This document shows, in pieces, positions 1 through 64,000 of a stretch of 64,000 nt of DNA. The position numbers were made by a program, and so were the translations under genes. Below the pieces are notes generated by a model. The model had not been told where the DNA came from and made no database searches. It saw only the letters and a list, made by a program, of their open reading frames with translations. This DNA is from Cyanobacteria bacterium FACHB-DQ100. GTDB lineage: Bacteria; Cyanobacteriota; Cyanobacteriia; Leptolyngbyales; Leptolyngbyaceae. Position 1 is the stretch's first letter; every line of letters starts with the position of its first letter. The DNA lies in assembly GCA_014695195.1 (NCBI GenBank), contig JACJNW010000028.1, positions 1,054,001 through 1,118,000 on the forward strand, written 5' to 3'.

Positions 1-1259
1 TCACGCCCACGCAAACGGTTTCGCCCCCCAAAGCCCCCATCAGCAACAGCAGTCTAGCCACCGCTGAAAACCAAGCGCCAACCTTCTCTCGCCGCGATCG
101 CGTCGATGCAAATAACCTCAATGATTTCTATCGCTTTACGATCGGGCAGTCTGGCATTTTCACGGCTGGGCTGACTGGACTTACAGGCGACGCAGACGTG
201 CGTTTGATTCAAGACGCAAATGGCAATGGCGCGATCGACAACGGCGAAATTCTGGCATGGCAATGGGAACGCGGCTTAAAAGACGAATCAATTCGCAGAT
301 TCATCGCCCCCGGCGCTTACTTTGTACAGGTGCTGAGCTACAACAATCAAGCCGCTGATTTTACCGTTTCTACAAACTTCACCGCCGCTGCTAGTGATGA
401 TCAGCAGTTTCGCATTCAGCTCAATTTTGCCGACTCTCTGAACGGACTCACTTCCGCAGCGCGAGATGCGATCAATCAAGCCGCGAAGTTTTGGGAAAGC
501 GCAATTCTCAGCCGCAGCGCCATCACTCAGTCGAATATCCTGCCGATCGCGCTCATCGGACAGAACCTAATGGCTCAAGACGGCACAGCAGATGCCGGAA
601 CACTAGCGCTATCTGGGCCTTCGCTGACACTCGATGCCGCAAATAATCTTGTGATCACTCGTGGCAGCAGCACCTTAAACACACGCAGACTCGCCGAATT
701 TAACGCCAATCCGCTCTATCTGCGTGACATCATGATTCATGAATTCGCGCATGTTCTCGGCCTCGGCACGATTTGGCAACCGTTACGCTTCTCGTTTACG
801 GATGGCTCAACCGAAACCGCTGGAAAAGACTGGATCGATCGCGCCACCGCTACCTATCGTGCAGACAGCTACGCAGGACGGGCTTACGGCGACCTGATTG
901 GCAGCTTTACGCCGACCGCAATTCCGATCGAGCCGCAAATCTTCTACCACTGGGATGAGACGCGATTTGATACCGAACTGATGACCCCATTCGCTGAAGT
1001 CGCTGGTACATTAATGCCATTAAGCAGTTTGACGCTCGGATCGCTGCGGGATTTGGGCTGGAACGTGAATTTTGGCGCAGTCCAACCCTATTCACCACCC
1101 GTAAACGCCGCAATCACCGCTTCTACCCCTGGAACTCAATCTACTTCTCAAAAACCCTCTGCTCGACTTGCCGCTTATAAATGTGGTTGCGGTCGTTGTC
1201 TTGCCGCAGCCCGGACAGAATTGATTGCACCGAAATTAACCGACCAGATTGCGGCTTAA
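1..1259 (+). CDS. Secreted PPC-domain zinc metalloprotease, leishmanolysin-like (5' end missing)
   Basis: The frame is open from base 3, so the gene begins before the window and no internal start should be chosen. The first ~110 residues resemble a bacterial pre-peptidase C-terminal (PPC) beta domain, with the RVDANNLNDFYRF and DADVRLIQDANGNG patterns typical of cyanobacterial exoproteins. A zinc site HEFAHVLGLGTIW lies at about 738-776. Further on, a YHW...ELMTPF stretch supplies the likely distal histidine and Met-turn, as in leishmanolysin-like (M8) bacterial enzymes. It is probably an exported protease. The C-terminus carries an odd cysteine cluster (KCGCGRCLAAA). The fold is a good match; substrate unknown. 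Confidence 0.75.
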   Translation, partial: TPTQTVSPPKAPISNSSLATAENQAPTFSRRDRVDANNLNDFYRFTIGQSGIFTAGLTGLTGDADVRLIQDANGNGAIDNGEILAWQWERGLKDESIRRFIAPGAYFVQVLSYNNQAADFTVSTNFTAAASDDQQFRIQLNFADSLNGLTSAARDAINQAAKFWESAILSRSAITQSNILPIALIGQNLMAQDGTADAGTLALSGPSLTLDAANNLVITRGSSTLNTRRLAEFNANPLYLRDIMIHEFAHVLGLGTIWQPLRFSFTDGSTETAGKDWIDRATATYRADSYAGRAYGDLIGSFTPTAIPIEPQIFYHWDETRFDTELMTPFAEVAGTLMPLSSLTLGSLRDLGWNVNFGAVQPYSPPVNAAITASTPGTQSTSQKPSARLAAYKCGCGRCLAAARTELIAPKLTDQIAA

Positions 1260-1268
1260 AACAAAACT

Positions 1269-1295
1269 GCCCTGCACTCGAATGAGCAGCAGGGC
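1269..1295 (+). terminator. Hairpin after the metalloprotease gene
   Basis: A 7-bp perfect stem (1269-1275 with 1289-1295, GCCCTGC/GCAGGGC) lies 10 bases after the stop codon. There is no U-tract, so it may be a weak terminator or an mRNA 3'-end stabiliser. Confidence 0.4.
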
Positions 1296-1528
1296 AAGGG
1301 ACAGTTAAACGCTAGGTTTATTATGGCTAGGCAAAACCCGGATCAGGCAGGGAATCTGGGACGGTTATTAGAGTGTCCATTCTGCACGGGGAATTGCTTC
1401 AAGAGAACGCACACTAGAAATCGCCAGTGTGGGCTGGAGTCCTGAAGATTCATCATTTTATTGACGTGACGATCGCGCTTTTAGCAGCGCTGATGTCTTT
1501 ATTTAGACCATTCTTGATATCTGAGATC

Positions 1529-1552
1529 GCAGCTTTCGGGCTGCTTTTTTTT
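1529..1552 (+). terminator. Rho-independent terminator
   Basis: Stem GCAGC (1529-1533) pairs with GCTGC (1540-1544) around a TTTCGG loop and is followed by eight T residues. It lies 60 bases before the MBOAT gene and would insulate that gene from upstream transcription. Confidence 0.6.
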
Positions 1553-1615
1553 GGCAAATTGTACTGACCTGGAACTTTACCAGTACACTAGACGCGAATC
1601 GAGTTTTCGGGCGCT

Positions 1616-3106
1616 ATGCAATTTCTTTCCCCGCTGTACGCCGTTTTTCTGCTGTGTGTGATCGGAGTGTTTTGGTCGGCACGATCGACGTGGCTACGAT
1701 CGTGGCTGCTGTTTCTCACCAGTTTGGTCTTTTATGCGTCGCTGCAAGCGCAGTATATTCCGCTGTTGCTGGTGGCGACAGGGGTTAACTACTGGTTAGG
1801 GCGGGCGATGTCTGTGCCGCTTGATTGGAGAATCGAAGATTGGCAGTTTGCTCAGGCAGATTGGAGTCGGCGGCGACTGCGGGTATTGTGTGGCGGCATC
1901 TTTCTCAACGTACTGTTGCTGCTTGGATTTAAGTATGTGCCGTTTATTTTTTCGACGATCGGTACGACGTTTAACCTTCCAAACCTCCAGCAGAACGCAA
2001 ATTGGGCAGATGTGCATTTGATCGCGCCGCTGGGAATTAGCTTTTTTTGTTTTGAGTGTATTGCTTACCTGGTGGATGTTTATCGCGGTGCGCCTGCGGC
2101 AAAAGGATTTCTCGATTTTGCAGCGTACAAACTATTCTTTGCGAAATTAATCTCAGGCCCGATTACGCGCTACCACCCATTCGCAGCTCAGTTCAGCGCG
2201 ATCGCAGCGCCAAAAATGCCCCAAATCACCGAAGGACTCTGGCTCATTGCCTGCGGTGCGATTAAAAAGGGGTTGGTTGCCGATCGCCTGAATGGGTTAG
2301 TCAACCTCAGTTTTGACAACATCCAAAGAGCCGGGAGTACAGATTTGTGGATCGCGATCGTCGCCTATGGCTTTCAGCTTTACCTCGATTTCAGCGGGTA
2401 TGTCGATGTAGCGCGGGGGAGTGCGTTGCTGTTGGGGATTGAGCTACCGGAGAACTTCAATTTTCCTTACCTAACCACAAGTTTGGCTGACTTTTGGCGG
2501 CGTTGGCACATGACGCTGGGCGATTGGCTGCGAAACTATCTTTATTTCCCGCTGGGTGGATCGCGTCAGGGATTGATGCGGACTTGTCTGAATTTGATTC
2601 TGATCATGCTGATTGCGGGAATCTGGCACGGAGCAGCCTGGGGATTCATCGCTTGGGGTGGAATTCACGGCTTAGGGCTCGCGATTCATCGGATTAATCA
2701 CACGATCGCTAAACAGTTCACCTGGATCGAGGTGTTCTGGTCAAGTTTGCCTGGTGTACTGGTGGGATGGGCACTGACACAAGGATTGGTGTTTGTGTCC
2801 TGGGTGTTCTTCCGCCTGCCGAATGTCGATTCAGCTTGGCAAGTGTTGCAGCGCTTATGGGGCTACACTGCCGACGTGCAGTATGCCCAGAAGGTTTACG
2901 GGGAAGCAGTCGGACTGTATCCACTGCAAATTGCCATTCTGTTTGCGGCGATCGCGCTGGTAATGCTGCTGACTTATACCTTGCAGCGGGGATTAAAGCT
3001 AAATCTGACTTGGCATCTGAAATTGCTGCTAATTCCGATCTACTTCTACATCGTTTGGCAGCTTGCCCCAGAGGCAGGAAGCCGATACATTTACTTCGAC
3101 TTTTAG
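1616..3106 (+). CDS. MBOAT family O-acyltransferase (AlgI/DltB-like membrane protein)
   Basis: This 496-residue polytopic membrane protein belongs to the membrane-bound O-acyltransferase family, which moves acyl (often acetyl) groups onto extracytoplasmic polysaccharides or other alcohols. The family signature is clear: a DFSGYVDVARG stretch, then FWRRWHMTLGDWLRNYLYFPLGGSR near residues 292-320, and the catalytic-histidine region IAGIWHGAAWGF near 340-351. About ten hydrophobic segments are visible. Length fits AlgI-like proteins. No partner acetyltransferase (AlgJ/AlgX type) is adjacent, so the acceptor cannot be named. The ATG at 1616 has no strong ribosome-binding site, but an initial hydrophobic helix starts right after it. 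Confidence 0.85.
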   Translation: MQFLSPLYAVFLLCVIGVFWSARSTWLRSWLLFLTSLVFYASLQAQYIPLLLVATGVNYWLGRAMSVPLDWRIEDWQFAQADWSRRRLRVLCGGIFLNVLLLLGFKYVPFIFSTIGTTFNLPNLQQNANWADVHLIAPLGISFFCFECIAYLVDVYRGAPAAKGFLDFAAYKLFFAKLISGPITRYHPFAAQFSAIAAPKMPQITEGLWLIACGAIKKGLVADRLNGLVNLSFDNIQRAGSTDLWIAIVAYGFQLYLDFSGYVDVARGSALLLGIELPENFNFPYLTTSLADFWRRWHMTLGDWLRNYLYFPLGGSRQGLMRTCLNLILIMLIAGIWHGAAWGFIAWGGIHGLGLAIHRINHTIAKQFTWIEVFWSSLPGVLVGWALTQGLVFVSWVFFRLPNVDSAWQVLQRLWGYTADVQYAQKVYGEAVGLYPLQIAILFAAIALVMLLTYTLQRGLKLNLTWHLKLLLIPIYFYIVWQLAPEAGSRYIYFDF

Positions 3107-3170
3107 GCGGATAATGCTGTTTTTTGCTGCATGATTTAGACAGTGGAGTACCTAGACATTTCTATTTTCT

Positions 3171-3557
3171 ATGAAGAACCAACGCTCTGAAGACACAGTG
3201 AGCGATCGCGCTGCTGAGGACGTAACGGAAATTCGGCATTGGGGAACGGTGACGCTTTTAGAAGATGCGAAGCGCTATCGGATCAACCGAATTGAGATCA
3301 AGCCGGGAGCGCACATCAGCACTCAAATGCACTATCACCGCAGCGAACATTGGATCGTGGTTTCTGGAACGGCAAAAGTAATCTGCAACGGCGAAGAGAA
3401 AATGGTGATGCAGAAGCAATCCACCTACGTACCGATGGGAACGCCGCATCGAGTGGAAAATCCAGGTGTGATTCCGCTCGTGATGATCGAAGTGCAGAAC
3501 GGTGAATATCTGGGTGAGGATGACATTGTTCGATTTGAAAAAGACTCGAACGTTTGA
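3171..3557 (+). CDS. Stand-alone cupin, mannose-6-phosphate isomerase type II C-terminal domain
   Basis: This 128-residue protein is a single cupin_2 barrel. The core reads RINRIEIKPGAHISTQMHYH, SEHWIVVSGTAKVIC and STYVPMGTPHRVENPG, containing the HxH, E and H metal-ligand positions. It matches the isomerase domain of bifunctional mannose-1-phosphate guanylyltransferase/mannose-6-phosphate isomerase, without the nucleotidyltransferase half. In cyanobacteria this domain is often encoded alone. It probably interconverts mannose-6-P and fructose-6-P or binds a related sugar phosphate; activity is inferred only. The first ~25 residues are polar and poorly conserved, so the start at 3171 is reasonable but not proven. 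Confidence 0.75.
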   Translation: MKNQRSEDTVSDRAAEDVTEIRHWGTVTLLEDAKRYRINRIEIKPGAHISTQMHYHRSEHWIVVSGTAKVICNGEEKMVMQKQSTYVPMGTPHRVENPGVIPLVMIEVQNGEYLGEDDIVRFEKDSNV

Positions 3558-3738
3558 TGCGCCTAAGCAATTGAGTTGCTCGGTTGATTCGTCGAATATG
3601 CTTGTAGAGCGGGTGGCACTGAAGCGGCACCTAGTTTTTTCGATCGCCAATCCGACAAAATAAAATAATGTCTTTGGAATGGCTAAATTAGAATGACTAT
3701 CTTCATATCGTCGCTCCTTACACAACGGTCTACTACCT

Positions 3739-4941
3739 ATGGTTTCTACTTTTCTGAGTTCACCTTCGGTTGATCTCTCTCAGATTCGACTTGAGATCCG
3801 ATCGCTCCAAGCCCAACTGGTCACTTGGCGCAGACAATTACACCAGCGTCCAGAACTCGGTTTTCGAGAAGAGTTAACCGCCGAGTTTATCACCGAAAAA
3901 CTCAAGCAGTGGGGGATTCCCCACCAAACCGGAATTGCAAGAACGGGAATTGTCGCAACGATCGCGGGAAATCGCCCCGGTCGCGTGTTAGCGATTCGCG
4001 CCGACATGGATGCGCTACCGATTCAGGAGCAGAATGAGGTTTCGTATAAATCACAGCATGACGGCGTGATGCACGCTTGCGGACATGATGGGCATGTGAC
4101 GATCGCGCTTGGAACTGCTTATTACTTGTCCCAGCATCGCGATTTTCCGGGTACCGTTAAGTTCATTTTTCAGCCTGCGGAAGAAGGGCCAGGTGGGGCA
4201 AAACCGATGATCGAGGCAGGCGTTCTCAAAAATCCAACGGTTGATTCGATTATTGGATTGCATTTGTGGAATAATTTACCGCTCGGAACGGTTGGCGTTC
4301 GGACAGGCGCATTAATGGCAGCCGTTGAGACGTTTGAGGTGATTATTCTGGGTAAAGGTGGACACGGCGCAATTCCGCAGCAAACGATCGATTCGATCGT
4401 CGTCGGGGCGCAAGTGGTAAATGCGCTGCAAACGATCGTGGCGCGAAATATTGATCCGATCGAGTCTGCGGTTGTCACGGTGGGTGCCTTTCACGCCGGA
4501 AATGCTTGTAATGTGATTGCCGCCTCAGCCCACCTTAAAGGAACTGTGCGCTATTTCAATCCGAACTATGCAGGCTACTTTAAGCAGCGGATTGAGCAGA
4601 TTGTAGCGGGTATTTGTCAGGCGCATGGAGCGACTTACGAATTGAATTATCAGCCGCTGTATCCGCCCGTGATCAATGATGGTGCAGTTGCGGACAGGGT
4701 GCGATCGGTGGCTGAAACTGTAGTCGAGTCGCCGATCGGCGTTGTGCCAAACTGTCAGACGATGGGCGGCGAGGATATGTCATTCTTTTTGCAGGAAGTT
4801 CCAGGCTGTTATTTTTTCCTAGGTTCTGCCAATTCAAAAATTGGACTAGATTATCCACATCATCACCCGCGATTTGATTTTGATGAGACGGTCTTGGGAA
4901 TGGGTGTTGAAATCTTTGTCAGGTATGTAGAGCAGGGTTGA
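3739..4941 (+). CDS. M20 family metallo-amidohydrolase (N-acyl-amino-acid/hippurate hydrolase type)
   Basis: This 400-residue enzyme belongs to the M20D amidohydrolases that cleave N-acyl amino acids, IAA-conjugates or hippurate. Visible family motifs are RRQLHQRPELGFRE near the N-terminus, the ADMDALPI metal-binding stretch, HACGHDGH, and FQPAEEGPGGAKPMIEAG with the catalytic Glu. The dimerisation-domain motif GKGGHGAIPQQT and a C-terminal MGGEDMSFF follow. Length is normal for the family. The protein has no signal peptide and should be cytosolic. A clear terminator follows at 4961, so it is probably monocistronic. Physiological substrate cannot be told from sequence. Confidence 0.9.
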   Translation: MVSTFLSSPSVDLSQIRLEIRSLQAQLVTWRRQLHQRPELGFREELTAEFITEKLKQWGIPHQTGIARTGIVATIAGNRPGRVLAIRADMDALPIQEQNEVSYKSQHDGVMHACGHDGHVTIALGTAYYLSQHRDFPGTVKFIFQPAEEGPGGAKPMIEAGVLKNPTVDSIIGLHLWNNLPLGTVGVRTGALMAAVETFEVIILGKGGHGAIPQQTIDSIVVGAQVVNALQTIVARNIDPIESAVVTVGAFHAGNACNVIAASAHLKGTVRYFNPNYAGYFKQRIEQIVAGICQAHGATYELNYQPLYPPVINDGAVADRVRSVAETVVESPIGVVPNCQTMGGEDMSFFLQEVPGCYFFLGSANSKIGLDYPHHHPRFDFDETVLGMGVEIFVRYVEQG

Positions 4942-4960
4942 AACTTGAAGATTTCGCGAG

Positions 4961-4983
4961 AGGGGCAGGGAGCCCCTTTTTTA
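4961..4983 (+). terminator. Rho-independent terminator after the amidohydrolase
   Basis: Stem AGGGGC (4961-4966) pairs with GCCCCT (4972-4977) around a 5-base loop and runs into a T-tract. It ends the upstream transcript before the sodA promoter region. Confidence 0.8.
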
Positions 4984-4994
4984 TTGTATTCCTT

Positions 4995-5017
4995 TTATTG
5001 AGAATAAGGCTCAATAA
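4995..5017. promoter_or_regulatory. Operator-like inverted repeat upstream of sodA
   Basis: TTATTGAG (4995-5002) and CTCAATAA (5010-5017) form a perfect 8-bp inverted repeat with a 7-base spacer, in AT-rich DNA about 185 bases before the sodA start. The size and AT-richness would suit a Fur-type repressor site, but the sequence is not a clear Fur box. Identity of the binding protein is inference. Confidence 0.3.
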
Positions 5018-5200
5018 TATTAATCTTCGTAATAAAAGAAAAGCGAGGATTCAAGCGCTTTTTTGTACGGTTAACCCGCTCAAATTATACGGATTCTCTA
5101 ATGCAACCTAAACTCAGAATGACTATGATTTGAATATTGAAGCTGAGACGACACACCAGCTAGACAAGTTTCCTCACAACTCATTCTGGAGAACTTTCAC

Positions 5201-5821
5201 ATGGCTTTTGAATTGCAACCGCTCCCTTATGCTTACGACGCTCTAGAGCCTTACATTGATGCCACTACGATGCAGATTCACCACGACAAGCACCATGCTG
5301 CTTACGTGAATAACTTGAACGCTGCGATCGAGAAATACAGCGATCTGCAAAGCAAGTCGGTTGACGAACTCGTGACTGATCTAAACCAAGTTCCTGAAGA
5401 TGTGCGGACTGCGGTTCGCAACAATGCCGGGGGGCACGTCAATCACACGATGTTCTGGGAAATTATGGGGTCGAATGGTCGAGGTGAGCCGACAGGTGCG
5501 ATCGCCGAGGCAATTAATAATACGTTTGGTAGCTTTGATGCCTTCAAGCAGCAGTTTAATGATGCGGGCGTGAAGCGATTTGGTAGCGGTTGGGTTTGGT
5601 TAGTTCGATCGGCTCAAGGCGATCTCAAAATTATTTCCACACCGAACCAAGATAGCCCACTGACTGAGGGACATACCCCGATTCTGGGTAATGATGTCTG
5701 GGAACACGCTTACTATCTGAAATATCAGAACCGTCGTCCCGAATACCTCAACGCTTGGTGGAATGTATTGAACTGGGAAGAGATCAACCGCCGATTTGAT
5801 GCAGCCTTTAGCGGTCGATAA
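5201..5821 (+). CDS. sodA: Manganese superoxide dismutase
   Basis: This 206-residue enzyme dismutates superoxide to hydrogen peroxide and oxygen. The metal ligands are visible in [10 protein letters not shown], the NHTMFW helix and the [15 protein letters not shown] signature. The residues that separate Mn from Fe enzymes point to manganese: [10 protein letters not shown] has Gly where FeSOD has the AAQ glutamine, and a Gln follows in TPNQDSP. There is no signal peptide or membrane anchor, unlike the anchored SodA of some Nostocales, so it should be cytosolic. A GGAG ribosome-binding site precedes the ATG. A second SOD of the Fe type is at 45615, so the genome carries both metal forms. Confidence 0.93.
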
Positions 5822-5828
5822 GCTGCCT

Positions 5829-5864
5829 GTGATTAGGATTACTGCCTTGTATGATCCTAATCAC
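5829..5864 (+). terminator. Hairpin after sodA
   Basis: An 11-bp perfect stem, GTGATTAGGAT (5829-5839) with ATCCTAATCAC (5854-5864), begins 8 bases after the sodA stop codon. No U-tract follows. Probable 3' end of the sodA mRNA. Confidence 0.55.
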
Positions 5865-5898
5865 TCAAGGTATGATTGACCGCAGACATACTGTAGAA

Positions 5899-5973
5899 GA
5901 CTCAACTTTAGCCGAGTCATCAACAGGGAACACACGACTGACCGACAGGTTTCTCAGGAAGCTGTCGGTTTTT
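5899..5973 (+). ncRNA. Candidate small RNA with two hairpins (possibly Yfr2-like)
   Basis: Between sodA and proS there is a compact RNA-like unit with no reading frame. A first stem GACTC/GAGTC (5899-5903 with 5914-5918) is followed by an unpaired segment containing GGGAACACACGACTG. A strong terminator then closes it (ACCGACAG 5941-5948 with CTGTCGGT 5962-5969, then T5). Hairpin, single-stranded motif and terminator is the layout of cyanobacterial Yfr-type small RNAs. The GGGAACAC stretch recalls, but is not identical to, the GGAAACA motif I associate with Yfr2. Family assignment is tentative. The 352-bp gap shows nothing else; 5974-6173 looks empty. Confidence 0.4.
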
Positions 5974-6173
5974 ATTGTACAGTGACCCATTTTTGGTCAG
6001 GCGAGATCGCTGACCTGCGACACATCCATCGTCCACGCAACAATAGACTGCGATGACGAACTCCTCGATAGAATAACGTCTCACCTGCTTTTGTCGTTTG
6101 GTTTCGATCGAAAGCTTAAGAATGGGGCTTTCCTATGCTGATCTGAAAGTTGCACATCGCCTAAAGTTGCCTT

Positions 6174-7979
6174 CTATCGCATTGCGTTTGCGATCGCCTC
6201 CTTTAAGGTCGAAACCACATCACCGATCGCAACCTCTTGTACTGCTTTGGTCGATCGTGCCACCAGTTCAACTTTGCCATCTTTCAAAGATTTACCTGTC
6301 ACAATCCGGTAAGGAATTCCAATTAACTCCGCATCTTTGAATTTGACTCCTGCTCTTTCATTGCGATCGTCGAGCAAGGTTTCAACGCCTGCTTGATTTA
6401 ACTCGGTATACAGCTTTTCTGCTGCGCTGACTTGATCCGCGTCGTTCACATTCGGAATCACCACGATCGCATGATAAGGCGCGATCGCAACGGGTAAAAT
6501 AATTCCATCCTTGTCGTAAGACTGCTCAATCGCAGCCTGAGCCAATCGCGAGACACCAATTCCATAGCAACCCATGACCAGGGGCATTTCTTCGCCCTGC
6601 TCATTTGTATAGGTTGCATTCATCGCTTTAGAATACTTGGTTCCAAGCTGAAAGATGTGCCCGATCTCGATTCCGCGTGCAGTTTTTAGCGTTTGGGTTG
6701 GATCGTGAGCGGCACGATCGCCGACTTTCGCTTTTCGCACATCCACGACCCGATCCGGTTTCTGAAATTCTTTGCCCCAGTTGGCACCGACTACGTGATA
6801 GTCAGAGTCATCTGACCCTGTAACAAAGTTCTCTAAATCGACGGCAGTTTGATCAATGAATCGAACAAACTTCGGTGCAATATCTTTGCTCGGTTGAATA
6901 TAGCTATCAGAAATCTTAGGAGAAATATAGCCAAGCGGTAGCGATTTTGCGGCCCACTTTTGCTGAGTTTCCGCATCAGGAACCGTGAGCGAAATGATCG
7001 TTTTTCCACCGAAACGATCGGCGATCTTTGTCAGTTCATTCTGCAATTTCACATCATTCACATCTTGATCACCTCGGATGTGAACTAATACTAATGCCGT
7101 CATGCCGCTATCGAATACAGCTTGATAGAGAACATTTTTAACCACATTAGTCGGAGAACACTTCAAGAATTGGCAAAGCTTCTCGATCGTTGCCGTTCCC
7201 GGTGTTTCTAATTTCTCGTAGTTTGTAAACGGTGAAGCTTCCGCATCGGGGGGAAGGGCGATCGCTTTCTCTACGTTTGCCGCGTATTTGCCATCATCAG
7301 TGTAGAGAACTTCGTCTTCTCCTGCTTCTGCTAACACCATAAATTCTTGCGAACCAGAGCCACCGATCGCGCCTGAGTCTGCATCGACCGCACGAAATTC
7401 TAAGCCTGTTCTGCGAAGAATATTGCAGTAGGCATCGTGCATTTTTTGATAGGTTTTCTTCAGCCCTTCTTCATCAGCATCAAACGAATACGCATCTTTC
7501 ATGATGAATTCTCGCCCCCGCATTAAACCGAATCGAGGACGAATTTCATCGCGGAATTTCGTTTGAATCTGATAAAGATTTTGCGGCAGTTGACGATAAG
7601 AGCGAATCATATCGCGAGCGATCGTCGTAATTACTTCCTCATGCGTGGGGCCTAAACCCAGTTCGCGTTCCTGACGATCAACCAGCGCAAACATAATTCC
7701 TTCCGCTTTCGTATAAGTATCCCAGCGCCCCGACTCTTTCCACAATTCCGAAGGCTGCAACTGCGGCAATAAGGTTTCTTGTGCGCCTGCTGCATTCATT
7801 TCCTCGCGCACAATGTGAGAAATTTTTTGCAGCACCCGCCACATTAGCGGCATATACGCATAAATCCCGCTACCAATCCGCCGAATATAACCCGCTCGCA
7901 CCAAAAGCTTATGGCTGGGAATTTCTGCCTCTGCTGGATCTTCCCGCAAAGTGACCAGTAGCATCTGAGATAGCCGCAT
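6174..7979 (-). CDS. proS: Prolyl-tRNA synthetase, bacterial type with editing domain
   Basis: This 601-residue class II aminoacyl-tRNA synthetase charges tRNA-Pro. Motif 2 is around [18 protein letters not shown] and motif 3 is seen in [11 protein letters not shown] middle insertion of about 180 residues ([20 protein letters not shown]...) is the INS editing domain of bacterial-type ProRS, which hydrolyses mischarged Ala-tRNA-Pro. I chose the ATG at 7979, giving [14 protein letters not shown], because family homology starts there; an upstream ATG at 8048 would add 23 poorly conserved residues and overlap the preceding gene. It lies 55 bp downstream of the transporter gene on the same strand and may be co-transcribed. 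Confidence 0.95.
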
Positions 7980-8034
7980 CAATCGTGCCCTTCGTTTCAA
8001 AAAACCACACTCTATTCTAAAGGGCATTGGCGAA

Positions 8035-9555
8035 TTAGACTGAAGCACGATCGAGCGCTTGATCGCGTTTTTTCACCGTCCGCCGTTGCTGAGTCGGATT
8101 CATGCGCCGTTCTAAATAGCTAAAGCCCTGAGACGAAAGTAGCGTTAATGCAAGATAGATCAGCGCAACGATCGCATACAGTTCAAACGGTCGATAGTTC
8201 TCAGCCACAATCAATTGCCCGCGTCGGAATAGTTCTTCAAATCCGATGACTGCGACCAAACTGGTATCTTTCAGCAAAGTAATGAACTCATTCCCCAACG
8301 GCGGCAGCATCCGGCGAAACGCTTGCGGAAAGATAATATGTCGCAAAGTTTGGGTCGCATCTAAACCGAGCGATTCCGCCGCTTCGGTTTGTCCAACGTC
8401 GATCGACGCAATTCCCGCCCGCACAATCTCAGCAATGTAAGCCGCACTGTTCAGACTCAAAGCGACCACCGCAGCAACAAAGCGATCGAACGTAAATTCC
8501 AGTCCGAGATCTTTGACCACCGCAGGAATACCAAAATAAATCATGAAAATCTGAACAATCAGCGGTGTTCCCCGGAAAAAATCAATGTAAGCCCTTGCTA
8601 ACCATCGCAGCACACTAACTTTAGACAATCGAACAATTCCAATCAGCGATCCTGCCACTAAGCCGATCACCACTGAAATCGCAGCCAATTGAATCGTGAC
8701 AATCGCTCCCGTAAGTAAGGCTGGCAGCGCATTTTGCATCACGGTGAGCCAGTTCGATCGCGCTTGTTGTTCCCCAGTCGCAATCGTCTCAGGCAACGCT
8801 GGCGGTTCAGCATTAAACCATTTTCGATAAATCTCAGCATAGGCTCCATTGTTCAGAATCGTTCCCAGCCCTTGATTGATCCGGGCTAAATTCGGCGAAT
8901 CTTTTGGAGTTGGAATACCGTAATACTCAGAAGTTAAAAGCTGATTGCTAACTCGCAGATTCTTTAAGCTCCCAGTTTTAAGTGCATATTGCAAAATCGG
9001 GGCATCGTGAACCACTGCAACCACATTGCCATTGCTCAGTTCTTGCAGTGCCGACACAGCTTCATTAAATGTCCGAATCTGAGCATTCGGAACCTTCTGG
9101 GCGGCGAGAGCACCTGTCGTTCCGATTTGAACCGCGATCGATTTACCTTGCAGGTCTTCAAGCGTATTAATATTCGGCGTATTGGTGCGAGTGGCAATCC
9201 CTAAACCTGCCTTGAAATAAGGACGAGAAAAAGAAACAACCTGCGATCGTGCAGGCGTAATCGTGATCGCTCCGACTGCTGCATCGACAGTTCCCGCTTG
9301 CAAAGCTGGAATAATGCCATCAAACGAGATGCTTTGAAAGTTCACCCCAAATCCGGCAGCTTTCCCCACCGCCCGAATGATATCAATATCAAATCCCTGT
9401 AGTTCTCCCGACTGGCTGCGAAATTCAAACGGCGCGTAAACAGGCTCAACGGCAACCGTTAACGTCGATTGACTCAGTGTGCGAACTGGATGCAAAACCA
9501 CAAGCAATGTACAAATCAAAGCCAGCCAAATCGATCGCGCTCTCAGCATAAACAT
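8035..9555 (-). CDS. Amino-acid ABC transporter, fused substrate-binding protein and permease
   Basis: This ~506-residue protein joins two normally separate subunits. After a signal peptide ([17 protein letters not shown] region), residues ~30-255 are a SBP_bac_3 amino-acid-binding domain ([45 protein letters not shown]). Residues ~280-495 are a HisM/GlnP-type permease with the [23 protein letters not shown] coupling loop and [11 protein letters not shown]. Such fusions are known for glutamine/basic amino-acid uptake in cyanobacteria and firmicutes. Its ATPase partner is divergently encoded at 9654. The ATG at 9555 (or 9549) fits the signal peptide better than a TTG at 9582. Polar amino-acid import is well supported; exact ligand is not. 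Confidence 0.9.
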
Positions 9556-9653
9556 TACTTTGAATGATCTTTTATTAATCAATCAGTTTGAATCGATCTA
9601 ACTCTGTCTAAAGAGATATGTATCGATCGCAAAACGCGGATACTCTACGTCTT

Positions 9654-10409
9654 ATGACACACGCGATTCAGTTCGACCAGGTTGAAAAGAGCTTCGGTGC
9701 GCTGCAAGTGCTAAAAGGTATTAGTGGCTATGTTGCTGCGGGCGAAGTGCTATCCATTATCGGGTCGTCGGGCTGCGGAAAAAGCACCTTACTACGCTGT
9801 TTAAATCGATTAGAAGTCATTGATCGGGGACGAATTGTGATCAATGAGCTAGAAATCTCGCGATCGAACCTCTCAAACCATGAATTAAAACAAGTTCGAT
9901 CGCGCATCGGCATGGTATTTCAGCAATTCAACCTCTTTCCACACCTCAGCGTTTTAGAAAATCTCACTCTAGCGCCACAGCAAGTCCTGAAACTATCGCG
10001 TCGAGACAGCATCGATCGGGCGCGATATTATCTCCAAGAAGTCGGACTCAGCGACAAAATCGATGTTTACCCCGAACAGCTTTCCGGTGGACAACGGCAG
10101 CGCGTTGCGATCGCCCGTAGCCTTTGTATGGAACCTCAAGCCATGCTGTTTGATGAACCGACCAGCGCCCTTGACCCCGAATTAGTCGGCGAAGTTCTAT
10201 CCGTTATGCACCGACTTGCAGAACGCGGAATGACGATGGTCGTGGTCACGCATGAAATTCAGTTTGCGCGAGAGGTGGCAAGTCGAGTGATGTTCCTCGA
10301 CCAAGGTCGCGTGATGGAAGAAGGATCAGCGCGAGAAGTCTTGACTAATCCGCAAAGCGATCGTTTAACCGCTTTCTTAAGCCGAATGCGCCAGGCTCAA
10401 ATCGCATGA
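9654..10409 (+). CDS. Amino-acid ABC transporter ATP-binding protein (GlnQ/HisP-like)
   Basis: This ~251-residue ATPase powers polar amino-acid import. Motifs are Walker [11 protein letters not shown]-loop [17 protein letters not shown], signature [15 protein letters not shown], Walker [14 protein letters not shown] and the switch histidine in VVTHEI. The [10 protein letters not shown] wording is characteristic of the polar-amino-acid subfamily. It is divergent from the fused binding-protein/permease at 8035-9555, with a ~100-bp shared promoter region, and most likely forms one transporter with it. An ATG at 9618 would add 12 residues and has an AAAGAGA stretch only two bases upstream; 9654 fits the family start better. 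Confidence 0.9.
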
Positions 10410-10498
10410 AGACGGATATCCCTACACGAATTAGATGATCTTCTGAGAGTTTAGTTTTATGTTAGGGAGTGGTCGCGCAATTTTCTGAGGAAATCATT

Positions 10499-11296
10499 AT
10501 GCTAGAGCTATATCAATTTGAAATGTCGCATTTTGCAGAAAAGGTGCGATTGATTCTTGACTATAAAGGCTTGCCTTATCGCAAAATAGAAGTGACACCG
10601 GGAATCGGACAAATTGAACTCTTTCAACTGTCAGGACAGCGCAAAGTTCCCGTACTCAAAGACGGCAGCGAGATTATTCCAGATTCCACAGCGATCGCGG
10701 AATATCTCGATCGAAAATATCCCGAAAAGCCAACTATCCCAACCGATCCGAAGCAAAAAGGACAAGTCTTACTGATAGAACAATGGGCAGACGAATCACT
10801 GGCGATCAATGCGCGTAAAGGTTTGATCGGTTCACTTTCACAAAATCAAAGCTTCCGCACCGCTGTTCTACCCGCTTCAACACCAGATTTATTGAAGAAC
10901 TTAGTCGGCGCAATTCCAGGTGAATTTCTCGGTGTACTCGGATCGGGTGTTGGCATGGGGCCTGATGCTGTGAAAGAAGCAACAGACGCACTAAAACGCA
11001 GCTTCACCGCCCTTTCCCTCATCCTAATGGAGCAACCTTATTTAGTCGGAGACAGTCCAACTTTGGCAGACTTTGCAGTTGCTGGATTATCAATGTACGC
11101 CAAATTTCCGATCGGGGGCTATCTAGATATTCCAGCATCGCTTAAGGGTAAAGGTGTTGCGGGCATTGCCGACGTTAGCATTTTCGATCCATTCTTCAAC
11201 TGGCGCGACAAGCTCTACACTGATTTCCGCAAAGTTTCTGTCAGTAGCTATACATCCCCAGGTGGCTCAGCTCCAACCTCAATTAATATCGAGTAG
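10499..11296 (+). CDS. Glutathione S-transferase family protein
   Basis: This 265-residue protein has a thioredoxin-fold GST N-terminal domain (MLELYQFEMSHFAEKVRLIL, then RKVPVLKDGSEIIPDSTAIAEYLD with the cis-Pro and Glu-Ser glutathione contact) and an all-helical C-terminal domain with PYLVGDSPTLADFAVAG. It probably works in detoxification or redox repair in the cytosol. The ATG at 10499 is preceded by a GAGG ribosome-binding site at 10487-10490, which decides against the upstream GTG at 10469. The GST tail beyond ~residue 225 is longer than usual. Substrate unknown. Confidence 0.85.
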   Translation: MLELYQFEMSHFAEKVRLILDYKGLPYRKIEVTPGIGQIELFQLSGQRKVPVLKDGSEIIPDSTAIAEYLDRKYPEKPTIPTDPKQKGQVLLIEQWADESLAINARKGLIGSLSQNQSFRTAVLPASTPDLLKNLVGAIPGEFLGVLGSGVGMGPDAVKEATDALKRSFTALSLILMEQPYLVGDSPTLADFAVAGLSMYAKFPIGGYLDIPASLKGKGVAGIADVSIFDPFFNWRDKLYTDFRKVSVSSYTSPGGSAPTSINIE

Positions 11297-11376
11297 AGCG
11301 ATTGCTCGTCAGGCTTCTTAGGTTGCCTAGATCGATTTTGCCTGACTGTGCAGGGAGAAAACACGGGTTCATCACC

Positions 11377-11590
11377 GCAGTCTACTGTTAATTTAGACTA
11401 AAATTCGGTACTTTCTGTGAGGGGATTCCCTCTTCGGATGATCGACAATGGGCTTAAATCTGAGGAACGCGATCGGAGACGCTAAGCAACTAGGGGGCAA
11501 CTAAGCTTGTTTAGTCTATCCGGCTAAAAGCGTCCTTACAGGTAGACTGCCTGACTCTGGGGGCTTTTAAGAGTCAGGCAATTTTTTCCA
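11377..11590 (+). ncRNA. Structured non-coding RNA candidate, 6S-like architecture, with terminator
   Basis: No convincing gene covers this stretch, but it holds nested long-range complementarity. GCAGTCTAC (11377-11385) pairs with GTAGACTGC (11542-11550), and inside it TAGACTAAA (11394-11402) pairs with TTTAGTCTA (11510-11518). Local hairpins sit inside, for example GAGGG/CCCTC near 11419-11432. A strong terminator follows at 11548-11588. A ~175-nt rod closed by its own ends with a central open region is the shape of 6S RNA, which binds RNA polymerase holoenzyme. Size and shape agree, but I cannot align it to known 6S sequences. A leader or riboswitch is the alternative. It lies upstream of ndhF. 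Confidence 0.5.
11548..11588 (+). terminator. Strong rho-independent terminator
   Basis: An 11-bp perfect stem, TGCCTGACTCT (11548-11558) with AGAGTCAGGCA (11570-11580), is followed by A and six T residues. It shares three bases with the closing helix of the RNA candidate, so the two structures could compete or the terminator tail could be trimmed. Confidence 0.85.
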
Positions 11591-12129
11591 TTTCTTCAAC
11601 AAGCCCTATCGCCGATCTAAAATCCTTCACGAATTGTACAGGTGTTTCGTTTGACTTTGAACGCTCCAAAGCTTTGGTCAAACAATCATACTTCGTGTGA
11701 GCCAGAGGCAACAGTATTTGCGGGTGATTTGCGGGTGAACTCAGCAGGTGAAAGGTTTCGAGCAGACTGGAAAAATCTTCGTCTGTCGTCGCTGCATTTA
11801 AACCATATCCGATCGCCGCTTTTGCAACCAGATTTTGAATTAGTCACTTCGATTAATTGTTCGATTGACTGAATGATCGCGATCGCCTCATCGCTGGCTT
11901 ACAATTCGCTCTCTAGACTGATTCGCTCGATTTTGTGCCAAATTGTTAAGAGAACCTGCCTCTTTTTCCCCACTTAATGCAGATGTTGTCTATAAACAAA
12001 TTGGAAATCCTGGATCATAGAGACTCATAACGTCATTTAAAGTCAACGACTTTGAATCCAGAATGACTCAGAGATGCCGAAATTGACTACTCTGGTAATG
12101 TAAAGAACTCTTAACTTTAGGCGCGAGTG
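11591..12129. other. Intergenic region upstream of ndhF
   Basis: No credible gene is seen. On the minus strand a frame without ATG is open from about 11850 down to a stop at 11574 (about 90 codons), with protein-like composition (AAIGYGLNAATTDEDFSSLL); a one-base frameshift would extend it. It may be a decayed gene. The 3' part (11880-12129) probably holds the ndhF promoter, but I cannot assign boxes. Confidence 0.3.
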
Positions 12130-14208
12130 ATGGAACCGATATATCAGTACGCCTGGCTCATTCCCGTTCTGCCATTGGCAGGGGCGATGCTTGTGGGTTT
12201 AGGGCTGATCACCTTTAACAAGGATGTCAACAAGCTCAGAAAAGCGAACTCTATCTTCATCGTGTCCTTGATTGGCGCGGCGATGACCTATGCGTTTGCT
12301 CTATTCTGGAGCCAGTATCAAGGACACGAACCTTATACACAATCGATCGAGTGGGCAGCAGCCGGAGACTTCCATCTGTCGATGGGATACGTCATCGATC
12401 CCCTGTCCTCGCTGATGCTCGTGATCGTGACCACTGTAGCTTTTCTGGTGATGATCTATACCGATGGCTACATGGCGCACGATCCAGGCTATGTACGTTT
12501 TTATGCTTATTTGAGCCTATTCAGTTCCTCGATGTTGGGCTTGGTTATCAGTCCGAATCTGGTACAGGTCTACATCTTCTGGGAATTGGTGGGGATGTGT
12601 TCATATCTGCTGATCGGCTTTTGGTTTTACCGCAAGGCGGCGGCAGATGCTTGTCAGAAAGCGTTTGTCACCAACCGAGTCGGTGACTTTGGCTTGCTGC
12701 TTGGGATTTTGGGTCTGTACTGGTCTACCCGCAGCTTCGAGTTTAATGAAGCTGGGGCACGACTCCAGGACATGGTCGCAACCGGATCGCTGAGCGGTTT
12801 CGTTGCCGCATTGTTTGCGATTTTGATCTTCCTAGGTCCTGTGGCGAAGTCGGCACAGTTTCCGCTGCACGTCTGGTTACCGGATGCGATGGAAGGCCCG
12901 ACTCCGATTTCAGCCCTGATTCACGCAGCAACGATGGTGGCAGCAGGAGTATTCCTGATTGCGCGAATGTTCCCGGTGTTCGAGGGCATTCCGGCGGTGA
13001 TGAATACGATCGCTTGGACGGGTTGTTTTACGGCATTTTTGGGCGCGTCGATCGCGATTACCCAGAACGACATCAAGAAGGGCTTGGCGTATTCCACAAT
13101 GTCGCAGTTGGGCTACATGGTGATGGCAATGGGCGTTGGAGCCTATAGCGCGGGACTATTTCACCTGATGACCCATGCTTACTTTAAGGCGATGCTGTTT
13201 TTGGGATCGGGATCGGTGATTCATGGCATGGAAGCGGTTGTCGGACATGATCCGGTGTATGCCCAAGACATGAGAATGATGGGCGGTTTGCGGAAATATA
13301 TGCCCGTCACCGCGACTACCTTCTTGATTGGAACATTGGCGATTTGTGGAATTCCGCCGTTTGCTGGCTTCTGGTCTAAAGATGAAATCCTTGGCTCGAC
13401 GTTTGCCGTAAATCCGATCATGTGGGCGATCGCTTGGGGAACTGCCGGGATCACTGCTTTTTATATGTTCCGGATGTACTTCAGCACGTTTGAAGGCGAG
13501 TTCCGGGGCACAAATGCCGCTATGAAGCAAACGCTCAAAAACGAACAGCTTCAAATGGCAGGATTAGCATTTGGGCCAGGGGCAATGGATCCGCGTGAAC
13601 TGACGATGGAAGCTCCAGGCGAAGAAGTTGATCCTGGCAACGACGAACATCACAGCCACGAACCGCACGAATCGCCGATCACGATGACGTTACCGTTGAT
13701 GATTCTCGCGGTTCCGTCGGTGCTGATTGGCTTAGTCGGAACGCCGTTTGCCAACTACTTTGAACACTTTATCCACGCTCCGAGTGAAGCGGTTCAAGTG
13801 GCGGCGGAAGCAGGCGAAGAAAGCCTGACGGAGTTCCTGATTATGGGTGGAAACTCCGTCGGGATCGCGCTGATTGGAATTACGTTAGCCTCGCTGATCT
13901 ACCTCCGAGGCAAGATCGATTCAAGTGCGATCGCCGAAAAGATCCCTGCTCTCTATCGCCTCTCGAAAAACAAATGGTACTTCGATGAAATTTACAACGA
14001 AGTCTTTGTTCAAGGGAGCCGTCGTCTGGCGCGTCAAGTCCTGGAAGTCGATTCCAAAGTCGTCGATGGTGTGGTGAACCTTGCAGGTTTAGTCACGTTG
14101 CTGACAGGCGAAGGACTGAAATACTTTGAAAACGGTCGCGCTCAATTCTACGCGCTGATCATTTTCGTGGCGGTTCTAGGATTGGTGGTCTTCTCCGGTG
14201 TGACCTGA
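12130..14208 (+). CDS. ndhF: NAD(P)H-quinone oxidoreductase subunit 5 (NdhF)
   Basis: This 692-residue integral membrane subunit is an antiporter-like proton channel of the NDH-1L complex in thylakoid membranes, which serves respiration and cyclic electron flow around photosystem I. It has the ND5 signatures FWELVGMCSYLLIGFW, RVGDFGLLLGILGLYW, PLHVWLPDAMEGPTPISALIHAATMVAAG and FKAMLFLGSGSVIHGM. A hydrophilic stretch near residues 465-520 rich in His and Glu precedes the C-terminal amphipathic part, normal for this subunit. The start is a GTG-ATG pair; the ATG at 12130 matches the family N-terminus MEPIYQYAWLIP. ndhD follows after 150 bp, as usual for the F1/D1 pair. Confidence 0.97.
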   Translation: MEPIYQYAWLIPVLPLAGAMLVGLGLITFNKDVNKLRKANSIFIVSLIGAAMTYAFALFWSQYQGHEPYTQSIEWAAAGDFHLSMGYVIDPLSSLMLVIVTTVAFLVMIYTDGYMAHDPGYVRFYAYLSLFSSSMLGLVISPNLVQVYIFWELVGMCSYLLIGFWFYRKAAADACQKAFVTNRVGDFGLLLGILGLYWSTRSFEFNEAGARLQDMVATGSLSGFVAALFAILIFLGPVAKSAQFPLHVWLPDAMEGPTPISALIHAATMVAAGVFLIARMFPVFEGIPAVMNTIAWTGCFTAFLGASIAITQNDIKKGLAYSTMSQLGYMVMAMGVGAYSAGLFHLMTHAYFKAMLFLGSGSVIHGMEAVVGHDPVYAQDMRMMGGLRKYMPVTATTFLIGTLAICGIPPFAGFWSKDEILGSTFAVNPIMWAIAWGTAGITAFYMFRMYFSTFEGEFRGTNAAMKQTLKNEQLQMAGLAFGPGAMDPRELTMEAPGEEVDPGNDEHHSHEPHESPITMTLPLMILAVPSVLIGLVGTPFANYFEHFIHAPSEAVQVAAEAGEESLTEFLIMGGNSVGIALIGITLASLIYLRGKIDSSAIAEKIPALYRLSKNKWYFDEIYNEVFVQGSRRLARQVLEVDSKVVDGVVNLAGLVTLLTGEGLKYFENGRAQFYALIIFVAVLGLVVFSGVT

Positions 14209-14224
14209 TTCAATCATCCTTCTC

Positions 14225-14246
14225 AGGGTGGGGGCGACCTCACCCT
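14225..14246 (+). terminator. Hairpin between ndhF and ndhD
   Basis: AGGGTG (14225-14230) pairs with CACCCT (14241-14246) with only TTT after it. It is likely a leaky attenuator or processing site within the ndhF-ndhD transcript rather than a full stop. Confidence 0.4.
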
Positions 14247-14357
14247 TTCATCTGAAGACTCTGTTACGATTTCTTATTTTCAATAAGAACCGTCTAGGAT
14301 CGTCCTATTACTCCCCGCGTGTTATCTTCACCGCAGTATAAACAAAACTTAACAGTA

Positions 14358-15932
14358 ATGATTGAGAACTTTCCCTGGTTGACTACGATCATTTTGTTTC
14401 CGATCGTGGCTTCCCTTGCAATCCCCTTCCTGCCCGACAAAGACGGAAAAACCGTCCGCTGGTACTCCCTCGTTGTCGGTCTGATTGATTTTCTGCTAAT
14501 CGTTTACACCTTCTACACCCAGTACGATTTCTCCAACCCAGAAATGCAGTTGGTGGAGCGTTATGCCTGGGTTCCTCAAATCGACCTGAATTGGTCAGTC
14601 GGAGCCGATGGTCTGTCGATGCCGTTGATTATTCTGACTGGGTTTATTACAACGCTGGCAATTCTGGCGGCTTGGCCCGTTACCTTCAAGCCTCGCCTGT
14701 TCTACTTCCTGATGCTGGTGATGTATGGCGGGCAGATCGCCGTCTTTGCCGTCCAGGATATGCTGTTATTCTTCCTATCATGGGAACTTGAACTCGTTCC
14801 AATCTACTTTCTGCTTTCGATTTGGGGCGGAAAAAAACGGCTGTATGCCGCGACGAAGTTCATTCTCTACACGGCAGGCGGTTCGCTGTTTATCTTAGTT
14901 GCTGCTTTGGCAATGGCATTCTATGGGGATAGCCCCACCTTTGATATGCAAACCTTGGCGCACAGGCAGTTCCCGCTGACGTTTCAGTTGTGGATTTATG
15001 CGGCGTTCTTGATCGCGTATGCCGTGAAGCTGCCGATTATTCCGTTACATACCTGGTTGCCCGATGCTCACGGTGAAGCAACAGCTCCGGTGCATATGTT
15101 GCTGGCTGGAATTCTCTTAAAGATGGGCGGATATGCGCTGATTCGCATGAACGCGGAAATGCTGCCTGCGGCTCATGCGATCGTTGCCCCGGCGCTGGTC
15201 ATCCTCGGTGTCGTCAACATCATTTACGCAGCGTTGACCTCATTCGCTCAGCGCAACCTCAAACGCAAGATCGCTTACTCTTCGATTTCGCACATGGGCT
15301 TTGTGCTGATCGGGATCGCATCGTTTACCGATCTTGGTTTGAGTGGTGCGGTGCTGCAAATGGTGTCGCATGGTTTGATCGGAGCGAGTCTGTTCTTCCT
15401 GGTGGGTGCGACTTACGATCGGACTCACACCCTAATGCTCGATGAAATGGGCGGTGTCGGTAAGCAGATGCCGAAAATCTTCTCGATGTTTACTGCTTGC
15501 TCGTTGGCATCGTTGGCGCTCCCTGGAATGAGCGGATTTGTGGCAGAACTGATGGTCTTCGTCGGATTTGCGACCAGTGACGCTTATAGCTTGCCCTTCC
15601 GGGTGATTGTGGTCGGTTTGGCAGCAATTGGTGTAATTCTGACTCCGATCTATCTGCTCTCGATGCTGCGTGAGATCTTCTACGGGCCAGAGAACAAGGA
15701 ACTGACCTCGCACGAAGTTCTGATTGATGCAGAACCCCGCGAAGTCTTCATTATTGCTTCGTTGCTGGTTCCGATCATTGGCATCGGGTTCTATCCAAAG
15801 ATGCTGACGCAGATCTATGACTCGAAAACGCTGCAATTGACGGCGCGTTTACGTGATGAGGTGCCGACGTTGGCAAATCGTAAGGCAGATACGATCGCGG
15901 CTCAAGCCACGACTGCTCCTGCGCTTCGATAA
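14358..15932 (+). CDS. ndhD: NAD(P)H-quinone oxidoreductase subunit 4 (NdhD)
   Basis: This 524-residue proton-pumping membrane subunit (ND4-like) partners NdhF in NDH-1. Family motifs include [62 protein letters not shown] and [17 protein letters not shown]. The N-terminus [20 protein letters not shown] is typical of cyanobacterial NdhD1, so I start at the ATG 14358 and not at the GTG 14319. About 14 hydrophobic segments are present. Pairing with an ndhF1-type gene suggests the respiratory NDH-1L form rather than the CO2-uptake forms, which carry chp genes nearby. Confidence 0.96.
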
Positions 15933-15949
15933 CTCATCTTGATTCACTC

Positions 15950-15985
15950 AAAAATCCGACTTCTTGAAAGAGGTCGGATTTTTTG
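15950..15985 (+). terminator. Rho-independent terminator after ndhD
   Basis: AAAATCCGAC (from 15951) pairs with GTCGGATTTT across a short purine-rich loop and ends in T6. Flanking A and T runs mean it could also act on the minus strand for aspS, which converges from the right. Confidence 0.85.
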
Positions 15986-16134
15986 TACTCACAATTTTGG
16001 TATTCGGCGCATATCTAGGGAAATTAATCAGGCTTAGGCGCGATCGTCCCTCGCAATCCCGCAGATTTTCAAATCTATCTGATTCCAGTGCTTTCGATCG
16101 CCGGCGTAAGCAGCTAGACGCTTCAACCGAAGAC

Positions 16135-17931
16135 TCAAGATGCACCGGGTTTGGGCTTCACAGTAGACGCAACGTGCAACTCTTTCAATTGTTTGTCATC
16201 AACGCTAGAAGGAGCGCTGGTGAGTAAACAACGCGCTTGCTGTGTTTTCGGGAAGGCAATCACATCGCGAATCGACTCTTCACCGGATAACAGCATCACC
16301 CAGCGATCGATGCCATAAGCCAATCCCCCATGAGGCGGTGCGCCATATTCAAACGCTTCGAGCAAGAAGCCAAATTTATTTTGGGCTTCTTCGGCAGAAA
16401 TGCCGATCGTTTCAAACACTTTCGCTTGTAGTTCAGGCTGATGAATCCGCACACTACCGCCGCCCACTTCAAACCCGTTAAAGGCTAAGTCGTATGCCTG
16501 AGCGCGAGCGTTTTTGAGGTCATCGACATCATCGGGGTGCGGTGCGGTAAAGGGATGGTGCAGCGCTTCTAAGCGTTTCTCATCGGCATTCCACTCGAAC
16601 ATCGGGAAATCGACCACCCAAAGCAAGTTCATCTTGTCGGGATCAATCATGCCGAGTTCGTTGCCGAGATACTGACGTAAGCGATCGAGTGTTTTATTGA
16701 CCGTTGCCGCATCGCCTGCTGCAAACAATAACAAATGTCCCGGTTTTGCTGCGGTGCGGGTGAGAATTTCCTGCTTCTGAGCGTCGCTGAGGTTGTCTTT
16801 GATAGCTCCGATCGTATCAATCTCGCCGTCTTCGCGAACCCGAATGTATGCAAGTCCCCGCGCTCCAGCTTCTGAGGCTTCTTTGAACACATCGCCACCG
16901 GGCTTAATTCGTACATTCGAGATTGCATCATTACCGTTGGGAATCGGTAGGATTTTCACTAATCCGCCTTTTTTCACTGCATCCGCAAAGACTTTGAAGC
17001 CGCAGTCTTGTACCACATCAGACACATTCACAAGCTCTAAACCGAATCGAGTATCCGGCTTGTCGCTACCGTAGCGATCCATTGCTTCTGCATAGGTCAA
17101 ACGCGGGAATGGACGCGGGATTTCAACACCTTTGATCGTCTTGATAATGTGACAAACCAGCCTTTCATTGAGATCCAGAATCTCATCCTGGGTCATAAAG
17201 CTCATTTCCATATCAAGCTGCGTAAATTCAGGCTGACGTTCTGCCCGCAAGTCCTCATCGCGGAAGCATCGAGCGATTTGATAATAGCGATCGAGTCCCG
17301 ACACCATCAACAATTGCTTAAATAGCTGTGGCGACTGAGGCAAGGCAAACCATTCACCCGGATTTACCCGCGATGGAACCAGATAATCCCGCGCTCCTTC
17401 TGGGGTCGATCGCGTCAAAATTGGCGTTTCCACTTCGACAAAGCCTTCTGTATCTTCGAGGAATCGTCGCATCGATTTGATTAACTGATGCCGCAGTTGC
17501 AGATTGCGACTCATGCGATCGCGTCTCAAGTCCAGATAGCGATATCTTAGCCGTAACTCTTCGCGCACCGATTCGCTGTCTGCGGCAGACACTTGGAATG
17601 GTAGCTGCTTGCGAACGCTGTTGAGAATTTCAATTTCGTCAGCGTAGATTTCGATTTCGCCAGTTGGAATCTTGGGATTGAGTGATTCATCTGGACGCTT
17701 GGTGACTCGTCCGACGATTTTGATCACATATTCATTTCGCAGATCGCCTGCTGCTTTGTAAGAATTTGGAGTGCGTTCGGGATCGCTAACGATTTGCACA
17801 ATGCCTTCACGATCGCGCAGATCAATAAAAATCACATACCCGTGGTCGCGTCGGCGATCAACCCATCCGAAAAGAGTGACCGTTTCACCAATGTTGCTCG
17901 CTCGAAGTTGACCACAGTACAGGGTACGCAT
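16135..17931 (-). CDS. aspS: Aspartyl-tRNA synthetase, bacterial type
   Basis: This 598-residue class II synthetase charges tRNA-Asp. It has an N-terminal OB-fold anticodon-binding domain ([22 protein letters not shown]), motif 2 in [19 protein letters not shown], a bacterial GAD insertion domain around residues 300-420, and motif 3 in [17 protein letters not shown]. Length is normal for bacterial AspRS. Whether it is discriminating or also makes Asp-tRNA-Asn cannot be told without finding asnS or gatCAB elsewhere. It converges on ndhD; 150 bp between the stop codon and the ndhD terminator hold nothing else. Confidence 0.96.
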
Positions 17932-18150
17932 ATCGCTTGAAAAGAGGGTTAAAAATTAGAAAACCTCCTAATTATGCCGTATTCACGACACAATCGCGAT
18001 CGATATTTCGAGCAATGTTTTTCGGCTCAATCATGACTTCGGCAAGGTCGGAAATTACAGAATGCAACAACCTCCCGAAATCTCTCCGATTTAGCAGTAT
18101 AAGAGATAGTGCTTTTGCTCTATGTAAAAGTGGTGTTTGGTAGAAATAGC

Positions 18151-19032
18151 ATGATTAAAACCCTGAAATATCTTCCTGTAGTTGCTTTATCGATCGTTCT
18201 AACGGGTGGCGCAACGAAGGGGCTGACTGCCCAAACTACTAGAAGTCAAGCTTTATTGATAGCTCAAAACCAGTCCCTTGATCGATCAGACATTAATCAA
18301 GTGATTGATTTTTACGAATGGGTGTTTAGAGCAAAATTTACGCCTGCACAGCGCAGTGAATTTCAATCCATTACATTAAACCGCTTTAACCAAGATCCAG
18401 CAGGAACTAAAAAAAGCATTGACGAACTCATTGCCAATTACACAGAAGTCATTGCTCAACCTGAAGCAGCACAAAGCCGAGTGCGCCAGGGATTCACGCA
18501 GGAATTTGTCGAGCAATTGCGAAAATTGCCGAACGATGCCGAAGCCAAGCTTTTGCTGTCTGTTTACGAAAGTGCAAACTCGCAAACGGCTTCAACTCAG
18601 CCAGAAGGCTCGGCGGAAGGTGTTGGCAATGTTTCGACTCTCACGGGTAAATGGGTTTGGGCACGTACCGGAAGCGGCACGTATACTCAGGGCGGTGCGT
18701 ATTTGGGGGCGAACGGCTCACGATTCACCTATCAATTTCAGCCGAATGGAACCGTTGAGTTTACTGGAATTATGAATGTTATGAGCGGTGGCTGCAATCA
18801 GCAAATTTTCCAGTCTCGAAAAGGAAGAGTGCGGCTCAGTGGCAGTACATTGACGATTAATTGGTCTCCGGGAACCTTTACTCGTGACTTTTCCTGTGAC
18901 AGCGCAAACAACTACACGAAAACTGTACCCGCCGAAAACGAAACTTATCAGGTAAGATTCAAAGCTGATGTAGGACAGAGACAGCTTTGCTTAACCAGAA
19001 AGGATGAAACCTGTTACAGTCCGACAAACTAG
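18151..19032 (+). CDS. Exported protein of unknown function with C-terminal beta-rich domain
   Basis: I do not recognise this 293-residue protein. The ATG at 18151 gives a clear signal peptide (MIKTLKYLPVVALSIVLTGG, cleavage probably after LTAQ). Residues ~35-140 are helical and polar (DRSDINQVIDFYEWVFRAKFTPAQR), resembling a helical domain seen in other cyanobacterial exported proteins. Residues ~160-293 look like a small beta barrel: LTGKWVWARTGSGTY, FTYQFQPNGTVEFTGIM and RLSGSTLTINWSPG, with three or four cysteines, similar to lipocalin-like fold wording. It is probably periplasmic. The region 17932-18150 before it shows no gene. Confidence 0.7.
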   Translation: MIKTLKYLPVVALSIVLTGGATKGLTAQTTRSQALLIAQNQSLDRSDINQVIDFYEWVFRAKFTPAQRSEFQSITLNRFNQDPAGTKKSIDELIANYTEVIAQPEAAQSRVRQGFTQEFVEQLRKLPNDAEAKLLLSVYESANSQTASTQPEGSAEGVGNVSTLTGKWVWARTGSGTYTQGGAYLGANGSRFTYQFQPNGTVEFTGIMNVMSGGCNQQIFQSRKGRVRLSGSTLTINWSPGTFTRDFSCDSANNYTKTVPAENETYQVRFKADVGQRQLCLTRKDETCYSPTN

Positions 19033-19142
19033 AACAGCAAATAACATTTGTGAGGGCAGAGCAGCACGATCGAGCTTTAGGTAGTAAACTCGTTCTTGCT
19101 GCTTATCGTGAATTCTTTTGTGAATTCTTTGTTGTGAATCCT

Positions 19143-20393
19143 ATGCCGCGATTTCTTCATCTTGCCGATGTTCACTTGGGTTACGATCGCTATAACAACA
19201 AAGAACGCACCAAGGATTTCTTCTTAGCGTTTGAGAATGCGTTGCTGAAGTATGCAATTGAACCCCAAGTTGATTTTGTCGTCATTGCGGGTGATTTGTT
19301 TGAACACCGCACCATTCAGCCGAACATTCTCAACCAAGCAAAAGTTTGTTTACAACTGCTAAAAGAGGCGCATATTCCAGTCATTGCGATCGAAGGCAAT
19401 CACGATAATCGGCCCTATGGCATCTCGACTAACTGGCTGAAATATTTGGCGGACGATGAATTAGTGATTTTGCTGGAACCCGATCGGGCTGAAACCGGAG
19501 GTGTGATTTATGAGATGTGGAATGGTGAAGTGGGCGGATACATTGATCTCGATTGTGGCGTAAGAGTGTTGGGATCGCGCTGGTACGGAGCCTCTGCACC
19601 TAGAGCCGTGGAGCAATTAGCCCAAGCGATTCAACAACTTCCACCGAGTCCGGGACATACAATAATGCTGTTTCATCAAGGGCTAGAAGGTCAGATCGCA
19701 CGCTATCAGGGCGCGATGCGATACACAGACTTATTGCCGCTCAGAGAGGCAGGGGTTGATTATCTTGCGCTCGGACACATTCACAAAAGCTATGTAGAGC
19801 AAGGCTGGATTTTTAACCCTGGATCAACGGAAGCAAACAGCGTGGAAGAAGCCAACTACGATCGGGGTGTGTTTCTCGTTGAACTGAGTGATCAGGGCAT
19901 TGATGCTCAGTTAAAGAAAGACTATTATCAGCGTCCGTGGGTGCGATTGAAGCTAAAAGCACGGGGACAAGAAAGCACCGAAGACATTGAACAAAGCGCG
20001 ATCGCCCTGGTTGAAGCCGCAATCCGGTCTAGTGAACTTCAGCCAGAGGAGCAGCCAATGGTAGAACTCCGCATCGAAGGGCAAGTGGGATTCGATCGCC
20101 TAGAACTAGATACCCGCAAGCTTCAACAAGACCTACAACAGTTAAGTCAAGCCTTAGTGTTCTTGCTCAAATATGAGGCAGATTCTGTAGAGTATGCGTC
20201 TCCGTTGGCAGAAGATGCGAGTCGGACTCAAATCGAACAGGAAGTTTTTACAGATTTATTAGCCGCACACAATCACTATAAAAATCGCGCTCCAGAGTTA
20301 GCCAAAGGATTGATTGGGCTGAAAGAAATGCAGCTAGAAGAACGATCGGAAGCTGAGCTTTATGAGTTTGTCGAGGAGCTTTTAGGCGCTTAA
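19143..20393 (+). CDS. SbcD/Mre11-like DNA repair exonuclease
   Basis: This 416-residue protein is a calcineurin-like metallophosphoesterase of the SbcD/Mre11 type. All phosphoesterase motifs are present: LADVHLGYD, IAGDLFEHR, IEGNHDNR, FHQGLEG and ALGHIHK. A C-terminal capping region of ~140 residues follows, with long helices (LELDTRKLQQDLQQLSQALVF). The ATG at 19143 starts MPRFLHLADVHLGY, exactly at the family N-terminus; an upstream frame from 19050 adds a non-homologous 31 residues. No sbcC (the SMC-like ATPase partner) is adjacent. It probably trims DNA ends during repair. Confidence 0.88.
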   Translation: MPRFLHLADVHLGYDRYNNKERTKDFFLAFENALLKYAIEPQVDFVVIAGDLFEHRTIQPNILNQAKVCLQLLKEAHIPVIAIEGNHDNRPYGISTNWLKYLADDELVILLEPDRAETGGVIYEMWNGEVGGYIDLDCGVRVLGSRWYGASAPRAVEQLAQAIQQLPPSPGHTIMLFHQGLEGQIARYQGAMRYTDLLPLREAGVDYLALGHIHKSYVEQGWIFNPGSTEANSVEEANYDRGVFLVELSDQGIDAQLKKDYYQRPWVRLKLKARGQESTEDIEQSAIALVEAAIRSSELQPEEQPMVELRIEGQVGFDRLELDTRKLQQDLQQLSQALVFLLKYEADSVEYASPLAEDASRTQIEQEVFTDLLAAHNHYKNRAPELAKGLIGLKEMQLEERSEAELYEFVEELLGA

Positions 20394-20427
20394 GCGAGTT
20401 CAGATTAAAAGGCTGAGCCGATTCCTA

Positions 20428-20538
20428 ATACCAAGTCAATTCGTGAATGCTACAGATCTTGGAAGCCCCCTAAATCCCCCACTCTGGGGGATTTAGGGGG
20501 CTTCCAAGATCTGTAGCAATTGAAGATTAATTTGGTAT
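20428..20538. repeat. Palindromic mini-element (MITE-like) with ATACCAA ends
   Basis: A perfect 32-bp inverted repeat (20449-20480 with 20486-20517, 5-base loop) contains CCCCCTAAATCCCCC. It is flanked by further imperfect inverted ends, ATACCAA (20428-20434) and TTGGTAT (20532-20538). It fills the gap between two convergent genes and contains no reading frame. The structure fits a non-autonomous, transposon-derived palindromic repeat and would also fold as a very strong RNA hairpin acting as a two-way terminator. Confidence 0.7.
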
Positions 20539-20570
20539 AACAAAACAGAAGCGGCTCGTCGATCGTTTCC

Positions 20571-23174
20571 CTATTTCTTGAACTTGAGATCATCGAGCAA
20601 GGTATACACCACAGGCACGACGAACAAACTTAGTAGCGTTGAAGTAATCAGTCCGCCCGCGATCGCGACTGCCATCGGAGATCGAAGCTCTGATCCCGCA
20701 CCCAAACCAATCGCGATCGGAACCATGCCCAAAATCGTTGCGGCAGTCGTCATCATAATTGGGCGCAGCCGGATTGGAGCGGCTTTGAGAATGGCAGCGT
20801 TGCGATCGAATCCTTCGCGTCTAAGTTGATTGATGTAATCGACAATCAAAATTGCGTTTTTGTTGGTTAATCCTAAAAGAAACACAAACCCGATTAGTGA
20901 AATCATGCCAAAGTCGCTTTGAGTGATCAGTAGCGCTAACATTGCACCGACCAAAGCAAGCGGTAGCGACAGAGCAACGACGAGCGGATCAATCAAGCTC
21001 TTAAACAACCAAACCAGCACAATCACAATACACAGCGCAGAGAGTCCCAGCGTTTTGCCAAAGCTGCCAAAAATCTCGCGACTACTCGCAGAATCACCCC
21101 CCAAATCGAGCGTGACACCTGCGGGAAGAACAGATTTCGATTCCGCGACTAATCGCTCCGTCGCTCCTCCCAAAGACAAGTCTTCACCCAGATTTCCGCT
21201 GACATACACCACTCGTTGTCCAGCCTGTCGATCGATCTGTTGAACCCCGTTCCGATTGCTGCTACCGCTCACAGTTACATCAACAATTCCTGAAATCGGT
21301 TGCAAACGGTTCTTCAAATCGGTTGCTGCTTTCTCCAGCGTGGCTAAATCATCGCCTTTTAGCATTGCCTGAAGCGGTTTCTGGCTACCTGCTTCGACAA
21401 AGGGAATATCTTCTACACTCGTCGAAACGCCTGAAATTTGCGGGAGGCTCGATCGCAGTTGATCTTGTAGTGCGGCAGTGGGTGTGGTGTGGTTTTCTTT
21501 GAGCTTGACATAGAGTAAACCTTTATTCGGTTCTCCTTCACGCGATCCCACAGTCGTAAACACGGTTGCGACATCAGAAGATTTTCGCACGGTATCTTCT
21601 AGCTGTTTAGCAACATTTAGCGAGTCTTGTAGCGGATTGATTTGCGGCACCTGTCCACCTGCTGCCACAAGTGCTGCAATCTGCTCCTGAGAGGGAATCT
21701 GCGGTAAAGGTGCAGTGTATCGCACATTAAATTCACCCCGATCGAGCTTCGGAATAAATCCTTGAGGAATCAACGGAATAATCGCAATCCCCGCGGCAAA
21801 ACTCGCTAGCGCAATGCCAACCACGATCGCTCGATGCCGCAATGACCACTGCAACAATCGTCGATACGCCTCATTGAAACGAACCCAAATCATGCTGGTT
21901 TGAGTGCGAGGCTGTCCCGGACGCTTCCGCAATAAATAAATCGACAATACAGGCGATAATGTCCGCGCTACCAGTAGCGACATAATCATCGCAGCAGAAA
22001 CCGTAATTCCAAACGGTTTGAAGAACTGCCCAATCACACCTCCCATCAGCCCGATCGGCAAAAAGACCGCAACGGCTGTAAACGTTGCCGCCGTCACCGT
22101 TAAACCAATCTCGTTAGTGGCATGAAGTGCGGCTTGTCTTGGAGTCGCTCCGTCTTCGATATGGCGGCTGATATTCTCGACATCGACGATCGCATCATCG
22201 ACCACGCTTCCAATCACCAGCGCTAATGCCAACAGCGTAATCGTTTCCAGATTGAACCCGAAAAACGCCATGACAATGAACGTTCCCAGCAACGAGATTG
22301 GAATTGCCAACGCCGAGATCAACGTCGCTTTCCAACTGCGGAGAAACGGGAAAATGACGACGATCGATAACACGATCGCTTCGATCAGTGCCTCAATTGT
22401 GGAATGCGTGGCTTTCTCGATATATTCCGCTTGCGTTGCTGCAAGTGTGAGCTTGACGTTTGTAAGATTGTTTCTAAGTTTTGAAATCTCTTGCTCGACT
22501 GCATCAACCACTTCAAGCGTGTTTGCATCTCCGCGTTTGATCACTTGAATCGCGATCGCATCGTTTCCATTGAATCGCGTCAGTGTTGCTCCTGGCTGAG
22601 TGCCACCGCTGCCCAACACATTCACTTTTAGAACACCTGGAATTTTTGTAAGTTGCGGAACGATTTGATCGCTCGTCAGCGTCGCTAAATCCTGGAGATT
22701 GCGCGAAGTGCTTTCAATCGCATAGCTCACAGCCGCCGATTCATTCAAATTCAGCGCTGTCACCGTGTACTTTGTATCTTTGGGCAACGCGATCGACTTC
22801 ATCGCCGCTTCAACTGTTTGGCTCGATGTCTCCAGGCTCGTGCCCACGGCAAACGATAAACTCACTGCTGTTTGGTTTGGATAGGTCGAAGACCGAATCT
22901 CGGTTAAACCTGAGAGCGATCGCAGCGTTTGTTCGATCGGCTGTGTGACCTGCTTTTCTGTTTCAGTCGTCACCGTCAAAGGCGCTTCCGCATTCACAAC
23001 TACAACCGGAAAGGTGACATCCGGGAACAGTGCATACTTCAGCGAACTAAATGCAAACAGCCCAGCCACAGTGATAAACAGCCAAACGCAAATCGTCAAT
23101 ACAGGTTTGGCGATCGCGAGACGTGAGATATTGAAACGCTCCCGTGATTTGGGAACCGGAGTGGGCAGATCCAT
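20571..23174 (-). CDS. RND-type efflux transporter, short form
   Basis: This 867-residue inner-membrane protein is an AcrB-like resistance-nodulation-division pump using the proton gradient. The proton relay is intact: VIGSVVDDAIVDVENI in TM4 (Asp326, Asp327) and LGLTNKNAILIVDYI with the TM10 lysine. It is clearly shorter than the ~1040 residues of AcrB. The periplasmic loop between TM1 (~24-44) and TM2 (~262) is about 217 residues and the second about 235, against roughly 310 in AcrB. The likely missing part is the docking subdomain that meets TolC. No membrane-fusion protein gene lies next to it. Substrate unknown. Confidence 0.85.
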   Translation of the reverse strand: MDLPTPVPKSRERFNISRLAIAKPVLTICVWLFITVAGLFAFSSLKYALFPDVTFPVVVVNAEAPLTVTTETEKQVTQPIEQTLRSLSGLTEIRSSTYPNQTAVSLSFAVGTSLETSSQTVEAAMKSIALPKDTKYTVTALNLNESAAVSYAIESTSRNLQDLATLTSDQIVPQLTKIPGVLKVNVLGSGGTQPGATLTRFNGNDAIAIQVIKRGDANTLEVVDAVEQEISKLRNNLTNVKLTLAATQAEYIEKATHSTIEALIEAIVLSIVVIFPFLRSWKATLISALAIPISLLGTFIVMAFFGFNLETITLLALALVIGSVVDDAIVDVENISRHIEDGATPRQAALHATNEIGLTVTAATFTAVAVFLPIGLMGGVIGQFFKPFGITVSAAMIMSLLVARTLSPVLSIYLLRKRPGQPRTQTSMIWVRFNEAYRRLLQWSLRHRAIVVGIALASFAAGIAIIPLIPQGFIPKLDRGEFNVRYTAPLPQIPSQEQIAALVAAGGQVPQINPLQDSLNVAKQLEDTVRKSSDVATVFTTVGSREGEPNKGLLYVKLKENHTTPTAALQDQLRSSLPQISGVSTSVEDIPFVEAGSQKPLQAMLKGDDLATLEKAATDLKNRLQPISGIVDVTVSGSSNRNGVQQIDRQAGQRVVYVSGNLGEDLSLGGATERLVAESKSVLPAGVTLDLGGDSASSREIFGSFGKTLGLSALCIVIVLVWLFKSLIDPLVVALSLPLALVGAMLALLITQSDFGMISLIGFVFLLGLTNKNAILIVDYINQLRREGFDRNAAILKAAPIRLRPIMMTTAATILGMVPIAIGLGAGSELRSPMAVAIAGGLITSTLLSLFVVPVVYTLLDDLKFKK

Positions 23175-23295
23175 AAGAAGTCAAACCTAGAAAACAGTGG
23201 GTGAGGGCAAAAAAGCGTGAGATACGATCGGAAATTTGAGATGATTGAGCGTGTCTCCTCAGAGCGAGATTACTTTATAAAACTTTATTCTTTCA

Positions 23296-23925
23296 ATGGT
23301 CTCCGTCATTCTCGTCCCTCAAGGTGCAGAATATCAAGCCGTTTATCAGGGCGTTCGGTCGAGGATAAATCCACCAGAAGTGATACCTATTTCGGCCGGT
23401 GAAGCCGCTGTGCGGCGAATTGATCGCACTTTTGATGCCGCTGAAATCCTACTGATGGGACTGTGCGGCAGTTTATCGCCTCACTTTGACGTGGGCACGA
23501 TCGCGCTGTATCGTGCCTGTGTGAACGATTCAGGACAGGTAAAAGCGTGCGATCGCGCTTTAACTCAACGACTTCAAGCCCAGTTTCAGATTTCCCCGGT
23601 TTTGGGATTCACCAGCGATCGCGTAATTTGCTCGGCGAGCGAAAAACGCGATTTAGGCAAAACCTATGGTGCAGAAGTCGTCGATATGGAAGGATTCCCA
23701 GTTTTGTCTCAGTGTCCGGTGGCGATGCTGCGGGTTGTGAGCGATGATCTGCGGGGAGATTTACCGGATCTCAGCGGTGTGATTGATGCTAACGGTAAGA
23801 TTCAAGCGGTGCTGATGGCGAAAGCGATGATCCGAAAACCGATCGCCGCAGGTCGGTTAATTCGAGGATCGCTGACCGGATTGCGAAAATTGCGCCAACT
23901 TGCAGCGGAGCTACCTTGTTCATGA
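23296..23925 (+). CDS. Nucleoside phosphorylase/nucleosidase family protein
   Basis: This 209-residue protein resembles the PNP_UDP_1 superfamily (MTA/SAH nucleosidases and hopanoid-associated HpnG-like phosphorylases). Supporting stretches are LLMGLCGSLSPHFDVGTIALY, the EVVDMEGFPVLSQC ribose/base-binding motif with a catalytic-type Glu, and RVVSDDLRGDLPDLS. The N-terminus MVSVILVPQGAEYQAV suits the family. It overlaps the following phosphate transporter by 4 bases (ATGA), so the two are translated together. Substrate cannot be fixed; a role in base or sugar-phosphate salvage that releases or uses phosphate is an inference from the partner gene. Confidence 0.75.
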   Translation: MVSVILVPQGAEYQAVYQGVRSRINPPEVIPISAGEAAVRRIDRTFDAAEILLMGLCGSLSPHFDVGTIALYRACVNDSGQVKACDRALTQRLQAQFQISPVLGFTSDRVICSASEKRDLGKTYGAEVVDMEGFPVLSQCPVAMLRVVSDDLRGDLPDLSGVIDANGKIQAVLMAKAMIRKPIAAGRLIRGSLTGLRKLRQLAAELPCS

Positions 23926-25133
23926 ACGCTCAACTGATATTAGTTCTCTCTAGCGGTCTCGCGTTTTACCTCGCGTGGAATTTGGGCGCGAATGATGTCG
24001 CAAATTCGATGGGAACTTCCGTCGGCTCGAAAGCGGTCACACTAAAGCAAGCCTTGATGATTGCTGGAATCTTAGAGTTTACAGGTGCGGTTTTATTCGG
24101 CAGCAATGTTTCTCAAACCCTGATTACAGGCGTTCTTGACCCTAAGCAATTTACGCCGCAGATTTTACTCATCGGCATGATTGCGGTTCTTATTGCGGCA
24201 GGAGTTTGGATGAATGTGGCGACGCTGTTTGGCTTTCCGGTGTCGTCGTCTCATGCCACCGTTGGCGCGATCGCGGGAGTGGGTTCTTTAGCATTCGGAC
24301 TGGATGCCGTCAATTGGAATACGATCGGAATCATTTCAATTACCTGGATCATTACTCCAGTGGTCAGCAGTCTGATTGCAGCAGCATTCTACAGTGTGAT
24401 CAAGCGGTGGATTCTCGATCAGCCGAATGCGATCGCACAATTACAAGAATGGATTCCCTGGATCAGTGCCGTATTGATTGGAGTTTTTGGTGTGATTGTG
24501 TTTCCAGCGATCGCGCAACCGATTCAAAGTCTGATTAATTCACCTATTCAAAATATTGCTTTAGTTCTAAGTGCAATCTCAATTAGTGCTTTATCGATCT
24601 CAGCATTACAAAATCTGCAAACGGTAGAATCTACGATTGGAAGATTTCAGGTTGTGAGCGCGTGTTTTGTGGCGTTTGCTCACGGCTCGAATGATGTCGG
24701 AAACGCGATCGCACCCTTTGCTGCGATCGTTTCTGTGCTGCAATCGGGCAGCGTTCCGACAGCCGACTTTCAAATTCCGCTCTGGACGCTGGTTTTAGGC
24801 GGAGTAGGGATTGTGGCAGGCTTAGCGGTTTTGGGTAAGCGGGTAATTTCAACGATCGGGGAAGGCATCATTTCACTCCAGCCTAGCGGCGGACTCTGTG
24901 CCGAACTCGCGACCGCAACCACAATTTTGGTTGCGTCTCGGTTTGGTTTACCCGTTTCGACTTCTCATGCGCTGGTTGGCGGTGTAGTCGGCGTAGGACT
25001 GGTGCAAGGCTTGAAATCAATTCAATTCCAGACGATTCGGTCGATCGTTCTCACCTGGCTGATCACAATTCCAGTTTCGGCAATCTTGAGCGGGATTCTG
25101 TTTTTGATTTTGCGATCGATCTTTGTGGCTTGA
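23922..25133 (+). CDS. Inorganic phosphate transporter, PiT/PHO4 family
   Basis: This 403-residue polytopic membrane protein has both PHO4 repeats. The N-terminal signature is LAWNLGANDVANSMGTSVGS and the C-terminal one is FAHGSNDVGNAIAPFAA; GLPVSTSHALVGGVVGVGL follows near the end. It is expected to import phosphate (or metal phosphate) with H+ or Na+, at low affinity. The ATG at 23922 overlaps the nucleosidase stop as ATGA; the TTG at 23916 is less likely. No phoU-like gene follows. A stem-loop lies directly downstream. Confidence 0.92.
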   Translation: MNAQLILVLSSGLAFYLAWNLGANDVANSMGTSVGSKAVTLKQALMIAGILEFTGAVLFGSNVSQTLITGVLDPKQFTPQILLIGMIAVLIAAGVWMNVATLFGFPVSSSHATVGAIAGVGSLAFGLDAVNWNTIGIISITWIITPVVSSLIAAAFYSVIKRWILDQPNAIAQLQEWIPWISAVLIGVFGVIVFPAIAQPIQSLINSPIQNIALVLSAISISALSISALQNLQTVESTIGRFQVVSACFVAFAHGSNDVGNAIAPFAAIVSVLQSGSVPTADFQIPLWTLVLGGVGIVAGLAVLGKRVISTIGEGIISLQPSGGLCAELATATTILVASRFGLPVSTSHALVGGVVGVGLVQGLKSIQFQTIRSIVLTWLITIPVSAILSGILFLILRSIFVA

Positions 25134-25147
25134 ATACATCCGTGATC

Positions 25148-25175
25148 GTAGCAACACGGTGAACCGCGTTGCTAC
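25148..25175. terminator. Hairpin between convergent genes
   Basis: GTAGCAACACGGT (25148-25160) pairs with ACCGCGTTGCTAC (25163-25175), one mismatch, in the 49 bp between the phosphate transporter and the converging fni stop. No T-run on either strand; it likely protects both 3' ends. Confidence 0.5.
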
Positions 25176-25182
25176 CAAATCC

Positions 25183-26223
25183 TTAGAACGATCGTTTCTG
25201 CAACACCCCCGATTGTCTCAATTCCTTTAGATCTTTCGTGCCTGTACAAAACAATACGGTCGTAATCTCCGCTTTCAAAATATCCACCAATAAGTGCAGC
25301 GCTTCTTCCGACTCGTTCGCCGCCTGCAAAAACGGCAACGCTAAACCCGCCAGATCTGCGCCAAGCGCGATCGTTTTGGCGATATCCAAGCCGTTTCGCA
25401 ATCCACCAGAAGCAATCAACGGAATCGTCGGAGAAACCTGTCGAACCTGCGTAATACAATCAGCAGTTGGAATTCCCCAATCTGCAAACGTCATTCCCAA
25501 TCGACGCTGCTTCGGATCTTGAGCGCGCCCACTTTCGACTTTTGCCCAAGAAGTCCCACCCGCACCCGCAACATCGATCGCAGCCACACCCGCTGCAATC
25601 AGTCTCTCTGCCATCGATTTCGAGATCCCATTGCCCACTTCTTTCGCAATCACCGGAACGGGGAGTCGATCGCACAACTGAGCAATCTGATCGAGCAGAC
25701 CCCGAAAATTCGTATCGCCCCGCGTTTGTACCGCTTCTTGCAGTGGATTGAGGTGCAAAATCAGCGCATCGGCTTCGAGTAGCTCAACCGCCCGTAAACA
25801 TTGCTCAATGCCATAGGTGTAGTTGAGCTGAACCGCACCTAAATTCGCAAACAGCAACGCATCTGGCGCGATCGCTCTCAATGTAAACGAATCAGAAACA
25901 CTAGGATCTTCGATCGCCACCCGTTGCGATCCGACTCCCATTGCAAAGCGATACTCTTGAGCGATCGCGGCTAAACGATGATTAATCATTTTCGCCAAGT
26001 CAGTTCCGCCTGTCATCGAAGAGATGAGAATCGGAGCGCTGAGCGATTTTCCTAAAAAAGTTGTAGCAATCTCAATCTCTGCGCGATCGAGTTCCGGTAA
26101 ACAACAATGTTCAAAATGATAGTTCTCAAGTCCCGTCGTCGTTTGTTGAAATTGCACATCATCTTCTAGACACACTCTCAGATGATCCGCTTTGCGATTC
26201 TGAGTTTCCATCGCTCCATTCAT
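25183..26223 (-). CDS. fni: Isopentenyl-diphosphate delta-isomerase, type 2 (FMN-dependent)
   Basis: This 346-residue FMN/NADPH-dependent enzyme interconverts IPP and DMAPP for carotenoid, chlorophyll tail and quinone synthesis. Family motifs visible are [11 protein letters not shown] at the N-terminus, [65 protein letters not shown] and [27 protein letters not shown]. Type 2 isomerase is the usual form in cyanobacteria. It lies 24 bp after pyrR on the same strand, so the two likely share a transcript. The first ATG (26223) is used; one at 26211 is possible. Confidence 0.94.
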
Positions 26224-26247
26224 AAAATTATTCAGCCCAGTATTTTC

Positions 26248-26784
26248 TTATCCTTTCACAAGCTCGACTCCATCCCGCCCGTCGGTATCTTGCAGATACA
26301 CCTTAATCATCTCCTCTTTTGCGGTTGGGAGCTGTTTACCAATGTAGTCTGGATGAATCGGCACTTCTCGATGTCCGCGATCGATTAACACTGCCAACCG
26401 AATCACTTCCGGTCGCCCATAATCATTCACTGCATCCAAAGCCGCCCGAATCGTTCGCCCTTTATAAATGACATCATCGATCAGCACCACTGTTTTCCCG
26501 GTCAAATCAAACGAAATCTCAGTTTTAGCAGGGGTGCGAACTCCGATCGTATCAAGATCGTCGCGGTAAAACGTAATATCGATCGCGCCCAATAAAACCT
26601 CAATGTTTTCTAGCGCATTGATTTGATCCGCGATTGTTTTTGCCAGGGGAACTCCCCGCGTATAGATTCCAAGCAAAACCAACTTTGATAAATCACCCGA
26701 TCGTTCAACAATTTGCGATGCAAGGCGATTTGCCGTTCGGCGTAACTCTTCAGCAGACAAAATTTCAATTCGTTCCAGCGGCAT
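26248..26784 (-). CDS. pyrR: PyrR-type uracil phosphoribosyltransferase/regulator
   Basis: This 178-residue protein is PyrR-like: a type I phosphoribosyltransferase fold with the PRPP loop [20 protein letters not shown], plus [13 protein letters not shown] and [10 protein letters not shown]. In firmicutes PyrR binds pyr mRNA and also makes UMP from uracil; cyanobacterial homologues are probably mainly enzymes, as no pyr attenuator is visible here. I start at the ATG 26784 ([17 protein letters not shown]), where homology begins, rather than at 26847, which would add 21 unlike residues. It leads a two-gene unit with fni. Confidence 0.9.
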
Positions 26785-27058
26785 GGCGCGATCGTTTCTA
26801 CAGGGTATAGCGTTAGCGTACAAGGAATTTGATCCACCCTGCGCCAATTCTTTATTTGCTCCCGCTTGTTCAGGGGGTTGATCATACCTCTACCTACCGA
26901 GTGAGGATATTTATCAATCCTGCGCTGTTTTTCTTTGACAGGGTTGAACGACTGTAAAAGTAAATTAAAAAAGGTTGCGAAAACCGGAAGAATCCAGCGC
27001 GATCCCTATGTTGGCGCTACGTTTAGAGAATCGCTCTAATCGTTTTGCATCGGAAACT

Positions 27059-27370
27059 ATGAATAATATGCAGCGGTATCGCTTAAGTTGTACGCTTTCA
27101 TTCGGCGATATTTACGGTCAGATTATTGTCTGGCTAATTGTGATTTTCATCTCTCTTGCCGCAGCAATGGCAATGATGGGTGCAAGTCGTCCAGTTTACG
27201 CTCTTGCCACCGTCGGACTCATTCTTGTTTTATCACTGCCTTTTTTACTTTTCGCCTTTGTCACCACCCTGTTAAATCACATCGAAATTACAGAAATCGA
27301 TTCTGTCAAAGAAGCCCGATCGATGCCCAGCAATTCACCAACCGCTCCACCCCGAACCGCTCAAGCCTGA
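27059..27370 (+). CDS. Small membrane protein of unknown function, cyanobacterial
   Basis: I do not know a function for this ~103-residue protein. It starts with a short polar stretch (MNNMQRYRLSCTLSFGD), then has two hydrophobic helices near residues 20-42 and 46-72, and a Pro/Ser/Thr-rich tail. The ATG at 27059 has a GGAA four bases upstream. A longer frame from 26975 adds 28 residues without obvious homology. The wording of the first helix (FGDIYGQIIVWLIVIFIS) looks like a conserved cyanobacterial family. The neighbours give no functional hint. Confidence 0.6.
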   Translation: MNNMQRYRLSCTLSFGDIYGQIIVWLIVIFISLAAAMAMMGASRPVYALATVGLILVLSLPFLLFAFVTTLLNHIEITEIDSVKEARSMPSNSPTAPPRTAQA

Positions 27371-27536
27371 TTCACAAAGCGGGGAGCCAGGGGAGAATAG
27401 CGCAGCCCTGCTGATTTCATCCCCACTCCCTACTCTCTACTTCTTTCCGCTCCCTTTTCACAACTTTGCGCTATCGTTGAATCTGCTAACTTCTGTCTTA
27501 GCCATTCAACGTTGCGAAAAATTGTGAGGTAATCTT

Positions 27537-28418
27537 GTGACCGAACTACGGAAAAATCGTTGGCTGCTGAATCTCGTTCTAATTGTGGCAACCGTCGGCT
27601 TATTGGGTGTCACAATGTTGCCTTTGATTACCTCTGCATTCAGCAACAATCCCCAAGCGAATAAACCGAGTCCAAATCCTTCTCAAACGGCGACTCCCCA
27701 GAAAGCGGATATCGAAGCACAAGCTAGAGGCTATGAAGAAGTCCTCAAGCGCGAACCCGATAATGCAACAGCTCTGCGCGGACTGGTCGAAGCTCGATTA
27801 CAGCTAAACGATGTTAAAGGAGTTGTTTCTCCACTGGAGAAACTCGCAAAGCTTAATCCAAATATGACCGAATATTCCGTTCTACTAGCTCAGGCAAAAC
27901 AGCAGTTGAACGACCCAGAAGGAGCAGCCCAGGCTTATCGATCGATTCTTCAATCTAAACCTGGCGATCTCAACGCCCTCGCAGGTCTCTCTGATCTCTT
28001 AATCAAGCAGCAGCGCCCTGAAGCTGCGATCGGACTCCTACAAGACACCATTAAGCAAGCGCCGACCGCAAATAAAACTCAGGCAAACAGCGTTGATAGT
28101 ACAGCCGTACAGGTTCTGCTAGGAAAAGTATTTGCTTCTCAGAAACGATATGACGATGCTCTTGCTACCTTTGACGAAGCTGCCAAAACGAACGCCAATG
28201 ATTTTCAGCCTGTTCTTTATAAAGCGCTAGTTCTGAAAGAGCAAGGCAAGAACGACGAAGCAAAACCTCTATTCGATAAAGCAGCTTCCCTTGCACCTGC
28301 TCAGTTTAAAGATCAGATTACCCGTCTAAGTACAACTCAACCTGCCCCGCCCAATGCAGTGAGTCCAACTACTCCTTCAACCGGAGTGACCCCAGCAAGT
28401 CCTGCTCCTAAAAATTAG
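27537..28418 (+). CDS. Membrane-anchored TPR protein
   Basis: This 293-residue protein starts at a GTG preceded by a GAGGT ribosome-binding site. Residues ~8-28 form a transmembrane anchor (WLLNLVLIVATVGLLGVTML). A Pro/Gln-rich linker follows, then tetratricopeptide-like helices from ~55 to 260 (EEVLKREPDNATALRGLVEARL, AYRSILQSKPGDLNALAGLSDLL, RYDDALATFDEAAKTNANDFQP). The C-terminus is Pro/Thr-rich. TPR arrays usually hold protein partners together; cyanobacterial proteins of this build often act in thylakoid biogenesis, but no partner can be named. A strong terminator follows. Confidence 0.85.
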   Translation: MTELRKNRWLLNLVLIVATVGLLGVTMLPLITSAFSNNPQANKPSPNPSQTATPQKADIEAQARGYEEVLKREPDNATALRGLVEARLQLNDVKGVVSPLEKLAKLNPNMTEYSVLLAQAKQQLNDPEGAAQAYRSILQSKPGDLNALAGLSDLLIKQQRPEAAIGLLQDTIKQAPTANKTQANSVDSTAVQVLLGKVFASQKRYDDALATFDEAAKTNANDFQPVLYKALVLKEQGKNDEAKPLFDKAASLAPAQFKDQITRLSTTQPAPPNAVSPTTPSTGVTPASPAPKN

Positions 28419-28433
28419 TTTCATCACATCCCG

Positions 28434-28470
28434 CGAAAAAGCCAGGATTTAGAGAAATCCTGGCTTTTCG
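28434..28470 (+). terminator. Rho-independent terminator after the TPR gene
   Basis: AGCCAGGATTT (28440-28450) pairs with AAATCCTGGCT (28455-28465) around AGAG, extended by A/T and CG pairs and followed by TTTT. Symmetry means it could act on both strands. Confidence 0.85.
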
Positions 28471-28969
28471 TATTTTTGAATAAATAAGCGCAACAACATT
28501 AAAGATCCTCATCCCCTAACCTCTTTTCTTCCCAATGAACAAGAGAAAACGGATTTTAGGCTCCCTTTCCACAGCAGAAAGTCGAGGTGAGGGTAGAGCA
28601 GCAGTCTTAAAATTAATTAGGCTGCTCAGCTTATTAAAAATCCTGAACACTAGAAATTCCGCATTGCCCTGATTGGTGCTCCAAGCGGCTCGTTTATGAC
28701 CATAAATGAGCCAGATTCTTGCTGGGCATATGAGAATTAAGCAATAGTTTCTATCAACTTTGCTACAGAAGCATCAAACTTCATTGACAAAATAAGCCAC
28801 TTCATCTGACTTTAGACAGATACTTGGTTTTAATTAAAATATTTAATACTTTCGCTTGCTTCACGGTGCATTAAAAAATTGTATAGAACGGAGATGCTCA
28901 AACTTTCCTTCAAAGTTATATTGCCGCCACAACTTACTTTCTCACAACTTACTTTCTACTGCCTGATCC
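28471..28969. other. Intergenic region, no gene seen
   Basis: A segment at about 28507-28600 (CCTCATCCCCTAACC ... GAGGTGAGGG) resembles the degenerate intergenic filler repeat common in filamentous cyanobacterial genomes. A 46-codon frame inside it looks accidental. The rest is AT-rich and presumably carries the trmL promoter. Confidence 0.4.
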
Positions 28970-29431
28970 ATGCCAAAAGTTGTTCTCGTTCATCCTCAAA
29001 TTCCTCCAAACACAGGGAATATCGCTCGCACTTGCGCTGCAACTCAAACCGATCTGCATCTTGTAGCACCCCTTGGCTTTGAAATCAGCGATCGCTATCT
29101 CAAACGCGCTGGCCTCGACTACTGGAAATACGTCTCGTTGACTGTTCACACCTCGATCGCAGACTTCCAAGCCTGCTCGCAGAGTCAGGGTGGGCGCTGG
29201 ATTGGCTTTAGCGCCAAAGCGACTCAGAATTACACTCAAATCGAGTACCGCGATGATGACTGGCTACTGTTCGGCAGCGAAACCAACGGACTTCCTGACG
29301 AAGTGATGCAAGCTTGCCCGATATTGGCTTATATTCCCATCAGCCAACCTGGTGTTCGTGGCTTCAACCTCTCCGTCAGCGCCGCAATTGGGCTATTTGA
29401 AGCTCGCCGCCAACTTGGATATCTAACCTAA
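28970..29431 (+). CDS. trmL: tRNA (cytidine(34)-2'-O)-methyltransferase
   Basis: This 153-residue SPOUT (trefoil-knot) methyltransferase matches TrmL, which 2'-O-methylates the wobble nucleotide of tRNA-Leu using S-adenosylmethionine. Evidence: the N-terminus VVLVHPQIPPNTGNIARTCA, the middle RAGLDYWKYV and the knot motifs LLFGSETNGLPDEV and IPISQPGVRGFNLSVSAAIGLFE. Length is exactly that of the family. It stands alone, with a HIP1-based terminator directly after it. Confidence 0.93.
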   Translation: MPKVVLVHPQIPPNTGNIARTCAATQTDLHLVAPLGFEISDRYLKRAGLDYWKYVSLTVHTSIADFQACSQSQGGRWIGFSAKATQNYTQIEYRDDDWLLFGSETNGLPDEVMQACPILAYIPISQPGVRGFNLSVSAAIGLFEARRQLGYLT

Positions 29432-29453
29432 ATATCTATATATTGATGTGTCG

Positions 29454-29480
29454 AAAAAAGCCGCGATCGCGGCTTTTTTT
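29454..29480 (+). terminator. Terminator built on a HIP1 palindrome
   Basis: A perfect palindrome with six A residues before and T residues after GCCGCGATCGCGGC contains the HIP1 octamer GCGATCGC as its centre. It would fold as a strong stem with a U-tract on either strand. Confidence 0.8.
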
Positions 29481-30227
29481 GCGATCATTTATCGATTACC
29501 TAATGACTTCAAACTAAGTGCAATACAAATTTATGCGGATAAATTAGTTATCTTGATCACCAAATACCCATTTTTAGATAAGAAATTTATATGATAAAAA
29601 TCATATTTTGCCCACGTAATTTTGCCATTTTCCTATCACCTAGATTTAACAATCACAAGGCCACAAGTCGCTCAGAGACAGCAATAGTGCGAAATTTTAA
29701 CGATTCTAATCATCAAGCTAAAAAAATCAAATCTAAGACATTTACATGAAATTACGGTTGAGCAATGGTATGGTTTACATTAATTTCTTGTCATCAGATA
29801 TGAACAAGAGATACCTTGACTAAAATCTTGAATTTGTTCTAAAAGATTTCAGTCAGATCATTCCGCTCAAGATTACCCAGACAACTTCGTTAAGATGCTG
29901 ATCAATCGACTAAGCTTCACTCCAAATCCCCTGATATTTCGGATTTCTCAAAATCCGCTTCAGGCATATGGAGACTGGAATTTAGCCCAACAGCCCGACC
30001 GTGGCGAGTTGACAGTTGCTCAAACAATCTGCTATCGATTTTTCTCGGATACACAAACAATCGCTGAGCAAAACAGATTTTCCAAAAATCGTGAATTAGG
30101 GTACTCTTGCTTGGGGATCATCAGTGAACGTTTGTTAAATTGTCCGAACATAACTCAATCGAGTAACTGGCAACAAGTTTCGGACTCGATGACAGTTAAA
30201 TGCTGCACACTTTAGGAGGTCGTTTTT
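29481..30227. other. Long intergenic/leader region before the LysM-M23 gene
   Basis: About 750 bp, AT-rich in the first half (29500-29780). No riboswitch or clear RNA fold is evident; I looked for a c-di-AMP element because such genes often carry one and did not see it. A 106-codon frame (29895-30215) ends exactly on the ribosome-binding site of the next gene; it lacks recognisable features and is treated as leader. Confidence 0.35.
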
Positions 30228-32003
30228 TTGAAACGAGCAGTTCCGCAAGACTTAAACTCGGTTCCTTTCAGCGTACTCGGCTCCGAGACGACTGAAGGAC
30301 ACCCCCGGCAGACCCCAGAGGTCAATCGAACCGTTCGTACCTCTGCTGCCATGCTTGGTCTCGCTTTCTCAGTCGGCGCTTATGGTTTAGCCGCTCCGCG
30401 TCAAGCAGAAGCTGCAACCCCCACTGAACCTGCGACATCCGACTTGACTCCCAGCACTGCTACCTCGGCGGATGCACCCAGGGTGTCTGAACCTGCTGGT
30501 GCTGCCACAGTGACTCATACCGTTCAAGAGGGACAAACGCTGTGGAAAATTGCAGAGCTTTATGGCATTGAAGTCGCGAAGCTGGCAAACCTGAATGGGC
30601 TGCAAACCACTACTGTTCTGTCGGTCGGTCAAACTTTGCAGGTTCCTGCTGCAAATCAAACAGCGCTCCGGGCAACGCCAATTCAGTCCATGCCCGACCT
30701 TAAGGCTGTTCCAGTCATTCCACCGCAAGCAAACGCTTCTCAAGGCGTTTCCTCAACGGTTGTTAAGCGCAAGCAAACTGCACTTGCAGAATTGAAGCAG
30801 AACCGCGATCGATTGAAGCAGAGTCTGGCGGAGTTAAAGTCTGAGGAGCCTTCTAAGTCTGAATCTAGCTCGAAAGTCGTAGCGACCCTACCGCAATCGA
30901 CGAATCCTAGTGTGGTCACGTACCGAGTGAATCCGGGTGAAACCCTTTCTTCGATCGCACAAGCACACGGCATTTCGGCTCGCGATCTGGCTAATCTGAA
31001 CCAACTCACCAACCCCAATTTCGTCCAGGCAAACCAATTTATTAAAGTGCCTCAGAAAATGGCACAGGCACAGCCTGCTACTGTAGCTGAATCCCAAGCT
31101 CCCAGCGTGTCGCAGGTTCAAGTGCCGACAGTTCCGAGTCTTGCCTCGGCTCAAAATCCGATCAATCCCAGCGTTCCGTTGGCAGTGGGTGGTGCTGCTC
31201 GTCAAGTTGCCCTGACTCCATCGCGGAGCCACTCCCCAGAAATACAAGCCGTTGATGTTCGGCGAAATGATGACCAGTATGTCAATACTCTGATGTCTGA
31301 AATTTCGCGACTGCGGGAACGTTATCAATCTCGGGAAGCCAAACGTGAGGCTCCTAAAGCTTCTAATGCTGGTGCTTCGTCTCGTCGAGTCAATCCGCAA
31401 TTCAAATCTGCTAGCCAGGGTGGTGCAGCGTCTTTGGGTCAGACTCGGCTGGAGCGCATGTTAGCAGATGCACCCAAGCCAAAGTCTCAAGTTGTGGCAA
31501 CTGCACCGCTGGGATCAGAATCCTACACCCCTATTCTGCGCTCTCCTGTCGGAAAGACGGTTTCACCCAATCTTCCCCCATTAGGTCGATCGGATGCGTA
31601 TATGCCGGGCGATCGCTTTAAGGGCTATATGTGGCCCGCTAAAGGTGTGCTGAGTTCTCCCTACGGTTGGCGTTGGGGACGGATGCACAAGGGAATTGAT
31701 ATTGCGGCTCCGGTTGGTACTCCGATCGTCGCAGCAGCCTCCGGTAAAGTGATTACTGCCGGTTGGAATGATGGCGGCTATGGCAACCTGGTTGAAGTCG
31801 AACATGCAGATGGTAGCGTTACGCTCTACGCTCATAACAACCGGATTCTTGTCCGCGTTGGTCAGCAAGTTCGCCAGGGTCAGCAAATTGCTGAGATGGG
31901 CAGTACAGGCTTTAGCACAGGCCCACACTCACATTTTGAGGTGCATTTACCGGGTCGAGGAGCCGTAAATCCGGTTGCATTACTGCCCCAGTCTCGCAGC
32001 TAA
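30228..32003 (+). CDS. LysM and M23 peptidoglycan hydrolase (NlpD/EnvC-like)
   Basis: This 591-residue envelope protein begins at a TTG codon with a perfect AGGAGG eight to ten bases before it, which decides the start. A hydrophobic export segment lies near residues 38-60 after a charged N-terminus. Two LysM modules follow (HTVQEGQTLWKIAELYGIEV at ~93 and YRVNPGETLSSIAQAHGISA at ~227), a long Ser/Pro/Gln linker, then an M23 domain with the zinc motif MHKGIDIAAP and GPHSHFEVH, plus VTLYAHNNRILV. It probably cuts or regulates cutting of peptidoglycan, as in cell separation. Because LYAHNN keeps the family His and HSHFE the last ligands, it is likely active. Confidence 0.92.
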   Translation: MKRAVPQDLNSVPFSVLGSETTEGHPRQTPEVNRTVRTSAAMLGLAFSVGAYGLAAPRQAEAATPTEPATSDLTPSTATSADAPRVSEPAGAATVTHTVQEGQTLWKIAELYGIEVAKLANLNGLQTTTVLSVGQTLQVPAANQTALRATPIQSMPDLKAVPVIPPQANASQGVSSTVVKRKQTALAELKQNRDRLKQSLAELKSEEPSKSESSSKVVATLPQSTNPSVVTYRVNPGETLSSIAQAHGISARDLANLNQLTNPNFVQANQFIKVPQKMAQAQPATVAESQAPSVSQVQVPTVPSLASAQNPINPSVPLAVGGAARQVALTPSRSHSPEIQAVDVRRNDDQYVNTLMSEISRLRERYQSREAKREAPKASNAGASSRRVNPQFKSASQGGAASLGQTRLERMLADAPKPKSQVVATAPLGSESYTPILRSPVGKTVSPNLPPLGRSDAYMPGDRFKGYMWPAKGVLSSPYGWRWGRMHKGIDIAAPVGTPIVAAASGKVITAGWNDGGYGNLVEVEHADGSVTLYAHNNRILVRVGQQVRQGQQIAEMGSTGFSTGPHSHFEVHLPGRGAVNPVALLPQSRS

Positions 32004-32025
32004 GACGCAACCGTGACAGTTGTGA

Positions 32026-32053
32026 ATAGGGAAGGCTAATTAGCCTTCCCTAT
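32026..32053 (+). terminator. Rho-independent terminator after the M23 peptidase
   Basis: A perfect palindrome ATAGGGAAGGCTA / TAGCCTTCCCTAT (32026-32051 and on) is followed by a T-rich tract. It separates the peptidase from the tRNA gene. Confidence 0.85.
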
Positions 32054-32113
32054 TTTATTTTCTGGTGCGATCGCTTTATTCACGTTTCTAGTTGTGGTAA
32101 TATAACTTTGTAA

Positions 32114-32186
32114 GGCTCAGTAGCTCAGTGGTTAGAGCAGGGGACTCATAAGCCCAAGGTCGCAAGTTCAAATCTCGCCTGAGCCA
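32114..32186 (+). tRNA. tRNA with CAT anticodon (Met, or possibly Ile2)
   Basis: A full cloverleaf is present. The acceptor stem is GGCTCAG (32114-32120) with CTGAGCC (32179-32185) and discriminator A. The D-arm is AGCTCAGTGGTTAGAGC, the anticodon loop is CTCATAA and the T-loop is GTTCAAATC. The 3' CCA is not encoded. CAT is read by elongator tRNA-Met and by the tRNA-Ile whose C34 becomes lysidine; I cannot separate these by eye. The last 37 bases, with four more, are repeated exactly at 36473-36513, marking it as an integration site. Confidence 0.92.
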
Positions 32187-32190
32187 TAAA
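32150..32190 (+). other. attL-like direct repeat (tRNA 3' half)
   Basis: These 41 bases, from the anticodon-stem 3' side through the end of the tRNA and TAAA, are identical to 36473-36513. An exact direct repeat of a tRNA 3' end flanking an integrase gene is the normal footprint of site-specific integration. Confidence 0.8.
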
Positions 32191-32348
32191 TTTTAGAGGT
32201 TGGGGAAAGTCAAAGCCCCAGATTACCCCTAAAACTCCCATAAACCGAATAGCGTGGACGCGATATCTAGAGCGTATTCACAACTTTTAACAGGGTGAAA
32301 TACCCATAGAAAGCTATGAATACCGAAACTTATACCGCCGTTTTTTCT

Positions 32349-32403
32349 GTGTGTGAGAACTGATTTATTTAACTAGGACGCTTATACTCCGGTTCTCACA
32401 CAC
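32349..32403. promoter_or_regulatory. Inverted repeat bracketing a possible promoter of the PspA-like gene
   Basis: GTGTGTGAGAAC (32349-32360) and GTTCTCACACAC (32392-32403) are perfect 12-bp inverted arms, 31 bases apart. A TATACT hexamer (32383-32388) suited to a -10 box lies between them, and the PspA-like ATG is 36 bases after the right arm with a GGAGGT ribosome-binding site. Paired operator arms or an mRNA leader hairpin are both possible. Confidence 0.45.
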
Positions 32404-32438
32404 GCTAGAGTCGAAGCCCAAATTGGAGGTGACTTGGT

Positions 32439-32855
32439 ATGGGAATATTCGATCGCATTAGCCGAATTGCGCGGGCTGAGGTGAATAGCCGTCGATCTCA
32501 GTCAAGCCATGATGTGAACTCGCAGGCTAGAGAATTAGAACAGCAGGCGGATTCACTTCGTCGTCAAATAGTGGATTTAGAGACTACGGCTAAAAAATCA
32601 ATGAGTGGCGCATTGCGGCAAGAGTATGAAACTACGATTTCAAGCCTGAAGCGCTCTCTGGCAACATTAGAGCAAGCAATTCTTGATCTTGGTGGAACTG
32701 TTGATTCTAAATCTGCTGGTGTTGACGATTCAGAATTGGAAGCAACAAAGGTAAGTTTTGGCGCTTCGCAGAACTTGATTAAGACTCATTCCCCCTCAGT
32801 CGCTGCTATTGATGCAGAGTTAGAAGAACTAAAGCGATCGTTAGACGAACTCTAA
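32439..32855 (+). CDS. PspA/IM30-like short coiled-coil protein
   Basis: This 138-residue protein starts MGIFDRISRIARAEVNS, which closely resembles the membrane-binding amphipathic helix that opens PspA and Vipp1/IM30. A coiled coil follows (ARELEQQADSLRRQIVDLE, and EYETTISSLKRSLATLEQAI), then a Ser-rich linker and an acidic C-terminal helix (IDAELEELKRSLDEL). Full PspA proteins are ~220-260 residues, so this is a shortened relative that keeps helix 0 and part of the hairpin. A strong GGAGGT ribosome-binding site is present. It is the first gene of the tRNA island. A membrane-associated role is inferred only from the first helix. Confidence 0.65.
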   Translation: MGIFDRISRIARAEVNSRRSQSSHDVNSQARELEQQADSLRRQIVDLETTAKKSMSGALRQEYETTISSLKRSLATLEQAILDLGGTVDSKSAGVDDSELEATKVSFGASQNLIKTHSPSVAAIDAELEELKRSLDEL

Positions 32856-32928
32856 AGCGATCGCACTCAATTTCGGAACGCTAAACCTGTTCCTTATCCC
32901 CAGTGGCGATGGAAGGAATTGATTTTTA

Positions 32929-33171
32929 ATGAACTCTGAACCCGCGATCGTCATAGGCGCGATCGCGGCCTGGTTGCTCTTGGCACTGTACAGACGGCTT
33001 GTATTTCGCATTCGCTTATATTTCGCGCTTGGGCTTTATTTAAGCTTGATAAAGACGGAGAGATTAAATCCTGGCCGCTTGACCCGTGACGACAATTCCA
33101 CCGACCGGAAAAGGATTACGAGCATGGAAGACATCATTTCTTTCCCGCTACTCACCTCTGGCAGCGATTGA
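32929..33171 (+). CDS. Possible small membrane protein (80 residues)
   Basis: Not recognised. A GGAAGGAA stretch lies upstream of the ATG. The first ~45 residues hold two hydrophobic segments (AIVIGAIAAWLLLALYRR and a second around LYFALGLYLSLIK); the remainder is polar. It lies 73 bp after the PspA-like gene on the same strand. Composition is plausible but nothing else supports it, so it may be non-coding. Confidence 0.35.
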   Translation: MNSEPAIVIGAIAAWLLLALYRRLVFRIRLYFALGLYLSLIKTERLNPGRLTRDDNSTDRKRITSMEDIISFPLLTSGSD

Positions 33172-33559
33172 ACACCCACATCGTATCGCCTAACGGCGGG
33201 TTGCGCTCAGAAAGCGAAGCCCTTCGACTGTAGTAGTCGTAACTGCCTAATTCATTGATGCAATACAAAATGGACACATGATGCTATCTCTCTGCTGTGT
33301 CTATGTCGTTGAAATTCCCTACCCCTCGGAAAGCGTGGCTTAGCCGAAGGCAACGCTCCGATGGCGATCCAGGCGTAGCCCGTTCTGGCATGAATGCTTG
33401 CTGCTGCAGTAGGTCAACTTTGGACTATTAAGACCGGTCTTCATTTGTTGCAATTCATTCTTTTTCTTTATGCGTTGGTTGTCATAATGCATAAAGAAAG
33501 AAGTTATCTATGAGAATAATTTAGCTCTTGTTTGTTCCTTACTTTCTCCGCCCAGATCA
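33172..33559. repeat. Non-coding stretch with palindromic repeat fragments
   Basis: No gene is seen. Around 33326-33385 the DNA has short palindromes and GCGTGGCTTAGCCGAAGGC and GCGTAGCCC motifs of the kind that recur as dispersed intergenic repeats in cyanobacteria. Only one copy can be seen here, so its repeat status is inferred. Confidence 0.35.
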
Positions 33560-35257
33560 ATGACCCTTTCCCACAATCTCCACCTGTATTCGTTTCTGTC
33601 CCGTTTCAGCCTCGTTAATAAAAGCTACGTTGCCAAAATTATATTAATTGCCTTTCTCGGAACTCATATCCCCCTGTTATCCTTACTGCTTAGTTTTTTG
33701 CTCTCAAATGCCTATACTTGGGAAGTCATAGTGCGAGTTCTTTCCATCGCATTAGTGGCAACTCTAGCGGGAACGGGAGCTACACTTTATGCGCTACACC
33801 ACCTCCTCACGCCAGTCATTTTGACTTCTGCTACCTTGCAGGACTATCTGAACACGCAAACGTTACCGAAACTGCCCATAGAATTTAGTGACGAGGTAGG
33901 CACATTAATGGCGAATACCTCAAAAACGCTGCATCAGTTGGATGAGTTGATTCACTACATCAGTCACTATGATGACCTGACTGGCTTGCCCAATCGCAAT
34001 TTATTCTGTGATCGCTTTGCTCAAACCCAAGTTCAGAACAATCCGCAACTGATTGCGGTGCTCGTGGTGGGCATTGATGATTTTATGGAGATGAGCCATG
34101 CTTGGAACCCTGAAACCTCAAGAGTGCTATTGAGAGCGGTCGCTCAGCGTTTAATCTCCTGCATCACTCAGCCCCATATTCTGGCTCACTTGAATGACGA
34201 TGAATTTGCCATTGCCTTATTAGACATCTCCTCATTTGAGAGCGTCATTCATCTCTCGCAATTGCTGCTGAGTACGCTGATGAAGCCCTTTCCCATCGAA
34301 GGTCATCTCATTCACCTCACCGCTAGTGTTGGAATCAGCATCAACAGTGACGCTGCTTATGATGCTGAGCGATTTTTACAACAAGCTCACATGGCGCTGC
34401 ATACCGCTCAGCAGCAGGGACGAGGGCAATACCAATTCTACTCCCCAGAAATTTCGGCTCAGTTGCAGGAACGACTAGCGTTAGAAAACGAATTATATGG
34501 GGCAATTGAGCGTGGTGAAATGCAAGTTTACTACCAACCCTTAATCGATCTGCAGACTCAGCAAGTCATTGCGCTGGAAGCATTAGTCCGTTGGCAGCAT
34601 CCCACACGAGGGTTAGTTTCTCCAGCAAAGTTTATTCCCATCGCTGAGTCCAATGATTTGATTCAGTCCCTGGGCGAATGGGTGCTGCGAACAGCGTGTG
34701 CTCAGAACCGGGCTTGGCAACTGGCTGGACTCCACCCGGTGCGGATATCGGTGAACTTATCAGCTCGACAGCTTGAGCAACCGAATCTAGTGGACATCGT
34801 CAAACAGATTTTGGAGGAAACCGAATTGGCAGCGCCTTATCTAGAATTGGAAGTGACTGAAAGCGCATTGATGGTCGATATTCAGCAGTCGGTTAAGCTC
34901 CTAGAACAATTGCGAGACTTGGGCATTTTGCTGGCTCTCGATGACTTTGGCACAGGCTATTCTTCCTTGAGTTACTTGAAGCGATTCCCGGTGAACATGC
35001 TGAAAATTGATCGCTCCTTCGTGCAGGATATTATGTCCAATCCTGATAGTGCAGCCGTAACTGATGCCATCATTGCTCTTTCCCAAAGCTTACGACTGAC
35101 TGTTACAGCCGAAGGCATAGAAACACAAGAACAGCTAGATTATCTGCAAAGCCGGGGGTGCCATGAAGGACAAGGGTTCTACTTTAGTCGCCCTGCACCC
35201 GCACCGATGATCACCGAAATGCTCAAAAACAAGTCTCAGCAGCTCCAGACCGTCTAG
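33560..35257 (+). CDS. Membrane c-di-GMP phosphodiesterase, degenerate GGDEF plus intact EAL
   Basis: This 565-residue protein has two N-terminal transmembrane helices (~25-47 and ~54-78) and a short HAMP-like linker. A GGDEF-type domain follows from ~133 (YDDLTGLPNRNLFCDRF), and an EAL domain runs from ~325 to the end. The cyclase signature reads NDDEF instead of GGDEF, so synthesis of c-di-GMP is probably lost. The EAL domain keeps EALVRW, NLSARQ, LEVTES, DDFGTGYSSL, KIDRSFV and AEGIET, hence it should hydrolyse c-di-GMP. It is the largest gene of the tRNA island. No sensory PAS or GAF domain is visible. Confidence 0.88.
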   Translation: MTLSHNLHLYSFLSRFSLVNKSYVAKIILIAFLGTHIPLLSLLLSFLLSNAYTWEVIVRVLSIALVATLAGTGATLYALHHLLTPVILTSATLQDYLNTQTLPKLPIEFSDEVGTLMANTSKTLHQLDELIHYISHYDDLTGLPNRNLFCDRFAQTQVQNNPQLIAVLVVGIDDFMEMSHAWNPETSRVLLRAVAQRLISCITQPHILAHLNDDEFAIALLDISSFESVIHLSQLLLSTLMKPFPIEGHLIHLTASVGISINSDAAYDAERFLQQAHMALHTAQQQGRGQYQFYSPEISAQLQERLALENELYGAIERGEMQVYYQPLIDLQTQQVIALEALVRWQHPTRGLVSPAKFIPIAESNDLIQSLGEWVLRTACAQNRAWQLAGLHPVRISVNLSARQLEQPNLVDIVKQILEETELAAPYLELEVTESALMVDIQQSVKLLEQLRDLGILLALDDFGTGYSSLSYLKRFPVNMLKIDRSFVQDIMSNPDSAAVTDAIIALSQSLRLTVTAEGIETQEQLDYLQSRGCHEGQGFYFSRPAPAPMITEMLKNKSQQLQTV

Positions 35258-35289
35258 CTTGACTGGGTTGTGCAGAATTTCCAACTTGA

Positions 35290-36327
35290 ATGAGGCAACG
35301 GGCGGTTAGAACCTTGAACGATCGCTTGATTGCTCGATCGCTTCTGAATTTGGTTTACGACTCCCGATCGAGTGGTGAAGATTCTTACCTGTTTTTGCTC
35401 GTAGTCGAAAGCGATCGTAGTTTCGTGTTCAGTAATCGACATTTTTCTGCTCGTCGTCTGTTTCGGTCATGTTCTAGACCTGTGGATGAACGATCACACA
35501 GCCCGACCAAATTCATAGCGGTTGATGAACAATCCAATCACCACATCGTGCAACCCCCCAAATCTGAAACGACTTGGAAATCAAACTATCTGCAACCGTT
35601 TACCAGACTGCCACATGAGAAGCCATTGACGGCTGAACTGCTGCGACAGGTGATTCTCGAAACCGAGCCAGACACGCGCAATCGACAAAAGTACTGTATT
35701 GCTTATGAGGCGCTTGCTAAATTTGCTGGGGTGATAGACCTCAATGCAACCTCACTCAGAGGCGATTACAGCCCCAAGAGATTGACTCCGAGAGACTTGC
35801 CAACTGACAAAGAGATTAGCGAGTGGCGCGATCGCATCAATGCTAAAAACGAGTCTTGGGGTTGGGCGTTTGGAATCATGGCAACCTACGGACTAAGGAA
35901 TCATGAGCTATTTCATATCGACTTAGAACGGCTGAAACAATCGCCAGTGTTGAGCCTAATTGATGACAACAACGGCGGCGGAAAAACAGGCTCTAGGCGC
36001 GTCTGGGCAGTTTTCCCGGAATGGTGGGATAAGTGGCGACTGTGGGATGTGAGGCTCCCAGCAGTGACGGGAAAAGACAATTCAGCCTTGGGGAATCGCG
36101 TTACGAAAGCTTTCGCTCGGTACGGATTCAGCAAACCGTACAATCTGCGGCATTGTTGGGCAGTTAGAACGATCGGATTTGGAATCCCCGTTGAATTAGC
36201 AGCGCAACAGATGGGGCACTCGTATCAAGTTCACTGCAACATCTACCACTATTGGATTTCTGATGATGTACATCAGAAAGCGTTCGACTTGGCAATGCAA
36301 AGACCCGATCGACCATTAGCGCCATAA
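35290..36327 (+). CDS. Tyrosine recombinase (integrase), apparently N-terminally truncated
   Basis: The last ~230 residues are a site-specific integrase of a cyanobacterial type. They contain a core-binding region (LTAELLRQVILETEPDTRNR), the first catalytic Arg in ATYGLRNHELFHIDL, YNLRHCWAVRTIGFG with the second Arg, and MGHSYQVHCNIYHYWI with the His and nucleophilic Tyr. The histidine normally three residues before the second Arg is replaced by Tyr. The first ~95 residues do not look like the Arm domain expected here, so either the true gene starts later at a GTG/TTG or its 5' end has been replaced. It lies next to the distal attachment repeat. Confidence 0.7.
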   Translation: MRQRAVRTLNDRLIARSLLNLVYDSRSSGEDSYLFLLVVESDRSFVFSNRHFSARRLFRSCSRPVDERSHSPTKFIAVDEQSNHHIVQPPKSETTWKSNYLQPFTRLPHEKPLTAELLRQVILETEPDTRNRQKYCIAYEALAKFAGVIDLNATSLRGDYSPKRLTPRDLPTDKEISEWRDRINAKNESWGWAFGIMATYGLRNHELFHIDLERLKQSPVLSLIDDNNGGGKTGSRRVWAVFPEWWDKWRLWDVRLPAVTGKDNSALGNRVTKAFARYGFSKPYNLRHCWAVRTIGFGIPVELAAQQMGHSYQVHCNIYHYWISDDVHQKAFDLAMQRPDRPLAP

Positions 36328-36427
36328 ACCCCCTAAAATCCCCCTAGATTTTGCCAATATTGCAGAACAATTCAGGGTAATTTAGTACATTTGCTCAACT
36401 AAAAAGGCCTGATTTTATAAGGAGTTT

Positions 36428-36457
36428 AGCCTGTACCACAGCAGTACAGGCTTTTTA
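36428..36457 (+). terminator. Rho-independent terminator after the integrase
   Basis: AGCCTGTAC (36428-36436) pairs with GTACAGGCT (36444-36452) with a 7-base loop and a TTTTT tail, 16 bases before the distal tRNA repeat. It ends the island transcript. Confidence 0.85.
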
Positions 36458-36472
36458 CTGCTGCTGTCCCAC

Positions 36473-36513
36473 AAGCCCAAGGTCGCAAGTTCAAATCTCG
36501 CCTGAGCCATAAA
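36473..36513 (+). other. attR-like direct repeat (tRNA 3' half fragment)
   Basis: This is an exact 41-bp copy of 32150-32190. The 5' half of the tRNA is missing, so the fragment is not a functional tRNA. It marks the distal edge of the island; only the single base before it (C here, T in the tRNA copy) differs at the junction. Confidence 0.8.
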
Positions 36514-36714
36514 GAAAACAAACTCTATAAACGTTTGGATGAGATACTCGAAAGAATCTCGCCCAAATGCTTCTGCCTAATTCAGCTTGTTTTTTACCAA
36601 CGTCACCAGCTTCGCCTCGTCTGGAATTTCGTACTGTCGTTGAATGCTTCCAAGCGGAGCCAGAAACTCCTCTAAATATTACTTCGAGAGTTGGTCAAAA
36701 GAATTTTGAGCCAT
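36514..36714 (-). pseudogene. Decayed gene fragment (cyanobacterial MAQNSFDQLSK-type hypothetical)
   Basis: Reading the minus strand from the ATG at 36714 gives MAQNSFDQLSK, an in-frame TAA, then YLEEFLAPLGSIQRQYEIP, and a second stop (TAG) further on. This wording matches the opening of a large cyanobacterial family of hypothetical proteins, often near DUF4351/Rpn-type genes; the family link is from memory. Two stops and the early end indicate a remnant. It abuts the distal island repeat and could have been cut by integration. Confidence 0.5.
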
Positions 36715-36722
36715 TGGTTTCA

Positions 36723-38585
36723 CTAAGATTGACGATATCGATCAAGCAATTCCATCAAATAGTCAAAGCCATCGACTCCAATCTCAGTCATTAAGCGCGA
36801 TCGTTGCTCCTGCAAAAGCTGGTCAAACCGCTCTCCGAGTTGTCCCCGCAGGATTGTTAACAAGCCGGCTGCACTTCTCCAATCATTCGTTCCCATCTGC
36901 TCAAGCTTGTACATCGCGATCGCCGAGGCAAAAACGACTCTTTCATAGTCCTGACGCTGATAAAACGCTTCGCCAAAGTTCGACAAACAGAGCGCATGTA
37001 GATAGCGATCGCCCGCATCTACAGCGGCGTAGCTGGCTTGTTCTAGATACTTCAGAGCTTGATCAGTGTCATTCAAGGTGACATAAGCACTGCCTAAGCT
37101 GAGGGCGCAGAGTGCCTTGCTCTGAAAGTCTCCTAACTTTTCCGAGAGCGCTAATCCTTGCTCCAGGTAGCCGATCGCGAGTTCATAAGCATCCGGATCA
37201 GACTCTAATAGTTGAGCTTGAAACACTTCCGCATAGCCTAAGTTTGCCAGTGCGTTTGCTTCACCCATGCGATCGCCCGATTGTCGGCTGAGAATTAAAG
37301 CTCTTTGACTGTTACTAATCGCTTCTGCATACTGTTTTTGATGCAGACTGACGCGACTTAGATGGTTGAACGTCGCAATCTCACATCTGCGATCGCCTGC
37401 TTCTTGGGCAATCTCTTGGGCTGCAAGGTAAATCTCTTTTGCTAAATCCAAGGCTCCAGAGATACGCTGCGATGACCCGATCAATGTAAGGATTCTTGCT
37501 TTCTCCTGAGTGCCTTCGACCCGCTTTAAAGGTTCGCTCAAATAGTTCATCGCTTCACGGAACGATGCACCCGTGAACGACGTGTAAACGGTTCCATACA
37601 AAGGAAAGTAGGGGCGCTGAGCAAAGATTCTCAAAATTTGGAGCGACACCCGAAATGAGGCTTCTGAAAAGCGCGATCGATTGATCGAATTGAGCGACGA
37701 CGATCGCGCAAAGCCATACGATAACTCCATCCAAATCAAGGCAAAGGTCAAAAAGATCGACACGCACAGCGAGGTGCCGATCTTAGAACTATAGCTTTGA
37801 TTTTCTGACCAACTGACCAAACCACGCTGCAACGCTTGCACCACGATCGTAAACTCAATCCAATCCGCTAACGTGATTTCGGGTTGAGATTCGACCCATA
37901 GACTTGCTGCTTGATTTTGATTTAATGCCGTAAAAAATGATTTGGGAATATTGCCAATCGCTTGTTTTGACCACAACTCCCAAGGCTTTGCTCCTCGCGA
38001 GGACTCACCAAATCCTAATTGTTCGGGATTATAAATCCAACTGATGAGATGAGGTTGTAAGGTATTCCAAGACTGAAAACCGCGCAGAATTCCATCACTC
38101 AGTTGTGCAAGTTCTTGTTGAGTTTCAACATCAGAAATTGGCTGTTGCTTCAGCGTTACTGCTAATTGTTTGAGTTGATCAGCATTCAAACTATTTGGAT
38201 GATTGGGATCACTCAAGGTCAGAAAAATGAGTAATCGCTCGGTTTTGTCTGCTTGATTCAGTTGTCGAACTGCGGTCGCGATCGCGCTCCTGTTTTGATT
38301 TTCAGACTGCCAGCGCTTCCATTCACCGTCAAGCGTCGAGAGTGCCCGCATCGCCCGCATTGCTTTGGCTTGCTTGAGCTCATCGCTGCGATCGTTCGCC
38401 CGAGTTTGAGTCTGCACAAATCGATCGCGAAACTTCGCCTCAAAGATCTCACCGCTATCTGGTTCAATTTCCTGCACCAGCATTTGATAAACCTGTTCTT
38501 TTGATCGAATGTTGCCTTTCAGCGTCATTTGAACGATTTGTTCAATCAAATTTGTATAGCGATCGCCCAGTGCAGAATCAGACAT
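36723..38585 (-). CDS. TPR-repeat protein with N-terminal cyanobacterial domain
   Basis: This 620-residue protein starts MSDSALGDRYTNLIEQIVQ, followed by GNIRSKEQVYQMLVQEIEPDSGEIFE, an opening shared by a cyanobacterial TPR family of unknown role. A putative membrane helix lies near residues 270-292 (IGTSLCVSIFLTFALIWMEL). TPR units follow from ~360 to 590: LIGSSQRISGALDLAKEIYLAAQEIAQ, QYAEAISNSQRALILSRQSGD, YELAIGYLEQGLALSEKLGD and ALKYLEQASYAAVDAGD. The ATG at 38585 is preferred over 38615. It probably is a scaffold; no partner is evident. It ends just beyond the island's right edge. Confidence 0.8.
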   Translation of the reverse strand: MSDSALGDRYTNLIEQIVQMTLKGNIRSKEQVYQMLVQEIEPDSGEIFEAKFRDRFVQTQTRANDRSDELKQAKAMRAMRALSTLDGEWKRWQSENQNRSAIATAVRQLNQADKTERLLIFLTLSDPNHPNSLNADQLKQLAVTLKQQPISDVETQQELAQLSDGILRGFQSWNTLQPHLISWIYNPEQLGFGESSRGAKPWELWSKQAIGNIPKSFFTALNQNQAASLWVESQPEITLADWIEFTIVVQALQRGLVSWSENQSYSSKIGTSLCVSIFLTFALIWMELSYGFARSSSLNSINRSRFSEASFRVSLQILRIFAQRPYFPLYGTVYTSFTGASFREAMNYLSEPLKRVEGTQEKARILTLIGSSQRISGALDLAKEIYLAAQEIAQEAGDRRCEIATFNHLSRVSLHQKQYAEAISNSQRALILSRQSGDRMGEANALANLGYAEVFQAQLLESDPDAYELAIGYLEQGLALSEKLGDFQSKALCALSLGSAYVTLNDTDQALKYLEQASYAAVDAGDRYLHALCLSNFGEAFYQRQDYERVVFASAIAMYKLEQMGTNDWRSAAGLLTILRGQLGERFDQLLQEQRSRLMTEIGVDGFDYLMELLDRYRQS

Positions 38586-38750
38586 AGAACATCCCGTGAT
38601 GAAGGCTTTCTTCATTCTAAAAGTTCTGGCAAAAGTCTTTCATCTCCGACTTAAAAATCAGCGTATTGCGATTGTGAAGTGGGTAAATTTGGATATGATG
38701 AACAAATAATTTCGGTGCTTCGCTGTTTCTGCTTAATGAGGAGTCGATCG

Positions 38751-39266
38751 ATGAGAAATTTGATGGGATTAATCAATCAAAAGCTGAGCTTAGTTGGAGT
38801 GGTAGGAGTTTGCGCGATCGCCGTTGCAAATCAGGCTCCGGCTTCAGCCCAAGCCGCTTACGGCAGCTATGTGGGTATTGGTCCTGGAATCGGGTTGACG
38901 AGCGGTGATGACGGTGGAAGCAGTGTATCGGCTGTAGTGGCTGGACGTTATAAGTTCCTCAGAGCGCCGATCTCGCTGCGAGCACAAGCGTTTATTGGCA
39001 ATGGAGTCGCGATCGTTCCAACCGTTTCTTACGATATTCCGCTCAATTGGCAGACTGATGTTTACATCGGTGCGGGTGCTTCGATTCCGCTCGGTGGTGA
39101 TACGGCGGTGGGAAATCGCACCAGCTTTGCGATTCAGCCGGGCATTGACTACGCACTTCCCAATAGTAATTTAGTCGTGTTTGGCAATGCGGTGATTGCG
39201 TTTGATGGCTACCGGGGCGGTGGAGCGGCTGCAACCCTGCAAGGTGGAGTCGGATTGCGCTTCTAA
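38751..39266 (+). CDS. Small outer-membrane beta-barrel-like protein
   Basis: This 171-residue protein has a signal peptide ending near APASAQA and a Gly-rich body of alternating polar and hydrophobic residues (GSYVGIGPGIGLTSG, SLRAQAFIGNGVAIVPTVSY, TDVYIGAGASIPLGG). It ends in Phe (QGGVGLRF), as porin-like barrels do. It fits the OmpA-like/OMP_b-brl beta-barrel class with about eight strands. The start at 38751 is set by a GAGGAG ribosome-binding site; the frame from 38679 is too long. Function unknown, probably outer membrane. Confidence 0.7.
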   Translation: MRNLMGLINQKLSLVGVVGVCAIAVANQAPASAQAAYGSYVGIGPGIGLTSGDDGGSSVSAVVAGRYKFLRAPISLRAQAFIGNGVAIVPTVSYDIPLNWQTDVYIGAGASIPLGGDTAVGNRTSFAIQPGIDYALPNSNLVVFGNAVIAFDGYRGGGAAATLQGGVGLRF

Positions 39267-39333
39267 GTTGACGCAATGTTGACGCAATGACGTGACACCC
39301 GTAACGATAGAGTGAGTTGCGATCGGATTATTT

Positions 39334-40536
39334 ATGACCGCTCCCCTAAGCTGGACAGAACTCGAAGCCCTCACCGACTTTCAACCCGACCCGATCGACG
39401 GTTTAACGAATGCTCAATCCCGATTACGCCTGTTTGGACAGGCTGAATCGGAGGTGCGCGTGACGCTTTATCGTGACTATCATGCCTGGTGTCCCTACTG
39501 CCAGAAAATTTGGCTATGGCTAGAAGAAAAGCAAATCCCGTACCGCATCGAAAAAGTGACGATGTTCTGCTACGGCGAGAAAGAAAGCTGGTACAAGCGG
39601 AAAGTGCCATCGGGAATGCTGCCTGCGATCGAGCTTGACGGGCGCATCATCACCGAAAGCGACGATATTCTAATGGCGCTGGAACAAAAGTTCGGTGTTC
39701 TGACCTTGGGGATGGAAGATCCGAGAGTGAAGCCGTTGCGCTGGTTAGAGCGACTTTTATTTCGAGCATGGTGCAATTGGCTATGCTATCCATCGATGTC
39801 AGCGCGCGAGGAACAGCGCAAGCGTGAAAAGTTTATCGAGGTGATGGCACAGGTCGAAGTAGCCCTCGCTCAAACGCCAGGAGCTTACTTTTTAGAAGAA
39901 TTCAGTACGGTGGATGTGATTTTCACGCCGTATGTCGAACGCATGAATGCAAGCCTTTATTACTACAAGGGCTACTCGATGCGCGAGGAAAATCCGCGAT
40001 TTAAAGCGTGGTTTGATGCGATGGAAACTCGATCGACCTATCGTGGCACTCAGAGCGATTTTCACACGCACGTCCATGATTTGCCGCCGCAGATGGGGGG
40101 ATGCTGGGAAAATGGCGAACCGCAGATGCGGATCAATAAAGCGCGAGTGGATCAAGGGTCTTGGTTTGAGTTACCGGATGTGGCTTATCCAGAACCGGAG
40201 AACTCTCGTCAAGAGGCGTTGTATCGCGTAATCAAGCATCGATCGAACATTATTCGCGTCAATCCTGCGCCGGATGAATTAATGGATGAAGCACTGCGTT
40301 CTGCCTTAACTCGAATGATGACGGGTCGCGCGTGTGTCCCGCCATCGGGTGCAGATGTGGCGCTGCGGTATTTGCGCGATCGCATTAGTGTGCCGCGGGA
40401 TATGTCGATTTATGCTGCGAAGCGACTGAGAACGGCGTTAGAGGAAACCGCTGCCCTAGTTGGCAGCGGTCAAGGCCTACCGATTCCGGTGAAGCATCGA
40501 CGTGACCAAGATCCGGCGAACTTTGCCAAACGATAA
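39334..40536 (+). CDS. Glutathione S-transferase-like protein with CPYC motif
   Basis: This 400-residue protein contains a thioredoxin-fold GST domain starting at ~46 ([28 protein letters not shown]), with the redox-type CPYC active site, then [27 protein letters not shown] helical GST C-terminal domain follows (~140-245), and a further ~150-residue extension ends in [21 protein letters not shown]. Such long CPYC GSTs are known in cyanobacteria, algae and plants and may reduce glutathione disulphides or dehydroascorbate-like substrates; this is inference. No operon partner is apparent. Confidence 0.8.
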
Positions 40537-40606
40537 GCGCTTAGGCAAATGGGGCTTAGACAAATGGTAGAGTATGACCCGCTCCTCGGGGGAAGGTAAC
40601 CGCGCT

Positions 40607-40876
40607 TTAGTCAGCAGATGACCCCGTAATGCTAACTACCACAATTTGCAGCAGGATATTCGCGACGAACGCCGCCGACCAGAGCGTCATAATGTTTTTA
40701 AGGTTATGACGATCGGCGTTCTGCCATCCCCAAATGAAGGTGTAGATACCGCAGAAAATTCCAAAAATTCCCCAACCGACTCCTTTATCGGGAAAGAGCT
40801 TCAGTAGAACGAGAATAAAGCAAACTAGGCTGACAATTGATGCTGCTAAATTAATTAATGTGAGCAGAACTTGCAT
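40607..40876 (-). CDS. Small membrane protein, unknown function
   Basis: This 89-residue protein has three hydrophobic segments (residues ~5-27, ~32-50 and ~62-83) with a conserved-looking WGWQNADRHNLKNIM loop. Many cyanobacteria carry a short membrane protein with a GIFGIFCGIYTFIWGW pattern like this; no function is known to me. It lies 38 bp from the DUF2752 gene on the same strand and may be part of the same transcript. Confidence 0.7.
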   Translation of the reverse strand: MQVLLTLINLAASIVSLVCFILVLLKLFPDKGVGWGIFGIFCGIYTFIWGWQNADRHNLKNIMTLWSAAFVANILLQIVVVSITGSSAD

Positions 40877-40914
40877 TCACAAACCCTCAAAAAATCTGTA
40901 GCCATAAAAGCACA

Positions 40915-41328
40915 TTACAGAACTAATTGATAAAACTCCTTTGTAAAAAAGAACAATCGAATCAGCCAATATATCAAGGCACTACTGAGAAGCACGATCG
41001 TAATTCCAGTGCGCCGCTCAATGCGATCGACAATGCTTACAAACTTGATGTAGTTTGATTTTGGCAGCACGATCGCGGCTAAAACTAATCCCCCTATACC
41101 GACCACGATCGGTGCAAAGGCATGAATTCTCAAGGCATGATCAAAGTGACCGTGTAAGAGTTCTAAGGTGGCGCGCGAGAGTCCACAGCCCGGACAGGGA
41201 ATACCCAGCCCATACCGGATCGGGCATTGCCAGCTTGGTAAACCGAGTAGAATCAGTCCGAAATGAACGGTTGCCGTAGCTGCAAGAATCACACAGAGTT
41301 GGCGCGATCGTACCAGTGAAGACAGCAT
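40915..41328 (-). CDS. DUF2752 membrane protein
   Basis: This 137-residue protein matches DUF2752: a hydrophobic N-terminal helix, then CPIRYGLGIPCPGCGLSRATLELLHG with the invariant CPGCGLSR motif, and two more membrane helices. Function of the family is unknown; the paired cysteines could be redox-active or bind metal. It starts only 3 bases after the stop of the DUF429 gene, so the two are co-transcribed. Confidence 0.85.
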   Translation of the reverse strand: MLSSLVRSRQLCVILAATATVHFGLILLGLPSWQCPIRYGLGIPCPGCGLSRATLELLHGHFDHALRIHAFAPIVVGIGGLVLAAIVLPKSNYIKFVSIVDRIERRTGITIVLLSSALIYWLIRLFFFTKEFYQLVL

Positions 41329-41331
41329 GGT

Positions 41332-42054
41332 TTAAGTCAACGGCGATGGAACCACAATATACCCGGATGCACGATCGCCCAACACCATATTTTTTTCGGT
41401 TCCCCAGTACCACCAGTAGGCAGCTACATACGCACAAATCAAACTATCGAACTGATCTTCAACTGCTTTGAGTTCAGTTCCTTTGTTTGGAATGCTGGGC
41501 AGTGTTTCTAACTTTAATCGCGGTTCAATCTGAGGTAATCGCTCTAGGATGAACTGGCGTAATTTTTCGAGTTCCGGTTTGCGCTGTGCGATCGTGCCTT
41601 TTTTGTATTTCAGGATTTGACTCAGTTGAAATAAATTCACCATTGCAGGATGCGGAAACACTTCGATTTGATAGCGCCCCGGATGCTGTGGCTCGATCGT
41701 CGGCGCGTGTTCAAATCCCCGCGCTTCTAAGCTCAGCCCGACGCCAACGGTACGATCGGCAAACGGCAGCCCTAAGTTTGCTGGATAACAGCCTGCGTGG
41801 TAGCGCCCGAAGTGTTTGTGAGCTAAACGATCGGGAAGTCGCATTCCAGTTTGATTCGGAATAAGGGTCGGTGCATCAACGGCAACGATCGCACAATCTG
41901 GAGCCTGCTGATCCACCCAGGCAAGAATGTTGTCGATCGAACTCTCTCGCCGCAGGTCTAGCAGCGTTAAGGTTCGATCGACCAGCTCTAAACAGCACAA
42001 GCCGCTAGGATTTGAACTCCAGCCTAAATCAATTCCGAGACATCTCACAGTCAC
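41332..42054 (-). CDS. DUF429 predicted nuclease (RNase H-like fold)
   Basis: This 240-residue protein starts TVRCLGIDLGWSSNPSGLC, with an acidic residue in the first strand, then VAVDAPTLIPN and a C-terminal EDQFDSLICAYVAAYWWYWG. These are the acidic positions of DUF429, a predicted RNase H-like nuclease family. The biological target is unknown. It shares an operon with the DUF2752 gene downstream (3-bp spacing) and sits 14 bp after the coiled-coil protein gene, so three genes may be transcribed together. Confidence 0.8.
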   Translation of the reverse strand: MTVRCLGIDLGWSSNPSGLCCLELVDRTLTLLDLRRESSIDNILAWVDQQAPDCAIVAVDAPTLIPNQTGMRLPDRLAHKHFGRYHAGCYPANLGLPFADRTVGVGLSLEARGFEHAPTIEPQHPGRYQIEVFPHPAMVNLFQLSQILKYKKGTIAQRKPELEKLRQFILERLPQIEPRLKLETLPSIPNKGTELKAVEDQFDSLICAYVAAYWWYWGTEKNMVLGDRASGYIVVPSPLT

Positions 42055-42068
42055 AACGTGAAGCGAAG

Positions 42069-42446
42069 CTACCGATTCTCTTCGGTTCTGAGCCGCTCTA
42101 CTTCTGCCCGGAGTGCGGCTAACTGTGCGGTGAGTTCTTGCAGTTCAAGCTGGACTTCCGGCGAAGCGGTGGGAACTGGGGTTGCAGTGGTTGTCACCGT
42201 GGTTCCAGAATTCATCTCACCCCGCCGTTGAGCCATCAAAGTATCCACATAGCTGCGGGCTTCTTGCTCGGTCATTTCGCCCTTGTTTGCCCATTCGCGG
42301 GTGAGTTGGTCGAGTTCGGCTTTGATTTTAGTTAAATTAGCTTCGCGCTTTTGCGGGTCTTGGAGAATTTCGACGAGCGATGCAGTCGCTCCAAGTGTGA
42401 CACGAAAGCTTTTTTGTAAGATGCGAACGACAGTATCAGAATTCAT
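42069..42446 (-). CDS. Small coiled-coil cyanobacterial protein (phasin-like)
   Basis: This 125-residue protein starts MNSDTVVRILQKSFRVTLGATASLVEILQDPQKREANL. A helical stretch EWANKGEMTEQEARSYVDTLM follows, then a Thr/Pro-rich linker and a C-terminal coiled coil (LELQELTAQLAALRAEVERL). The layout resembles small phasin-like or polyhydroxyalkanoate-granule associated proteins conserved in cyanobacteria, but this is a similarity of architecture only. The ATG at 42446 is favoured over 42467. Confidence 0.65.
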   Translation of the reverse strand: MNSDTVVRILQKSFRVTLGATASLVEILQDPQKREANLTKIKAELDQLTREWANKGEMTEQEARSYVDTLMAQRRGEMNSGTTVTTTATPVPTASPEVQLELQELTAQLAALRAEVERLRTEENR

Positions 42447-42558
42447 ACATCCAGCCCAGCAACTCAATACTTCGATTTTACTGCACGAAGTTTTAGCGAC
42501 TGCTTTTCTTCAACTTTCAGTCGCCAAGCTTAATTAAATTTGTAAGGCTCAGGTGATC

Positions 42559-45141
42559 CTACTTAATCGCCATCAGCTTTCTCCAGTCTGCGATCGCGCT
42601 TTCACTCCAATACCAGTTTTGGCTGAGGGCTTTGATTTGAAACTGCTCCGGAGCTTCGTCCGAGACTCGATCGCGCAATGCAACCGCCCGCTGTCTGGAT
42701 TGATTACGTGCATTGCCCTTTTGAGTTTGAGCCTCTTTATTAAACGCAAGTGCGAGTCCTGCCTGTGCCGTCAGTTCCTCGCGTTTTGCCGCGCCTCCAA
42801 TTTCTCTCGCAAGTTTCGCCGCATTCAGCCAACTCCGACCTGCACGATCGGCATTGCCTTGAGAATAATAAACAAAGCCCAAAGCATTCAGAACTTGAGG
42901 CGTTCGATTGCCTTTCAGCGCCGTTTCAAAATAATTTTGAGCATCATCTAAGCTGTAGCTGCTCTTACGCTGCTGCACCGACTGCCACGCAATTCGACCG
43001 CGCAAAAATGCCACGGCTGGATTGTCTAATTTATCGGGGGGCACATTCTGAAATGCAGAATCGGCAGCCGCAAGCTGTCCTTGGCTCAGCAACTCCTCGA
43101 TCGCATCTTGCCCAGAACGCAAATCACCTTGAGCAAAGCTCCGAGTCGCGGTTGAGACTAAGATATTCGCTCGACTCGGATTCGCTCCGACGGGCTGATC
43201 TAGCTCACGCACTGCATCAATCAACTGGCTGGGTGGCGGAGTCGAAGCCCGCCAAGCAGAGAAGCCGACTACGCCTAAAACCGCAGCTACCGCCCCCGAA
43301 ATTCCTAGCACCAGCCAAGGGTGGCGGCGTGCAGGTCTGGATTTTCGAGTGCCAAAGATGCGATCGACGATCGGTTCTTCGGTGATCTTGATATCTTCAA
43401 CGTGCAGGTCGGGAGTGGGAGCGGTGGGGGGAGTGACCTGCTGCGTCGGAGCGAGATGGTGTGCCGCTTCTAAGCGCTGAAGATGGCGACGGGCATCACT
43501 TAAACTTGGCTCATATTGCAGTGCCATTTTATAAGCCACGATCGCCTCAGTTGGGCTACCCAACTGCTCTAAAGCCGTTCCCATTTCGCTAAACGCCTCT
43601 GCACAGTGGGGATCAAGCTCGATCGCTCGTCCATAAGCGACCACGGCTCCACTGAAATCTCGGTTTTGCGCTCGCAGCCTGCCGAGCGTTAGACAGTCTT
43701 CTGCAGTGTGAAGCTGGGATTCATCAGTATTAACAGAGAGCGATTCAAAGAACGGTTGCGTCTCTTGCGTTGGCAAAAAGGGATTCTCTTCGGGGTCACG
43801 AATTTCCCTCAGCATTTCCAGAATGGCTTGTCGATCGCTGTCTTCCGGCTCGTCAAAGTCTAGATTCGAGAACGATTCATCTTCGAGATCGAGCGGATCA
43901 CCGATCGCGCTGGCATTGATGCTAAAGGTTGAAGCAACCAGTTGCGAATTTTCCAGTGAGTCGGCTAACGGTGTTGGGGCAGCGGGCTGGAGGTAGCCGT
44001 CGAAATCGGGATGCAAATACAAGATCGGCAATGCCCAATACAACTGATCCGAGCCGTAAGACGACAGCAATCCCTGCCGCGCCCGACTCAGACTGAGATC
44101 AATCGGGGATCGCTGCCTCAAATTGCGGTAAAACAAGCGGCTGAGCGTCAATGCCACATCATCGGGGATGCGTTCCGCCATTGCCAGCACTGCCGGCATT
44201 CCTCGCTTCAATAGCGCTTCGGTCAGATTGCTCGACTCAGTTTCGTTTGCGGGATCAGCCGTTGCTGTATATACGCCGCGACAGGAATTAAATACCGCCA
44301 TGCGTACTCCATTGTTAACGAGCAATCCGGCAAGATCATCACCGCTCAGCACCTCGGTTAATCCGGTACGATCGCTCACCAGATACAAATCTCCCCCAGA
44401 CATGCCTAAATTGCTGTGTCCAGCATAATGCAGCACTTGGTAATGCCCTTGTTCCAAAGCTTGGGTCAACTGTTCGCGTCCGGGTTGATCCAGGATGGTT
44501 AGATCAATTTCGCCGTTCGTTTGTCGATCGCGTTGCAGTTCATCGCGCAGGTGATCTGCTTCTCGCCGCAGTTCCAGCACTTCTTGATCGGTCGGAGCCG
44601 CCAATACCATCAGAATTCTCAGCGGTTGGTTTGGGTCAAGCTCGATCGAGCGATGCGGCTGCAAAATCGTTCCCATGGGTGCAAAAGCAGCCTGATAGCG
44701 CGAAAATACGACATCGGTTCCCGTTGCCAAGGGTCGCGCTCCGGCATACAGCACTTCCCACGGTAAACGCGGCAAGCGATCGCCCTTCAGCCCTAACCGC
44801 AAGCGCAAGCCTTCGCGTCGATTCTGAGCGATTCCCTGCGCGGTCATCCAGCTATCGCGAATCGTGCCTTGAAATAGCGCATTGTAGAGCGTTTGTCCCA
44901 ATTCCACTAGGTTGGAGGAAAAACCGTCGCCACCCATTGCCAATTGACCCGATCGCATTCGTCCGCGCAAAATCCCCAACAGCGGATCGTGCATCAAATG
45001 GCGAGCTTGTTCCAGCCACTCTTCGACTTGCCAAGTGACCAGTTCTTCTGCCAGCGGCACTCCCGGTGAAACGCGCTCGGTTCTCACCCAATATTCATCG
45101 CCTCGCACTGGCGTGACGGAAATGTAGAATTCCTGATTCAC
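42559..45141 (-). CDS. CHAT-domain protease-like protein with TPRs and a membrane helix
   Basis: This 860-residue protein has a caspase-like CHAT domain in its first ~385 residues. The catalytic dyad is visible: His242 in HYAGHSN and Cys287 in VFNSCRG. TPR units follow at ~480-555 (AEDCLTLGRLRAQNRDFSGAVVAYGRAIELDP), then a single transmembrane helix at ~607-630, and a second TPR-like region to the end. CHAT proteins are peptidases related to separase and are used in caspase-like signalling and defence; cyanobacteria have many. No gasdermin-like or other known substrate gene is adjacent, so its target is unknown. Confidence 0.85.
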   Translation of the reverse strand: MNQEFYISVTPVRGDEYWVRTERVSPGVPLAEELVTWQVEEWLEQARHLMHDPLLGILRGRMRSGQLAMGGDGFSSNLVELGQTLYNALFQGTIRDSWMTAQGIAQNRREGLRLRLGLKGDRLPRLPWEVLYAGARPLATGTDVVFSRYQAAFAPMGTILQPHRSIELDPNQPLRILMVLAAPTDQEVLELRREADHLRDELQRDRQTNGEIDLTILDQPGREQLTQALEQGHYQVLHYAGHSNLGMSGGDLYLVSDRTGLTEVLSGDDLAGLLVNNGVRMAVFNSCRGVYTATADPANETESSNLTEALLKRGMPAVLAMAERIPDDVALTLSRLFYRNLRQRSPIDLSLSRARQGLLSSYGSDQLYWALPILYLHPDFDGYLQPAAPTPLADSLENSQLVASTFSINASAIGDPLDLEDESFSNLDFDEPEDSDRQAILEMLREIRDPEENPFLPTQETQPFFESLSVNTDESQLHTAEDCLTLGRLRAQNRDFSGAVVAYGRAIELDPHCAEAFSEMGTALEQLGSPTEAIVAYKMALQYEPSLSDARRHLQRLEAAHHLAPTQQVTPPTAPTPDLHVEDIKITEEPIVDRIFGTRKSRPARRHPWLVLGISGAVAAVLGVVGFSAWRASTPPPSQLIDAVRELDQPVGANPSRANILVSTATRSFAQGDLRSGQDAIEELLSQGQLAAADSAFQNVPPDKLDNPAVAFLRGRIAWQSVQQRKSSYSLDDAQNYFETALKGNRTPQVLNALGFVYYSQGNADRAGRSWLNAAKLAREIGGAAKREELTAQAGLALAFNKEAQTQKGNARNQSRQRAVALRDRVSDEAPEQFQIKALSQNWYWSESAIADWRKLMAIK

Positions 45142-45416
45142 AAGCCACCCTCCAACAATTCGCTGCGCTCCTCAACTGGAGTATCGAGGTCATCGCTGCT
45201 TTTATTACCACCGACGATCGATCCCGTTCAGGGAAAATTCGCAATCAATTCGCACTCTATAGCATTACAAATTTTTGCCCCGATCGACTGCCTCTGCCTT
45301 TGACGCAGGACTGCGATCATAGACGTAATTGACTCCAGACCTAGACGCACCTTTTATCTAAAAGTTACTAAAAGTTCAAGAAAACTTTGCTTTAGCTTTA
45401 AGTATTCCCACTCAAA

Positions 45417-45512
45417 GCATCCGGAGAACCCGCATGATTCCGAGCAAAGAGGAATGGTAGATGCACCCTGATTATTTCCCTCATTCATGCCTAGTGAGTG
45501 AGGGTTTTTTAT
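45417..45512 (+). ncRNA. Possible leader RNA/attenuator upstream of sodB
   Basis: A folded unit precedes sodB. GCATC (45417-45421) pairs with GATGC (45460-45464), and inside it ATTCC (45437-45441) pairs with GGAAT (45451-45455). A terminator (CCCTCATTCA 45478-45487 with TGAGTGAGGG 45495-45504, then T6) follows. The sodB ATG is 105 bases further on. It may be an attenuated leader or an independent small RNA ending before sodB. No known riboswitch class was recognised. Confidence 0.4.
45478..45510 (+). terminator. Rho-independent terminator in the sodB upstream region
   Basis: A ten-base stem with one G-U pair and seven-base loop, followed by TTTTTT. If it belongs to the sodB leader it would limit read-through into the gene. 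Confidence 0.75.
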
Positions 45513-45614
45513 TTGTTCAAGTCTCATCTCCTTTTTGAGATAGAATTTTCACGGTTAAGTTATGTTTCTGCCAACGCTCAAATCGCAGAACTACGATCGA
45601 GAGGAATTGAACAC

Positions 45615-46214
45615 ATGGCATTCACACAAGCTCCCTTACCTTTTGCAAAAGATGCCCTTGAGCCATATGGCATGAAGGCAGAAACGTTTGACTATCACTA
45701 TGGCAAGCACCATGCCGCTTATGTCACCAACTTAAACAAACTGGTGGAAGGCACACCGATGGAGAGCATGGCGCTAGAAGATGTGATCAAGCAGGCGTAT
45801 GGCGATTCGTCGAAGACTGGCGTTTTTAACAACGCAGCCCAGGTTTGGAACCACACCTTTTTCTGGAACTGCCTCAAAGCAGGCGGTGGTGGCGCTCCTA
45901 CAGGCGAACTGGCTGCAAAAATCGATGCGGCTTTCGGCAGCTATGACAAGTTCAAAGAAGAGTTCAGCAATGCTGCAACAACTCAGTTTGGCAGCGGCTG
46001 GGCTTGGCTGGTCGAGGAGAACGGAACGCTGAAGATCACAAAGACTCCGAACGCAGAAAACCCCCTGGTTCACGGTCAAAAGCCCTTACTGACCCTGGAT
46101 GTGTGGGAACACGCTTACTATCTTGACTACCAAAACGCTCGTCCTGCGTTTATCAAGAACTTCTTGGATAACTTGGTGAACTGGGATTTCGTGGCTCAGA
46201 ATCTCGCAGCGTAA
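45615..46214 (+). CDS. sodB: Iron superoxide dismutase
   Basis: This 199-residue SOD dismutates superoxide in the cytosol. Metal ligands are in HYGKHHAAYV, VWNHTFFW and [16 protein letters not shown]. The FNNAAQVWNHTFFW stretch has the AAQ glutamine that marks iron enzymes, and TPNAENPL has Ala where MnSOD has Gln. So it differs from the SOD at 5201. The ATG at 45615 follows a GAGGAA ribosome-binding site; the frame upstream to 45498 is leader. A strong terminator follows at 46235. Confidence 0.94.
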   Translation: MAFTQAPLPFAKDALEPYGMKAETFDYHYGKHHAAYVTNLNKLVEGTPMESMALEDVIKQAYGDSSKTGVFNNAAQVWNHTFFWNCLKAGGGGAPTGELAAKIDAAFGSYDKFKEEFSNAATTQFGSGWAWLVEENGTLKITKTPNAENPLVHGQKPLLTLDVWEHAYYLDYQNARPAFIKNFLDNLVNWDFVAQNLAA

Positions 46215-46234
46215 CGTTGGAGTCAATCGATTTT

Positions 46235-46264
46235 AAGTGAGGTAGGGAACTGCCTCGCTTTTTT
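46235..46264 (+). terminator. Rho-independent terminator after sodB
   Basis: AAGTGAGGTAG (46235-46245) pairs with CTGCCTCGCTT (46250-46260), using G-U pairs, and ends in T6. Confidence 0.8.
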
Positions 46265-46398
46265 GTTTGTCAGGCGAATAGCCTTATGTTTTCTAGATGA
46301 CACAGCCTTTACTCAATTACAAAAAACTTTGTACGATCGCACCCACAACGCCAAAAATAACGCAACAATGAAGCTAAACCGCAGATTTTGACCTCTTC

Positions 46399-46605
46399 AT
46401 GAATAGCACCGAACTCGCCCGCTACCTTGAACAAACGGGCAATGTAACAAAGCCCTGGTTACTCGCTCAGTTAAGAGTCCTGAAACTGAATGAACAACGA
46501 TCGCAGATGACTACTGCTGAGTATGAGCAGCGATTAGCAGATATTCACCAGGATTTAATGAATTTGGGTGAATGGTGGGTCGGTCGTGAAGATGAGGTGT
46601 TCTAA
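46399..46605 (+). CDS. Small cyanobacterial protein coupled to polyphosphate kinase
   Basis: This 68-residue protein is not one I can name. It is mostly helical: ELARYLEQTGNVTKPWLLAQL, then a Met/Gln-rich MTTAEYEQRLADIHQDLMNLGEWW, ending VGREDEVF. Its stop TAA overlaps the ppk ATG (TAATG), so the two are translationally coupled. That conserved-looking coupling suggests it acts with or regulates Ppk. The family is plausible in cyanobacteria but unverified. Confidence 0.65.
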   Translation: MNSTELARYLEQTGNVTKPWLLAQLRVLKLNEQRSQMTTAEYEQRLADIHQDLMNLGEWWVGREDEVF

Positions 46606-48770
46606 TGCGACGACGCAAGCAGGCAACGGTAGAACCCGATTTGAGCGATCCACAGTTTTTTTTCAATCGAGAACTAAGCTGGATCGAATTTAACAATCGG
46701 GTGCTGCATGAAGCATTTGACCCCCGCACACCCTTGATCGAGCGGCTCAAGTTTCTAGCGATCTTTAGCTCAAACTTGGACGAATATTTTATGGTGCGAG
46801 TGGCAGCCTTCAAGGAACAAGTCGAGGCGCAAGTCAGTCGCCTCAGTTCAGACGGTCGCACACCCCAAGAACAATTAACGTTAATCAACGAGCGATTGCG
46901 TCCCCTTGTGGCAAAGCAACATCGTCATTTTGAGGAAGCGCTGCGTCCTCAGATGGTCGCTCAGGGCATTTATCTTCTGGATTACATCGATTTAAGCCAG
47001 GAACAACGCGCTTATTTACACCGGTATTTTGAATCTCAAGTCTTTCCGGTTCTGACTCCGCTTGCGATCGACCCTGGACACCCGTTTCCTTATATTTCTA
47101 ATCTCAGTTTGAATTTAGCCGTTGTCATTAAAGACAGCGTGACCGATGAGGAACTGTTTGCGCGAGTGAAAGTTCCGAGGGTGCTGCCGCGCTTTATTCC
47201 ATTGCCGATCGAAACTCAGGATCTCCCCACTTCCGTTGCAAAAAGTCGCGCCACAATTTGGGCAGGCGTTCCGCTTGAACAAGTGATCGCCCATAATCTG
47301 GAAGCTTTGTTTCCGGGGATGAACATTCAGGAATATCATCCGTTTCGGATTACGCGCAACGGGGATTTGGATGTTGAGGAAGACGAAACCGACGATTTGC
47401 TGATCGCGATCGAGGAAGAACTGCGAAAACGCCGCGTTGGGGGTTCGGTGGTGCGGATGGAAATTAATCCATCCATGCCGCAGCACATTCGATCGATGCT
47501 GCTCGAAGAAATGGAACTCACTTCTGATGATATTTACGAAATTGACGGGCTTCTGTGTCTGAAGGATTTGTTTACCCTCACAGGTTTACCGCTTCCAGAA
47601 CTCAAAGATCCGCCTTGGAATCCCGTAACGCACCCGAAACTAAGACGAGTTGCAGAAGTTCCTGTGACAGAGGCGCTGACGCACGATGAAAACTTTTTTG
47701 CGGTGGTTCGTCGTCAAGATATCCTAGTGCATCACCCGTATTATTCGTTTTCTCGCAGCGTGCAGCGCTTTATCGAGGAAGCGGCTTACGATCCGGATGT
47801 GCTTGCAATCAAGATGACGCTTTATCGCACATCGGGAGATTCACCGATCGTTCAAGCCCTGATTGCTGCTGCCGAAAACGGAATTCAAGTGGCGGCTCTA
47901 GTCGAACTTAAAGCCCGCTTTGATGAAGCCAATAACATTAGCTGGGCAAAGAAACTAGAAAGCGCAGGCGTTCACGTTGTTTATGGGTTAGTCGGGCTAA
48001 AAACGCATACTAAATTGGTGTTAGTGGTGCGGCGCGAAGAGGGGCGTATCCGGCGATATGTGCATATTGGCACAGGTAATTACAATCCGAAAACTGCCCG
48101 GCTCTACACAGATTTAGGCATCTTTAGCTGTCGTGAAGAGCTAGGAGCCGATTTAACGGATTTGTTTAACTATCTCACCGGATATTCGCGCCAACAGTCT
48201 TATCGCAAGCTACTGGTTGCGCCAGTGAATTTGCGCGATCGCATGTTGAGCTTTATTGATCGTGAAATTGAACATCAGCGCAACGGTGGACAAGGGCGGA
48301 TTGTTGCCAAAATGAATGCCTTAGTTGATCCACGGCTAATTACTGCACTCTATGAAGCATCTCAAGCTGGAGTTCAGATTGATTTGATCGTGCGCGGAAT
48401 TTGCTGTCTGCGTCCAGGATTAAAAGACATCAGCGAGAATATTCGCGTGGTCAGCATTGTGGGACGCTTTCTCGAACACGCTCGAATTTTCTACTTCAGC
48501 AACAATGGCGACTCTGAAGTTTATATCGGAAGTGCGGATTGGATGCCGCGAAACCTCGATCGTCGAGTTGAAGCAGTCGTTCTAGTCGATGAGCCTGCCC
48601 TTTCTCAAGATCTGCAAGAGATCCTGGGGATTATGCTGGCAGATAATCGCCACGCTTGGGATTTGCAGCCGGATGGCAAATACATACAGCGACAGCCCCA
48701 AGCGGATCAGCCCGAACAAAGTTCGCAGCGCATTTTCATGGACATGGCGCAGCAACAAGCTAGAGAGTGA
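46605..48770 (+). CDS. ppk: Polyphosphate kinase 1
   Basis: This 721-residue enzyme makes inorganic polyphosphate from ATP reversibly. All four PPK1 domains are visible: the N-terminal FFNRELSWIEFNNRVLHEA, a head domain, the catalytic region AIKMTLYRTSGDSPIVQALIAAAENG, and VHIGTGNYNPKTARLYTDLGIFS, which contains the autophosphorylated His. A second active-site histidine is in RFLEHARIFYF. Length is normal. It is cytosolic or membrane-associated and stores phosphate. It is preceded by the coupled 68-residue gene and followed by a strong terminator. Confidence 0.96.
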   Translation: MRRRKQATVEPDLSDPQFFFNRELSWIEFNNRVLHEAFDPRTPLIERLKFLAIFSSNLDEYFMVRVAAFKEQVEAQVSRLSSDGRTPQEQLTLINERLRPLVAKQHRHFEEALRPQMVAQGIYLLDYIDLSQEQRAYLHRYFESQVFPVLTPLAIDPGHPFPYISNLSLNLAVVIKDSVTDEELFARVKVPRVLPRFIPLPIETQDLPTSVAKSRATIWAGVPLEQVIAHNLEALFPGMNIQEYHPFRITRNGDLDVEEDETDDLLIAIEEELRKRRVGGSVVRMEINPSMPQHIRSMLLEEMELTSDDIYEIDGLLCLKDLFTLTGLPLPELKDPPWNPVTHPKLRRVAEVPVTEALTHDENFFAVVRRQDILVHHPYYSFSRSVQRFIEEAAYDPDVLAIKMTLYRTSGDSPIVQALIAAAENGIQVAALVELKARFDEANNISWAKKLESAGVHVVYGLVGLKTHTKLVLVVRREEGRIRRYVHIGTGNYNPKTARLYTDLGIFSCREELGADLTDLFNYLTGYSRQQSYRKLLVAPVNLRDRMLSFIDREIEHQRNGGQGRIVAKMNALVDPRLITALYEASQAGVQIDLIVRGICCLRPGLKDISENIRVVSIVGRFLEHARIFYFSNNGDSEVYIGSADWMPRNLDRRVEAVVLVDEPALSQDLQEILGIMLADNRHAWDLQPDGKYIQRQPQADQPEQSSQRIFMDMAQQQARE

Positions 48771-48796
48771 CCCCACACCAAACAATCTAGATCTGG

Positions 48797-48825
48797 AGGC
48801 GAATGTTTCGGCATTCGCCTTTTTT
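48797..48825 (+). terminator. Rho-independent terminator after ppk
   Basis: AGGCGAATG (48797-48805) pairs with CATTCGCCT (48812-48820) around TTTCGG and is followed by TTTTTT. Confidence 0.88.
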
Positions 48826-49364
48826 GTGATCTTCGTTCAACAACTTCGTAGACGCGCACTGAATCGCCTCCCTACTTCCTTTGCTCAATGCAGGATTGGC
48901 TCAGATTTATTGGCTTTGATCAACTTTTGTATTCCAGGCTACTCTATGAAGAATATTCTTCTGAATTCAAGCTAAATTAATCAGGTTTCCTACTTGTTTC
49001 CGTAATATTTCGGAGAAACGAGCAGAACTTTAAACTATTTAAAAAGACCACGGCAATTCCTCGGATCTAATTTCTAAAACGAGCTAATCTATCTGTGCAT
49101 CTCCGTGGAATTCCTAGTAGCTTACTTAAGCAAAAACCGACTACTATACTGCCTTAGCACCCTATCCTTTCTTCCGTACTGCCACTGAAATTCAGCAAAA
49201 AAACGGACGTATTTCAATTCATAAACAAAGACGAGATAAAGCTCATAAAAAACAATAGAAAATGTCCAGATTTACTGCAAAAAACTCAATCATTTCGATT
49301 AAAGTAGGTTGCAGTTGAGCATAGCTACATTGAGACCAATTGAAGACCCCAGTGTGATCTAAAA
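48826..49364. other. Intergenic region before the sigma-factor gene
   Basis: About 540 bp without a gene or a clear RNA fold. It is AT-rich near 49000-49260. Long promoter-leader regions are common upstream of group 2 sigma genes, so it may contain several promoters, but none can be fixed. Confidence 0.35.
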
Positions 49365-50354
49365 ATGGCAACCAAATTACCCACTGACTCTCTCCCGATC
49401 GACGCAGTTGTAACCGAAAGCGATATCGATTTCTCTGAACTCGCATCGCTCGAAAACGAAGATCTTTCACCCGAAGGTTTAGCAAAATCGCTGAGAGGAA
49501 AAGCCAGCGAATATCTAGGATTGTCCGATGATTCGGTTGGAATGTTTCTGAGGGAAATGGCAAGATATCCGCTGCTGACTCAAGCTGAAGAAATTGAATT
49601 GGCGCGAGAAATTACCAAAGGTGGAATTGTTGGAGAACGAGCAAAGCGAAAATTAGTTCGAGCGAATCTGCGCTTAGTCGTGTCAATTGCCAAAAAATAT
49701 CTCAATCGGGGAGTTCCTTTCTTAGATTTGATTCAAGAAGGGGCAATGGGTTTAATGAGAGCCGCAGAAAAATTTGACTACGAACGCGGCTACAAGTTTT
49801 CAACTTATGCGTACTGGTGGATTCGCCAAGGAATTACCCGCGCCATTGCGTCTCAATCTAGAACGGTTCGCTTACCCGTTCACATGGTCGAAAAGCTGAA
49901 TCAAGTTCGCAAAGTGCGTCAACTGCTATCTCAAGAACTCGGTCGTAAACCGACAAAGAAAGAGCTAGCTGGTGCGCTCGATATGGAAGAAGATAAGTTA
50001 GAGCAGGTTCTAGACGTGAGCCAGCGCACCTTATCGCTTCATGCCTGGGTGGGACGCGATGAAGATACGGAACTTATGCAACTAATCGAAGATGCGGATA
50101 ATGTTGCGCCGAACGATAACTTAGACCACAAACTCTTGGTCGATCGCCTCAACTCGGTGCTGGATCACCTCAGCGATCGAGAGCGCGAAATCATCAAACT
50201 GCGGTTTGGTCTCACCGATGGTCAACACTATACCTTGAGTGAAATTGGTCAGCTTTATGATCTCTCGCGTGAGCGAGTGCGGCAGATTCAGGCAAAAGCG
50301 ATGAGAAAGCTGCGTCATCCTCGTCGCCAAGCCCTGCTGAAAGATTGGATGTGA
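49365..50354 (+). CDS. Group 2 sigma-70 family RNA polymerase sigma factor
   Basis: This 329-residue protein is a cyanobacterial SigB-E-type alternative sigma factor. Region 1.2 is [25 protein letters not shown]; region 2 is [30 protein letters not shown]...[17 protein letters not shown], which recognises -10 DNA. Regions 3 and 4 end in [29 protein letters not shown], the helix-turn-helix for -35. It lacks region 1.1 and the long insert of primary SigA. Which member (SigB, C, D or E) cannot be told by eye. It probably serves stress, carbon or nitrogen responses. It is followed by a terminator. Confidence 0.93.
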
Positions 50355-50373
50355 TTAAAGCTTGTCGGTTGCT

Positions 50374-50413
50374 ATCAGCGATTCGTCTTCTTAGATGAGT
50401 CGCTGATTTTTTT
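50374..50413 (+). terminator. Rho-independent terminator after the sigma factor
   Basis: ATCAGCGA (50374-50381) pairs with TCGCTGAT (50400-50407), with an 18-base loop partly paired inside, then T7. Confidence 0.75.
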
Positions 50414-50617
50414 ACATTAACTTTATATTAACTAAGATGAAAGAGCCTATGAAGCTCCATTTCGTCCCGCATCAGAGCAAATAAGTATAAAATCTATTTT
50501 GACTCAGTAAGCGTTCAGAACCGGGGTTCTACTAAATTTATTCGGTTAGTCCTTGCGGTAGAGGACTGTGAGATGTACGAATCATTACACTTTTAGTCAC
50601 ATCAATTATTCCGTCCC

Positions 50618-51025
50618 ATGCTGTCTAGTGAGTGCAAAGTGTTGCGTGTTTTAATTGTCGATGATCATGAACTGACCCGCTTTAGCCTGAAGTTGGCACT
50701 CCAACGTCAGGAAGGAATTGAGCTAGTGGGTCTTGCTAGCAACGGTCAAGAAGCCGTTGAAATGGCGAATCGTCATTGCCCAGACGTAATTGTTTTGGAT
50801 TTGCAGATGCCTGTGATGGATGGGCTGAGTGCCTCAACTCAGATTAAGAGCGCTCATCCAAATGTCAAGATTTTGGCGTATTCTTCGCTCGAAGATCCGC
50901 AGACTGAGGTAATGCTGCAAACGGCGAAAGTCGATGCGTTTTGCAAAAAGGAAACCACAGTTCAAGATCTAATCGCGATCGTGAATGAACTCGGAGAACA
51001 AGCGAACCAGCCTCGCAGTTTTTAG
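50618..51025 (+). CDS. Receiver-only response regulator
   Basis: This 135-residue protein is a single CheY-like receiver without an output domain. The acidic pocket is VLIVDDHE, the phosphoacceptor Asp is in VIVLDLQMPVMDG, and the conserved Thr/Ser and Lys are near ILAYSS and CKKE. The wording of the LTRFSLKLALQRQEGIELVGLASNGQEAVE stretch is of the NarL/LuxR-type receiver, so it may be a shuttle or a shortened regulator. The neighbouring sigma factor is 260 bp away with a terminator between, so no direct link is shown. Confidence 0.85.
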   Translation: MLSSECKVLRVLIVDDHELTRFSLKLALQRQEGIELVGLASNGQEAVEMANRHCPDVIVLDLQMPVMDGLSASTQIKSAHPNVKILAYSSLEDPQTEVMLQTAKVDAFCKKETTVQDLIAIVNELGEQANQPRSF

Positions 51026-51092
51026 CGAATCCAAAGGTGAGTGAGAAATAGTGACAGTACCCTCGTTCTAGATAGGCTTTGTACGTATCTTG

Positions 51093-51120
51093 GCGCGATC
51101 TCTGAAGTTAGAGATTGCGC
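51093..51120 (+). terminator. Hairpin after the receiver gene
   Basis: GCGCGATCTCT (51093-51103) pairs with AGAGATTGCGC (51110-51120), one G-U pair, loop GAAGTT. No T-run, so a weak terminator or stabiliser. Confidence 0.45.
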
Positions 51121-51235
51121 TAAACAACAAACTCTAACTGAATGACGGTTTCTCCCCCTTCTTCAGACAGGTTTCCCCCAACGACAGCCCTAATACGATC
51201 TGACATTATAAAAACATAAGAGAAGGGCACAACTT

Positions 51236-51520
51236 ATGAAATTCTACGACTGGTATCGCACTCTTGTTCGCAACTCTAAATACCGCTGGTTAGTGATTGC
51301 TGGCACTTTGCTCTATTTGTTTAGCCCGATCGACCTTTTGCCCGACTTTGTTCCGCTAATCGGACAGATTGACGACACGGTGATTTTAGGGCTTCTGGTT
51401 GCTGAAGTCTCTTCGATGCTGATGGATCGCCTGAAAGCCCAGAAAGAAACGACCAACGCCGCCGTCGATGGTAAGCCGACCGCAGAAGCTGTTGATGTCG
51501 AAGCGACGACCGTTCGATAA
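51236..51520 (+). CDS. DUF1232 (YkvA-type) small membrane protein
   Basis: This 94-residue protein has the DUF1232 core: WLVIAGTLLYLFSPIDLLPDFVPLIGQIDD, with the invariant SPIDLLPDFVP motif, then a second hydrophobic segment and a polar C-terminus. Function of the family is unknown; it is widespread and thought to be membrane-associated. It is monocistronic, with a GAAA-loop terminator directly after it. Confidence 0.88.
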   Translation: MKFYDWYRTLVRNSKYRWLVIAGTLLYLFSPIDLLPDFVPLIGQIDDTVILGLLVAEVSSMLMDRLKAQKETTNAAVDGKPTAEAVDVEATTVR

Positions 51521-51545
51521 TTTTCGCTCAATTGAATAATTCCTG

Positions 51546-51571
51546 GAGGCGCGAGAAATCGCGCCTCTTTT
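51546..51571 (+). terminator. Rho-independent terminator after the DUF1232 gene
   Basis: GAGGCGCGA (51546-51554) pairs with TCGCGCCTC (51559-51567) around a GAAA tetraloop, followed by TTTT. Confidence 0.8.
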
Positions 51572-51625
51572 GCCATAGTTTCTCGAATCCATCTAGAATG
51601 GGGGTCTGAGTTTATTTTGTCGCCC

Positions 51626-52978
51626 ATGACTGCTTCTCGCCGCTATCACATCACCACGTTCGGCTGCCAAATGAACAAAGCAGACTCCGAGCGCATGGCT
51701 GGAATTCTAGAAACAATGGGCTTTGAGTGGTCAGAAGAACCGAACGAAGCCGACTTGATTCTTTATAATACCTGCACGATTCGCGATAACGCCGAGCAGA
51801 AGGTTTATTCGTATCTGGGACGACAAGCACAGCGCAAACAAGAAAACCCGAATTTAACGATCGTCGTTGCCGGATGTGTGGCACAGCAAGAAGGCGAAGC
51901 ATTGTTACGCCGAGTGCCAGAACTGGATCTGGTAATGGGGCCTCAATATGCAAATCAGCTAGAAGATCTACTGGAACAGGTCTTCAGCGGCAATCAAGTG
52001 GTGGCAACTGACCCGATCCACATTGTCGAAGATATTACAAAACCTAGACGGGATAGCCAGGTTACAGCCTGGGTGAATGTAATCTACGGTTGTAACGAAC
52101 GCTGTACCTATTGTGTGGTTCCAAGCGTGCGGGGAGTCGAACAGTCGCGCACTCCAGAAGCAATTCGAGCAGAGATTGAATCGTTGGCTGCACAGGGTTA
52201 CACAGAGATAACACTGTTAGGACAAAATATTGATGCGTATGGGCGAGATCTGCCGGGTTCTACTCCTGAAGGGCGGCATCTACATACGTTGACTGATCTG
52301 CTGTACTTTGTGCATGATGTCCCAGGCATCGATCGCATTCGATTTGCGACCAGCCACCCGCGCTATTTCACCGAACGGTTGATTCGGGCTTGCGCTGAAT
52401 TACCAAAAGTGTGTGAGCACTTCCACATTCCGTTTCAGTCGGGTGATAACGAAGTCTTGAAAGCGATGGCACGCGGCTATAGTCACGAGCGCTACCGCCG
52501 CATTATCGATATGATTCGTCAATATATGCCGGATGCCTCGATTAGTGCCGATGCGATCGTCGGGTTCCCTGGCGAAACCGAAGCACAATTTCAGAATACG
52601 CTGAAGCTGGTTGAGGAAGTTGGCTTTGATTTGATCAATACGGCGGCTTATTCTCCACGTCCGGGAACGCCTGCGGCAGTGTGGGAAGATCAGCTTTCTG
52701 AAGAAGTCAAAGCCGATCGACTCCAGCGCCTAAACCGCTTAGTGTCGCAAACGGCAGCAGAACGATCGCAGCGCTACGCCGGACGAATCGAAGAAGTCCT
52801 AGTCGAGGCGCAAAATCCGAAAGACCCGACTCAAGTGATGGGACGGACACGCGGTAATCGACTGACGTTCTTTGCAGGGTCGATCGACGAGTTACGTGGT
52901 CAACTGATCAAAGTCAGAATCACGGAAGTTCGCCCGTTTAGTTTGACGGGACAACCCTTGATTGAAGTTCGATTGTAG
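51626..52978 (+). CDS. miaB: tRNA-2-methylthio-N6-dimethylallyladenosine synthase
   Basis: This 450-residue radical-SAM methylthiotransferase modifies A37 of tRNAs that read UNN codons. The N-terminal UPF0004 domain shows [17 protein letters not shown], with further cysteines in [14 protein letters not shown] and [11 protein letters not shown] for the second Fe-S cluster. The radical SAM motif is [16 protein letters not shown] (CxxxCxxC), followed by [12 protein letters not shown] and a C-terminal TRAM domain. The ATG at 51626 ([11 protein letters not shown]) is preferred over a TTG nine bases upstream. Tight spacing to tRNA-Ser (opposite strand), itself a MiaB substrate class, is a coincidence worth noting. 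Confidence 0.95.
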
Positions 52979-52981
52979 AAA

Positions 52982-53066
52982 CGGAGAGGGTGGGATTCGA
53001 ACCCACGGAACCTTTCGGTTCATTCGATTTCAAGTCGAACGCGATCGACCACTCTGCCACCTCTCC
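52982..53066 (-). tRNA. tRNA-Ser (TGA anticodon)
   Basis: The minus strand folds as a type II tRNA of 85 bases. The acceptor stem GGAGAGG pairs with CCTCTCC with discriminator G, the D-arm is GCAGAGTGGTCGATCGC, the anticodon loop is CTTGAAA and a long variable arm holds GAACCGAAAGGTTC. The large variable arm and G73 are typical of serine tRNAs; TGA reads UCN codons ending in A. CCA is not encoded. It contains a half HIP1 CGATCG in the D region. Confidence 0.95.
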
Positions 53067-53116
53067 AGGCGCTTGCCTGATTTTAACTCAGTTTGGCGCA
53101 AATACGATCGCCAAAT

Positions 53117-53887
53117 CTAAGGAAAAGCGGCTTCTGGATCAACACCAAACACATAGTCATAATCAAACACGATTGCGTCCGGGTGACGAATCACAGAGAA
53201 GCCAAAGCTGCTGATGACTTCAGTTGTGAAGGTGGCGATCGCCAGTTCGATCAGCTTTTTGTCGGCGATCGTTGGAACCTGGACATAGTAATCTCGCCGT
53301 GCGAAGAAGAGCTTTTCGTCTCTTGGCACAATGATTTGATTTAAGCGATGGGTTTGCTGGATCGGCTTGAGATAAAGCGTGATGAATTCTTCCTGGTTGC
53401 GTTGGAGTCGGTAGAGTCGTTCATGTTGCAGCCAACTCATCCGGAATAGCAGCTTGATGATTTCAAAGCCGAGAATGTAGTTGAAAATATGATTTCTCTC
53501 TTCGGTGCTAACCACTACTCGCACCGCAGATTCCAGGATTAGATCGAGTTTTCTTCTCGAATCCTGGGCGGAGTGAATGTAGAACTGGCGGATATAGTTT
53601 CTTAAAACGGCTTCAGTCAGTTGGGTCGTGATGCGGAATCGATCTAAATTGAGCTTAACTTTTTGTCTAATTTCGTGATTTTCGATCAGTTTAGAAATGA
53701 GTCCATTCGCAGTGTACTCATCGAGAAATTGAGCCTGGGTCGCAGGCGATGCGGCACAGAGCAGATGACACAACGACAGCACGTAGCGCCGCTGATTCCA
53801 GGGTAAATTTTCCGCCCACAATCTTGCTTCTGGCGGTAATCTCTGCAAGATATTCTCGATCGACTCGGAGTGTAGGGGGTGAGACAT
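53117..53887 (-). CDS. Conserved cyanobacterial protein, unknown function
   Basis: This 256-residue protein belongs to a family found widely in cyanobacteria, with RRYVLSLCHLLCAASPATQAQFLDEYTANGLI, NYIRQFYIHSAQDSRRK, STEERNHIFNYILGFEIIKLLFRMSWLQHERLYRLQ and a C-terminal DYDYVFGVDP. It appears soluble and mostly helical. I recall homologues being labelled cobyrinic acid a,c-diamide synthase, but no P-loop or CobB-type motif is visible, so that label looks wrong. The ATG at 53887 is used; 53914 is possible. No operon partner. Confidence 0.7.
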   Translation of the reverse strand: MSHPLHSESIENILQRLPPEARLWAENLPWNQRRYVLSLCHLLCAASPATQAQFLDEYTANGLISKLIENHEIRQKVKLNLDRFRITTQLTEAVLRNYIRQFYIHSAQDSRRKLDLILESAVRVVVSTEERNHIFNYILGFEIIKLLFRMSWLQHERLYRLQRNQEEFITLYLKPIQQTHRLNQIIVPRDEKLFFARRDYYVQVPTIADKKLIELAIATFTTEVISSFGFSVIRHPDAIVFDYDYVFGVDPEAAFP

Positions 53888-54059
53888 GGCGCGATCGCTG
53901 GAAATAAAGCACACTGGCTTAGAGTGCCCAATTTAAGCTATGCAGCAGCAGTCCGATGTCATCATCCCGGTAGAGGCGTGAATCATTCTGTTGATGGAAC
54001 AGTTTCAAGCGTAGGATTGCTAACCTTAAATCATTGAATCCGAACAGGAAGTTATTAAT

Positions 54060-54332
54060 ATGAATCTTTTAGCATGGATTGTTTTAGGTCTAATCGCAGG
54101 TGCGATCGCAAAAGCAATTGATCCCGGTGCTCGTGGTGGTGGAATTTTAGGGACTTTGCTTTTAGGAATTGTGGGTGCACTGGTGGGAGGTAGTTTGTAC
54201 ACCCTGTTGACGACAGGGACGCTAGCAATTACCTCGGCTGGCTTGAGCTTGGGTGGCATTATTGTGGCTGTGCTCGGCGCGATCATTTTCTCGTTTATCT
54301 GGAATCGCATCGCTGGACGGGGTGCGATCTAG
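54060..54332 (+). CDS. GlsB/YeaQ/YmgE family stress membrane protein
   Basis: This 90-residue protein is a transglycosylase-associated protein homologue: LLAWIVLGLIAGAIAKAIDPGARGGGILGTLLLGIVGALVGG, with three hydrophobic segments and many glycines. Family members are general stress-induced inner-membrane proteins of unknown mechanism. It is a single gene; a strong hairpin follows at 54368. Confidence 0.85.
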   Translation: MNLLAWIVLGLIAGAIAKAIDPGARGGGILGTLLLGIVGALVGGSLYTLLTTGTLAITSAGLSLGGIIVAVLGAIIFSFIWNRIAGRGAI

Positions 54333-54367
54333 GGTTGCGTTTGATTAAATTTGCTTTCTAAGCTGAG

Positions 54368-54405
54368 ATTGCCCGTAGCTTTGCACCCGCGAGATTACGG
54401 GCAAT
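54368..54405 (+). terminator. Hairpin after the GlsB-like gene
   Basis: A perfect 10-bp stem ATTGCCCGTA (54368-54377) with TACGGGCAAT (54396-54405) and an 18-base loop, with only TT after. Likely the 3' end of the upstream message. Confidence 0.55.
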
Positions 54406-54607
54406 TTAGCGTCTGTGCCCTGTTTGTCTCCTTGGCACGGGTGGGGGTCGAGAATTTGTTTTAATGGGTCTATGAGGGTCGTGGGCTGTTACTTTGCACT
54501 TACTTTTCAGTCCATCCTCGTTAGCCTGTACGAAACCATCCTGCTTCTCCTGCGGGGTAAGGGACTAAAGGATGAGTGTCTGTGGGCAAATTCTAAAGAG
54601 GCAAATC

Positions 54608-57139
54608 ATGGACGTTTTAGAGCGGGTGGAATGGCTGCGGCAGCGGACGGAATTCTCTAGTCTGTCATCGGAAGCGTTGCAGGCGATCGCGCAACAGGTT
54701 CAAGAACAACAGGTTCAAGAAAATCGCCGCCTTGGACTCGAAGACACGCAGCCTGAAGCACTCTACATTTTGTACGACGGGCATCTTGAGCGGTATCGCA
54801 CCAGTAAAACGGGCTTGGCAAAGGTCACGAGCTTAATTCCAGGGTCGATCGTCTATCTCAAAGAACTGTTGCTCGATCGCAAGGCAGAAGAAACCACAAT
54901 TACCCTGAATGACTGTGTGATCTGGACAATTCCACGGGAGGCATTCAAAGCGATCGCTCAACAGTTTCCCGAAATTGCTCAAGGCGTTTCGCAGCAGCTT
55001 GCCACGCAGTTAGAGGAAGTGTCTTCGCAACTTGCTTATGAGCGGGAACAACAGATCGCCTTGCGTCCTTATCTTGTTCCAAAAGTTAAACGCGGCATTG
55101 TGGGAACCAGCCGCTATGCAGTGCGACTGCGGCAAGACATTAAAAAAGCCGCCAGCGATCGTGGTTCTGTCTTAATCTTTGGAGAGCCGGGACTGGAAAA
55201 AGACAATACTGCGGCGTTAATTCACTTTGGATCGAGCGATCGTAAAGAGCCATTAATCAAAATCAACTGCAACACGCTACAACCGAGCGGCGCAGAAATC
55301 TTTGGGCGAACGGGTAAGCCTGGATTGCTCGATTGGATTGGGCGCGGCACCATTATGCTGAACAATCTCGAAGATATTGCGCCGGAGTTTGAAGAAAAGT
55401 TGGTGCAGCTTTTGAAGACGGGGAAGTTTACGCCGATCGCACGCGAAGGAGAACCGGAACCAGAAGCCCGATCAGTTGAAGCGAGGCTGCTCATGACTTC
55501 TGAGAAGATTCTACCGCGATTGGAAAAATGTAAGCTAATTACTCATGTGATCAAGGTGCCACCCCTGCGAGTCAGAAAAGCGGATATTGCCGTTCAAGCA
55601 GAGTATTACTTGAGTTTAATTGCTCGATCGCGAGGCATCTCTAAGCCCAAGATTACACCCGAAGCGTTACGCCGACTTCAAGGTTATGACTTTCCTGGAA
55701 ATCATGTCGAACTTGAAAGTCTATTGGGACGGGCAATTACTCAAGCAGAAAGCCCAGAACTCACCGAAGAGGTGTTCTGGGCAGCAGGCAATAAAAATCG
55801 TCGATTTCGGGTCAATCTGCTTAATGCTTATCCACGATTGCGGCAATTCCTCAGGAGTCCCTGGTGGCCAGATCGGATCAATTACGGCTTTACCTTGGGA
55901 GCTTTTGCAGTTATCGTCACCGTGTTAATGGTGGCACCGCAAAGCCGCGATCGTAACTTCGCCTTGAATCTATTCTGGGCATGGTGGTGGATGCTGATTC
56001 TGGTTGCATTCCCCTTTGTGGGACGGCTTTGGTGTGCGGTTTGTCCATTTATGATTTACGGCGAACTGGCGCAAAAGATTTCTCTCTGGCTCTATCCGCG
56101 TAAGCTACAACCCTGGCCCAGACAAGCGGCTGAGAAGTGGGGCGGTTGGTTTTTGTTTGGTATGTTCACGCTGATTCTACTGTGGGAAGAACTGTGGAAC
56201 TTAGAAAATACGGCTTATCTATCGGGCTATTTATTGTTGCTGATTACGGCTGGAGCCGTTATCTTTTCTGTGTTGTTTGAGCGGCGATTTTGGTGTCGAT
56301 ATCTCTGTCCGATCGGGGGCATGAATGGCTTATTTGCTAAACTTGCCATGATTGAACTCCGAGCACAGCAAGGAATTTGTTCTGCAACTTGTACGACCTA
56401 TCAGTGCTACAAAGGCGGGCCGCAAAAAGGCGAAGGCATGGAAACTGGAGGCTGTCCCATCTATTCACATCCAGCGCAGCTCCGGGACAATCGCGATTGT
56501 GTGTTGTGTATGACCTGCCTGAAAGCTTGTCCTCACCGATCGGTCGAACTCAACCTGCGTCCACCGGGAATTGAACTATGGACTACCCATCAACCGACTT
56601 ATCCTGAAGTTTGCTTATTGTTTCTGCTGTTTGGAGCCGTGTTTTTGCATCGGCTTCCTGCAATCCAACAGCTACTGGATATCAATCTACATCTTGATCA
56701 ATTTAGCTACCACGCGATCGTCTCGGTTCTTGCTTTGATGTTGCCCGGAGCCATTGCACTGTTGTTCGATCAAATAATGAGGCTGTTCAATCGACGATCG
56801 CGCCCTTTTCTTGAACTCGCATATGGTTATCTCCCGCTGGTTTTAGGGGCGAGTTTAGCGTACTACTTACACTTGGGACTAAACGAAGCAGGACGCATTC
56901 TTCCGGTGACGGCTGCAACCTTCGGCGGTAGCACAGAACTGATGGCAACCTTACCGATCGCAGTCGCTCATCCCGCTGTGATTGAATTCTTACAAGCTGT
57001 CACGATCGCGGGATCGTTCTGGTTGAGCGTCTTGCTCACGCAAAAAATTGCTCGACAGCCGATCCGATCGCTTCTCCTGCAACATAGCGCAATGGTGCTG
57101 CTTGGATCATTGGTATGGCGGTTAATCGTTGTTGCCTAG
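54608..57139 (+). CDS. Fusion of cNMP-type sensor, degenerate sigma54-activator AAA domain and membrane 4Fe-4S polyferredoxin
   Basis: This 843-residue protein joins three modules. Residues ~10-150 resemble a cyclic-nucleotide-binding fold (EALYILYDGHLERYR, PGSIVYLKELLLD). Residues ~160-390 resemble a sigma54-interaction AAA domain, but Walker A is GEPGLEKD, Walker B is GTIMLNNL instead of GGTLFLDE, the GAFTGA loop is absent and the sensor II NVREL is NHVEL. Residues ~425-843 are a NapH/NosR-type membrane part with many helices, CAVCP (476), CRYLCP (563) and a 4Fe-4S motif CVLCMTCLKACP (631-642), plus CSATC and GGCPIY clusters. Start set by GAGG before ATG 54608. Redox signalling at the membrane is an inference. 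Confidence 0.8.
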   Translation: MDVLERVEWLRQRTEFSSLSSEALQAIAQQVQEQQVQENRRLGLEDTQPEALYILYDGHLERYRTSKTGLAKVTSLIPGSIVYLKELLLDRKAEETTITLNDCVIWTIPREAFKAIAQQFPEIAQGVSQQLATQLEEVSSQLAYEREQQIALRPYLVPKVKRGIVGTSRYAVRLRQDIKKAASDRGSVLIFGEPGLEKDNTAALIHFGSSDRKEPLIKINCNTLQPSGAEIFGRTGKPGLLDWIGRGTIMLNNLEDIAPEFEEKLVQLLKTGKFTPIAREGEPEPEARSVEARLLMTSEKILPRLEKCKLITHVIKVPPLRVRKADIAVQAEYYLSLIARSRGISKPKITPEALRRLQGYDFPGNHVELESLLGRAITQAESPELTEEVFWAAGNKNRRFRVNLLNAYPRLRQFLRSPWWPDRINYGFTLGAFAVIVTVLMVAPQSRDRNFALNLFWAWWWMLILVAFPFVGRLWCAVCPFMIYGELAQKISLWLYPRKLQPWPRQAAEKWGGWFLFGMFTLILLWEELWNLENTAYLSGYLLLLITAGAVIFSVLFERRFWCRYLCPIGGMNGLFAKLAMIELRAQQGICSATCTTYQCYKGGPQKGEGMETGGCPIYSHPAQLRDNRDCVLCMTCLKACPHRSVELNLRPPGIELWTTHQPTYPEVCLLFLLFGAVFLHRLPAIQQLLDINLHLDQFSYHAIVSVLALMLPGAIALLFDQIMRLFNRRSRPFLELAYGYLPLVLGASLAYYLHLGLNEAGRILPVTAATFGGSTELMATLPIAVAHPAVIEFLQAVTIAGSFWLSVLLTQKIARQPIRSLLLQHSAMVLLGSLVWRLIVVA

Positions 57140-57172
57140 ATGTTTGATGCTCAGAGTATCAATAATTCCACG

Positions 57173-57205
57173 AGTCTATCTTTGGATAGGTTGCAAAGAT
57201 AGACT
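57173..57205 (+). terminator. Hairpin after the polyferredoxin fusion gene
   Basis: AGTCTATCTTTG (57173-57184) and CAAAGATAGACT (57194-57205) form a perfect 12-bp stem with a 9-base loop. No T-run follows on either side. Confidence 0.6.
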
Positions 57206-57267
57206 TATGCTGCAATATTGACCAATCAAAGAATTTCTCCTGTACAATCAGTACCCATCCATTCGAT

Positions 57268-57297
57268 GTTGAATACATCACTGTTGAACACATCACT
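57268..57297 (+). repeat. Tandem 15-bp direct repeat before a start codon
   Basis: GTTGAATACATCACT (57268-57282) and GTTGAACACATCACT (57283-57297) are adjacent copies with one difference, ending six bases before the ATG at 57304. The position replaces a normal ribosome-binding site and suggests an operator or a translational element. No further copies are visible nearby. Confidence 0.6.
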
Positions 57298-57303
57298 ATA
57301 GAT

Positions 57304-57957
57304 ATGGGCAACCCAATTACTCCTGTGCAAAACGTCACCGCTCCTCGATCTGCAAAGCGTAGCCGAAAACCTACAAAGCCACCGTCAGCCGGGCGACTTC
57401 TACTGCACTTTGCACAACGGCATCCCTTCATCTGCTTGTTTGCGGTTTGGAGTTCCTTCCTGTTCTTTGGTTGGCTAGCGGTCTCAGGGTTAACCTACAC
57501 CAATCCAGCCCCCTTAGAAGCCGTAGAATCGCCGCAACCGGTTGCAGAATCACCCGCTAATTCTGCTGACTCCAGCAGCGCCATTGGCTTACTCGCGATC
57601 GTCGTTGCTACTTGTGCAACCAGCTCTGTCTTGATTTCTCGACGCTTGCGTTCGGCGCAGCAGACATCTCGCCGCATCATTAAGCAACAAGCTGCACTCA
57701 GTCCTACCTCCGAGCGCAGAGCAAGCCGATCGCAGCAATCTGCGCGGGGTCGTCAATCAGGCGGTCAGTCGATCGCAGTGAAATCCGCAAGCCCTGCACA
57801 TTATGCCGCGACTGCCAAAACTTCGACTCGTTCCCCCGCCCTCACCCTTCTGCCAGACAAGACTCCACTAGAGTCAAACCCGCCACTTAGCCTGGCGGAA
57901 AGGCTTGATATTCGGCAACAAGACCGCACCTCTAAACGGATTCAATCAAACAGATAA
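57304..57957 (+). CDS. Hypothetical membrane protein with two helices, cyanobacterial
   Basis: Not recognised. This 217-residue protein has a basic N-terminus (RSAKRSRKPTKPP), a hydrophobic helix at ~38-64 (FICLFAVWSSFLFFGWLAVSGL), a Pro/Ser-rich stretch, a second helix at ~93-111 (IGLLAIVVATCATSSVLI), and a long Arg/Ser/Gln-rich tail without structure. It could be an envelope- or thylakoid-anchored protein with a disordered tail. No neighbour suggests a role. The fasciclin gene starts 87 bp later, same strand. Confidence 0.6.
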   Translation: MGNPITPVQNVTAPRSAKRSRKPTKPPSAGRLLLHFAQRHPFICLFAVWSSFLFFGWLAVSGLTYTNPAPLEAVESPQPVAESPANSADSSSAIGLLAIVVATCATSSVLISRRLRSAQQTSRRIIKQQAALSPTSERRASRSQQSARGRQSGGQSIAVKSASPAHYAATAKTSTRSPALTLLPDKTPLESNPPLSLAERLDIRQQDRTSKRIQSNR

Positions 57958-58044
57958 ACCATCCTTTCGGATTATTTCAAGCGAGGGAGGAAGTTCACGT
58001 TTGTAATTTATACGCTTGGGGAGCAATGTTTACGATAAGTAACA

Positions 58045-58917
58045 ATGAAAACATCACTGAAGCGTTTAGTTACTGGATTATCTGTAGTTGGATTAGGCGT
58101 TAGCGTTGCCCTGCCCTCAATGGCACAAAGTAAATTCACGCCCAATGCTGAAACCACTCCGGCAAATACTCCCCAAACACCCGCTCCGACAAATCGGGAT
58201 GCTGGTATTCCTCCGGTTGGGGGTCAATCCGGTCAAAACACTCCTGGAAGCATCACCAATCCTGACAGTTCTGTAGATTCAGGCACAACTACCGCTCCCG
58301 GTTTGCCCAACAATCAAAGCGTTCCTGGCACCGTTGCCCCGGCAAACCGTCCTGAAGTTAACAATACTCCAACCAATAGCAGCCCGACCGGTGCAACCCC
58401 GACCGACACCACGAACTACGCATCTACGGGCTCGTCTGATCAGTCTATCGACCGAATCGTTCGCACCAGCCCTTCGTTTGAATTGTTCAATGCACTGGTG
58501 CGCGTGGCTGACTCTCAAGGCGGTGCATTTTCTTCGCAGCTTGCAGGGGATAGCAGCGTGACTGTTTTTGCGCCAACTGATGAAGCCCTCGCTGCGCTTC
58601 CCCCAGCAACCTTCAAAGCCTTAGTGCAGCCGGAAAACCGTGCTTTGTTAACCCAAGTTCTGCAAAATCACATCGTGCGCGGCAAAGTCTCCTCCAGCGA
58701 TTTGTCAGCAAAACAAGTGCAATCGATGGGTGGAAACCCGATCGCGGCTCAAGGTAGCAACGGAATGCTGATGATCGGCAACGCACAAGTCGTTGGTGCA
58801 GACATTGCTGCAAGCAATGGCACCATTCATGCAATCAATCAAGTAATTCTTCCCGCAAGCCTGCAAGGAAAGCTGACTAGCTTGGCTCCCACAGGAATGC
58901 CGATGACGCAGCCGTAG
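58045..58917 (+). CDS. Secreted fasciclin (FAS1) domain protein
   Basis: This 290-residue protein has a signal peptide (MKTSLKRLVTGLSVVGLGVS, cleavage near SMAQ), then a ~100-residue Pro/Thr/Asn-rich linker. One FAS1 domain spans ~140-280: SPSFELFNALVRVADSQGG, SVTVFAPTDEALAALPP, VLQNHIVRGKVSSSDL and NGTIHAINQVILP. FAS1 domains mediate cell-surface and matrix adhesion. It is likely exported to the envelope. Preceded by the two-helix gene, and converging with the pentapeptide gene at 58957. Confidence 0.9.
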   Translation: MKTSLKRLVTGLSVVGLGVSVALPSMAQSKFTPNAETTPANTPQTPAPTNRDAGIPPVGGQSGQNTPGSITNPDSSVDSGTTTAPGLPNNQSVPGTVAPANRPEVNNTPTNSSPTGATPTDTTNYASTGSSDQSIDRIVRTSPSFELFNALVRVADSQGGAFSSQLAGDSSVTVFAPTDEALAALPPATFKALVQPENRALLTQVLQNHIVRGKVSSSDLSAKQVQSMGGNPIAAQGSNGMLMIGNAQVVGADIAASNGTIHAINQVILPASLQGKLTSLAPTGMPMTQP

Positions 58918-58956
58918 AGAATTTGCAGAGATGCACATTGCATCCCTCAGGCTCTG

Positions 58957-59718
58957 TTAGCGCATTAGAAACATTTGCAACAGTCCGCCGACCACGTTGA
59001 TCAGGGTTTGCCCGAAGCCGCCGCCCGATCGCGCTTTCGGCGGATTTTTTAAGGTTTGGGCAAGCGTAGTTGCAGATTTGGCGCTGCTGGCATCCCCTTG
59101 CTGCTCGAATAACGCTGCTGCCTGTTCCGAGTCTTGAACTGCGCCTTTTTCGTCTCCAAGTTCGAGTCGCGCCATTGCCCGACCGATCAAGGCTGGAGCC
59201 GAATCGGGTTTACGAACTAGCACTTGATTGAAATTCTCGATCGCTCGTTCATATTGTTTGCGTTTGCCTGCTTCCATTGCCATCTGGTAAAACATCTCCG
59301 GAGTTCCCGCTGTAGTCGGTAGCCCGATCGCGCCTTGAATCAGCGCCATTTCGATCTGCGTTCCGGTTAGGTCTGCGCCGACAAGATACGATCGAGTTAA
59401 ATCGGTGCCTTGTAAGTTGGCGCTAGTCAATTTCGCGCCTGCGAGATTTGCGCCGCTTAGAGTTGCACCTGCCAGATTCGCGCCTGTGAGGTTGGCTCCG
59501 GCAAGGTTGGCTTGACTGAGATTTGCGCCTGCGAGATTTGCGCCTGCGAGATTTGCACCCGGCAATTGAGCCAGCACAAGCCCTGAACTGGTTAATTCGC
59601 AGTTCGGACATTGTTTCGTTGCCAGCAGTTGGCGCACATGCTCGAGATTTTCAGCTTGAGCCGGGAGAATGATGCCGATCGACATCAGCGCAGCAATCGA
59701 TAAATTTGTCCGCATCAT
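58957..59718 (-). CDS. Secreted pentapeptide-repeat and TPR protein
   Basis: This ~253-residue protein starts with a signal peptide (MMRTNLSIAALMSIGIILPAQAE). A CPNCELTSSGLV segment follows, then about ten pentapeptide repeats of A(N/D)LxG type (GANLAGANLAGANLSQANL and similar) forming a right-handed beta helix, then TPR-like helices (QYERAIENFNQVLVRKPDSAPALIGRAMARLELGDEKGA). The C-terminus has GGGFGQTLINVVGGLLQMF. The paired cysteines before the pentapeptides occur in many cyanobacterial members. It is probably periplasmic or lumenal. The start at 59718 is chosen because it begins the signal peptide; upstream ATGs add unlike residues. Confidence 0.8.
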   Translation of the reverse strand: MMRTNLSIAALMSIGIILPAQAENLEHVRQLLATKQCPNCELTSSGLVLAQLPGANLAGANLAGANLSQANLAGANLTGANLAGATLSGANLAGAKLTSANLQGTDLTRSYLVGADLTGTQIEMALIQGAIGLPTTAGTPEMFYQMAMEAGKRKQYERAIENFNQVLVRKPDSAPALIGRAMARLELGDEKGAVQDSEQAAALFEQQGDASSAKSATTLAQTLKNPPKARSGGGFGQTLINVVGGLLQMFLMR

Positions 59719-59849
59719 ATACAGGAACCTTAACCGGGAAGGGTGAGCAGGAAAATACTTCATACTACTGTCTCGTTGCAGTTGCGACGATCTTTTTGAT
59801 GTCCAGACTGAGTATTCCTGAATTGAAGGCAAAAATCTAAAATGGAGGT

Positions 59850-60089
59850 ATGGCTAAAAAACAAAAATTTCCTCATCTGGTTGGATCAAAGTGGACAGCA
59901 CAGGAAGAAACCTGGGGCTGGCGGCACTTTCAGGTCGTTAATCGCAAAAATGAGGGCGAATGGGTATTTGCGGAAGTGGTGGCAGCTTGCGATCCGTCGG
60001 TGCGGTTTTGGATGAATGCGAAATTGTTCAAAGACCGATCGCAGTGGCAAGCGGGCTGGAAATCCCTCAACGAGCAGGAAGAAGCGTGA
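59850..60089 (+). CDS. TIGR02450 tryptophan-rich conserved protein
   Basis: This 79-residue protein matches the small Trp-rich family TIGR02450: LVGSKWTAQEETWGWRHFQVVNRK, then VAACDPSVRFWMNAKLFKDRSQWQAGWKSL. Function unknown; the family is conserved in cyanobacteria, proteobacteria and plastid-bearing eukaryotes. The gene runs divergently from the pentapeptide gene with a short spacer and precedes the ATPase gene by 71 bp. Confidence 0.9.
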   Translation: MAKKQKFPHLVGSKWTAQEETWGWRHFQVVNRKNEGEWVFAEVVAACDPSVRFWMNAKLFKDRSQWQAGWKSLNEQEEA

Positions 60090-60160
60090 AAGATGATTTT
60101 GCGAGAAGGAAAGCAGTGTCTATGATATTGACATCCTTCTGATTTAGCCCCTTCAGATTC

Positions 60161-62590
60161 ATGGCAACGCTTCCCGGATTAAGCGATCGACAAGTGCGTG
60201 AGCGCGTCTTAGCAGGTGAGACAAATAATGTTAAGCTGCCGACGAGTCGATCGTATGCACGAATTTTTCAAGAGAATTTACTCACGTTTGTCAATGCCGT
60301 TTTCTTTGCAATTAGCGGTGTTTTCATTTTGCTGCGTCGTCCGAGTGATGCCATCTTCGTTGCTGTGGTGATTTTCAGCGGCGTGGTGATCGGGATTGTG
60401 CAGGAGATTTGGGCAAAGCAGAAACTGGATGAAATTGCGCTGTTGTCTCGTCCTCACGCGACGGTGATTCGCAACGGTGAAGAAATTAATATTGACCCCA
60501 GTGAGATCGTGCTGGGAGATACGCTGGTGCTGCGTCCGGGGGATCAGGTGTTGGTCGATGGGGAAATTGTTGGAGCAGGACGAGTTGAGGTCGATGAATC
60601 GCTGCTCACCGGAGAATCGGATCTGATTGTCAAGGTTGCGGGTAAGCCTGTGTATTCAGGCAGTTTCTGTGCGAGTGGTAGTGCTTGTTATGAAGCGCAA
60701 AAGGTCGGAACTGATACCGTCGCTTATCAGATAACGATGGGAGCGCGAGAGTTTCGCCAAGTCTATACGCCGTTGCAAGCGGAGATTAACTTAATTATTC
60801 GGATTTTATTGCTGCTGGCATCGTTTTTATGGTTGCTGATAGGAATCAGTTTTGTGAGTCGATCTCAGACCTTAAACGAAGTGGTACAGCGTGCCGCAGT
60901 GATCGCGGGTCTGATTCCTGCGGGATTAATTCTAGCAATCACGCTGTCATATGCGATGGGTTCGATTCGGATGTTGGGGCAGAATGTTTTGATTCAGCAA
61001 ACGAATGCTGTCGAGTCGTTGAGCAATGTTGATGTGCTGTGTTTGGATAAAACTGGAACGCTGACGACGAATCAAATCGAACTGCATTCGCTACATCCGA
61101 TCGCTCGTTCAGAACTGGAATTACGATCGCGCTTAGGTGACTTTGCCGCTAGCACCCAAGCCAGAAACCGCACCAGTGAAGCCGTTCTGATTGCCTGTGG
61201 TGGATATGCTAAACCGATTCGCGACGAAATTCCTTTCTCTTCAGCGCGAAAGTGGAGCGCGATCGAATTTGCCGATCACCCAGGGACTTACATTCTGGGC
61301 GCACCGGAAATTTTGATGAAAGCCACAACTTTAGATGATGAAAGTTTGGACTACATCGATCGCCAAGTGAATCACGGCTATCGCGTTGTGTTGTTTGCTT
61401 ATACATCAGGGTCAATCACCTTGGAGTCGATCGCAGGCTCCACGCTGCCCGAATTGACTCCGCTTGGAATTCTTTGCTTTTCTGACCAACTCCGACCTTC
61501 TGCCCGTGAAACGCTGCAAGGATTCGTCAAAGCAGGCATTACGCTAAAGATTATTTCCGGTGATAATCCTCAAACGGTTGCAGCCTTAGCAAAACAAGCA
61601 GATTTTAGCGATGATATTCGATTGATTTCGGGTACAGAACTGGCGCAGATGGACGAAGCGCAATTGATGCAGGCGGCGCGAAATTACAATGTGTTCGGAC
61701 GAATTACACCGCAGCAAAAAGCGCAACTGGTTCGGAGTTTACGCAAATCGGGTCACTATGTCGCGATGACCGGAGACGGCGTGAATGATGTGTTGTCGCT
61801 CAAGCAAGCGAATCTTGGAATTGCGATGGAGAGCGGCAGTAAGGCAACTCGCAGCATTGCCGATATTGTGTTACTGAAGGATTCATTTGAAGCATTGCCG
61901 CATACGTTCTTAGAAGGACAACGCATTCAAAATGGCATTCGCGATGTCATTAAATTATTTATGGTAAGACTGAGTTGCGTGGCGTTGCTAATTTTTGCGA
62001 TCGCCATTGTTTCCGATAGTTTTCCACTGTTAAATAAACATAGCGCGATCGTCACTCTGATTGGTGTAGGAATTCCCACAACGTTTATTCCAATCTGGGC
62101 ACAACCCGGAGAACTGCAAAAGCGCAGTTTAGTGCGATCGATGCTACATTTCGTCGTTCCTGCTACGATCACGATTACGTTAGTGTCGCTCACCGTGTAT
62201 CTATTTTATTTAGTGAGTGCTGTCTTGGATCTACCTCCTAATGTTGGACTTGCTGAGATCGAATTTAATATTCCTCGGACTGCATTAGTCACCATTTTAG
62301 TGTTTTGCGAACTGTTGTTGATTCCGTTTCTCAAGCCACCCACAAACGCTTGGACAGGCGGAGAACCATTAAGCGGCGACTGGCGATATACGATCGTTGC
62401 CGTTGCCCTACTTGTTGTCTATTTGCTGATTCTTGCAATTCCGCCGCTGCGGGTGTTTTTTGAACTGTCTCCGCTGAGTTTACAGGATTGCCTGTTTTTG
62501 GGTTTGGTTGCGATAGAGTGGGCGCTAATTCTGAGATTGTCCTGGCGGACTCGGTTTCTCGATCGCTTTTTAGGCGTTGATTTGGAGTAA
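60161..62590 (+). CDS. Cation-transporting P-type ATPase
   Basis: This 809-residue pump has the P-type landmarks: an A-domain VDESLLTGESDLIV, a phosphorylation site CLDKTGTLTTNQ, a nucleotide-binding domain, MTGDGVNDVLSLKQANLGIAM, and about eight to ten transmembrane helices. TM4 reads AGLIPAGLILAITLSYAMG, which lacks the heavy-metal CPC motif, so it is not a copper or zinc exporter. The pattern is closer to PacL-like or CtpE-like cation ATPases (Ca2+ or a monovalent ion), but the ion is not fixed. It is followed after 5 bp by an unknown membrane protein gene, which suggests co-transcription. Confidence 0.88.
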   Translation: MATLPGLSDRQVRERVLAGETNNVKLPTSRSYARIFQENLLTFVNAVFFAISGVFILLRRPSDAIFVAVVIFSGVVIGIVQEIWAKQKLDEIALLSRPHATVIRNGEEINIDPSEIVLGDTLVLRPGDQVLVDGEIVGAGRVEVDESLLTGESDLIVKVAGKPVYSGSFCASGSACYEAQKVGTDTVAYQITMGAREFRQVYTPLQAEINLIIRILLLLASFLWLLIGISFVSRSQTLNEVVQRAAVIAGLIPAGLILAITLSYAMGSIRMLGQNVLIQQTNAVESLSNVDVLCLDKTGTLTTNQIELHSLHPIARSELELRSRLGDFAASTQARNRTSEAVLIACGGYAKPIRDEIPFSSARKWSAIEFADHPGTYILGAPEILMKATTLDDESLDYIDRQVNHGYRVVLFAYTSGSITLESIAGSTLPELTPLGILCFSDQLRPSARETLQGFVKAGITLKIISGDNPQTVAALAKQADFSDDIRLISGTELAQMDEAQLMQAARNYNVFGRITPQQKAQLVRSLRKSGHYVAMTGDGVNDVLSLKQANLGIAMESGSKATRSIADIVLLKDSFEALPHTFLEGQRIQNGIRDVIKLFMVRLSCVALLIFAIAIVSDSFPLLNKHSAIVTLIGVGIPTTFIPIWAQPGELQKRSLVRSMLHFVVPATITITLVSLTVYLFYLVSAVLDLPPNVGLAEIEFNIPRTALVTILVFCELLLIPFLKPPTNAWTGGEPLSGDWRYTIVAVALLVVYLLILAIPPLRVFFELSPLSLQDCLFLGLVAIEWALILRLSWRTRFLDRFLGVDLE

Positions 62591-62595
62591 GAACA

Positions 62596-63210
62596 ATGAG
62601 AGACCTCCCTTCTAGAATTCCGCAATACAAAGTTTCAATTTGGGAAACGCTTGCCGTGGTGCTGGGCGCGATCGCTACGCTGGGAGTCGGCTTAACCGGA
62701 CTCGGATTAAAATTTCTCAGCAATGCTGCAACCCCCCAACGCGCAGAAGCGATCGCCAGCAATATCATGACTTATTCCCTACCTGGAGGCTCTCAGGGTC
62801 TGCTGGGTGTGAATATAGCAGGCGCAAAAGTTGCCCTTGTTGCCAGCGAAGGCAATGAACCCGATATTCAGCTTTTGATGGCGCGGGTTCCGGTAGATCA
62901 AGAATCAGGACGGCGGCGGATCGATCGCATCTTAGACAGCATTGCGCTGGGCGCGGACGAAGAAGAACTGAAAATCAAGACGGTGCGGGCTGAAAACCGG
63001 ACGCTGTGTGGACAAACGACGGGAATTGCGGTTCGGGAGGGATTGCTAAAGTACCCCGATTCCCCCGAAAAAGCGACTGTGATTTACCGAGCAAACATCA
63101 TTTTGGGTGACAGTCGATATGTGGTGAATCTGCTGGCAAATGACGCAAATTTAGATGTAGCGCGAAAGAAAGCAGACGATGTGTTTAAGTCGCTCCAGTG
63201 TCGTCAGTAA
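62596..63210 (+). CDS. Membrane-anchored conserved protein of unknown function
   Basis: Not recognised. This 204-residue protein has one N-terminal transmembrane helix (residues ~15-41, IWETLAVVLGAIATLGVGL) and a soluble part with alternating beta and polar stretches: MTYSLPGGSQGLLGVNIAGAKVALV, RIDRILDSIALGADEEE, RANIILGDSRYVVNLLAN and a final helix ARKKADDVFKSLQC. The gene lies 5 bp after the P-type ATPase gene and is probably co-transcribed; it may be an accessory protein, which is only an inference from position. Confidence 0.65.
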   Translation: MRDLPSRIPQYKVSIWETLAVVLGAIATLGVGLTGLGLKFLSNAATPQRAEAIASNIMTYSLPGGSQGLLGVNIAGAKVALVASEGNEPDIQLLMARVPVDQESGRRRIDRILDSIALGADEEELKIKTVRAENRTLCGQTTGIAVREGLLKYPDSPEKATVIYRANIILGDSRYVVNLLANDANLDVARKKADDVFKSLQCRQ

Positions 63211-63258
63211 AGAAATTTTTGTGACCGCTAAGATCGATCAGTCCCTTTTCACTGATTT

Positions 63259-64000
63259 ATGGTTCGTGCTCTCCGGCTCTCGCGCAAAGTTCCCGTTTTG
63301 CTGGCGATCGCATCGTTCATGGTCGCGATCGCGATCCACTCCATTTCAGAACCGATCGCATCGGCAAAACCTAACTGGATCACAAGAAGCAATGAAAATA
63401 CAAACCTTCTAATCAAAGCTGAATCAGAATCAAACTGCACAGATCAACCCACACTCAGCCAATCGCTGCTGAAACTAGATACAAACTATGTGCAATGCTA
63501 CGAGCGAAACTTAAATAACGCAGTTGCAACACTTCAGACAAAGCGAAAGCAGGAAACTGAGCCATCGGTCAAACTTGATCTAGAAATTCTGATTCAATCA
63601 GCAAACGAGGAATTGCGATCGATTCAACTCGATCGACGATACCGTTTGCCTTATGTGAATTTAGCTAGAGAAATTAACCGCAGCATTGATGATCTCAACA
63701 AGCGCGATTTAACCAAGCAGCTAAAGCGAATTAGCGGAGAAAATACAACTGCGATCGCGACGATGGCAATTCAAAGAATGCGAGAGAGCATGACGCAACA
63801 AAACGTTTTCTTTCCCGAAAAATCGCAGCTTGAAAAAGATCTAGCAAATACAGCCATTCAACTCGAACAAATCAAGCAACGCATCGAACAACAGAAAATT
63901 GATCAATCAAGTTACACTAAGCTAAAAGCACAATTAACCGAATATACAAACTTTGTTCGGCAAGAAATCCTACCCAAAGCCAGAACCAGCTTCCGCTTAC
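63259..64000 (+). CDS. DUF885-type exported protein (3' end outside the window)
   Basis: The frame is open from the ATG at 63259 to the window end (247 codons). A signal-anchor sequence (VPVLLAIASFMVAIAIHSIS) is followed by a Cys-poor, helical region with LPYVNLAREINRSIDDLN, then MRESMTQQNVFFPEKSQLEKDL and FVRQEILPKARTSFRL. Those last stretches match the N-terminal part of DUF885 proteins, a family related to zinc carboxypeptidase-like proteases; its HExxH region would lie beyond base 64000. It was identified by direct translation. Function inferred from family wording only. Confidence 0.6.
   Translation, partial: MVRALRLSRKVPVLLAIASFMVAIAIHSISEPIASAKPNWITRSNENTNLLIKAESESNCTDQPTLSQSLLKLDTNYVQCYERNLNNAVATLQTKRKQETEPSVKLDLEILIQSANEELRSIQLDRRYRLPYVNLAREINRSIDDLNKRDLTKQLKRISGENTTAIATMAIQRMRESMTQQNVFFPEKSQLEKDLANTAIQLEQIKQRIEQQKIDQSSYTKLKAQLTEYTNFVRQEILPKARTSFRL

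Follow-up and report, generated by a model that had tools for sequence, protein, structure and literature searches.

What a protein built around a sigma54-activator-type AAA+ domain does in a phylum reported to lack sigma54 is the question raised by a single gene in the 64,000-nucleotide stretch of the Cyanobacteria bacterium FACHB-DQ100 genome analysed here (contig JACJNW010000028.1; hereafter, the window). The encoded protein consists, in order, of a CRP-fold (cNMP_binding) domain, the AAA+ domain, and a membrane part containing 12 cysteines. In the initial annotation, it was read as a cyclic nucleotide sensor fused to a dead activator domain and a membrane polyferredoxin. Below, we consider each part in turn, and then weigh what the whole might do.

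A three-part protein with a CRP-fold front end

The gene is a real open reading frame (ORF) of 843 codons for amino acids (Table 1). A second in-frame ATG lies ahead of the assigned start, at 54572, but a methionine is found at the position of 54608 in many aligned orthologues, and a likely ribosome-binding site precedes the latter codon at a spacing of six bases. A Pfam search returned matches for all three parts: cNMP_binding at residues 37-119 (1.1e-9), Sigma54_activat at 164-298 (5.8e-13), AAA_lid_14 at 321-391 (2e-10), and Fer4_5 at 540-579 (1.4e-10). All of these lie above the curated cut-offs, so that the domain matches are not due to chance, and they persist when the three parts are scanned one by one. 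An AlphaFold2 (AF2) model of the whole protein, of usable quality (pLDDT 74.9, pTM 0.51), likewise contains a CRP fold, an AAA fold of the type seen in bacterial enhancer-binding proteins (bEBPs), and predicted membrane helices. The module searches and structure prediction that the initial annotation had proposed as checks thus bear out its ORF, coordinates, and division into three modules. A chance or assembly-made fusion is ruled out, since the identical domain order recurs in many other genomes. Pfam scans of the query gave no helix-turn-helix (HTH; E up to 1) and no other output domain such as a kinase or cyclase, and membrane helices come after the AAA lid.

Table 1. Features of the fusion gene and its product, in window coordinates.
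Feature	Position	Strand	Basis
Likely ribosome-binding site, AAAGAGG, 5' of ATG 54608	54595..54601	+	Sequence read
Whole gene, 843 aa, group-A family member	54608..57139	+	ORF; relatives in other genomes
CRP-fold domain, residues 1-120	54608..54967	+	PF00027, 42.6 bits (domain scanned alone)
Long helix from CRP fold to AAA, residues 122-163	54971..55096	+	AF2 secondary structure
Sigma54-activator-type AAA+ domain and lid, residues 164-391	55097..55780	+	PF00158, 53.2 bits; PF25601, 42.2 bits (scanned alone)
Walker A remnant GEPGLEKD, residues 192-199	55181..55204	+	Lys198 in 160/160 rows
Walker B position, NN for DE, residues 252-253	55361..55366	+	Aligned rows
Sensor II remnant GNHVEL, without Arg, residues 364-369	55697..55714	+	Alignment
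First membrane CxxCP, C476 and C479	56033..56047	+	Cys in 160/160 rows
Second membrane CxxxCP, C563 and C567, Fer4_5	56294..56311	+	PF12801; Cys in 160/160 rows
Eight-Cys ferredoxin-like segment, predicted cytosolic	56378..56530	+	Cys in 160/160 rows
C-terminal five-helix membrane part, residues 665-842	56600..57133	+	AF2; conservation

Conservation is given throughout relative to a family alignment of 160 rows, in which three groups can be told apart: A, containing the query protein (120 rows); B, a paralogue (37 rows); and C, a picocyanobacterial form (3 rows). The alignment was obtained by reducing 194 candidate ORFs to 159 with score, start, and duplicate filters and then adding the query, so that the window protein occupies two rows, Q and L009; in addition, the P-loop rule places a single member of group B (L171, 38% identity) in group A.

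On structure comparison of the AF2 model, residues 1-123 or so match the CNB domains of PKA, PKG, and EPAC at Z scores of about 16-17. The long helix that follows, which we take to resemble the dimer helix of CRP, runs into a stretch near residues 150-165 where pLDDT drops to about 50. The designation as a cNMP sensor is not supported, because the presumed phosphate-binding arginine is not conserved: taking residue 94 or 95 as equivalent by eye to CRP Arg82, an arginine is present in 27 of the 120 group-A rows and in none of the 37 group-B rows. The domain shares with CRP/FNR sensors and CNB domains its fold and, in the query, a Pfam score above the cut-off, but differs from them in this unconserved arginine and in having no HTH after the domain. 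Ligands other than cyclic nucleotides are possible; the CRP-family regulator NtcA, for example, binds 2-oxoglutarate (PMC12937710).

An AAA+ domain without the parts for sigma54 work

By the same comparison, residues 167-394 match PspF and NtrX at Z scores of about 19. What the query has in common with sigma54 activators (NifA, NtrX, PspF, and FleQ), to whose listed rows its AAA domain is 20-28% identical, is the AAA+ fold with its lid. Unlike them, it lacks GAFTGA, the Walker B acids, and any HTH match, its Arg-finger segment is replaced or shortened (as judged by eye from alignments), and its genome yields no sigma54 match. Loss of the Walker B acids, as first described, is confirmed by the two asparagines of the query and extends in part to the family: glutamate occurs at position 253 in 0/160 rows, and aspartate at position 252 in 0/120 rows of group A, 17/37 of group B, and 3/3 of group C. 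All three groups have thus lost the catalytic Walker B glutamate; the first acid has been lost from group A, and groups B and C retain it in part. The loss of GAFTGA is equally clear, with the motif in none of the 160 rows and the corresponding query segment absent or shortened in our alignments, including that against NifA. Careful alignment recovered neither an intact Walker pair nor GAFTGA, and the Walker A loop is itself altered, to GEPGLEKDN. Taken together, the absence of GAFTGA and of the Walker B acids supports the earlier view that the domain is probably unfit for work with sigma54. The sensor II arginine is missing from the query, as had been noted, but its loss is not a family trait, since the 120 group-A rows contain lysine at this position in 57 cases and arginine in 13.

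Whether such a domain should be called dead is a separate matter. Hydrolysis of ATP is very unlikely given these substitutions, and that much of the description stands. The word is too strong in regard to nucleotide binding, which is possible because the P-loop lysine is invariant (160/160 rows) and the NN pair resembles Walker B mutants that do not hydrolyse; indeed, the structural matches include solved Walker B mutants of PspF and NtrC1, some of them ATP-bound. A better label would be "hydrolysis-dead, possibly nucleotide-binding". Among the best matches of the query in both sequence and fold is VpsR, an atypical bEBP that is sigma54-independent, soluble, and DNA-binding; the resemblance lies in the bEBP-type AAA domain, and the query differs in terminating in a membrane Fe-S part. 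We also observed two proteins in genomes of another class of the same phylum (L061:5252-7231, - strand; L062:5254-7587, + strand) that carry two tandem sigma54-activator AAA domains each, with Pfam scores of 447 and 411 bits.

A search of the query's own genome (99.92% complete) for sigma54, which had been suggested as a check, gave no matches to Sigma54_AID (PF00309) or Sigma54_DBD (PF04552), and the same scans detected sigma54 in the E. coli, B. subtilis, Caulobacter, and Bacteroides controls. For this genome, then, the statement that cyanobacteria lack sigma54 is supported, in agreement with a survey in which all 29 cyanobacteria examined were without sigma54 and its activators (PMC3162934). 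The only AAA_lid_14 match in the genome is the fusion protein itself. A canonical sigma54 activator is consequently ruled out: GAFTGA, Walker B, HTH, and sigma54 were each looked for, and all are absent. When 386 genomes of the phylum were scanned with PF04552, 11 matches were obtained, two over the cut-off and one of them strong (62 bits), the last being a 202-aa ORF (L209:1459-2067, - strand) in genome G125, of the same class. This ORF comprises the sigma54 DNA-binding part only, the activator-interaction part being absent in the scans made. Since G125 also encodes a group-A fusion (L019, 65% identity), one genome can contain both the fusion and a sigma54-like fragment. The 202-aa ORF may be a remnant of sigma54, or a repurposed sigma54 HTH.

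The membrane iron-sulfur part and its stand-alone relatives

The membrane part has nine predicted helices in the AF2 model, and all 12 of its cysteines are invariant (160/160 rows). Eight of these (C591, 595, 600, 616, 631, 634, 637, and 641) form the ferredoxin-like segment, which is predicted to hold two [4Fe-4S] clusters; together with the Fer4_5 match, this pattern supports the original description of a 4Fe-4S-type membrane part with CxxCP motifs, as far as sequence can indicate. All of the cysteine loops are predicted to face the AAA side, with 24 lysines and arginines on that side versus 2 in the opposite loops. E667, Y739, E760, and Q796 of the C-terminal membrane part are nearly invariant in the family alignment. 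AF2 models the cysteine loops poorly (pLDDT below 50 at residues 583-650); the membrane half modelled alone reaches a pLDDT of 75.4 and a pTM of 0.75. It has no match in the PDB by Foldseek (best E 0.62) or VIA-align (best Z 5.6), which does not in itself make the fold new. Two histidines are common in the family, His681 (117/120 rows of A, 37/37 of B) and His752 (114/120 of A, 34/37 of B), but position 752 is tyrosine in the query and the histidine is absent from the three group-C rows; heme in the membrane part is not supported by the sequences.

The earlier designation of this part as NapH/NosR-type proves loose. The NapH/MauN model TIGR02163 aligns with residues 470-648, spanning both membrane cysteine motifs and the ferredoxin segment, at 53.6 bits against a cut-off of 213, and PRK09477 matches the membrane half at 38.8 bits against 234. 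The NosR model gives 17 bits against a cut-off of 1000 over 49 positions with the membrane half as query. The likeness to NapH/MauN consists of two membrane cysteine motifs followed by a ferredoxin-type segment, whereas the five further predicted helices after this NapH-like core and the cytosolic CRP-AAA half are absent from the NapH model.

Deinococcus ficus and haloarchaea have stand-alone proteins related to the membrane half, with no CRP or AAA half attached. Seven annotated plasmid records contain such proteins, covering 84-97% of the membrane half at 23-30% identity. The D. ficus protein aligns over 97% of the membrane half and keeps all 12 cysteines, and because the membrane half stands alone there, it can work as a unit. 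In the three haloarchaeal copies that we aligned, four of the eight ferredoxin-segment cysteines are missing. In D. ficus, a gene for a His-rich protein without a Pfam match (L151:7042-7968, + strand) overlaps the stand-alone 4Fe-4S gene by four bases. A plasmid of Sulfurovum mangrovi contains two 4Fe-4S genes in one run (L211:7037-12267, + strand), adjoining TonB receptors and a 2-hydroxyacyl-CoA dehydratase/activase pair; the first of the two is distantly related to the membrane half, with 84% coverage and 21.8% identity.

Distribution, gene neighbours, and candidate functions

The family is widespread. Among 388 genomes of the class, 261 have a relative, complete or in part, with an E value no weaker than 5e-51 (hand count; 287 matches to a group-B query less 26 weaker than this threshold), and about a third of the sample has no relative or weak matches only. 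At E 0.001, matches are present in 191 of the 386 genomes sampled from the phylum, in many cases through the NapH-like or AAA part alone; 29 foreign loci among these matches have 62-75% identity to the query. The best 80 named loci of at least 571 confirmed stretches all carry cyanobacterial titles, with identities to the query of up to 96% over the best segment. Group B shares about 36-39% identity with the query and has GKT in Walker A; matches to the group-B query at 57% identity or more were found in 45 genomes of the class sample (hand count). The CRP part is kept in 36 of 37 group-B rows, being absent from L060, and is missing from all three group-C rows and from three group-A rows (L066-L068). 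When a tree was built from 36 rows of the membrane half (bootstrap not settled), groups B and C were each supported at 100/100; the root is unsettled because the tree leaves group A open and the outgroup branches are very long. The annotation of one group-B relative reads "nitrogen assimilation regulatory protein", and that of another "cyclic nucleotide-binding domain-containing protein".

Gene neighbourhoods differ between the groups. Across 19 group-A loci of about 20 kb, whose neighbours are unannotated, there is no widely conserved neighbour, and hence no partner is pointed to for group A. One broad gene cluster is present at five group-A loci and also near groups B and C. The most specific group-A neighbours are common to only three loci (L041, L042, and L044), where a gene encoding 401-498 aa lies next to or near the fusion; a nearby gene at these loci begins, by eye, like the circadian kinase SasA. 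Of the 28 group-B loci taken, some of which came from scans other than the class sample, 19 have cysK downstream and on the same strand (among these 19 are L154, L155, L188, L193, L196, L198, L199, L200, L202, L205, and L206); in group A, by contrast, cysK is found in the flanks of only 2/80 loci and 2/19 of the longer ones. The gap between the stop-to-stop ORFs is within about 540 bases in 17 of the 19 cases; one cysK representative passes the cysK model at 429 bits, and two of the 19 loci are plasmid-borne. Genes for psbA, rhodanese, cytochrome bd, Rieske petC, DsbA, and FeoB, named from one representative each, occur near group B in 3-7 of 28 loci apiece, with the psbA, cyd, and FeoB counts standing without a control. 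The surroundings of the cysK-linked loci resemble a sulfide or low-oxygen gene island.

Regulation of the gene by NtcA is not supported, as the site GTAN8TAC occurs in 6 of 74 upstream stretches versus 5.7 expected from shuffles. Best Fur-like scores of at least 13/19 were obtained for 7 of 74 upstream stretches, compared with 2.7% of random stretches from the same loci; we draw nothing from this, because the upstream stretches hold more intergenic sequence.

The explanation that we consider best, with confidence and doubt about evenly balanced, is that the protein transfers electrons at the membrane and carries its own control scaffold in the cytosol, rather than being a transcription factor. 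Under this explanation, two ferredoxin-type [4Fe-4S] clusters would be held by the cysteines, alongside a membrane cysteine set, and electrons would move between a carrier in the cytosol and the membrane, with either the quinone pool or a metal on the membrane side. A ligand or nucleotide would be bound, without hydrolysis, by the CRP-fold and AAA parts, and the scaffold that they form may keep the protein as a dimer or ring, thereby opening and closing the electron path. Electron transfer is favoured by the invariant cysteine motifs, by the Fer4_5 score and the alignment with the NapH model, and by the placement of the charged cysteine loops on the AAA side; a non-transcriptional role is favoured by an AAA domain stripped of the parts for sigma54 work, with neither an HTH nor a sigma54 match. 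Against electron transfer we count the lack of a widely conserved neighbour, NapH-family scores far below their cut-offs, the poor AF2 modelling of the cysteine loops, and the fact that a pure sensor would look identical by sequence. A more specific version is unlikely as a whole, namely that an ATP-holding, hydrolysis-dead bEBP-type ring acts as a nucleotide-gated switch on an Fe-S path between cytosolic ferredoxin and the quinone pool, providing a regulated electron valve in about two thirds of the sampled class genomes, with a sister form beside cysteine synthase for sulfide or low oxygen.

The Fe-S clusters might instead report the state of the membrane, with the CRP-AAA scaffold signalling to a partner protein, so that electrons are read and not routed. 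Such a redox or gas sensor, which we regard as possible but doubtful, would account for a cytosolic half made of signalling-type domains, and the company of group B (frequently cysK; less often psbA, cytochrome bd, and rhodanese) is what one might see for a response to sulfide or low oxygen. However, Pfam gives it no output domain and the neighbourhoods no partner gene, the large conserved C-terminal membrane part exceeds the needs of a sensor, and the rarity of cysK near group A means that the group-B context need not hold there. The protein could also be a metal redox helper, acting on iron or copper at the membrane by reduction or oxidation, in the manner of FtrD (of FtrABCD) or CcoG, which are metal redox proteins. 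On two Azospirillum plasmids, the matching 4Fe-4S gene comes after genes for iron transport and FTR1; one of these plasmids also has an annotated cupredoxin gene, and on the other a transposase gene lies in between. A relative in Natronorubrum is found in an island with genes for a metal regulator, for metal transport, and for P-type ATPases, and the D. ficus relative overlaps the gene for a His-rich protein. Nevertheless, the similarity in Azospirillum is confined to the NapH-like core (35-54% of the membrane half), and the other four haloarchaeal loci are mixed: one has nickel-type ABC transporter genes on the other strand, two have chromate or arsenite genes some kilobases away, and one has none of these. 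With no conserved neighbour for group A and an unconvincing upstream Fur-like score, we think it improbable that metal handling is the main role. Two of these readings, redox sensing or electron routing outside transcription, had already been proposed in the initial annotation, and their union remains the likeliest account that the sequences suggest; we rank electron carrying above redox sensing, and redox sensing above metal handling.

Activation of transcription from the membrane with a sigma70-type factor deserves mention chiefly since the solved structures most closely related to the AAA part include that of VpsR, an example of a bEBP working in this way. TyrR and DhaR also work with a sigma70-type factor (PMC3162934). 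Still, a tethered activator would have to do without any HTH recognised by Pfam, with membrane helices after its AAA domain, and without the catalytic glutamate in every row, and we give it hardly any credence.

In the literature that we searched, which excluded most subscription journals, we found no study of this fusion protein. Its parts are known; within that literature, there appears to be no description of the fusion, of how widely it occurs, or of the sister group linked to cysK. Sigma54 is reported absent, yet about two thirds of the sampled class genomes keep a sigma54-activator-type relative fused to an Fe-S membrane protein. If electrons are indeed routed or sensed by it, the protein would be an uncharacterised piece of photosynthetic or respiratory electron control, for which the cysK-linked sister form offers a second concrete handle (sulfide or low oxygen). 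The double Walker B replacement, kept by selection, also provides a natural case in which the role of a bEBP-type domain can be tested without hydrolysis. Finally, AAA_lid_14 matches are found in Synechococcus elongatus, which suggests that the fusion protein may be present in a model strain.
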